This document shows positions 1 to 35,209 of a DNA stretch of 35,209 bases, piece after piece (positions within the stretch are counted from its first letter, which is position 1; every line of letters starts with the position of its first letter). Location of the stretch: the NCBI GenBank assembly GCA_019115185.1, contig DXDZ01000082.1:1-35209 (forward strand). Reading direction: 5' to 3'. The position numbers were made by a program, and so were the translations under genes. The notes beneath the pieces are model-generated. The model was not told the origin of the DNA and made no database searches. It saw nothing but the letters and a program-made list of their open reading frames with translations. The stretch is from Candidatus Agathobaculum merdipullorum. GTDB taxonomy: Bacteria; Bacillota; Clostridia; Oscillospirales; Butyricicoccaceae.

Positions 1-1
1 G

Positions 2-370
2 GGACACCAGATCGTGCCGATCCAGTTCCTCAAGGCGCTGCTGCCCGACCCTGCAACCCTCGGTCCGCGCACCAAGGGCAAGACCAACATCGGCTGCATC
101 TTTACCGGCAAGAAGGACGGCAAGGAAAAGACCGCCTATATTTACAATGTCTGCGACCACGAAGAATGCTACCGCGAAGTCGGCTCGCAGGCCATCAGCT
201 ACACGACCGGCGTGCCGGCGATGATCGGCGCGGCGATGCTCATGACCGGTAAGTGGAACAAGCCCGGCGTGTATACGGTCGAGGAGTTCGATCCCGATCC
301 GTATATGGAAGCGCTGAACAAGTGGGGTCTGCCGTGGCAGATCAACGAAAATCCGGTATTGGTGGACTGA
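2..370 (+). CDS. Carboxynorspermidine synthase / saccharopine dehydrogenase family protein, C-terminal part (5' truncated by window)
   Basis: Open frame from window edge (GHQIVPIQFLKALLPDPATLGPRTKGKTNIGCIFTGKKDG...); immediately followed by nspC. Confidence 0.8.
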   Translation, partial: GHQIVPIQFLKALLPDPATLGPRTKGKTNIGCIFTGKKDGKEKTAYIYNVCDHEECYREVGSQAISYTTGVPAMIGAAMLMTGKWNKPGVYTVEEFDPDPYMEALNKWGLPWQINENPVLVD

Positions 371-371
371 T

Positions 372-1502
372 ATGAGATTTACCGAACTGCCCACGCCCTG
401 CTTCCTTGTGGACGAAAACCGTCTGGTGCAGAATCTGGCCGTCCTGCGCGACGTAGCCGAACGCACGGGCGCAAAAATCCTGCTGGCGCAGAAGGCGTTT
501 TCCATGTTCTCGGTCTATCCGCTGCTGCGCGAATATTTGGCGGGCACGACCGCGTCCGGCCTGTATGAAGCGCGCCTCGGTCATGAGGAGTTCGGCGGCG
601 AGACGCATGTCTACTCACCCGCCTATGCCGAGGGCGAATTTCAGGAAATCCTGCATTATGCTGATCACATCGTGTTCAACTCGTTTACCCAGTGGAAGGC
701 CTACGGCAGCCTCGCGCGCGCGGCGGGCAAGAGCTGCGGTCTGCGCGTCAACCCGGAGTGCTCGACCCAGCCGGCGGAACACGCTATTTACGACCCGTGC
801 AGCCCCGGTTCGCGTCTGGGCATCACGGAGGAAAACTTCCAGTCGGAATTGCTCGGTGGCATTGACGGCCTGCACTTCCATACCCTGTGCGAGCAGAACG
901 CGGACGATCTGGTGCGCACGGTCGAAGCGTTTGAGGAACGCTTCGGCAAGTATATGGAAGGCATGAAGTGGCTCAACCTCGGCGGCGGCCACCATATCAC
1001 GCGCGACGACTACGACGTGGAAACGCTCGTCCAGTGCATTAACTATCTGCGCGAAAAGTATCGCGTGCAGATTTACCTCGAGCCGGGCGAAGCGGTCGTG
1101 CTCAACGCAGGCTATCTGATCTCCACCGTGCTCGAAGTGATGAAAAACGGCAAGGAGATCGCCATTCTCGACACCTCGGCGGCCTGTCACATGCCGGATG
1201 TTCTTGAAATGCCCTACCGCCCGCCGGTGTTCCGTGCGGACGAGCCGGGCAAAAAGGCGTTCACCTATCTGCTGACCGGCCGCTCCTGCCTTGCGGGCGA
1301 TGTGATCGGGGAATACTCGTTCGACAACACGCTGCGCCCGGGCGATCAGGTCGTATTTGAGGACATGGCGCTGTACACTATGGTCAAAACCAACACCTTT
1401 AACGGCGTGCCGTTGCCGCTGATTGCAGTGCGCCGCGCGGACGGCACGGACGAAGCCGTACGCATGTTTGGCTACGAGGATTTCAAAAACCGTCTGTCCT
1501 AA
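372..1502 (+). CDS. nspC: Carboxynorspermidine decarboxylase
   Basis: 376 aa ORF, fold-III PLP decarboxylase; motifs LLAQKAFSMF, LNLGGGHHI, LEPGEAV; adjacent to carboxynorspermidine synthase. Confidence 0.9.
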   Translation: MRFTELPTPCFLVDENRLVQNLAVLRDVAERTGAKILLAQKAFSMFSVYPLLREYLAGTTASGLYEARLGHEEFGGETHVYSPAYAEGEFQEILHYADHIVFNSFTQWKAYGSLARAAGKSCGLRVNPECSTQPAEHAIYDPCSPGSRLGITEENFQSELLGGIDGLHFHTLCEQNADDLVRTVEAFEERFGKYMEGMKWLNLGGGHHITRDDYDVETLVQCINYLREKYRVQIYLEPGEAVVLNAGYLISTVLEVMKNGKEIAILDTSAACHMPDVLEMPYRPPVFRADEPGKKAFTYLLTGRSCLAGDVIGEYSFDNTLRPGDQVVFEDMALYTMVKTNTFNGVPLPLIAVRRADGTDEAVRMFGYEDFKNRLS

Positions 1503-1515
1503 CGCATAAAAAAAT

Positions 1516-1553
1516 ATCCCGCAGGGAAACTCCCTGCGGGATTTGCTTTTTTA
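1516..1553. terminator. Intrinsic terminator between convergent nspC and pho histidine kinase gene
   Basis: ATCCCGCAGGGA-aac-TCCCTGCGGGAT followed by T-rich tract; A-tract on the other side. Confidence 0.85.
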
Positions 1554-3206
1554 ATCTGCTTTTGGAAAGCGCAGCGTGATCTCCGTGCCCTCGCTAAGCG
1601 TACTGCGCAGGTCGATCTGCGCGCGGTGCAGCGCTGCGCCGTGCTTGACGATCGACAGGCCCAGGCCGGTACCGCCGGTCTGCTTGCTATGGCTCTTGTC
1701 CACGCGGTAAAATCGTTCAAACACGCGCTGCTGGTCGGCGGGCGCGATACCAATACCGGTATCCGACACACACACAAACGGCGCGCCGTTTTCCTCACCC
1801 GTCGTGAGCGTCACTGAGCCATGCGGCTTGTTATAGGCGATCGCGTTGTCCGCCAGATTGAACACCATCTGCTCAAGGGTGCGCCGCTGGCCGGACACCG
1901 TGACCGGTGTTCCCGTTACATGCAGCGTGATTTTATGCTCTGCCGCCTTGTGCGCAAGCCGGTCGCGCACCGTGCCGCACAAGCCGGACAGTTCCACCGG
2001 CTCAAACGGCACCGGCGCGCCTTCGTCCAGCCGCGACAGGCGGATGATATCCTCGATCAGCGTCAGCAGACGCATGGCTTCGCTCCGGATTTTCCCGGCA
2101 AAACGGCCGATATCCTCCGGTCGGACGATACCGTTTTCCATGATCTCCGCAAAGCCCATGATGCTGGTGAGCGGGGTTTTAAGCTCATGCGACACGTTCG
2201 CCGTAAATTCCTGCCGCTGACGCTCGGCCTGATCGCGCTCGGTGATATCCACCACAAACAGCACCGCCGCGTGGCCCTGCCCCTCTCCGGCGACCGAGCT
2301 TGCCGTCAACGAATACACGCGCCCGTCCTTTTCCATACGTCCATGGGCGCTTTCGCCGCCGAGCGCCTCCTCCACCACGCGGATATACTCCGCATCGCGG
2401 CACAGCGTCATATAGCCGCCGGTCGCGCTGTCCTTGGGGAACAGCGCGCGCACCGCGCGGTTGGCAAACAGGATGTCGCCCTGCACGGAAAACAAAACCA
2501 GCCCTTCGTCCATCCGGGCGGTGATATCGTCAAATTCCGCCTGCCGCCGCTTGAGTTCATTCAGCTGCGACTCGATCTTGTGGTTCTGCTTATCCATGCG
2601 GTGCAGCAGCGGCGACAGCTCATCATACGCATCGTTTTTGAGCGGCTCATGCAAGTCAAGCGTCACGATGGGCGCCAGAAAAACATGGGTCAGCCAGCTT
2701 GCCAGCAACGCTGCCACCAGCAGCGCCAGCAGCACGACCAGCACGATCCACGGCGACGCAGACGATAATGCGCCGAAGGCGCTGTCCGCCGTGGAGGAGA
2801 CGCGCAGCGCCGTACCATCTGCCAGTCGGATCGCATAATAATAAGTCTGTTCGGATAGCGCGCCGGACAGACGGCTGGACTCGCCCACGCCTTTTTCCAG
2901 CGCTGCGGCAATTTCAGGACGCGACGCATGATTTTCCATGGCCTGCACGTCGCCCTTATTATCATACAGCACCGTACCATTCGCATCGACCAGCGTGATG
3001 CGATCGGCATATACGCTGCCAATCTGCGCCAATGCCTGCTCGCCCTGCGTATCCATCGCCGCGGCAATATGGTTGCATTCCTCGCTCAAACGGTCCCGCA
3101 GATCTTGCGACAAACCGGAATGCACCGCCACGAGCAGCAGAGACACGGTCACGACAAGCGTGACCAGCGCAGTGAGAAAAATACTGCCGAAAACGCGCTT
3201 TCTCAT
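1551..3206 (-). CDS. phoR: PhoR-like sensor histidine kinase
   Basis: 551 aa; two TM segments, PAS-like region, HisKA (FTANVSHELKTPLTSIMGFAE), HATPase (TGGTGLGLSIVKH); next to response regulator and pst operon. Confidence 0.88.
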   Translation of the reverse strand: MRKRVFGSIFLTALVTLVVTVSLLLVAVHSGLSQDLRDRLSEECNHIAAAMDTQGEQALAQIGSVYADRITLVDANGTVLYDNKGDVQAMENHASRPEIAAALEKGVGESSRLSGALSEQTYYYAIRLADGTALRVSSTADSAFGALSSASPWIVLVVLLALLVAALLASWLTHVFLAPIVTLDLHEPLKNDAYDELSPLLHRMDKQNHKIESQLNELKRRQAEFDDITARMDEGLVLFSVQGDILFANRAVRALFPKDSATGGYMTLCRDAEYIRVVEEALGGESAHGRMEKDGRVYSLTASSVAGEGQGHAAVLFVVDITERDQAERQRQEFTANVSHELKTPLTSIMGFAEIMENGIVRPEDIGRFAGKIRSEAMRLLTLIEDIIRLSRLDEGAPVPFEPVELSGLCGTVRDRLAHKAAEHKITLHVTGTPVTVSGQRRTLEQMVFNLADNAIAYNKPHGSVTLTTGEENGAPFVCVSDTGIGIAPADQQRVFERFYRVDKSHSKQTGGTGLGLSIVKHGAALHRAQIDLRSTLSEGTEITLRFPKAD

Positions 3207-3889
3207 GCATGCTCTCCCATGCGGTAGCCAACGCCGCGCACGGTTTCAATCATCGCCCCTGCCGTGCCCAGCTTTTGCCGCAGGGTGCGGATGTGCACGT
3301 CCACCGTTCTGGTTTCGCTCTCGTTGCCGTAGCCCCAGATATTTTCGAGCAGCACATCGCGCGTAAGCACCGCACCACGATTTTTCATCAGCAGGCACAG
3401 CAGCTGATACTCCTTGAGCGTCAGCTGCACTTCGCGCTCGCCGACGAATACACTGTGCGCGCGCTCGTCCACGCAGATCTCTCCTGCCACCAGCAGCCGG
3501 GCTTGTTCTTCGCCGCCCGGTTCGGCCTGCGTGCGACGCAACACCGCGCGGATGCGCGCCACCAGCTCCATCATGCCGAAGGGCTTGGCGACATAATCAT
3601 CCGCGCCGCTGTCCAGCCCGACCACCTTGTCATACTCAGTATTTTTCGCCGTCAACAGGATGACCGGAATATCCGCTGTCTCCTGTGTATCGCGCAGGCG
3701 ACGCAGGATGCTGATGCCATCCTCGCCCGGCAACATGATATCCAACAGAATCAGCTGCGGCTTTTTCTCGCGCAGCGCTGCAAACAGCGCGCCGCCGTCC
3801 TCCAATCCACGGGCTTCCATGCCCGTGTTTTGCAGCGTATAGACGACTAGTTCCCGAATGCCTGCATCGTCCTCCACGCAATAAATCAT
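3203..3889 (-). CDS. phoP: PhoB/PhoP-like OmpR-family response regulator
   Basis: 228 aa; receiver (LLDIMLPGEDG, LTAK) plus winged helix (TRTVDVHIRTLRQKLG); 4-bp overlap with the kinase. Confidence 0.88.
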   Translation of the reverse strand: MIYCVEDDAGIRELVVYTLQNTGMEARGLEDGGALFAALREKKPQLILLDIMLPGEDGISILRRLRDTQETADIPVILLTAKNTEYDKVVGLDSGADDYVAKPFGMMELVARIRAVLRRTQAEPGGEEQARLLVAGEICVDERAHSVFVGEREVQLTLKEYQLLCLLMKNRGAVLTRDVLLENIWGYGNESETRTVDVHIRTLRQKLGTAGAMIETVRGVGYRMGEHA

Positions 3890-3935
3890 TGCGTTTCCTC
3901 CTCAAAGCTGCTCTGCGCAGCCAGTTCCAAACCTT

Positions 3936-4595
3936 TTATATCGTATCTCTGCTTGCCGGGGTCTTGTGCGTGCCGGTGATGGAAAACTCCACCCACTCGG
4001 CAATATTGGTCGCGTGATCCCCGATGCGCTCCAGATACTTGGCGATCATCAGGATATCCAGCACGCGCTCGCCGTCATCCGCATTCTGCGCGATCTCTGC
4101 AATCAGATCCTTCTTGCACTCGGCAAACAGGTTGTCAACCACATCGTCGTACTCAATGACGCTCCAAGCAAGCGTCAGATCACGGCGCACAAAGGCGTCC
4201 AGACTGTCGGTGACCATCTTGATGGTCGCCTGCGCCATCTGCTCAATATGGGCGTTGTGACCGCACGCGCCGGACAGATACGTGACGATCTCCGCGATGT
4301 CGCTCGCCTGATCGCCGATACGCTCGATATCCGTAATCATCTTGAGAACGGAAGAGATCAGACGCAGGTCGCTTGCCACCGGCTGCTGCTGCAGCAGCAA
4401 CTTTAAGCACATGGACTCGATCTCGCGCTCCTTGCGGTCGATCTCCTGATCGATGCGGATGGCGGATGCGGCCAGCTTGGTGTCGCCGCCGAGCAGCGCC
4501 TTGACCGAGCTTGCAATCGCGTTTTCGCACAGTGCACCCATGGCAATCAGCTCGTTGTTCAGCTCCAAAAGCTGCGAATCGAAGCGGTTTCTCAT
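3936..4595 (-). CDS. phoU: Phosphate signalling complex protein PhoU
   Basis: 219 aa; [27 protein letters not shown]...; downstream of pstB. Confidence 0.93.
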   Translation of the reverse strand: MRNRFDSQLLELNNELIAMGALCENAIASSVKALLGGDTKLAASAIRIDQEIDRKEREIESMCLKLLLQQQPVASDLRLISSVLKMITDIERIGDQASDIAEIVTYLSGACGHNAHIEQMAQATIKMVTDSLDAFVRRDLTLAWSVIEYDDVVDNLFAECKKDLIAEIAQNADDGERVLDILMIAKYLERIGDHATNIAEWVEFSITGTHKTPASRDTI

Positions 4596-5350
4596 CAGCC
4601 AAACCTCCCCGTGATGTAGTCCTCAGTGCGCTTATCCGTCGGCATGGAGAACAGCTTTTCGGTTTCCCCGACCTCGATCATATCGCCGAGCAGAAAAAAC
4701 GCGGTCGTATCGGATACGCGGGTGGCCTGCTGCATATTGTGCGTGACCATAACGATAGTATAATCTTTTTTCAGCTCGAGTACAAGGTCTTCGATCTTTG
4801 CAGTAGAAATCGGATCGAGTGCAGAGGTCGGCTCGTCCATCAGCAGCACTTCCGGATTGGCCGCAAGCGCGCGGGCGATGCAGATACGCTGCTGCTGGCC
4901 GCCCGACATGGACAGCGCGGATTTTTTCAGGCAGTCCTTGGTCTCGTCCCAGATTGCGGCGTGACGCAGCGAGGTCTCAACGATCTCGTCCAGCTTGACG
5001 CGGCTCTTGATGCCATGCGTGCGCGGGCCGTAGGCAATATTGTCGTAAATGGACATCGGGAACGGATTGGGCTTTTGGAACACCATGCCCACACGGCGGC
5101 GCAGGATATTGACGTCGCAGTCGTGATAAATGTCCTCGCCGTCGAGCCGAATGTCGCCCGTGATCTTGCAGCCCTCCACCAAATCGTTCATGCGGTTGAG
5201 CGAGCGCAGAAGCGTCGATTTGCCGCAGCCGGACGGCCCGATGAACGCCGTGATCTCGTTGGCTTTGATATCCAGATCTATATCATGCAGGGCATGGAAG
5301 TCCCCATAATAGAGGTTCATGTCCCGAATCTCAATTTTATTCTGTTCCAT
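4595..5350 (-). CDS. pstB: Phosphate ABC transporter ATP-binding protein PstB
   Basis: 251 aa; Walker [10 protein letters not shown], signature [10 protein letters not shown], Walker [13 protein letters not shown]. Confidence 0.97.
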
Positions 5351-5362
5351 AGCTTCCTCCGA

Positions 5363-6247
5363 TTACTTTTTGGTCAGCTTTTTGGCAACAAGGGCCGAAA
5401 TCGTATTCATCAGCAGCACAACCACCAGCAGAACCACCGCGGTGGCATAGGCTTCGTTCATATTCAGGCCCTCGCCGGACAGCACATACATATGAATGGC
5501 CAGCGTACGACCGGACTGGAACAGTCCCGGAATCTGCGCCATCGTACCGGCGGTGAAGATCAGCGCCGCGGTCTCGCCCACGATACGGCCGATCGCTAGG
5601 ATGATGCCCGACAGGATGCCCGGCATAGCGCTGGGCAGCACGATGCGGAACACCGTGCGCAGACGGCCCGCGCCCAGGCCGAACGAGCCTTCGCGGTAGG
5701 TGTCCGGCACCGAGATGAGCGCCTCTTCCGCCGTGCGCATGATGAGCGGCAGAATCATGATTGCCAGCGTCATGGCGCCTGCCAGCAGCGAATAGCCCCA
5801 GTGCAGCTGGGTGACGAAGAACAGCATACCGAACAGGCCGTAAACGATCGACGGAATGCCGGACAGCGTCTCAGTGGTGATGCGGATGACGTTTACCAGC
5901 TTGTTGCCGCGGGACGCATATTCATTGAGGTACACCGCGGTGAACAGGCCGAACGGCACCGCCAGCAGCAGCGCGAGCAGAGTCATCTCCACGGTCGTGA
6001 TGATGGCCGGCATCATGGATACGTTATCCGAGTTATACGTCCACTCGAACAGGGACGGCTTGAGATGCGGCACGCCGTTAATGAGGATGTACGCGATCAG
6101 GAACAGCAGCACAGCAAAGGTGAGGATTGCCGCGCCATAAACCAAGCCTTTTTGCAGGCGTGCTTTGCCGCGGCCATAGACGCGCGGCTTCTTTTCCGCC
6201 GCCTGAACCGCCGTTTTCTTCGCGGCAGAAGTCGCTTCGGTTGTCAT
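5363..6247 (-). CDS. pstA: Phosphate ABC transporter permease PstA
   Basis: 294 aa membrane permease; order pstC-pstA-pstB. Confidence 0.95.
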   Translation of the reverse strand: MTTEATSAAKKTAVQAAEKKPRVYGRGKARLQKGLVYGAAILTFAVLLFLIAYILINGVPHLKPSLFEWTYNSDNVSMMPAIITTVEMTLLALLLAVPFGLFTAVYLNEYASRGNKLVNVIRITTETLSGIPSIVYGLFGMLFFVTQLHWGYSLLAGAMTLAIMILPLIMRTAEEALISVPDTYREGSFGLGAGRLRTVFRIVLPSAMPGILSGIILAIGRIVGETAALIFTAGTMAQIPGLFQSGRTLAIHMYVLSGEGLNMNEAYATAVVLLVVVLLMNTISALVAKKLTKK

Positions 6248-7146
6248 GCGTCCTTCCTCCTTTTCAGCACCGAGAACGTCAGGTTAATGAGTAGAATGAA
6301 CACGAACAAAACCACACCCGTGGCGATCAGTGCCTCGCGGTGCAGGCCGGTCGCGTAGCCCATTTCGATGACGATATTCGCCGTCATCGTGCGAATGCCC
6401 TTGAGCAGACTGCCCGTCAGGCGCGGCTGGTTGCCCGCGACCATGATGACCGCCATCGTCTCACCGATCGCACGGCCGATGCCCAGCACGATACCGGCAA
6501 GCACGCCGGATTTCGCTGCCGGCAGCATGACCGAGAAGATCGCGCGCTCATGGGTCGCACCCATGGCGACCGCACCCTCATAGTATGCGTTCGGCACGGC
6601 GCGCAGCGCCGCTTCGGACACACCGATGATGGTCGGCAGGATCATGATGCCCAGCAGGATGGACGCGGACAGGATGGTTGAGCCAGAGGAGATCTTCGAG
6701 CCGAAAAACTTCGCTACATCGAGCACCGTCGGTACAATGACCACCATGCCGAAAAAGCCGTACACGATGGACGGAATACCGGCCAGCAGCTCGGTGCAGG
6801 GCTTGAGCACACCGTAGATGCGCTTGGGACAATAGAATGCCATAAAGATCGCGGTCAGCAGGCCGATCGGCACGCCGATGACGATGGCGCCAGCCGTGAT
6901 GTAAATGCTGCCGACAATCATCGGCAGGATGCCGTAAACGTCATTGCCCGGCTTCCAGGTCGTGCCGGTCAGGAAGTCCAGCACGCCGATCTCGCGGATG
7001 GCGGGGATGCCGTTGGCAAACAGGAAAACGCAGATCAGAGCTACCGCAAGAATGGACGCAAGCGCGCAGACAAAAAACACGCCGTGCATCACGATTTCGA
7101 GCAGGTTTTTCATGTCGCTCTTCTGCCTGGTTGCGGATTCGTTCAT
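6244..7146 (-). CDS. pstC: Phosphate ABC transporter permease PstC
   Basis: 300 aa membrane permease; GIPSIVYGFFGMVVIVP, AIGETMAVIMVAGN. Confidence 0.95.
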   Translation of the reverse strand: MNESATRQKSDMKNLLEIVMHGVFFVCALASILAVALICVFLFANGIPAIREIGVLDFLTGTTWKPGNDVYGILPMIVGSIYITAGAIVIGVPIGLLTAIFMAFYCPKRIYGVLKPCTELLAGIPSIVYGFFGMVVIVPTVLDVAKFFGSKISSGSTILSASILLGIMILPTIIGVSEAALRAVPNAYYEGAVAMGATHERAIFSVMLPAAKSGVLAGIVLGIGRAIGETMAVIMVAGNQPRLTGSLLKGIRTMTANIVIEMGYATGLHREALIATGVVLFVFILLINLTFSVLKRRKDA

Positions 7147-7166
7147 GTTTTCACCCCATAGACAGT

Positions 7167-7201
7167 GGGAAAGGGCGAAACGGATTTCGCCCTGCTTTCC
7201 C
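7167..7201 (-). promoter_or_regulatory. Intercistronic hairpin between pstS and pstC
   Basis: GGGAAAGGGCGAAA-cgga-TTTCGCCC-tgc-TTTCCC inverted repeat without a long U-tract. Confidence 0.6.
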
Positions 7202-7216
7202 TTGTTCGGTTATTTG

Positions 7217-8113
7217 TTACGCAGCTACGTCGGCCCAGTCGGTGGTCTCGCCGGTGTAGATGGTCTTGATCTGATCCATCGTCAGATTGCTAACGGTGTT
7301 TGCCGGGTTGACAACAACCGCGATGCCGTCCAGCGCGATGGAGGTACCGGTCAGTTCAGCCTTCTCCTCGTCCTTGAGCTCACGCGAAGCCATGCCGATG
7401 GCAAAGGTGCCGTCCATTGCGCCGGTCATGCCGGAGGTGGAGTCAGAGGTCTGCAGATCGATCTGTGCCTTCGGGTTGACAGCCTTGTAAGCCTCGATCA
7501 GCTTTTCCATCACCGGGGAAACCGAGGAGGAACCGCCGACAGCGATCTGGCCTTCCGAGCCGTCCGTGGTGAAGGCTGCGGCTTCGTCGTTAACCTTAAT
7601 GTAGCCCTCTTCTTCTACGATCGCCTGACCGTCAGCGCTCAGGATGAAGTTGATGAAATCCTTGGCAACGCCGGTCGGCTCACCCTTGGTGGCAATGTTG
7701 AACGGACGGGACAGCGTGTAGCTGCCGCTCTTGACGTTTTCTACCGTAGCGTCTACGCCGTCTACCTGAACGGCCTTGACGGTACCATTGAGGGAGCCGA
7801 GCGAAACATAGCCGATCGCGCTCTCGTTGCCAGCTACGCTGGTCAGCACTACATCGGTCTTGTTGGCGATTTCCGCATCAACCGTGGTGTTGTCGCCGTT
7901 GTCGTCTTCCACGCCGGTCAGCTCTACAAATGCGCTGCGCGTGCCAGAACCGTCCTCACGGGAGATGACCGTGATCGCGCCGGAAGTGCCGGTGGAAGCA
8001 GCGCTATCGTCCGTGCCGCTCTCGCCTGCGCCATAGGAATCATTGCCGCCGCAGCCAGCCAGCGCACCGCACAGCATCAGGCCTGCCAGAAGCAGGGATA
8101 CACTCTTTTTCAT
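7217..8113 (-). CDS. pstS: Phosphate-binding lipoprotein PstS with circularly permuted half order
   Basis: 298 aa; lipobox LAGCGG; ITVISREDGSGTRSAF precedes AVGGSSSVSPVMEKL...IGMASRELKDEEKA...IYTGETTDWADVAA, the reverse of canonical order. Confidence 0.92.
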   Translation of the reverse strand: MKKSVSLLLAGLMLCGALAGCGGNDSYGAGESGTDDSAASTGTSGAITVISREDGSGTRSAFVELTGVEDDNGDNTTVDAEIANKTDVVLTSVAGNESAIGYVSLGSLNGTVKAVQVDGVDATVENVKSGSYTLSRPFNIATKGEPTGVAKDFINFILSADGQAIVEEEGYIKVNDEAAAFTTDGSEGQIAVGGSSSVSPVMEKLIEAYKAVNPKAQIDLQTSDSTSGMTGAMDGTFAIGMASRELKDEEKAELTGTSIALDGIAVVVNPANTVSNLTMDQIKTIYTGETTDWADVAA

Positions 8114-8162
8114 AACTTGAATTTCTCCTTTTCATTCAGATCTTGTTTTTCGTTACAAGCAT

Positions 8163-8236
8163 ATATTACGGGGGCAATGTAAAATCCAAAAGCCCGTGTT
8201 TGTAAAATCCATGTTAAGCAAAAAGGATTGTGTAAA
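8163..8236 (-). promoter_or_regulatory. Putative pstS promoter with PhoP-box-like repeats
   Basis: TGTAAA/TGTTAA (rc TTTACA/TTAACA) at 8178, 8201, 8212 and 8231; minus-strand TAATAT -10-like element at 8163-8168. Confidence 0.6.
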
Positions 8237-8242
8237 GTGCGC

Positions 8243-8280
8243 AAAAAAGGACGGCAAAACGCATGTTTTGCCGTCCTTTT
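8243..8280 (-). terminator. Intrinsic terminator of the O-antigen-ligase-like gene
   Basis: Minus strand AAAAGGACGGCAAAAC-atgc-GTTTTGCCGTCCTTTTTT. Confidence 0.88.
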
Positions 8281-8338
8281 GATGTGTTTTTGGTGTAATT
8301 CGTCCAAAGTGGTATAGACCAGTCAAGGATTCACTGCA

Positions 8339-9928
8339 CTATCCATTGTGCTTTTTGCGAAAATATCCCAGATACAATATTGCCGCCGCCATGCTCCAGA
8401 AGTAGGCCATCATGTACGGCACCTCGAAGATATTCTCGAAATAGCAGTGCACCAGCACACCGCACATGCCTGCAAACATGGAAACCGCAAGCACACGGGT
8501 GCGGTCGGTCTGGTTGAAATTCGTTCGGCCGATTGCGCGCAGGCACCAGAGCACCATGCCGATCAGTAGGATGATGAAGAAGATCAGGCCGAGATAGCCC
8601 ATCTCCACCAGCGTTTTCAGATAATAGTTATCCATGTAGAAATACTCGAAGGTGTCCGTCTCTTCGATGATCTTGTTCTGCATGGCAACCGCGCCGCCGA
8701 AGCGGCCGAGTCCGAAGCCCAGCCACGGGTTAGACTCATGCAGCAGGTTGAGGCCGGTCTCCCAGCGCACCATACGGCCCGCCCGCTGGCTGGCCTCCAT
8801 ATAGTCCGCGGTGAACATATAGGTGATGCGGTTTGCAATCGACGGGATGGCAATCAGCGCACCCGCACCGGCCACAGCCATCAGCGCAATCAGACGGCGG
8901 TCGAGGAAGATCGCAAACACGATCACGGCAACCGCCAAGCCGCCCCACGCGCCCTTGGAGAACGTGAAGATGCAGCACAGGCACATCATGCCGGTCACGC
9001 CAATCGCCAACACCTTGACCCACATTTTTTTGCAGTAATACGCAAGTCCCGCTGCCATCGGCGCAAACAGCACCAGCAAACTGCCCATGATATTCGGGCT
9101 GCCGGTGAGCGAATAGACGCGCGTGCGCACGCTTTCCTCGGTCTGGGACACCCAGCCCGCCGGAATGGGCGCGGCGACAATATACTGATAAATGCCGTGC
9201 AGCGTGATCGGGATGACCATGGCAAGCAGCGCGCCGTAAAAGATGGCGAAATCACGGTCATCCTCGATCAGGCGCATGACGAGGAAGAACCAGAACAGAT
9301 ACTGCACCACCGCGCGCAAGCCGTCAAGCGCAATGGACGGATAGGGCGAAACCGCGCACATCAGGAAAAAGCCCACGCCGATGAACAGCAGCAGATAAGC
9401 ATCCACAGGCGTTGCGCGCGACTGAAGCGGCGCGCGACGCATCGCGGTGTGCCAAAGGATGTAGGCAAACGCCGCGAGCATCAGGCATTCGTCCCATACT
9501 GAGCCGATCACAGCGATGGGGATAAAGTTACGGATGAAATAATCGAGCGGCAGATACATCGCCAAACATACGAGCAGCAGGCCCCGCACCCCGAAGAACC
9601 GGAACACCCGACCGACCACGCCGCCCCCAAGGAAGGTCGAAACCGGCTTCCAGATGGCAAGGCAAAGCCGATAAATCAGGCTTTGCGCGGCTGCGTCACC
9701 CAAATGCTCGACAAAACGCCGCAGCGCGGCGATCACACGCGCATAGCGGCTGTTGGCCGCCGTACAGATGGGCGCGGCGCAAAAGCCATCCCACAGCCGA
9801 CGGAACCGGGAATCCGGATATGCGTCCGCGACTTTCCGGAAAAATCCCGCGATTGCGCCCTCGTGATACCACTCACGCAAGCGCAGCACTGCCCGCACCA
9901 GCAGGCTGTTTTGAAAAATCGCTTTCAT
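8339..9928 (-). CDS. O-antigen ligase / Wzy-like polytopic membrane protein
   Basis: About 529 aa from MKAIFQNSLLVRAV; many TM segments; RVYSLTGSPNIMGSLL ... NPWLGFGLGRFGG ... DNYYLKTLVEMGYLGL typical of the O-antigen ligase superfamily. Confidence 0.83.
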   Translation of the reverse strand: MKAIFQNSLLVRAVLRLREWYHEGAIAGFFRKVADAYPDSRFRRLWDGFCAAPICTAANSRYARVIAALRRFVEHLGDAAAQSLIYRLCLAIWKPVSTFLGGGVVGRVFRFFGVRGLLLVCLAMYLPLDYFIRNFIPIAVIGSVWDECLMLAAFAYILWHTAMRRAPLQSRATPVDAYLLLFIGVGFFLMCAVSPYPSIALDGLRAVVQYLFWFFLVMRLIEDDRDFAIFYGALLAMVIPITLHGIYQYIVAAPIPAGWVSQTEESVRTRVYSLTGSPNIMGSLLVLFAPMAAGLAYYCKKMWVKVLAIGVTGMMCLCCIFTFSKGAWGGLAVAVIVFAIFLDRRLIALMAVAGAGALIAIPSIANRITYMFTADYMEASQRAGRMVRWETGLNLLHESNPWLGFGLGRFGGAVAMQNKIIEETDTFEYFYMDNYYLKTLVEMGYLGLIFFIILLIGMVLWCLRAIGRTNFNQTDRTRVLAVSMFAGMCGVLVHCYFENIFEVPYMMAYFWSMAAAILYLGYFRKKHNG

Positions 9929-9932
9929 AGGC

Positions 9933-10445
9933 TTATTCCGCTGAATCCGCGATATCGACCATGTCGATGTTGCCGGTCGTCTCAAAGTCGTTGGTCTTTA
10001 CAATAAACGTACGGCCCGCGCGCACCTCCTGCGTGCCGATGGAAGGCGCTGCTGTACCCTCTGCCACCGTGGTTTCAATCGTAAATACCAGATCCTTCTT
10101 GCTCGGGTCCAGCGCATCGACAATGCTGCCATCCGCCGTGGTTACCTGCTGCACATAGTCCTGAATCTGCATGTCCGTGATGACCGCATCGGTATACGAG
10201 CTGCCGCTGACGATCTTCTTGCCGATCTGGCTGTTGCGCTGCACCTCCTGCACCAGGAAGGGTGTTGCGCCGCGCACGCGGATGGTGACGGTCATGGGGA
10301 CCTGTTTTGCGGCTGCATTTGCAATCTGCGGTGCAAACAGCTTATAGCCTACGCCCGCAATGACGGCGATCGCCGCCACCAGCACAAGCAGATCGACAAT
10401 GTTAATCACGCCGAACAGCTTGCCCTTTTCATTGATAATCTTCAT
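9933..10445 (-). CDS. DUF4330-like single-pass membrane protein
   Basis: 170 aa from MKIINEKGKLFGVINIVDLLVLVAAIAVIAGVGYKLF; N-terminal TM; the 281 aa track ORF is an upstream in-frame extension. Confidence 0.8.
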   Translation of the reverse strand: MKIINEKGKLFGVINIVDLLVLVAAIAVIAGVGYKLFAPQIANAAAKQVPMTVTIRVRGATPFLVQEVQRNSQIGKKIVSGSSYTDAVITDMQIQDYVQQVTTADGSIVDALDPSKKDLVFTIETTVAEGTAAPSIGTQEVRAGRTFIVKTNDFETTGNIDMVDIADSAE

Positions 10446-10511
10446 GTTTTTCCTCCGTTGGTAGGTTTGCGGCCGATTTCCGGTAGAAAACAGCAATGCC
10501 GCTTTGCGGCT

Positions 10512-10540
10512 ATTATACCACAGAGGGATAGGCGCGGCAA
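10512..10540 (-). promoter_or_regulatory. Sigma-A-type promoter for the DUF4330/O-antigen-ligase operon
   Basis: Minus strand TTGCCG-17 bp-TATAAT; leader contains GCCGCAAAGCGGC hairpin. Confidence 0.6.
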
Positions 10541-10543
10541 GTT

Positions 10544-10723
10544 TTATCCCATGATCTCCTGCCACCAATCGGCCAATTTGCACCGAAATGTAACCGTATC
10601 GCTGTTTTCCGACGGCGCCGCCGCCTCGTCGCAGGTGACGGAAAACGCCGTGCACCACCATGCGCTTTTGGGCTGCGGCGGCGCAAACGCCCCTGCCAGC
10701 AGCACGCTGCACGCGGTTGCCAC
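10544..10723 (-). CDS. Putative small signal-peptide-like protein (59 aa from GTG; 70 aa if initiated at ATT 10756)
   Basis: Minus frame (T E Q N K R A I I A) V A T A C S V L L A G A F A P P Q P K S A W W C T A F S V T C D E A A A P S E N S D T V T F R C K L A D W W Q E I M G stop; absent from the ATG-based track. Confidence 0.45.
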   Translation of the reverse strand: MATACSVLLAGAFAPPQPKSAWWCTAFSVTCDEAAAPSENSDTVTFRCKLADWWQEIMG

Positions 10724-10754
10724 CGCTATAATCGCGCGTTTGTTCTGTTCTGTA

Positions 10755-10807
10755 ATAAAAAATACCGCCTTCCGTCATCTGGTGTCCCCAGTATGCCCGG
10801 AAGGCGG
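10755..10807 (-). terminator. Intrinsic terminator after ispE
   Basis: Minus strand CCGCCTTCCG ... CGGAAGGCGG-TATTTTTT, 23-nt loop. Confidence 0.75.
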
Positions 10808-10812
10808 GTTTG

Positions 10813-11712
10813 TTATACAGTTTCGGTCAGGAAAGTGTCCGCAAAGCGGCGGGACAACATTTTCGCCGCGGTTTTGGCGCGGCCCTCATCCGAAAACAGA
10901 CCGTATACGGTCGGCCCGGAGCCGCTCATCAGCGTACCGTCCGCGCCGTTTTCCTCGAGGCACGCCTTGATCTCACCGATCTGGCGGCGCTTGGTGGCGG
11001 TCACCAGCTCCATCACGTTGCTCAGACGTTTACACACCCCTGCGAAGTCGCTGTTTTCCAGCGCGCGAATCATACCCGCTGTATCCGGCCGATGTTTGAG
11101 CTCGATTGCGTCGATTTCGGTATAAACCTCTTTGGTGGAGACCCCGAACGGCGGCTTGCACAGCACGACCCAGCAATGCGGCATGGGTGACAGGGCGGTC
11201 AGTTCTTCCCCGATGCCCTCGGCCAGCATCGTGCCGCCGCGCAGGCAATACGGCACATCCGCACCGAGTTTCAGCCCCATCTCGCACAACTCATCATCGG
11301 TCAAACCGGTTTCATGCAGCGTATTGAGCGCACGCAGCACCGCCGCCGCGTCGGTCGAGCCTCCGGCCAGCCCCGCAGCGACCGGAATGCGCTTTTCGAT
11401 ATGGATTTCACACGTTTCCAGCAGCGTACCTGTCTGCTGATAGAACAGATCCGCTGCGCGGTAAGCCAGATTGTGCTCGTCCAGCGGCAGATAGGGCAAA
11501 TTGCAGCTGAGCACAATGCCGCGCGGCTTTTTCTCGCCATGGGTGATCTCCACCTTGACCGTATCGTGCAGCGTAACCGACTGCATTACCATTTTAACCG
11601 TATGATAGCCGTCGTCGCGGCGGCCGGTCACATCCAGCGTCAGATTGATCTTCGCGCGCCCCTGCACGGTGGCTTCGGCGTGCGTGATTTCGGTTTTATT
11701 GTGAAATAACAT
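10813..11712 (-). CDS. ispE: 4-diphosphocytidyl-2-C-methyl-D-erythritol kinase
   Basis: 299 aa; GRAKINLTLDVTGRRDDGYH, PVAAGLAGGSTDAAA, LMSGSGPTVYGLF (GHMP kinase). Confidence 0.95.
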   Translation of the reverse strand: MLFHNKTEITHAEATVQGRAKINLTLDVTGRRDDGYHTVKMVMQSVTLHDTVKVEITHGEKKPRGIVLSCNLPYLPLDEHNLAYRAADLFYQQTGTLLETCEIHIEKRIPVAAGLAGGSTDAAAVLRALNTLHETGLTDDELCEMGLKLGADVPYCLRGGTMLAEGIGEELTALSPMPHCWVVLCKPPFGVSTKEVYTEIDAIELKHRPDTAGMIRALENSDFAGVCKRLSNVMELVTATKRRQIGEIKACLEENGADGTLMSGSGPTVYGLFSDEGRAKTAAKMLSRRFADTFLTETV

Positions 11713-11725
11713 GATTTCTCCCTGC

Positions 11726-12526
11726 TTATTCTGTTAATGACACCGCTTCCGGCTTGCGGCCGCGGAACACGGTGACGGTCGTGAAGCCCGCGTCCAGCGC
11801 GTTGGCTGTGCAGTCCGCCACGCCACGGCCGACCGTGTCCAGCGTATGCGAATCCGAACCGATGGAAATGCGCTCGCCGCCCATGCGGCGGTATTCATAC
11901 AGGATGTTCTGCGGCGGGCCGACCTTTTTCTGCCATCCAGCGAGTCCCGCGGCATTCAGCTCGAGCGCATAACCATGATCGATGCACGCGCGCAGCACCT
12001 GCTCGACGCGGTCCATGTACTGATCGAACGACGGCACATAATCGCCGTGCTTCATCACGCGCAGCGGATAGTCGATGTGCGCCAGCACATCGAAGCCGCC
12101 GTGCGCCTCCATTTCCAGCACCTGATCGAAATATTCCTGCAAAAACGCATCGCAGTCCAGATGCTCGTAGTCATGAAAGTAGATATCCAGATCGTTGGGC
12201 ATGGCGTGCAGCGAGCCGATCACCATGTCCAGTTTGTGCCCGCGCACGAAATCATCTGCCGCGGGGTCCACGTGGATCTGGCCGATCTCAATCCCAACCA
12301 GCACCTCAATCCCCTCAGCCGCTTCTTTGGCCGCCCGCACATCACGCAGGCAGGCTTCCGCATCCCGGTTTTCCGCCGGACCGCGAGTGCGGTAAAAATC
12401 CAGATGATCGGTGATGCCGATGATATTCAGCCCCGCCGCACGGCAAGCGCGCACCTTATCCGCCACTGTCTGCGGAGATGCAGCATCCGCTGAATACCCG
12501 GTGTGCATATGCAAATCCACTCGCAT
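11726..12526 (-). CDS. PHP-domain phosphatase (histidinol-phosphatase HisK/HisJ-like)
   Basis: 266 aa; MRVDLHMHTGYSADA, GITDHLDF, GSDSHTLDTVGRG. Confidence 0.85.
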   Translation of the reverse strand: MRVDLHMHTGYSADAASPQTVADKVRACRAAGLNIIGITDHLDFYRTRGPAENRDAEACLRDVRAAKEAAEGIEVLVGIEIGQIHVDPAADDFVRGHKLDMVIGSLHAMPNDLDIYFHDYEHLDCDAFLQEYFDQVLEMEAHGGFDVLAHIDYPLRVMKHGDYVPSFDQYMDRVEQVLRACIDHGYALELNAAGLAGWQKKVGPPQNILYEYRRMGGERISIGSDSHTLDTVGRGVADCTANALDAGFTTVTVFRGRKPEAVSLTE

Positions 12527-12546
12527 TGTCTATTTCTTCCGCCTTT

Positions 12547-13440
12547 CTAAAATACATACATGGTTGCCGTCTGCACAAAACAGAGGATGATTGCCAGCGT
12601 CATGCCGACGCTGCCGAACACCACCCACATGGACGGCTCGCACGGGCCGTGCTCCCACACCTGCCGCGTCCGACCACGCACCAGCAGCACCGCGCCCACA
12701 ATGGTCAGCACCGGCCAGCTCAGCCCGTACAGCACAGGCAGCACGCCGTCCTCGGGCAGCAGGAACACGATAAACGACCCGTAAAAATTAAACAGCATGT
12801 GCAGCACGACCGATGTTTTGAGCTTTCCAGTGTAAAAATACGCATAGGCGAGCAGCAGACCGAGCAAAAACGCATAGAAAAACTGCGACAGGTTGGCATG
12901 GTACAATCCAAAAAGCAGCGCGGATACGAACGCCGCCGGCTTCTGACCATACCGCGTCAGCCGTCCGGCCAGCAGGCCGCGGAACAGCAGTTCTTCGCAC
13001 AGCGGGCCGAGCACGCACGCGCCCAGCAGCACGACCGCCATCGGCATTTCGTTAAAGGTTTCAGTCACCAAATCGACGGTTTCCAAATGCGCCACCTGAT
13101 AGACCAGATCGTTCAGCCACGAGCCGGTGAGCGACCCGACCCACATCAGCCCGATGCCGATGACAAACCAGCGCACCAGCAAGCGCACGGTCAGCGGCCG
13201 CCGCACAGGCGCTGTCACTGGTATCCGGCGGCACAGCCAATAGGACAGCGGCAGCGCAGGCAGATAATATCCCACCAGCGCCAGCAGCATATAGGTGCTC
13301 ATGCCGCCCGCCAGCCGTCCGGCGAGCATCAACCCCATCAGCCCCACCTGCCACACAATCGCACATATCATTGTCAGCGTCAAGGCCCATCCCAGCCGCG
13401 CACAGTATTTTCTCTCCTGACGGAGATCGGTTTGCTGCAT
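12547..13440 (-). CDS. CPBP-family intramembrane glutamic endopeptidase
   Basis: Start MQQTDLRQERK; ACVLGPLCEELLFRGLL (EExxxR) and FGLYHANLSQF motifs. Confidence 0.88.
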   Translation of the reverse strand: MQQTDLRQERKYCARLGWALTLTMICAIVWQVGLMGLMLAGRLAGGMSTYMLLALVGYYLPALPLSYWLCRRIPVTAPVRRPLTVRLLVRWFVIGIGLMWVGSLTGSWLNDLVYQVAHLETVDLVTETFNEMPMAVVLLGACVLGPLCEELLFRGLLAGRLTRYGQKPAAFVSALLFGLYHANLSQFFYAFLLGLLLAYAYFYTGKLKTSVVLHMLFNFYGSFIVFLLPEDGVLPVLYGLSWPVLTIVGAVLLVRGRTRQVWEHGPCEPSMWVVFGSVGMTLAIILCFVQTATMYVF

Positions 13441-13457
13441 ATTATCCTCCCTGACGG

Positions 13458-13501
13458 CAGAAAAACAGGGCAAAGCCTTGTTGCCCCGCCCCGTTTTTCT
13501 G
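13458..13501 (-). terminator. Intrinsic terminator after ackA
   Basis: Minus strand CAGAAAAAC...GGGGCAA/TTGCCC...GTTTTTCTG inverted repeat. Confidence 0.6.
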
Positions 13502-13511
13502 TTTTTCTTTG

Positions 13512-14717
13512 TTACTTTGCTTCGTTTACCAGACGCTCGGTGTCCATGGCGATCATCAGTTCCTCATTGGTGGGGATGACCAGCACACGCACGCGCGCCC
13601 AGTCGATGGAAATATCCATCTGCTTGCCGCGGTACTTGTTCTTCTCCGGGTCGATCTTGATGCCGAGATACTCCATGTGCTCGCAAACGTCCCAGCGAAC
13701 CGAACGGTCGTTCTCGCCCACGCCCGCGGTGAAGATGATGGCATCTACGCCGCCCATCTCCGCGATGTACGAGCCGATGATCTTCTTAACCGACAGGTTG
13801 AACATTTCCTTGGCCAGCGCCGCACGCGCATTGCCGTCGGCAATGGCAGCGTCCAGATCGCGGAAGTCGGACGAAACACCCGAAATGCCCAGCATACCGG
13901 ACTTCTTGTTGAGGATATTGATTACATCTGCCGCAGAGATGTTCTCATGCTCGGCCAGGAATTCGATGATAGCCGGGTCTAGGTTGCCCGCGCGGGTGCC
14001 CATCGGCAGACCGTCCAGCGGGGTGAAGCCCATCGAGGTATCATAGCTCTTGCCGCGGTTGATCGCGCAGATAGAAGAGCCGTTGCCCAGATGGCAGGTA
14101 ATCAGGCGCAGTTCCTCGAGCGGACGGCCGAGCATCTCAGCAGCCTGCTGGGAAACATACTTGTGGCTGGTGCCGTGGAAGCCGTAGCGGCGAATCTTGT
14201 ACTTCTCATAGTATTCATACGGAATCGCGTACATGTAATGCGACTGCGGCATGGTCTGATGGAACGCGGTGTCGAACACAGCAACCATCGGAACGTCCGG
14301 GCCCATAACGTCGCGGCAAGCCTGAATGCCGATCAGGTTGGGCGGATTGTGCAGCGGTGCGAGCGGTACGCAGTCCTCGATCGCCTTGATGACCTTTTCG
14401 GTGATGATGACGCTGTCCGAGAAGAACTCGCCGCCGTGTACCACGCGGTGACCGACCGCGTCGATCTCGCTCATCGAGGAGATGACGCCCTTTTCGGGAT
14501 CGAGCAGTACATTGATAACCGACTGGATTGCTTCCTTATGCGTCGGCATTGCAATATCAAACTTAAATTTCTCATCCGACTTGTTGCCGGTGTGGGTCAA
14601 TACGCCGTCGATGCCGATGCGCTCGCACAGGCCCTTGGCCATAACCTCGCCGGACTCGGTGTCGAGCAGCTGATACTTGAGCGAAGAGCTGCCGGCATTG
14701 ATAACCAGAACTTTCAT
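13512..14717 (-). CDS. ackA: Acetate kinase
   Basis: [51 protein letters not shown]. Confidence 0.98.
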
Positions 14718-14792
14718 TTGCAAAACTCCCTTTTGCCGTATTTGGCGGCTTGCACAAAGCCGCGGAAGCCGATATAATAATGTTATACTCTT

Positions 14793-14821
14793 ATATTACA
14801 CGATTTAGCGTAAATGTACAA
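14793..14821 (-). promoter_or_regulatory. Predicted ackA promoter
   Basis: Minus strand TTGTAC-17 bp-TAATAT. Confidence 0.55.
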
Positions 14822-14873
14822 GCCAAATTTTATACCGTGCGCCTGTGCATTTGCAATTTAAAGGAGCCTGTTT

Positions 14874-16079
14874 ATGACCGTCTGCGGCGTTGTGGCCGAA
14901 TATAATCCGTTTCACGCGGGACACGCGCATCACCTTGCCGAAACCCGCCGCGCGCTGGGCGCGGATACGGCCATCGTGTGCGCGATGAGCGGCAATTTCG
15001 TCCAGCGCGGCGACCTTGCGGTCATGGAAAAGTACCTCCGCGCGGAAGCCGCTGTGCGGTGCGGCGCAGATCTGGTGCTGGAAACGCCGCTTTCCGCCTG
15101 TTTGTGGTCGGCGTCCGGCTTTGCGTTCGGCGCGGTTTCGCTGCTGGATGCGCTTGGATGCGTCACGCACCTCTCTTTCGGTGCGGAGCAGGCTGATCTC
15201 GCGCTGCTGCAGCGCGCCGCCGACCTGTCCCGTGCGGAAGGCGAACACGCAGACGCATTGCGGCAAGCGCTCGCCGCCGGGCTGCCCTATGCCGCCGCCG
15301 TGCAGCAGGCGGTCAGCGCTGCCGACCCCGAAGCCGGTGCGCTGCTTGCCACCCCGAACAACACGCTCGCGGTCGAGTATCTGTGCGCGCTGGACACGCT
15401 GGGCAGCCCGATCCAGCCGCTTGCCATTTTGCGCGCGGGCGGCGCACATGACAGCGATCGCCCGGCAGACGGCCTGCCCTCGGCGTCCTATCTGCGGGGG
15501 CTGATTGCACAAGGCGATGTGGATGCCTGCCGTCCGCTGATGCCGGAGGCGTCTTTTGCCGTGCTCGCGCAGGTAATCCAGCAAGGTGCAGCTCCCGTCA
15601 CGCGAAACGTGGTCGATCAGGCCATACTCGCGCATCTGCGGCGGCTCTCCCCCGCCGACCTTGCCCGCTATTGCGGGAGCGACGGACTGGAAAACCGCCT
15701 TTGGGCAGCCATCCGCGACAACACCAGTGTTGCCGCAGTCTGTACTGCTGCCCAGACCCGCCGCTACCCGCTCGCCCGGGTGCGCCGCGCGCTCATGCGG
15801 ACGTGGCTCGACCTGCCGACCGATATCCCACCGACGGCGGAGTATGTCCGTGTGCTGGCGGTTGGTGCGCGCGGCCGCGAGGTCCTGCGACGCATGAAGG
15901 ACACTTGCACGCTGCCGGTTATCGTCAAGCCGGTCACCGAACGCGCCCTGCCGGATGTATTGCAGCCTGTTCTTGCGCACGATGCGCTTGCGGATGATCT
16001 GTATGCCCTCGCCTATCCTGACCCGATGCTGCGCGTGGGCGGCGACCACTTCCGCAAAACCCCTTTCTGCCTGCCATGA
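14874..16079 (+). CDS. tmcAL: tRNA(Met) cytidine acetate ligase (TmcAL/YlbM)
   Basis: 401 aa; MTVCGVVAEYNPFHAGHAHHLAETRR, AMSGNFVQRGDLA; divergent from ackA. Confidence 0.93.
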   Translation: MTVCGVVAEYNPFHAGHAHHLAETRRALGADTAIVCAMSGNFVQRGDLAVMEKYLRAEAAVRCGADLVLETPLSACLWSASGFAFGAVSLLDALGCVTHLSFGAEQADLALLQRAADLSRAEGEHADALRQALAAGLPYAAAVQQAVSAADPEAGALLATPNNTLAVEYLCALDTLGSPIQPLAILRAGGAHDSDRPADGLPSASYLRGLIAQGDVDACRPLMPEASFAVLAQVIQQGAAPVTRNVVDQAILAHLRRLSPADLARYCGSDGLENRLWAAIRDNTSVAAVCTAAQTRRYPLARVRRALMRTWLDLPTDIPPTAEYVRVLAVGARGREVLRRMKDTCTLPVIVKPVTERALPDVLQPVLAHDALADDLYALAYPDPMLRVGGDHFRKTPFCLP

Positions 16080-16121
16080 CTTATTCCACCCACCGACATG
16101 TTTTTCAGGGAGGTATGACCG

Positions 16122-16343
16122 ATGATGCAATGTCCTTACTGCGGAAAAGAAATGCTCGACGGCAAACTACTGGGCGATCACAAGGCGCTGCGCTGGCAGC
16201 CGCAGGACAAAAAGATGCTGTTCGGCCTGTGGGCCTGCGGGGGACTGACCGTCGGCTCCCACACACCCACGCAGCGCGCTGAGGCGCGTGCGTGGCACTG
16301 TTCCTACTGCAAAAAGCTGATTATTGATCTGGAAAACTGCTGA
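16122..16343 (+). CDS. Small zinc-ribbon protein (PF20097/DUF6487-like)
   Basis: MMQCPYCGKEMLDGKL... WHCSYCKKLIIDLE; paired CxxC motifs. Confidence 0.75.
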   Translation: MMQCPYCGKEMLDGKLLGDHKALRWQPQDKKMLFGLWACGGLTVGSHTPTQRAEARAWHCSYCKKLIIDLENC

Positions 16344-16352
16344 AAAACGCGC

Positions 16353-16385
16353 AAAGCGGCCCTGAACGGGCCGCTTTTCTTTTTG
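16353..16385 (+). terminator. Intrinsic terminator
   Basis: AAAGCGGCCC-tgaac-GGGCCGCTTTTCTTTTT. Confidence 0.88.
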
Positions 16386-16406
16386 GTGTTGTTTTGCATA
16401 AACTAC

Positions 16407-16435
16407 TTGACCTGTCGTAGTAATCATGTTACTAT
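16407..16435 (+). promoter_or_regulatory. padR promoter with embedded palindromic operator
   Basis: TTGACC-17 bp-TACTAT; TAGTAA-tcatg-TTACTA at 16418-16434. Confidence 0.65.
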
Positions 16436-16471
16436 TACTCCATCAGATGAAGTAGAAAGGAGGCGGCAGCC

Positions 16472-16819
16472 ATGCTGGGAAGCGATGTGATGCGCGGCTA
16501 CAACGACATGCTGATCCTGTGCCTGCTGTGCGAAGGCGACTCCTACGGCTACGCAATCTCCCGCGAAATTGAGCGGCGCAGCGGCGGCGAATACCCGATC
16601 AAGGAAACCACGCTGTATTCCGCGTTCGGGCGGCTGGAAAAGCAGGGCTACATTGTGCCCTATCAAGGCAGCGAAACGCAGGGCAGGCCGCGCACCTATT
16701 ACACTATCACAGATGAAGGCCGCCGTGCTTATGCCGCCAAATGTGCGGAATGGCGCGTACTTCAAACTGTGATCGACCGTTTTACAAAGGAGGATACGGG
16801 AAATGGAAACGATTCGTAA
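16472..16819 (+). CDS. PadR-family transcriptional regulator
   Basis: 115 aa; YGYAISREIERRSGGEYPIKETTLYSAFGRLEKQGYI...GRPRTYYTITDEGR. Confidence 0.92.
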   Translation: MLGSDVMRGYNDMLILCLLCEGDSYGYAISREIERRSGGEYPIKETTLYSAFGRLEKQGYIVPYQGSETQGRPRTYYTITDEGRRAYAAKCAEWRVLQTVIDRFTKEDTGNGNDS

Positions 16820-17516
16820 CTATATAGAAGCATTGTTCGCCACACTGCCGCAGAACGCGGATACGCAGCGCATCAAAGCCGATATGCTGTCGAATTTGGA
16901 AGAAAAGTATCACGCCCTGTTGGAAGAGGGCAAAAACGAAGCCGAGGCGACCGGCATTGTCATTGCATCCATAGGCTCAGCAGACGAGCTGCGCGCGACA
17001 TTCGGCTTTGCCGATGAACCAGCGCCCGCAGAGCCGAGCGCTGTACCGCACGCGGAAAGCGCACAGCCCGACCCTGCCGTTGTACAGGAGTATGGCCGCT
17101 ACCAAACGCGCAAGCACATTATGATTGCAATCGCGGTCGCGCTGTTCATCCTGTCGCCATTCACCCGCTCTTTTTTTAATGATGCGCTGCCCCGCGAAAC
17201 ACCCGGCACCTTTGTGATGTTCGCCATGATCGCGGCAGGCGTGGCTTTGTGCATTCTGTCCGGCCGCAAAGATGACTACTACCGCGAACTGTACGGTCTT
17301 GGCCGCGATGACGATGCGGATGCCGAAGCCGATGACGACCGGAAACATCCGGTCAGTACACTGTTCGCCTCGGTTGCATTTCCGGTTGCGGCGGCCGTAT
17401 ATGTGTGCATCGGCGTGTTCTTCGGTCTGTGGCATCCGGGCTGGGTGATCTTCCTGTTCTGTTCCGCGGTCACCGCCGCAATCGCAGCCTATGAAGAATA
17501 CCGCCGCCGCAATTGA
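16803..17516 (+). CDS. HAAS/DUF1700-like membrane protein (permease prefix domain)
   Basis: 237 aa; N-terminal helical alpha domain then TM segments; overlaps padR by 17 bp, a common pairing. Confidence 0.78.
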   Translation: METIRNYIEALFATLPQNADTQRIKADMLSNLEEKYHALLEEGKNEAEATGIVIASIGSADELRATFGFADEPAPAEPSAVPHAESAQPDPAVVQEYGRYQTRKHIMIAIAVALFILSPFTRSFFNDALPRETPGTFVMFAMIAAGVALCILSGRKDDYYRELYGLGRDDDADAEADDDRKHPVSTLFASVAFPVAAAVYVCIGVFFGLWHPGWVIFLFCSAVTAAIAAYEEYRRRN

Positions 17517-17529
17517 ACACGGAAAAGAA

Positions 17530-17558
17530 TTGACATTGTTCCCCGTTTGCCGTACAAT
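17530..17558 (+). promoter_or_regulatory. Sigma-A promoter for the DUF554 gene
   Basis: TTGACA-17 bp-TACAAT. Confidence 0.72.
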
Positions 17559-17599
17559 GAATTTTAGTACACTAAAGCAAAAGAGGGGTAATACACGAA

Positions 17600-18346
17600 A
17601 TGATCGGACTGGGCACCATTGTCAACTGCGCCACCATCGCTGCGGGAACCACGCTCGGCGTTTTCCTCAAGGGCGGACTGCCGCGGCGTTTTGAAACCAC
17701 CATCATGCAGGCGCTCGGCCTGTGCACATTCTTCATCGGCATCGGCGGCGCGGCGAGCGGTCTGCTGACCATCGAGGACGGCGCGCTTTCCACGCAACAC
17801 ACCATGCTGCTGGTGCTTAGTCTGGTGCTGGGAGCAGTAGTTGGTGAAGCGCTGGATATCGAAACACGGCTCAATGACTTTGGTTCATGGTGTCAAACCC
17901 GTTTTTCCGGCAGCAGCGAGGACGGAAAGTTCGTGCAGGGCTTTGTGGCCGCCTCTCTTCTGTTCTGCGTGGGCGCAATGGCGATTGTCGGCGCGCTGGA
18001 GGACGGGCTCAACGGTGATCCGTCCATCTTGATCGCCAAAGCTGTGCTCGACGGCGTATCCTCGGTGATCTTTGCCGCCTCGCTCGGCAAAGGCGTTTAT
18101 CTATCTATCCTGCCGCTGCTTATCTATCAGGGCGGCATCACGCTTCTGGCGCGCTTCATCCGTCCGTGGCTGACTGATGCACTCATCAGTCAGGTGTCCT
18201 GCATCGGCTCGGTACTCATTTTCGCCATCGGCTTTAACCTGATGTTCGACAAAAAGGTCAAGGTCGGCAACCTACTGCCTGCAGTGATTTTCCCGATCCT
18301 TTTCTTTTTCCTTGCGCGATTTATTCCCGCGCTCGGCACTTTATAA
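17600..18346 (+). CDS. DUF554 domain-containing membrane protein (YdfK/YqgA-like)
   Basis: 248 aa; MIGLGTIVNCATIAAGTTLGVFLKGGLP, FCVGAMAIVGALEDGLNGDPSIL. Confidence 0.92.
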   Translation: MIGLGTIVNCATIAAGTTLGVFLKGGLPRRFETTIMQALGLCTFFIGIGGAASGLLTIEDGALSTQHTMLLVLSLVLGAVVGEALDIETRLNDFGSWCQTRFSGSSEDGKFVQGFVAASLLFCVGAMAIVGALEDGLNGDPSILIAKAVLDGVSSVIFAASLGKGVYLSILPLLIYQGGITLLARFIRPWLTDALISQVSCIGSVLIFAIGFNLMFDKKVKVGNLLPAVIFPILFFFLARFIPALGTL

Positions 18347-18375
18347 ACGCTTTTTATTGGGATTTTCCGCACCAA

Positions 18376-18412
18376 AAAGGGAGGCGCTTCTCACAGAAGC
18401 TGCCTCCCTTTG
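18376..18412. terminator. Bidirectional terminator between convergent DUF554 and MCP genes
   Basis: AAAGGGAGGCgCTTCT-cac-AGAAGctGCCTCCCTTT. Confidence 0.82.
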
Positions 18413-18432
18413 CTTTATGCACTGTACCTGGC

Positions 18433-19800
18433 TCAGGTATGCGCTTGTTTTTCATTGCCCGCATCGTTATTGAACTTGAATACGGACAGCAACTGCTTGA
18501 GCATACTGGCCTGCCCGAAAAGCTGCTCGCTGGCCGCCGCGGACTGCTGCGCCGTCGCAGAAGTAGTCTGCACCACATTGGCAACCTGATCCACGCCGGT
18601 CGTCACCTGCGACAGCGTGGCCGCCTGCTCCTGCGTAGCCTGTGTGATTTCGTCAATCCGGTGCACCGCCTGCGCCACATCTGCCACCACATGCTCCATG
18701 TTCTGTGCGGTCATATGCGCAATGTTCGTGCCGTTCTCCACCGTCTGGATCGATTCCTGAATGAGTTCTGTCGTGCTCTGCGCCGCCTCCGAGGACTTAT
18801 GCGCCAAATTGCGCACCTCATCGGCCACCACAGCAAAGCCTTTGCCGGCCACACCGGCCCGCGCCGCTTCTACCGCGGCATTGAGTGCCAGAATGTTGGT
18901 CTGGAAAGCAATGTCCTCAATGGTCTTAATGATTTTACCGATCTTGTCGGAGGCGATATTGATACTGTCCATCGCCTGAATCATTTCCTTCATCTGCAGG
19001 TTGCTCTTTGCCACTTCATGGTTGGCGCTGTCCGCCTGCGCACGCGCTTTGGCCGCGCTTTCGGCATTTTTGTTGATGTGGCGGGCGATCTCGTCGATGG
19101 TGGCGGTCAACTGCTGCACGGCGCTTGCCTGCTGGGTAGCGCCATCGCTGAGCGCTTGCGCGCCGCTGGCTACCTGCTCGCCGCCGGTCGCCACATCATC
19201 CGCCACCGTGTTGATCTTCCACAGCGTCGCATTGAGATCGTGTATGGTCTTATAAGCATATCCGGCCAGCTTGCTGTAACTGCCGGTATAGATGTTGTCA
19301 TTATCACTGTGCCTGGTGAAATCGCCCTCGGCAATGGCCGCCAGACCCCGATCCAGATCGTCAATGATGAAGGACAGCTTCTGAATGGTCAGTCGGATGC
19401 TGTCTGCCAAACGCCCTAACTCGTCTTTCGACTGATACTGGACTACCGCTCGATCAAACTCGCCCTCCGCCACATTCTGCATGGCGATGTCGATCTCTTT
19501 CAAGGGCGATACAATGGCTTTGGTCAGCATTCGGCTGGCAATGATGGCAATCAGAATAGCCAGCACCAACACCACCGATAACAACACCTCGGCGGTTGAC
19601 TTGACCCGAACCGCGCTCTGCTGCGCGTCATTTACCGCAGTATCCACCTGCTCCATCAGTTGCGTGACCAGCGCATCCATCTCATCAAACGCAGGCGCGT
19701 AGTGATCCCGATAAACGACATAGGCGCTGTCCTGATCCTCTTGTGCAAAGCTGGCAGCCAACGACAGGATTTCGTTCTGATATTGGGTAGTCGTATCCAT
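18433..19800 (-). CDS. Methyl-accepting chemotaxis protein, apparently lacking the N-terminal TM1 and the start of the sensor domain
   Basis: 455 aa; single TM ([17 protein letters not shown]), HAMP, hairpin tip [22 protein letters not shown]; in-frame TGA 10 codons upstream of the ATG. Confidence 0.88.
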
Positions 19801-19894
19801 GCAACCCTTGATTTCACTGATTGCACAATTTCATGTTTTCCCGTTCTTATGTTGAGGCATTTTTACGTGTGAAACTTTCCATTTTGCAAATATT

Positions 19895-19920
19895 TTATCA
19901 ACCATGTAAATCGAACTTTA
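19895..19920 (-). promoter_or_regulatory. Possible sigma-D/FliA-like promoter for the MCP
   Basis: Minus strand TAAA-14 bp-GTTGATAA (consensus TAAA-N15-GCCGATAA). Confidence 0.3.
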
Positions 19921-19965
19921 CGTCCCAATTGTCCCATTTCAACAAAAGCAACACCTTACCCCCGC

Positions 19966-19993
19966 TTGTCAACGCAAATTCAAGTGATATAAT
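19966..19993 (+). promoter_or_regulatory. Promoter of the HTH-CheR-PAS gene
   Basis: TTGTCA-16 bp-TATAAT; predicted start just upstream of the GAGGTG ribosome-binding site. Confidence 0.65.
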
Positions 19994-20016
19994 AAACTTA
20001 TGAGGTGACATTGACC

Positions 20017-21723
20017 ATGAAAGTTGCAAACTATATCCAGCTTGCCAGAACTCAGCTGCATTTGACGCAGGAATATCTGGCGGAAAACATCGGCGTCAGC
20101 CGACAGGCTATCTCCCGCTGGGAAAACGGACAGGCCCAGCCTTCCGCCCGCAATATGGTCAAAATTGCCGCCTTGCTGAATGTCTCAGTGGACCAGCTCA
20201 CCGGCGCTGCACCGCTGGAACCTCCGGTTCCAGCTCCTGCCAATGCCAGTACGCTGACCGACGATCTGATGGAAAGCTGGACCGATCTGTTCCAACGCAC
20301 CATGGGCGTGGATCTGTCCCGCTACGCGCCGGAGCATATCCGCCAAACCGTACAGAATTATATGCAGCAGCATGATTTGCGCTCGGTTTCCTCCTTTGTC
20401 CGATTGATGTCCGCATCCAAAGAACGACGAATGGAGTTTCTGCATGCGATCCAGCCGCCTGCACCCACTTTTTTTGACGATCCCGCATTTTACCGTTACA
20501 TCCAGAAGGAGCTTTTGCCCCGCATTCACACGCCCGGCACCCCCATCCGCGTATGGGCGCTCAGCGCCGCCGATGGGCAGGAGGCTTTTTCGCTGGCCAT
20601 GGCGATTGCCGAATTTCAGGAGCAGAGCAACTGTTCCGACAGCGTGCGCATTTTCGCAACCGATGCTGCCTATCTAGAGGCACACAAAGAGGGAACAGAC
20701 GGCTTTTTCACCCCGCGTCAGGTTGCGTCCATTCCGCAAGCCCTGCTGGAAAAATATTTGATTCCGGTGGAGGGCGGCTTTCAGATCTGCGCAGATATAC
20801 GCAAAATGGTGGTCTTTTCCCCATACGATCCGCTGATTGACCCGCCTTTCTCCACGATCGAACTGGTATGCTGCCGCAGATTGGTCTCCATTTTGTGTCC
20901 CAGCTGTCAAGCCCGACTGATCCAGACACTCTATCACAGTCTCATTCCCTCCGGCTGCCTGCTTTTGCCCAGTTCCCACCCGCTCACCGATGGGCATATG
21001 CATTTCTCCGCCAACCGTGACTGTCCGGGTATCTGGCATAAGCTGGACGACGAGGACGATATCTGTTGGGAATACGGCTCCTGCCTGGTGTCCTCCCACC
21101 AATCCGATGGTTATCCGCTCGGCGTGCCGATTCATCGCATCCTACAGCAATTTTTCGTTATGCACTATCCGAATGCGCTTCTAATCGATGAAAATTTCCG
21201 CATCGTGTTCGTCGGAGAAGATATCTTCCATCGGTTCCATCTGGACCAGCAGGGATATTCCGGCCGTCTGGCCGATCACGTCAGCGGCGATCTGATGCAG
21301 CGCATCCAGCTTTCCGCCCACCGTCTTCAGGTGGCCGCAGACCCCAAACGTGTCAACCAAACGCTCATCCGCCTGAACGAAACCAACCGCACCATGTATA
21401 TGCGCATGGCCGGAGCTTTAGTCGAAAAACGCTGGTACTATCTTGTGGCATTTTATGACTACCGCCCGCAGAACAGCGCACGCGATGCAGACAAGCGCTC
21501 ACTGGAACAGCAATTGATGGACACGGAAAGCAACCTGAAAAACAAGTTGCAGGAACTCGTCCGGGCGCAAGATCAGATCGAGGTTTTAAACGAGAAAATC
21601 AATAGCCTCAATCACGCGCTATCCAACCGTTCGTGGGAGGTACGCAGCCTTCAGCATGAAGTGGACTTGCTCAATCAGGAGCTTTCCCGTCTGCACGATC
21701 AAAACAAAGGTCTTATTTCATAA
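20017..21723 (+). CDS. XRE-type HTH / CheR-like methyltransferase / PAS-like / coiled-coil fusion protein
   Basis: Start ATG (MKVANYIQ) after GAGGTG; HTH LTQEYLAENIGVSRQAISRWENGQAQPSARNMVKIA; CheR-like DLSRYAPEHIRQTV...TFFDDPAFYRYIQKELLPRI...IRVWALSAADGQEAFSLAM...RIFATDAAYLEAHKEG...FSPYDPLIDPPFSTIELVCCRRL; PAS-like NALLIDENFRIVFVGEDIFHRF; C-terminal heptad-rich coil. Confidence 0.82.
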   Translation: MKVANYIQLARTQLHLTQEYLAENIGVSRQAISRWENGQAQPSARNMVKIAALLNVSVDQLTGAAPLEPPVPAPANASTLTDDLMESWTDLFQRTMGVDLSRYAPEHIRQTVQNYMQQHDLRSVSSFVRLMSASKERRMEFLHAIQPPAPTFFDDPAFYRYIQKELLPRIHTPGTPIRVWALSAADGQEAFSLAMAIAEFQEQSNCSDSVRIFATDAAYLEAHKEGTDGFFTPRQVASIPQALLEKYLIPVEGGFQICADIRKMVVFSPYDPLIDPPFSTIELVCCRRLVSILCPSCQARLIQTLYHSLIPSGCLLLPSSHPLTDGHMHFSANRDCPGIWHKLDDEDDICWEYGSCLVSSHQSDGYPLGVPIHRILQQFFVMHYPNALLIDENFRIVFVGEDIFHRFHLDQQGYSGRLADHVSGDLMQRIQLSAHRLQVAADPKRVNQTLIRLNETNRTMYMRMAGALVEKRWYYLVAFYDYRPQNSARDADKRSLEQQLMDTESNLKNKLQELVRAQDQIEVLNEKINSLNHALSNRSWEVRSLQHEVDLLNQELSRLHDQNKGLIS

Positions 21724-21758
21724 AAAAGCGTGCTGCACAATCGTGCAGCACGCTTTTC
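21723..21758. terminator. Bidirectional terminator
   Basis: AAAAGCGTGCTGCAC-aatc-GTGCAGCACGCTTTTC. Confidence 0.85.
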
Positions 21759-21767
21759 TTATAGTTG

Positions 21768-22856
21768 TTACAGCGTCATGTCTCCGTCCTTGACCCAGCC
21801 GATGCGGCGCAGCGCCAGATTGATGAGCGGGCACAGCACAGCAGGCAGCACGAACGAAATCAGCAGCAGACCAATCCAGTCCTGCGCCGTGACGGCCGTC
21901 TTGATGCCTGCGGCCACATCATCCAGCCAACCGGTATACACACCGATCTGGCCCACCAGACCGCAGGTGCCCATGCCGGAGGAAACCGGAGGACCGTTCA
22001 TCTCCAGCCGGAACAGGCAGGTCGCAATCGGGCCGGTGATTGCCGAGGTCAAGATGGGCGCAATCCAAATGCGCGGATTTTTGACGATGTTGCCCATTTG
22101 CAGCATGGAGGTACCGATTCCCTGCGATACCAGACCACCCCAGCGGTTTTCCGGGAAGGACATAACCGCAAAGCCGACCATCTGCGCACAGCAACCCGCG
22201 ACCGCCGCGCCGCCGGCCAGTCCAGTCAGGCCAAGCGCCGCACAAATTGCGGCGGAGGAAATCGGCAGCGTAAGCGCAATGCCCACCAGCACGGATACCA
22301 AAATGCCCATCAGGAACGGCTGCAAGTTGGTCGCCCACATAATCAGCGCGCCCACCTGCATCGCGGCAGCGCCCAACGCAGGCGCCCACCAGGCCGAAAG
22401 CCCCACACCCACGCCGATGGTCACCAAGGGCGTGGCCAGAATATCAATGCGGGTTTCGCCTGCGACTGCCTTGCCAAGCTCGGCTGCGATGATTGCCACG
22501 AACAGCACCGCAAGTGGGCCGCCCGCACCGCCCAGCGCGTTGGATGCAAAGCCTACGCTGATGAGCGAAAACAGCACCAGCGGTGGACAGTGCAGCGCAT
22601 AGCCGATCGCAACCGCCATTGCCGGGCCGCTCATGGCCGATGCCAGCGAGCCGACCGTATAGGCCGTGTCGTTTACCGTGGCCACCGTCATCGTCAGAAA
22701 CGGAATGCCCAGCTGCTTGCCTACTGTGTCGATGATCGTGCCGATCAGCAGCGAGCAGAACAGGCCCTGCGCCATTGCGCCGAGCGCGTCAATGCCGTAT
22801 CGCTTGACCGAAATCACGATATCCTTGCGTTTGAGAAATTCTTTTATCTTGTCCAT
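21768..22856 (-). CDS. PTS transporter subunit IIC (PTS_EIIC_2 family)
   Basis: 362 aa from MDKIKEFLKRKDIVISVKRYGIDALGAMAQGLFCSLLIGTI; polytopic. Confidence 0.85.
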   Translation of the reverse strand: MDKIKEFLKRKDIVISVKRYGIDALGAMAQGLFCSLLIGTIIDTVGKQLGIPFLTMTVATVNDTAYTVGSLASAMSGPAMAVAIGYALHCPPLVLFSLISVGFASNALGGAGGPLAVLFVAIIAAELGKAVAGETRIDILATPLVTIGVGVGLSAWWAPALGAAAMQVGALIMWATNLQPFLMGILVSVLVGIALTLPISSAAICAALGLTGLAGGAAVAGCCAQMVGFAVMSFPENRWGGLVSQGIGTSMLQMGNIVKNPRIWIAPILTSAITGPIATCLFRLEMNGPPVSSGMGTCGLVGQIGVYTGWLDDVAAGIKTAVTAQDWIGLLLISFVLPAVLCPLINLALRRIGWVKDGDMTL

Positions 22857-23022
22857 GTTACCCCTTCTTTGCCGCGTTTCCAATCTGTCAAGTGTTGTGT
22901 CAAGACAGTTCACGACACATTATAGCACAGTCCTTGTTGCTTGCACAGCTTTTTTTACCTTTTGTCTCAGTTTTTGTCACTTTGAACAGTCGCAACCACC
23001 TACAAACCCCAAAAAGCATGCA

Positions 23023-23056
23023 AAAAGCGCGCAAACCATAAGGTTTGCGCGCTTTT
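23023..23056. terminator. Terminator downstream of the MATE gene
   Basis: AAAAGCGCGCAAACC-ataa-GGTTTGCGCGCTTTT. Confidence 0.82.
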
Positions 23057-23070
23057 ACTTCAAACGGAGG

Positions 23071-24432
23071 TCAGGCGTTTTGTATTCCAGCCTTCGGGAA
23101 TACCCGCCGCCGTACCACGAAATAGCACACCAGATGCGCACAGATGGTCAGCGCCCACGAAATCGGATAGGATACATACAAGCTGAACAACGTGTGCTGC
23201 CACCGGAAGATCGTAAAAATCCAGATGATACGGAACACGCACGCGCCCGCAAGCGACACCAGCATCGGCAGGATGGAATATCCAAGACCGCGCACGCTGC
23301 CCGCGACAACGTCCATCATGCCGCACAGGAAATAGGTCACGCTTACCACGCCCAGACGCATCATACCATAGGAAATGACCTCTGGATCGGTCGAATAAAT
23401 GCCCAGCAGGCTTTGCCCCAGCAGATGCGCACCGTTGCCCAGCACCACACCAATCAAAATCACCATCACCAGACAGCGCACCAGCACCTGATCGATGCGG
23501 TGATACTGCTTTGCGCCGAGATTTTGGCTGGTGAAGCTGAGCGAAGTCTGGTACAGCGCATTCATCGAAGTGTAAACAAAGCCCTCAATGTTGCTTGCCG
23601 CGGTGTTGCCCGCAACCACAATGGCGCCGAACGAGTTGATCGACGACTGAATCAGCACATTCGAGATATTGAAAATCACGCTTTGCAGACCGGCAGGCAG
23701 GCCGACCTGCATAATGCGGGCAAATTTATCCCGATGGAAGTGCAGCCGCTTGAGATTGACGTTGCACATGCCGTCCACGCGCATCAGGCATAGCACGATC
23801 AGCACCGCAGAAATCACCTGCGCAATCACGGTTGCCGTTGCAACGCCCGCCACGCCCATATGCAGCACAATGACGAAAAACAGGTTGCACACCACGTTTG
23901 CCACTCCGCTCAGCAGCAGAAAATACAGCGGCCGACGGGTATCACCCACCGCGCGCAGAATCGCCGCGCCGAAGTTATACAGCATGGTTGCAGGCATACC
24001 GATAAAGTAGATACGCATGTACAGCACCGCCTGATCGAGCACCTCGGGCGGCGTCGCCATCCACTCCAACATGGGGCGAGCCAGACAAATGCCCAGCACG
24101 ACCAGAATCACGCCGCCCGCCACCGCGGTAATTAACGCGGTCTGCACGGTTTCCTGCGCGTCATCATAGTCGTTTGCGCCGCAAAAGCGCGCCACCAGCA
24201 CATTTGCACCGACCGAGATACCGATAAAAAAGTTGACCAGCAGGCTGATGAGCGAGCTGGTGGAACCGACCGCAGCCATTGCATGGCTGCCCGCAAACCG
24301 GCCGACAACCACGATATCCGCCGCGTTGAACAGCAGCTGCAGCACGCCTGAACAGATCAGCGGCAACGCAAACAGCAGCAGCTGACTGAGCAGCGGCCCG
24401 CGCGTCATGTCGATTTCATAAGATTTCCTCAT
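23071..24432 (-). CDS. MATE-family efflux transporter
   Basis: About 453 aa from MRKSYEIDMTRGPLLSQLLLFALPLICSGVLQLLFNAADIVVVGRFAG. Confidence 0.93.
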   Translation of the reverse strand: MRKSYEIDMTRGPLLSQLLLFALPLICSGVLQLLFNAADIVVVGRFAGSHAMAAVGSTSSLISLLVNFFIGISVGANVLVARFCGANDYDDAQETVQTALITAVAGGVILVVLGICLARPMLEWMATPPEVLDQAVLYMRIYFIGMPATMLYNFGAAILRAVGDTRRPLYFLLLSGVANVVCNLFFVIVLHMGVAGVATATVIAQVISAVLIVLCLMRVDGMCNVNLKRLHFHRDKFARIMQVGLPAGLQSVIFNISNVLIQSSINSFGAIVVAGNTAASNIEGFVYTSMNALYQTSLSFTSQNLGAKQYHRIDQVLVRCLVMVILIGVVLGNGAHLLGQSLLGIYSTDPEVISYGMMRLGVVSVTYFLCGMMDVVAGSVRGLGYSILPMLVSLAGACVFRIIWIFTIFRWQHTLFSLYVSYPISWALTICAHLVCYFVVRRRVFPKAGIQNA

Positions 24433-24622
24433 TTCCATACATCCTTTCTTTCCTTGCATAATCTTAATCCCTGCCGAGAGCCTGTGTCAATCCTTTTCCC
24501 TCCCTGGCTCTTGCCATTGGCATAAGATTATAGTAGTATTAGAAAAAGCGCACAAGGCGCCTGTCAATAAAAGGTTTTTCCGGCGGATATATCCGTCGGG
24601 CGGTAGAAACGGAGAGAGAATC

Positions 24623-25321
24623 TTGAAGCATACTATTCTGATTGCCGAGGACGACCGCGATATCATCGAGCTGCTGACCCTGTATCTGGGCAGCGAATTT
24701 TCCGTGCAGTCCGTCACGGACGGCACCGAAGCGCTTGCACTCATCCGCGCAGGCGGGATCTCGCTGACGCTGGTAGATATCATGATGCCGGGCCTGAACG
24801 GCTACGAGCTGATCCAGCGCGTGCGCGAATTCAGCAACATGCCCATCATCATTCTGTCAGCCAAGAGCATGGACACGGACAAGGTGCTCGGACTGAACAT
24901 CGGCGCGGATGCCTATATCACCAAGCCGTTCAACGCGCTCGAGGTCGTGGCTTATGTCAAATCGGCGCTGCGCCGGTATTATCAGCTGGGAGCGGACAGT
25001 GCGCCCGTCGCTGCGCCGCGCATACTGACGCTGGGCGAGCTGGAGCTGGACACGGATAAATTTGTGCTGCGCAAAAACGGCCTGCCCGTTCCGCTGACCT
25101 CCACCGAGCTGAAAATCATCGCGGAAATGATGCGCTGTCCCGGCCGGGTATTCACCCGCGCGCAGCTGTACGAATGCGTAGGCGGCACCTTTTACGAGAG
25201 CGATGACAGCACCATGATGGTACATATCTCCAACCTGCGCGCCAAAATCGAATACGATCCGGCCAATCCGCGCTATATCAAAACAGTCAGGGGGTTGGGC
25301 TATAAAATTGAAGACCAATAA
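24623..25321 (+). CDS. OmpR-family response regulator
   Basis: 232 aa; LVDIMMPGLNGYEL, LSAKSMDTDKVLGLNIGADAYITKPF, winged helix HISNLRAKIEYDP. Confidence 0.93.
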   Translation: MKHTILIAEDDRDIIELLTLYLGSEFSVQSVTDGTEALALIRAGGISLTLVDIMMPGLNGYELIQRVREFSNMPIIILSAKSMDTDKVLGLNIGADAYITKPFNALEVVAYVKSALRRYYQLGADSAPVAAPRILTLGELELDTDKFVLRKNGLPVPLTSTELKIIAEMMRCPGRVFTRAQLYECVGGTFYESDDSTMMVHISNLRAKIEYDPANPRYIKTVRGLGYKIEDQ

Positions 25322-26909
25322 ACTTCTGCTGGGAAAAAGTTTCCTGTGCACCTGCATCTCTTATTTTATCCTCTGCTCGCTGCTGGTGTTTGTCAGTAAT
25401 GCCGCGCTCAATGCACTCATTTCGTTGCGGCTGGACAACGCCTTTCCCACCCTTGCCAATATGCTGCAATACAGCGAGGCGCTCGAACAGGACGATTTTG
25501 CCTCCATCCCCATGCGCCGGTTTAATGGCTGCGCGTTTATGGTGTTTGACGCGAACAGCAACCTCCTATACGCCTCGGACAATGAGTTTCGAGAGCATTT
25601 TCACGCGGACGACCTGTGGATGATCAATGAATATGACTCCGACCTGTACTATACCGTGCAGGAAATGCCCAATATGCCGGGCGGCGAATACTACTATATC
25701 GCACTGCATCATTATAATTACGATACCGGAGAGACCGATTTCCTGAATTACTGCATCGTAGACGAAAATTACCAAATTGTCGATGGTGATTTGTTCCCCT
25801 GGCTGGAGGAATTATCCGACCGGGAGTTTGAACTGTTGCAAGGCATCTATCAGGGACAGTGGGACATTTCCAAGGCGGTATACCAAACCGTAACTGGCGA
25901 GGAACGCACGCTGATTTTTGTCAGCCCGCGTTTTAACGAAGCCGCCTATCTCAAGGCGCTGGAAAGCGCCAACCGTCTGGCGCTGCTCTCGCTTCCGATC
26001 ATTCTGGCGGTCATTTTTCTGCTGGCCATTCTGTTCAGCCGTAAGATCCGCCGCGCTATTCTGCCGCTGCACAACGCAATCGTGGCTTACGGCGCAGGCC
26101 GCCGGGTGGAGGTCAACACTGATGCCCTTCCCATCGAGTTCCGGCAGGTGACCGACAGTTTTACCCATCTGCTCGACCGGCTGGAGCAGGTCAGCGCGGA
26201 AAAGCAGGCCGCTGATGCGGATAAACAGCGCATGCTTGCCGACCTGTCCCACGACCTGAAAACGCCGCTGACCGTCATTCAAGGCTATGCGCAGGCGCTG
26301 GTCGATGGCGTGGTGCCGCCCGACAAACAGCGGCAATACCTCGAAACCATTTGCCGAAAAGCCTCGGACAGCACCGTACTGATGAATTCCCTGTTTGATT
26401 ACGTTCGTCTCGACCATCCGGACTATGTTTTGCAGGCGGAAACCGCCGATCTGTGCGAATTCTGCAAAAGCTATCTGGCAGAAAAGTACCCGGAGATCGA
26501 GTCGCACGACTTTTCGCTTTCGCTGGGCCTGCCGGATACCCCGGTCATGGCCTCGTTTGACCCCCGCCTGCTCCGGCGGCTGCTGGAAAACCTGACCAGC
26601 AACGCCCTGCAATACAATCCCGCCGGCACAACGCTGTTCTTTGGACTGACAGACACCTCCGATACCGTTCGGCTGACCATAGCGGACGACGGCGTCGGCA
26701 TCCCGCCCGAGCTGGCTGATACCCTGTTTGAGCCGTTTGTTACCAGCAACCGCGCCCGCACCTCGGGCGGCGGCACAGGACTGGGCATGGCGATCGTCAA
26801 AAAGGTAGCGGAGCTGCATGGTGGCTCTATCCAGCTGGTGCGTCCGCCGCACGACGGCTGGCACACCGAATTCGAGCTGACGCTGCCCAAAGCGCCGTTT
26901 TCCAAGTGA
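25308..26909 (+). CDS. Sensor histidine kinase (TTG start, overlaps the response-regulator gene)
   Basis: 533 aa; two TMs with extracellular sensor, HisKA (MLADLSHDLKTPLTVIQGYAQALVDG), HATPase (SGGGTGLGMAIVKKVAELHGG). Confidence 0.93.
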   Translation: MKTNKLLLGKSFLCTCISYFILCSLLVFVSNAALNALISLRLDNAFPTLANMLQYSEALEQDDFASIPMRRFNGCAFMVFDANSNLLYASDNEFREHFHADDLWMINEYDSDLYYTVQEMPNMPGGEYYYIALHHYNYDTGETDFLNYCIVDENYQIVDGDLFPWLEELSDREFELLQGIYQGQWDISKAVYQTVTGEERTLIFVSPRFNEAAYLKALESANRLALLSLPIILAVIFLLAILFSRKIRRAILPLHNAIVAYGAGRRVEVNTDALPIEFRQVTDSFTHLLDRLEQVSAEKQAADADKQRMLADLSHDLKTPLTVIQGYAQALVDGVVPPDKQRQYLETICRKASDSTVLMNSLFDYVRLDHPDYVLQAETADLCEFCKSYLAEKYPEIESHDFSLSLGLPDTPVMASFDPRLLRRLLENLTSNALQYNPAGTTLFFGLTDTSDTVRLTIADDGVGIPPELADTLFEPFVTSNRARTSGGGTGLGMAIVKKVAELHGGSIQLVRPPHDGWHTEFELTLPKAPFSK

Positions 26910-26919
26910 ATATCGTCCC

Positions 26920-26956
26920 ACAGGACAGGCTGAAACACAGCCTGTCCTGTTTTTTG
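26920..26956 (+). terminator. Intrinsic terminator after the two-component system
   Basis: ACAGGACAGGCTG-aaaca-CAGCCTGTCCTGTTTTTTT. Confidence 0.92.
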
Positions 26957-26961
26957 CTTTC

Positions 26962-27011
26962 TTTAGATTTTTTAAGGTTTGCTGAAGAGTCTGTGAATAC
27001 TGCCGTAGTAT
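26962..27011 (+). promoter_or_regulatory. Putative response-regulator binding repeats and promoter of the lipoprotein/dlt-like operon
   Basis: TTTAG, TTTAAG and CTGAAG at roughly 10-11 bp spacing; TAGTAT -10-like at 27006 with a poor -35. Confidence 0.4.
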
Positions 27012-27062
27012 CTTAACATCAGCAAGAACAAAACACCCCGCAAATAAAAGGAGATCTTACAC

Positions 27063-27434
27063 ATGAAGTCAATGAATCATAAAACCGCAAAAGGCGTTGC
27101 CGCAATTTCTCTGGCCATGATGATGGCGCTGCCCGCACTGACCGGCTGCTCTTCGCTTATCAAGTCCGATCAGAACGCCGAGCCTGCGCAGGAGGAAACC
27201 TCCCAGACGCAGACAACGACCACCGATACCACGAAGGACAAGGCCAGCTCCTCCACCCAAAAGAAGGCGGCGGTCAAGCAGTCCGGCAGCAAGGCCTCTT
27301 CCAAAAAGAGCACCAAGAAGGCTTCCACGAAGAAGGCGACGAAGTCCTCCACCAAGAACGCCACCACCCAGAAGGCTGCTGCTTCCACTCAGAAGGCTGC
27401 CACTTCCACCCAGAAGGCCGCTGACAAGAAATAA
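27063..27434 (+). CDS. Small Lys/Ser/Thr/Ala-rich lipoprotein
   Basis: 123 aa; signal and lipobox ALTGC|SS; low-complexity SSKKSTKKASTKKATKSSTKNATTQKAAASTQKAATSTQKAADKK. Confidence 0.8.
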   Translation: MKSMNHKTAKGVAAISLAMMMALPALTGCSSLIKSDQNAEPAQEETSQTQTTTTDTTKDKASSSTQKKAAVKQSGSKASSKKSTKKASTKKATKSSTKNATTQKAAASTQKAATSTQKAADKK

Positions 27435-27476
27435 TCATTTTGCCGAAACCCGGCACGAAGCATAAACGAGGTAATT

Positions 27477-28994
27477 ATGTACAACATCCTGGAACTTTTA
27501 GAGCTCACTGCCGCCGCGCGGCCGGAAAAAACCGCTGTCATCGACGAAAACGGCGCAGACCGCTTTGATACGCTGCTCTCCCGCAGCCGCCGCTGCGGTA
27601 CCGCGCTTGCCGCGCACCTCTCCCCCACCGCACCGGTTCCGGTGCTGCTGGAAAAGAGCCGCGAAGCCCTGTATGCCTTTTTCGGCGCGGCGTACGCAGG
27701 CTGCTTTTATGTTCCGCTCTCTCCCGCGCTGCCGCAGCCGCGGCTGGCGCAGATCCTGTCGGTCCTGCAAGCCCCCTGCATTGTGACCGACAGGGAACAC
27801 GCTGCGCTGGCCGCGCAGCTGCCCGGCGTGGGACGCATCCTGCCGATCGAGGACCTGCTGCAAACGCAAGCAGACGACGCGCTGCTGGCGCGCATCCGCA
27901 GCTGCGCCATCGACGGCGACCCGCTGTACTGCAATTTCACCTCCGGCTCGACCGGCACGCCCAAGGGCGTGGTTGTCAGCCACCGCTCCGTGCTGGATTT
28001 CATCCCTGTTTTCACCGAACTGTTCCGGATCGGTCCGGACGATATCATCGGCAATCAGGCGCCGCTTGATTTCGATGTTTCGGTCAAGGATATCTATTCC
28101 GCTTTGCACACCGGTGCCACGCTCGTCCTGCTGCCGCGGCGACTGTTCTCCCAGCCGTCCGCGCTGATGGACGCGCTGTGCACGCATCGGGTCACCACGC
28201 TCATCTGGGCCGTTTCCGCGCTGTGTCTGGTGTCCTCCTTCCATGGTCTGGACTATCGCACGCCGGAAACGGTAAACAAGGTGCTGTTCAGCGGCGAAGT
28301 GATGCCGCCCAAGCACCTGAAAAGCTGGATGGAGCATTTGCCGCATGCGGATTTCGTCAACCTGTACGGCCCCACCGAGATCACGTGCAACTGCACGTAC
28401 CATAGGATAGAGAGTGGTAGAGATTATACAGCGGGTATCCCGCTCGGGACGGCCTTCCCGAACGAGCGGGTGTTCCTGCTGAACGAGGCGGGACAGGAAA
28501 TACATACGCCGGATCAGGCGGGCGAAATCTGTGTCAGCGGCGCAGCGCTTGCGCTCGGGTACTACAATAATCCCGGGCAGACACAGGCCGCATTCACCCA
28601 ACACCCCGGCCACAGCCGCTATTTGCAGCCGATCTACCGCACGGGGGACCTCGGGCGTTGGAACGCCGCAGGCGAGCTGTACTTCCTCGGCCGGAAGGAT
28701 TTTCAGATCAAGCACATGGGCCACCGTATCGAGCTGGAAGAAATCGAGCGCGCGGTGCAGGAGGTCGAGGGCGTCAGCCGCTGCTGCTGCGTCTACGACG
28801 CGCAAAAGGAACGGCTGCACGGCTTTTACACCGGCACGGCGGACAAGGCTGCGGTGCGCAGCGCACTGGCACAAAAGCTGCCCGTATTCATGCTGCCGCG
28901 CACGCTCGAGCCGCTGGACAGCCTGCCGCTGACCGAAAACGGCAAAACCGACCGCAAACGACTGCTTGCACTGGCAAGAAAGGAGATCGTATGA
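27477..28994 (+). CDS. dltA: DltA-like amino-acid adenylation enzyme
   Basis: 505 aa; FTSGSTGTPKGVVVSHRS, NQAPLDFDVSVKDIYSAL, LFSGEVMPPKHLKSW, NLYGPTEIT, YRTGDLGRW, KTDRKRL. Confidence 0.85.
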   Translation: MYNILELLELTAAARPEKTAVIDENGADRFDTLLSRSRRCGTALAAHLSPTAPVPVLLEKSREALYAFFGAAYAGCFYVPLSPALPQPRLAQILSVLQAPCIVTDREHAALAAQLPGVGRILPIEDLLQTQADDALLARIRSCAIDGDPLYCNFTSGSTGTPKGVVVSHRSVLDFIPVFTELFRIGPDDIIGNQAPLDFDVSVKDIYSALHTGATLVLLPRRLFSQPSALMDALCTHRVTTLIWAVSALCLVSSFHGLDYRTPETVNKVLFSGEVMPPKHLKSWMEHLPHADFVNLYGPTEITCNCTYHRIESGRDYTAGIPLGTAFPNERVFLLNEAGQEIHTPDQAGEICVSGAALALGYYNNPGQTQAAFTQHPGHSRYLQPIYRTGDLGRWNAAGELYFLGRKDFQIKHMGHRIELEEIERAVQEVEGVSRCCCVYDAQKERLHGFYTGTADKAAVRSALAQKLPVFMLPRTLEPLDSLPLTENGKTDRKRLLALARKEIV

Positions 28995-30316
28995 CCGAAC
29001 TGCAAATGGAAAACCTCACCGCACAATACGGCTCGCCGCTGTATGTGTTCGATGTACAGGCCCTGCGACAGCGCGTAGCGTTTCTGCGGCGCAGCCTGCC
29101 GACCGGTGTCGGCCTGTGCTATGCGATCAAGGCCAATCCCTTTCTGCTGCGCGAGCTGATCAATCATGTGGAGCGTTTTGAGGTTTGCTCCCCCGGCGAA
29201 GCGGCAATCTGCCGCCGCCTGCACATTCCTGCCGAAAAGCTGGTCATTTCGGGCGTATACAAAACCCCGTCGGATATCGAGCGCATGATCTCGCAGCAAG
29301 GCGGCCCGCGTTTGTTTACCGTCGAGTCCGCCCGCCAATTTGCGCTGCTCAGCCAGCTGGCTGCACACTACCGCGTCACCGTCCATGTGCTGCTGCGCCT
29401 AACCAGCGGCAGCCAGTTCGGGCTGGAAGAGCAGGAGATCATCCAGATCATCCGCAGCCGCGCCGACCATCCCTTCATCCTGATTCGCGGCCTGCAATAC
29501 TTCTCCGGCACGCAGAAAGCGTCGCTCAAACGCTTGCAGCGCGAGCTGGACGCACTGGACGACTTCGCCTGCATGCTGGCCGAAAAGCTGGGCTTTATCG
29601 TGCATGAGCTCGAGTTTGGCCCCGGCTTTCCCGTGCAGTATTTCTCCCCCGAAAACTTTGACGAAGCCGAATTTCTGTCTGGCTTCTCCGATATGCTGAT
29701 GGGCCTGCGCTGCAAAGCGCATGTCACACTCGAACTTGGGCGCAGCATTGCCGCCAGCTGCGGCACCTATCTGACCCGCGTGGTTGATGTCAAGCACAAC
29801 AAAGGCCAGAATTACGCCATTCTGGACGGAGGCATCCATCATCTGGTTTATTACGGACAGCGTATGGCCATGCAGATTCCCCCTTACCGGCTGTATCCGC
29901 CTCGTCTGGGCGAAGCACAGCCGTGGAACCTGTGCGGCTCGCTGTGCACCGTAAACGATATTCTGGTCAAGCAGCTGCCGGTGCCCGATCTCAAATGCGG
30001 CGACCTGTTCGCGTTTTTGAATACCGGTGCCTACTGCATGACCGAAGGCATTTCCCTTTTCCTCAGCCGTGCGCTGCCGCGCATCGTGCTGTTGATGCCG
30101 GACGGCCGTCCGCTTCTTGTGCGCGACGCGCTGCCCACCGACGAAATCAACTCACCTACTTACGAAAGGACGGAGCATTATGGAACAACTGCTTGCAATT
30201 CTGGAGGAACTTCAACCCGGCGTGGATTACACTACCTGCCGTACACTGATCGATTCGCATTGTCTGGACTCGCTGACCATTCTTGCGTTGGTAGCCGAGT
30301 TGGAAGAGGCGTTTGA
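28991..30316 (+). CDS. Fold-type III PLP-dependent decarboxylase (Orn/DAP decarboxylase superfamily, BtrK-like)
   Basis: ATG at 28991 after AGGAG; LCYAIKANP (PLP Lys), RGLQYFSGTQ, LEFGPGFPV, ELGRSIAASCGTYL, GSLCTVNDIL, NTGAYCMTEGISLFLSR; 441 aa, last 137 bp overlap the carrier-protein gene. Confidence 0.88.
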   Translation: MTELQMENLTAQYGSPLYVFDVQALRQRVAFLRRSLPTGVGLCYAIKANPFLLRELINHVERFEVCSPGEAAICRRLHIPAEKLVISGVYKTPSDIERMISQQGGPRLFTVESARQFALLSQLAAHYRVTVHVLLRLTSGSQFGLEEQEIIQIIRSRADHPFILIRGLQYFSGTQKASLKRLQRELDALDDFACMLAEKLGFIVHELEFGPGFPVQYFSPENFDEAEFLSGFSDMLMGLRCKAHVTLELGRSIAASCGTYLTRVVDVKHNKGQNYAILDGGIHHLVYYGQRMAMQIPPYRLYPPRLGEAQPWNLCGSLCTVNDILVKQLPVPDLKCGDLFAFLNTGAYCMTEGISLFLSRALPRIVLLMPDGRPLLVRDALPTDEINSPTYERTEHYGTTACNSGGTSTRRGLHYLPYTDRFALSGLADHSCVGSRVGRGV

Positions 30317-30410
30317 CATCACCATCCCGACCGTTGAGATCATTCCGGCCAACTTCAATTCCGCCGAGGATATGTGGGCCATGATCGTTCGTTTACAGGA
30401 GGAAGGCTAA
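30180..30410 (+). CDS. dltC: DltC-like acyl/aminoacyl carrier protein
   Basis: 76 aa from MEQLLAILEELQPGVDY; phosphopantetheine site DSHCLDSLTIL; IIPANFNSAEDMWAMI. Confidence 0.87.
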   Translation: MEQLLAILEELQPGVDYTTCRTLIDSHCLDSLTILALVAELEEAFDITIPTVEIIPANFNSAEDMWAMIVRLQEEG

Positions 30411-30413
30411 TCC

Positions 30414-32006
30414 ATGACATCCTACTGCTCGCTGCTGTATCTGGCCGTTTTTCTGCCGGCGGCGGTGCTCGTTTACCGTATCCTGCCGCAGCGTCTGCGC
30501 TGGGTCGCGCTTCTTGCGGCAAGCTATACGTTTTTCTGGTCAGTCAGCGGCAAGCTGTTGGTGTTTCTGCTGTTTTCTACCGTTTCCATTCACCATTTCG
30601 GCCTTTGGCTGACCGCCGAACAACAGGACCGCGACCAAAGGCTGACCGCTGCCGCGCCCGCCAAACGAAAGGCAATCCGGCAGTATTTTATCCGGCGGCA
30701 GCGGCGTATTCTGCTGCTGGCGTCGCTCCTGCATATCGGCATCCTGATTACGCTCAAGTATGCCGCGTTTTTCAGCACCAATCTCAATTCCCTGCTGCAC
30801 GCGCTTCGTCTGCCGGTTTCGCTGCCCGTGCCTGCGTTTTTACTGCCCATCGGCATCTCGTTTTATACTTTGCAGGCCCTTTCCTATCTGCTCGATGTCT
30901 ACCGCGGCACGATCCGCGCCGACCGCAATCTGGCGCGCCTCGCACTCTTCCTCGGCTTTTTCCCGCAGATCATGGAAGGGCCGATCTGTCGCTATGGCCA
31001 GACCGCACAGCAGCTGTGGGAAGGCCGCCCGGTCACGTGGCAGGGCCTGACCTTCGGCATACAGCGCATCCTATTCGGCCTGATTAAAAAAATCGTCATT
31101 GCTGACCGGCTCAACTTGCTCATCAAAACCGTTTTCAACGATTATGCCACCTATGATGGCGGCGTGATCGCGCTGGCAATGGTGTGCTACACCTGCCAGC
31201 TTTACATGGACTTCTCCGGCACGATGGATGTGGTCATCGGCAGCGCCGAGATCTTCGGCGTGCACCTGCCCGAAAACTTCCGTCAGCCGTTTTTCTCCCG
31301 CAGCATTTCTGAATTCTGGATGCGCTGGCATATCACGCTGGGCACCTGGTTAAAGGACTATGTGTTCTATCCGCTATCCATGTCCGGCCCGCTGAAAAAG
31401 CTGACGGGCGCGGCGCGCCGCCGTCTGGGCAACCATTACGGCCCGCTGCTCTCCGGCTCGTTCGCGCTGGGCGTGGTCTGGCTGTGCAACGGTCTGTGGC
31501 ACGGCGCGGGCTGGCACTATATCTTTTTCGGCCTGTACCATTTCGCGCTCATTCTTGCGGGCAGCCTGTTTGATCCGATCGCCCAGCGCGTGACCGGTCT
31601 GCTGCACATCGACCGCAACTGCATGCCCTATCGCATCTTCCAGATCGTGCGTACCGGGCTGCTGGTCTGCGTGGGCGAGCTGTTCTTCCGCGCAAACGGC
31701 CTGCGCGCCGGTCTTGCGATGTTCCGCACGATGGTAACCGATTTCACGCCTGTCTCTTTCCTCAACCGCAGCTTTCTGACGCTCGGCATGGACAAGATGG
31801 ATTTTGTGATCGTTGCAGTGGCAGTCGGTATCGTGCTGCTCGTCGGGATTCTGCGGGAGCGCGGCGTCCCGCTGCGCGAATCCATTGCGCGCCGTCCGGT
31901 CGCGCTGCGCTGGACGGTCTACTACGCCGCATTTTTCTTTCTCGTCATTTTCGGCGCATACGGCATCGGCTATGTGCCGGTTGATCCGATCTATGCTGCA
32001 TTTTAA
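30414..32006 (+). CDS. dltB: DltB-like MBOAT-family O-acyltransferase
   Basis: 530 aa polytopic; IGISFYTLQALSYLLDVYRG, GFFPQIMEGPICRY, LWHGAGWHYIFFGLYH (catalytic His region). Confidence 0.93.
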   Translation: MTSYCSLLYLAVFLPAAVLVYRILPQRLRWVALLAASYTFFWSVSGKLLVFLLFSTVSIHHFGLWLTAEQQDRDQRLTAAAPAKRKAIRQYFIRRQRRILLLASLLHIGILITLKYAAFFSTNLNSLLHALRLPVSLPVPAFLLPIGISFYTLQALSYLLDVYRGTIRADRNLARLALFLGFFPQIMEGPICRYGQTAQQLWEGRPVTWQGLTFGIQRILFGLIKKIVIADRLNLLIKTVFNDYATYDGGVIALAMVCYTCQLYMDFSGTMDVVIGSAEIFGVHLPENFRQPFFSRSISEFWMRWHITLGTWLKDYVFYPLSMSGPLKKLTGAARRRLGNHYGPLLSGSFALGVVWLCNGLWHGAGWHYIFFGLYHFALILAGSLFDPIAQRVTGLLHIDRNCMPYRIFQIVRTGLLVCVGELFFRANGLRAGLAMFRTMVTDFTPVSFLNRSFLTLGMDKMDFVIVAVAVGIVLLVGILRERGVPLRESIARRPVALRWTVYYAAFFFLVIFGAYGIGYVPVDPIYAAF

Positions 32007-32021
32007 GGAGGTGTGTCCCAC

Positions 32022-32981
32022 TTGAAAAAACATATGGCGCTCGTTGTCAAAGGAGCCTGCTTTTTGACGCTGCTGTGTGCGCTCATGCTGGCCGCCTCCT
32101 ATCTGTTTGTACCCAAGAACAACCACAAGGCCTTCGGCGTAAACGACGCGGAAATGCTGGCCAGCGGCATTCTGGGCGAACGGGAAAACTCGATCGACGT
32201 GCTGGTTGTGGGCGACAGCGAAGCGTACAGCTCAATCTCGCCCATGCAGATGTGGGAGGAGCGCGGCTTCCGCTCCTATTTATGCAGCACACCCGCCCAG
32301 CCGCTCTATGACTCCTATCGTTTTCTGCGGCAGGCGCTCGAGCGGCAAAGCCCCTCGGTCGTCGTGCTGGAAACCAACGCGATCTTCCGTCCATACAAAC
32401 TCAACGACTATCTGCTTTCCCGCGCGAAAAATTTGTTTTCCATCCTGCGGTATCATGACCGCTGGAAATCGCTCAAGGTCAACGACTTCGGTCGTCCGGT
32501 AGAGTACACCTGGACGGATGACCTCAAGGGCTTCCGCTATAACTCCGCCGTCGCAGCCGCCAGCACCAAAAACTACATGCTGCCGACCGACGTATCCACC
32601 CCCATTCCCTCGCTCAATGAGTCCTGCTTGCAGGATATGCTCGCCCTGTGCAAGGAAAAGAATGCCGAACTGATTTTGGTCAGCACACCCAGCACCATCA
32701 ACTGGAATCAGGCACGGCACAACAGCATCGCGGCTTTTGCCAAGGAAAACAACCTGTCCTATCTCGATTTGAACACCATGCCCAAGGAAGTACCGATCGA
32801 CTGGTCGCGCGACACGCGCGACCGCGGCGATCACCTCAACTACGCGGGCGCTGTTAAAGTGTCCGCTTTCCTCGGGAAATACTTACAGGAAACCTATTCG
32901 CTGCCCGATCAGCGCGATGCCGCGCACAACAGCAGCTGGAACGATGCACTCGGTCGCTACCTCAACATGGTACGCGGATAA
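32022..32981 (+). CDS. Membrane-anchored SGNH-hydrolase-like protein (DltD/AlgX-like partner of MBOAT)
   Basis: Single N-terminal TM; IDVLVVGDSEAYSS (GDS block) and DRGDHLNYAGAVKVSAFLGKYL (DxxH block); TTG start after AAGGAGG (GTG 32013 possible). Confidence 0.78.
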   Translation: MKKHMALVVKGACFLTLLCALMLAASYLFVPKNNHKAFGVNDAEMLASGILGERENSIDVLVVGDSEAYSSISPMQMWEERGFRSYLCSTPAQPLYDSYRFLRQALERQSPSVVVLETNAIFRPYKLNDYLLSRAKNLFSILRYHDRWKSLKVNDFGRPVEYTWTDDLKGFRYNSAVAAASTKNYMLPTDVSTPIPSLNESCLQDMLALCKEKNAELILVSTPSTINWNQARHNSIAAFAKENNLSYLDLNTMPKEVPIDWSRDTRDRGDHLNYAGAVKVSAFLGKYLQETYSLPDQRDAAHNSSWNDALGRYLNMVRG

Positions 32982-32999
32982 CTTTTACTCCTTTTCACC

Positions 33000-33034
33000 A
33001 AATGAGGCTGACCCGATATAGGTCAGCCTCATTT
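33000..33034. terminator. Terminator between convergent operons
   Basis: AAATGAGGCTGACC-cgatata-GGTCAGCCTCATTT. Confidence 0.82.
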
Positions 33035-33040
33035 GTATTT

Positions 33041-33808
33041 TCATAGATAAAGTTCATTCTCCGGCCGTTTCTGCATAAACGGCGCGAGCTTTTGCGCCAG
33101 CATATCCTGCACCTGTGCAGGCAGAGCGCGCGCCTTAGCGGGACAGACCGCCACGCACCGCATACAGGTGATGCACCGCGTTTTGTCGGTCTGCGACGGA
33201 TGCTCGGGCGGAATGGCCTGCGCGGGGCAGACTTTGGCACACTCCCCACACCCGACACAGGCATCACTCGCCACAGGTACCACCGGCATACCGGCCCACT
33301 CCCGATACGGGCGGTTGCCCGGCACCTGCGGCGCGTTCTCCTCGCCCCTGTCGAGCTTTTCCGCGATGCGCGCGCCAAATCCAGCGAGCTGCACCTCGTC
33401 CTGCGCATCCGGCCGTCCGACTGCCAGCGTATGTGCAATCGAATGCTCGGCCAGCAGTGCTGTCGCTGCTGCAACCCGAAAGCCCTGCGCCTCCAGCAAA
33501 TCGTCCAGCTCGACCAGCGCATCCTCATAAGCGCGGCCGCCGTAGACCACTGCGGACACCGCGTGCGCACCGCCGCCGGTATACCGCCGCAGCCGCTCAA
33601 CCATCAATGCAGGCAGCCGTCCGCCGTAAACCGGCCCCGCCACCAGCACCACATCCTGCGCAGCAAAGCTCTTTTCCGGGGACTGGGGCAGCGTCAGGTC
33701 GATTTCCTCCACCTGTGATGCAATCTGTCCCGCGAGCAGAAGCGCAGCGCGCCTTGTGCCGCCTGTCGGGCTGAAATGCAGCACCGTGATCCTATCCAGC
33801 ATATCCAT
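33041..33808 (-). CDS. EFR1-family flavodoxin-like/[4Fe-4S] ferredoxin
   Basis: Flavodoxin-like start ITVLHFSPTGGTRRAALLLA plus CVGCGECAKVCP and CITCMRCVAVCP clusters. Confidence 0.87.
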   Translation of the reverse strand: MDMLDRITVLHFSPTGGTRRAALLLAGQIASQVEEIDLTLPQSPEKSFAAQDVVLVAGPVYGGRLPALMVERLRRYTGGGAHAVSAVVYGGRAYEDALVELDDLLEAQGFRVAAATALLAEHSIAHTLAVGRPDAQDEVQLAGFGARIAEKLDRGEENAPQVPGNRPYREWAGMPVVPVASDACVGCGECAKVCPAQAIPPEHPSQTDKTRCITCMRCVAVCPAKARALPAQVQDMLAQKLAPFMQKRPENELYL

Positions 33809-33903
33809 CCGTCCTTGTCTGTTTGATTGCACCATTATAATATCATGTAAGCAGCTTTTTGTCAGCTGCCCGTGCCTTTCGCCTTGCCAAAACCTGCTCC
33901 CAT

Positions 33904-33932
33904 TTGACTTTATTCGCGCCGTGCTCTATAAT
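33904..33932 (+). promoter_or_regulatory. Sigma-A promoter for the alcohol dehydrogenase gene
   Basis: TTGACT-17 bp-TATAAT. Confidence 0.72.
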
Positions 33933-33962
33933 AAAATGCAATCGGAAAGGGGCGGAAAAAGC

Positions 33963-35003
33963 ATGCTTGCATACACCTATGTAGAACCGGGGCATTTTGC
34001 CCTGCTCGACAAACCCAAACCGGTTCTGCGCGATGTACGCGACGCCATTGTTCGCGTTACCCTCTCCAGCATCTGCACCAGCGACCTGCATATCAAGCAC
34101 GGCTCGGTCCCGCGCGCCGTCCCCGGCGTGACCGTTGGGCATGAGATGGTCGGCGTGGTCGAGCAGGTGGGCGAGGCCGTGCAGACCGTCAAACCCGGCG
34201 ACCGTGTAACGGTCAATGTGGAAACCTTTTGCGGACACTGTTTTTTCTGCCAGAATGGTTTTGTCAACAACTGCGAGGACCCGGACGGCGGCTGGGCGCT
34301 CGGCTGCCGCATTGATGGCGGGCAGGCGGAATACGTCCGCGTGCCCTATGCCGACCAGGGCCTGAACCGCATTCCCGACGGCGTATCCGACCGGCAGGCG
34401 CTGTTCACCGGCGACATTCTTGCCACCGGCTTCTGGGCTGCCCGCATTTCGGAAATCCAGCCCAGCGACACGGTGTTCATTATCGGCGCCGGGCCGACCG
34501 GCATCTGCACGCTGCTGTGCACCATGCTGCACCGTCCGCGCCGCATCATCGTGTGCGAAAGCGATCCCGTGCGGCGGCGGTTTGTGCAGGAGCATTACCC
34601 GGATGTGCTGACCGTTTCGCCCGCGCACGCGCTGGAGTTCGTGCGGCACAACAGCGGTCACGGGGGCGCGGATGTGGTACTCGAGGTCGCAGGCACGGAC
34701 GACAGCTTCCGGCTGGCGTGGGAGTGCGCGCGCCCCAATGCGATCGTTACCATCGTTGCACTGTACGACCGCCCACAGGTGCTGCCGCTGCCTGATATGT
34801 ACGGCAAAAACCTGACTTTCAAGACCGGCGGTGTGGACGGCTGCGACTGCGCCGAAATTCTGCGTCTGATCGCCGCGGGCGAGCTGGACACGACCCCGCT
34901 GATCACACATATTTTCCCGCTTTCGGAAATCGAAGCGGCTTATGCGTTGTTTGAGGCGCGGCGCGATGAGGTTTGCAAGGTCGCTATCACAACCGAAGAC
35001 TAA
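33963..35003 (+). CDS. Zinc-dependent medium-chain alcohol dehydrogenase
   Basis: 346 aa; GHEMVGVVEQVGEAVQTVKPGDRV, CGHCFFCQNGFVNNC, IIGAGPTGICTLL. Confidence 0.93.
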   Translation: MLAYTYVEPGHFALLDKPKPVLRDVRDAIVRVTLSSICTSDLHIKHGSVPRAVPGVTVGHEMVGVVEQVGEAVQTVKPGDRVTVNVETFCGHCFFCQNGFVNNCEDPDGGWALGCRIDGGQAEYVRVPYADQGLNRIPDGVSDRQALFTGDILATGFWAARISEIQPSDTVFIIGAGPTGICTLLCTMLHRPRRIIVCESDPVRRRFVQEHYPDVLTVSPAHALEFVRHNSGHGGADVVLEVAGTDDSFRLAWECARPNAIVTIVALYDRPQVLPLPDMYGKNLTFKTGGVDGCDCAEILRLIAAGELDTTPLITHIFPLSEIEAAYALFEARRDEVCKVAITTED

Positions 35004-35023
35004 CCGCGTTCTGCGCGGCATAA

Positions 35024-35053
35024 AAAAAGAACCGCCAAATGGCGGTTCTTTTT
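35024..35053. terminator. Intrinsic terminator after ADH
   Basis: AAAAAGAACCGCC-aaat-GGCGGTTCTTTTT. Confidence 0.87.
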
Positions 35054-35078
35054 CGCGCTATCAAAGCGCATACAACAG

Positions 35079-35120
35079 AAAGGGCGCGTTGCAGAAATGA
35101 AATCTGCAGCGCGCCCTTTT
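35079..35120. terminator. Second tandem intrinsic terminator
   Basis: AAAGGGCGCGTTGCAGA-aatgaaa-TCTGCAGCGCGCCCTTTT. Confidence 0.75.
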
Positions 35121-35189
35121 ATGCGCCGTCCAAAGGAGTATGTAGCCGATAGGTTGTGGAAAAACAAGCGTTTGGGGAAGGAAAAAGGC

Positions 35190-35209
35190 ATGGCAAAGCA
35201 GACGCTGGG
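35190..35209 (+). CDS. Start of an unidentified CDS truncated by the window
   Basis: ATGGCAAAGCAGACGCTGGG (MAKQTL...) after GGGGAAGGAAAAAGGC. Confidence 0.4.

Follow-up and report, generated by a model that had tools for sequence, protein, structure and literature searches.

A conserved Dlt-like operon with an embedded PLP decarboxylase, a putative surface aminoacylation system of gut bacteria

We describe a five-gene operon in which a fold-III PLP decarboxylase is embedded in a Dlt-like set of ligase, carrier protein, MBOAT acyltransferase and SGNH transferase, and which probably encodes a surface aminoacylation system fed by decarboxylation of a carrier-bound amino acid. The operon lies in a 35,209-nucleotide stretch of Candidatus Agathobaculum merdipullorum (contig DXDZ01000082.1; the window). 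D-alanylation is the textbook means by which Gram-positive bacteria reduce the charge of their surface and withstand cationic peptides. We see about an even chance that gut Bacillota and Coriobacteriia have a widespread, uncharacterised modification of a surface polymer, β-alanylation (or GABA-ylation): a carrier-tethered dicarboxylic amino acid would be decarboxylated within a Dlt-like operon, which would replace D-alanylation. If so, this would be a second route, one that makes its own achiral β- or γ-aminoacyl group, and a new surface chemistry for gut commensals; those concerned include Agathobaculum, Ruminococcus bromii, Pseudoflavonifractor and Enorma, several of them with a dedicated two-component regulator. 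Esters of β- and γ-aminoacyl groups might not have the same stability as D-Ala esters, nor be recognised by the host in the same way. No description of such an operon was found in the literature searched, where subscription papers were mostly outside reach.

Operon architecture

The five genes occupy positions 27477-32981 of the + strand, almost without gaps, in the order ligase, decarboxylase, carrier, MBOAT, SGNH. This is the order given in the initial annotation, and the Pfam/NCBIfam families of the first four products fit it (AMP-binding/AA-adenyl-dom; Orn_Arg_deC_N and Orn_DAP_Arg_deC; PP-binding; MBOAT). The operon and the genes upstream of it are as follows.

24623..25321, + strand: response regulator (receiver and winged helix; Pfam), the probable regulator of the operon; its ortholog adjoins the operon in about two dozen relatives
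25308..26909, + strand: sensor kinase (Pfam), with sensor-region orthologs beside the operon
27063..27434, + strand: small Lys/Thr-rich lipoprotein-like protein with lipobox LTGC, seen in Agathobaculum loci only
27477..28994, + strand: adenylation enzyme (ligase), 505 aa (PF00501, E 2.6e-61; TIGR01733, 332 bits, above cutoff)
28991..30316, + strand: fold-III PLP decarboxylase of the BtrK/VinO kind (PF02784/PF00278; BtrK as closest PDB entry; motifs)
30180..30410, + strand: phosphopantetheine carrier protein, 76 aa (PF00550, above cutoff; Ser31 attachment site, LDSL, conserved in the 80 aligned carriers)
30414..32006, + strand: MBOAT acyltransferase (PF03062, E 2.2e-13; invariant residues)
32013..32981, + strand: membrane-anchored SGNH transferase (AlphaFold model; SGNH/DltD structural matches; conservation)

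The stop codon of the ligase overlaps the start of the decarboxylase (ATG 28991), whose reading frame extends to 30316 and so overlaps the carrier gene (30180-30410) by 137 bp. The conserved part of the decarboxylase ends near 30175, and the long read-through is limited to close Agathobaculum relatives. A frameshift was considered and rejected, as the stop has merely been lost within the Agathobaculum group. For the SGNH gene, TTG 32022 is a more likely start than GTG 32013, since a good Shine-Dalgarno sequence lies nine bases upstream of it.

Conservation of the operon and its neighbourhood

Among 80 relatives retrieved with the decarboxylase alone, 75 have the complete set of genes, and in the remaining five a contig end interrupts the locus; the arrangement is therefore not due to chance. 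The neighbourhood comparison called for by the initial annotation thus gave the full five-gene cluster in 75 of 75 relatives with an uncut locus, which range from Oscillospirales to Erysipelotrichia and Coriobacteriia. When flanking genes were compared all-versus-all, the two-component system alone was conserved beside the operon, and no conserved polymer-synthesis gene was found there. In Agathobaculum, Traorella, Enorma, Faecousia and others, the operon is flanked by an ortholog of the sensor region of the kinase, and this linked system probably controls expression of the operon. The lipoprotein-like protein at 27063..27434 matches no family above cutoff, and it is doubtful that it belongs to the system.

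A separate canonical dlt locus, which the initial annotation had proposed to look for, did not turn up: 25 Agathobaculum genomes contain neither a DltD (PF04914) nor an above-cutoff DltB. In the operon itself, none of the Dlt models reaches its curated cutoff (DltA, 271 against 559.85 bits; DltB, TIGR04091, 161 against 375; DltC, 27.6 against 68), and the SGNH protein of the window gives no match to PF04914. Two LtaS-like genes are present in the genome.

The decarboxylase resembles enzymes acting on conjugated amino acids

BtrK, which decarboxylates carrier-bound glutamate, is the closest solved relative of the decarboxylase both by sequence (E 1.8e-30) and by fold (TM 0.86). In place of the LysA CExxD motif, the enzyme carries LC(T/S)xND (LCTVND in the window protein), and the LysA His is replaced by an aromatic residue, as in BtrK. 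LC(T/S)xxD is the motif of enzymes that act on conjugated amino acids, and the decarboxylase belongs with BtrK, VinO and SbnH among these, in line with the earlier guess of a BtrK-like enzyme. Its key residues are Lys47 (PLP), Glu248, Cys319 and Tyr348, and a loop of about 15 residues found in other family members is absent in 81 of 81 sequences. An alanine-racemase-like role was rejected on the conservation of Glu248 and Cys319, which are typical of the decarboxylases. In the phylogenetic tree the BtrK-like lineages branch apart with weak deep support. A single clade of 'tethered' decarboxylases is thus unsupported by the tree, and the case for a tethered-type enzyme rests on motifs and best matches.

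The ligase has lost the D-Ala pocket

By alignment, the substrate pocket of the ligase consists of D200, V201, K204, I243, L270, S272, L296, C304 and N305, corresponding to GrsA positions 235, 236, 239, 278, 299, 301, 322, 330 and 331, respectively. In DltA the residues of the D-Ala pocket are Leu/Met/Cys (PMC8972799); all three are changed, to Val/Lys/Ser, in the 76 of 76 decarboxylase-linked ligases compared. Every one of these 76 has a bulky residue at 236 (Val201) and a hydroxyl at 301 (Ser272), changes of a type that lets adenylation enzymes accept β-amino acids (PMC11253843).

Sister operons without a decarboxylase provide a built-in comparison. Our ligase groups with their ligases and with DltA-like and NRPS-type adenylation enzymes. 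The sister ligases mostly have Ala and Gly at 236 and 301, and decarboxylase homologs in their genomes, where any were found, are only of the LysA type. Lys204 is common to the sister ligases and was rejected as a marker of decarboxylase linkage. L137, a sister ligase, likewise has a Val/Lys/Ser pocket, and its 86%-complete genome contains no decarboxylase.

Comparison with known systems

With the Dlt system (DltA, DltC, DltB, DltX, DltD), which D-alanylates teichoic acids, the operon shares a ligase, small carrier, MBOAT and SGNH protein in one operon, as well as the invariant His and acyl-shuttle Tyr of the MBOAT. It differs in its extra decarboxylase, in the missing DltD family match and in the loss of the D-Ala pocket. 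The MBOAT has conserved His306 and His363 and ends in an acyl-shuttle motif (DPIYAAF) with conserved Tyr527. This motif is fused to the MBOAT, whereas in Dlt it resides in the DltX microprotein, and it has Pro at the first Phe of FXYXXF, where DltX and PatA have Phe. Although Pfam gives only a weak match for the SGNH protein (E 0.005), its AlphaFold model (pLDDT 95) matches SGNH hydrolases and DltD (6pfx), with Ser69 (GDS), Asp270/Asp273 and His274 as candidate active-site residues; the Ser and His are conserved. These conserved residues of the MBOAT and SGNH proteins match the mechanism in PMC12148441, which also describes the role of the C-terminal Tyr motif. PatA/PatB, the peptidoglycan O-acetylation system, likewise pairs an MBOAT bearing its own C-terminal Tyr motif with an SGNH partner, but uses acetyl-CoA and no carrier.

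The trio of ligase, fold-III PLP decarboxylase and carrier recurs in BtrJ/BtrK/BtrI (butirosin), VinN/VinO/VinL (vicenistatin), AfcQ/AfcP/AfcK (AFC-BC11) and BolO/BolN/BolC (bolagladin), whose ligases also have a hydroxyl residue at pocket site 301. Those systems make antibiotics or lipopeptides; in our operon, an MBOAT-SGNH pair accompanies the trio. The exosortase-A pair (TIGR03098/TIGR03099) is similar in its adjoining ligase and decarboxylase, its LCTPxD motif and its envelope context; however, our proteins score far under the cutoffs (203.6 against 592 and 169.7 against 478 bits), the ligase is of another lineage, and no exosortase or exopolysaccharide genes were seen adjoining the operon. 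With Cys304/Asn305 at positions 330/331, no Arg330/331 and a loop that is not shortened, the ligase is of neither the VinN nor the exosortase-A type.

A proposed pathway

A PLP decarboxylase requires a free α-carboxylate, so decarboxylation of a tethered amino acid demands loading through the side chain (Asp β or Glu γ). We infer that the substrate of the ligase is a dicarboxylic amino acid, most likely L-Asp (alternatively L-Glu), which would be adenylated at its side-chain carboxylate and loaded on the Ser31-phosphopantetheine of the carrier. The BtrK-like enzyme would then remove the α-carboxylate of the tethered amino acid, giving β-alanyl-S-carrier (or GABA-S-carrier). The same chemistry has been demonstrated for AfcQ/AfcP/AfcK (PMC12186527) and VinN/VinO/VinL (PMC11284099). 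In the next steps, the MBOAT may pass the aminoacyl group across the membrane to Tyr527 in its C-terminal acyl-shuttle motif. From there Ser69 of the SGNH protein would accept it for transfer, as an ester, to a hydroxyl group on an envelope polymer; lipoteichoic acid is a plausible acceptor. Expression would probably follow the linked two-component system.

Several features speak against this pathway. In VinN-type enzymes the α-carboxylate is held with the help of a shortened loop and a Lys330/Arg331 pair; the ligase lacks both, and Lys204 would have to hold it instead. The presence of Lys204 in sister ligases, the L137 pocket and the Pro of the MBOAT motif point the same way.

The earlier interpretation is partly supported: the architecture, its conservation and the lack of a canonical dlt were confirmed, and the kind of decarboxylase was as guessed. 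The product would have one positive charge, like D-Ala, and the difference would therefore be one of chemical identity, not of net charge.

Alternative explanations

The same surface group would arise untethered if the decarboxylase acted on a free amino acid (Asp to β-Ala, Glu to GABA) and the ligase loaded the free product. The gene set fits this route equally well, and Val236/Ser301 is also compatible with direct activation of a β-amino acid (PMC11253843). We nevertheless regard it as unlikely: the closest solved decarboxylase relatives, which share LCTxxD, act on conjugated amino acids; a free β-Ala route has been excluded in AFC-BC11 and bolagladin (PMC12186527, PMC7756342); and the pocket Lys204 would suit an anionic substrate. 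It is improbable that the product of the cassette is a secreted small molecule, or else an exopolysaccharide or lipid in modified form, and not a modified wall polymer. Ligase-decarboxylase-carrier trios are known from natural-product and exosortase-A clusters, but the flanking-gene comparison found no conserved synthase, glycosyltransferase or exporter adjoining the operon, and MBOAT-SGNH pairs with a Tyr motif are envelope acyltransferases (PMC12148441).

Surface lysylation, with a LysA-like meso-DAP decarboxylase supplying lysine that is loaded by its α-carboxylate, has only a small chance of being correct. The decarboxylase shares the superfamily, fold and PLP chemistry of LysA (diaminopimelate decarboxylase) and matches its model (TIGR01048) with 155 bits, yet the cutoff is 297.9, and the enzyme has neither the CES motif nor the Arg that DAP decarboxylases carry. 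The genome has its own, separate LysA gene, for which reason a role as LysA replacement was also rejected, and the Lys in the ligase pocket makes a cationic side chain less likely. That the operon performs ordinary D-alanylation, with the decarboxylase incidental, is very improbable: ligase, carrier, MBOAT and SGNH do follow a Dlt-like order, but against this stand the altered methyl pocket and the sub-cutoff Dlt scores, and the decarboxylase is strictly conserved in the operon.

Operon architecture and distribution

The five genes lie in the order that the initial annotation had claimed, overlapping or a few bases apart:

27477–32981 (+), the operon: ligase, decarboxylase, carrier, MBOAT and SGNH genes
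28991–30316 (+), the decarboxylase frame, overlapping the carrier gene by 137 bp in another reading frame
30180–30410 (+), the carrier gene

The usual decarboxylase stop is lost in the close Agathobaculum group; relatives outside this group have an earlier stop. Pfam and NCBIfam assign the products to AMP-binding/amino acid adenylation, Orn/DAP/Arg decarboxylase, phosphopantetheine carrier and MBOAT families, and recognize the SGNH protein weakly; its AlphaFold model (mean pLDDT 95) matches SGNH hydrolases and DltD (6pfx). A small Lys/Thr-rich lipoprotein-like gene (27063–27434, +) immediately precedes the operon, in Agathobaculum loci only.

The window is contig 62 of a source genome of 1.7 Mb (90% complete), and its closest named relatives are Agathobaculum MAGs. 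The gene-neighbourhood search suggested by the initial annotation, in which GTDB species genomes were scanned with the decarboxylase as sole query, returned 80 loci and found the five-gene set kept: all five genes are present in 75, and the other 5 are interrupted by contig ends. The loci come from Agathobaculum, Ruminococcus bromii, Pseudoflavonifractor, Faecousia, Lachnospiraceae, Traorella (Erysipelotrichia), Enorma and an Eggerthellaceae MAG (Coriobacteriia). One locus, L115, has all five genes in a different order. Within Oscillospirales, 17 of 396 sampled genomes carry the decarboxylase at E ≤ 1e-60, and its 50–60% identity across distant taxa suggests horizontal transfer. Two loci, L093 (9175–11398) and L086 (9287–11255), have two tandem SGNH genes 3′ of the MBOAT gene. 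On a Paenibacillus cellulosilyticus plasmid (L154, 4521–7486), a ligase-decarboxylase-carrier trio with the same gene order is part of a natural-product-like cluster that also encodes a P450 and a methyltransferase.

The decarboxylase resembles carrier-dependent enzymes

In line with the analogy drawn in the initial annotation, the decarboxylase is most like BtrK, the L-glutamyl-[BtrI carrier] decarboxylase, which is both its top solved relative by sequence (E = 1.8e-30) and its top fold match (7ru7, TM 0.86). DAP decarboxylases rank close behind, so this rank by itself is weak evidence; the motifs carry more weight. The operon enzyme has LC(T/S)xND rather than the CExxD found in every LysA of the comparison set; LCTPxD is common to BtrK, a VinO-like enzyme (adjoining methylaspartate mutase), two exosortase-A enzymes, SbnH, a siderophore enzyme and natural-product enzymes. 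Where typical LysA stacks a His on PLP, the operon family has Phe or Tyr and BtrK has Tyr. All 81 family members lack a ~15-residue loop between R136 and QFG, and its absence may open the active-site mouth. Lys47, Glu248, Cys319 and Tyr348 are conserved, as would be expected of an active decarboxylase. The operon decarboxylases form a single clade (100/100) separate from LysA; the deep branching of BtrK-like lineages has weak support. Apart from the operon, the genome (G000) has a LysA-like gene (G000:C4:3125–4333; 278 bits, slightly below the model cutoff of 298), and the window carries a carboxynorspermidine-decarboxylase-like gene (372–1502, +), a second fold-III decarboxylase with no relation to the operon.

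The ligase pocket differs from DltA

In the ligase tree, the operon ligase is sister to those of L136–L143, four-gene operons (ligase, carrier, MBOAT, SGNH) within the same bacterial order; DltA falls outside, and VinN and exosortase-A ligases are distant. The sister genomes contain no operon-type decarboxylase, and homologs, where found, are LysA-type only. In DltA, the methyl of D-Ala packs against Leu, Met and Cys, and the Cys bars L-Ala (PMC8972799). These positions are Val201, Lys204 and Ser272 (GrsA 236, 239 and 301) in 76/76 decarboxylase-linked ligases. Lys204 also occurs in the sister ligases, of which 6/8 have Ala and Gly at sites 236 and 301; L137 has a Val/Lys/Ser pocket and no decarboxylase. 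Sites that tell the two groups apart are over-represented in the pocket (5/9 pocket sites among 32 discriminating of 505; p = 8e-5, relatedness ignored). The pocket code of the sister ligases, mostly DAKCAGLGM, is unlike that of DltA, and these operons probably load something other than D-Ala.

According to a review of adenylation domains, beta-amino-acid ligases have bulkier residues at GrsA 236 and 301 (VinN has Phe and Ser, the evolved beta-Phe ligase Val236) and, as a second mark, a shortened loop with Lys330/Arg331 (PMC11253843). The operon ligase shows the first feature (Val236, Ser301) and lacks the second, with Cys and Asn instead.

Predicted pathway

A PLP decarboxylase removes the carboxylate adjacent to the amine, so a tethered substrate has to be attached through a second carboxylate. 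That requirement makes Asp (yielding beta-alanyl) or Glu (yielding GABA) the simplest candidates. We lean modestly toward Asp, since the ligase retains Asp200, whose counterpart in VinN holds the beta-amino group, together with Val236 and Ser301. Decarboxylation on a carrier has precedent in AfcQ/AfcP/AfcK, where L-Asp is activated at its side chain and then decarboxylated, and free beta-Ala is not activated (PMC12186527); in bolagladin biosynthesis, beta-Ala fails to rescue deletion of the BtrK-like BolN (PMC7756342). Two more published precedents come from vicenistatin (PMC11284099) and butirosin (PMC7857480).

Later steps would follow the Dlt/PatAB scheme. The MBOAT protein retains His306 and His363, and in nearly all members its C-terminal motif is DPIYAxF, which includes Tyr527; in DltX and PatA, it is the Tyr of FXYXXF that passes the acyl group on to the serine of the SGNH protein (PMC12148441). 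The standard FIYxxF is present in most sister operons, and Pro for the first Phe occurs in the decarboxylase-linked group only. The SGNH protein has Ser69, a D-x-G-D-H motif and an N-terminal helix that, in the model, appears suited to membrane anchoring. On the criteria used here, the operon falls outside the Dlt family and is not a full member of the VinN type; it would work like Dlt and a VinN-type cassette merged. We found no description of it in the open-access literature searched.

Genome context and candidate acceptor

A separate canonical dlt operon, which the initial annotation had raised as a point to check, was not found: 25 genomes of the genus contain no DltD and no above-cutoff DltB, and both positive controls, B. 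subtilis and L. lactis, gave hits. In the genome we found two LtaS-like membrane proteins with a sulfatase fold and none resembling TagB/TagF, which makes lipoteichoic acid a plausible candidate acceptor. Immediately upstream of the operon are genes for a response regulator and a sensor kinase. In about two dozen relatives of several orders, their orthologs, including the sensor region, adjoin the operon, and none is found beside the sister operons. Elsewhere in the window, 20005–21723 (+) encodes a 572-aa protein that combines helix-turn-helix and CheR methyltransferase domains, an uncommon arrangement.
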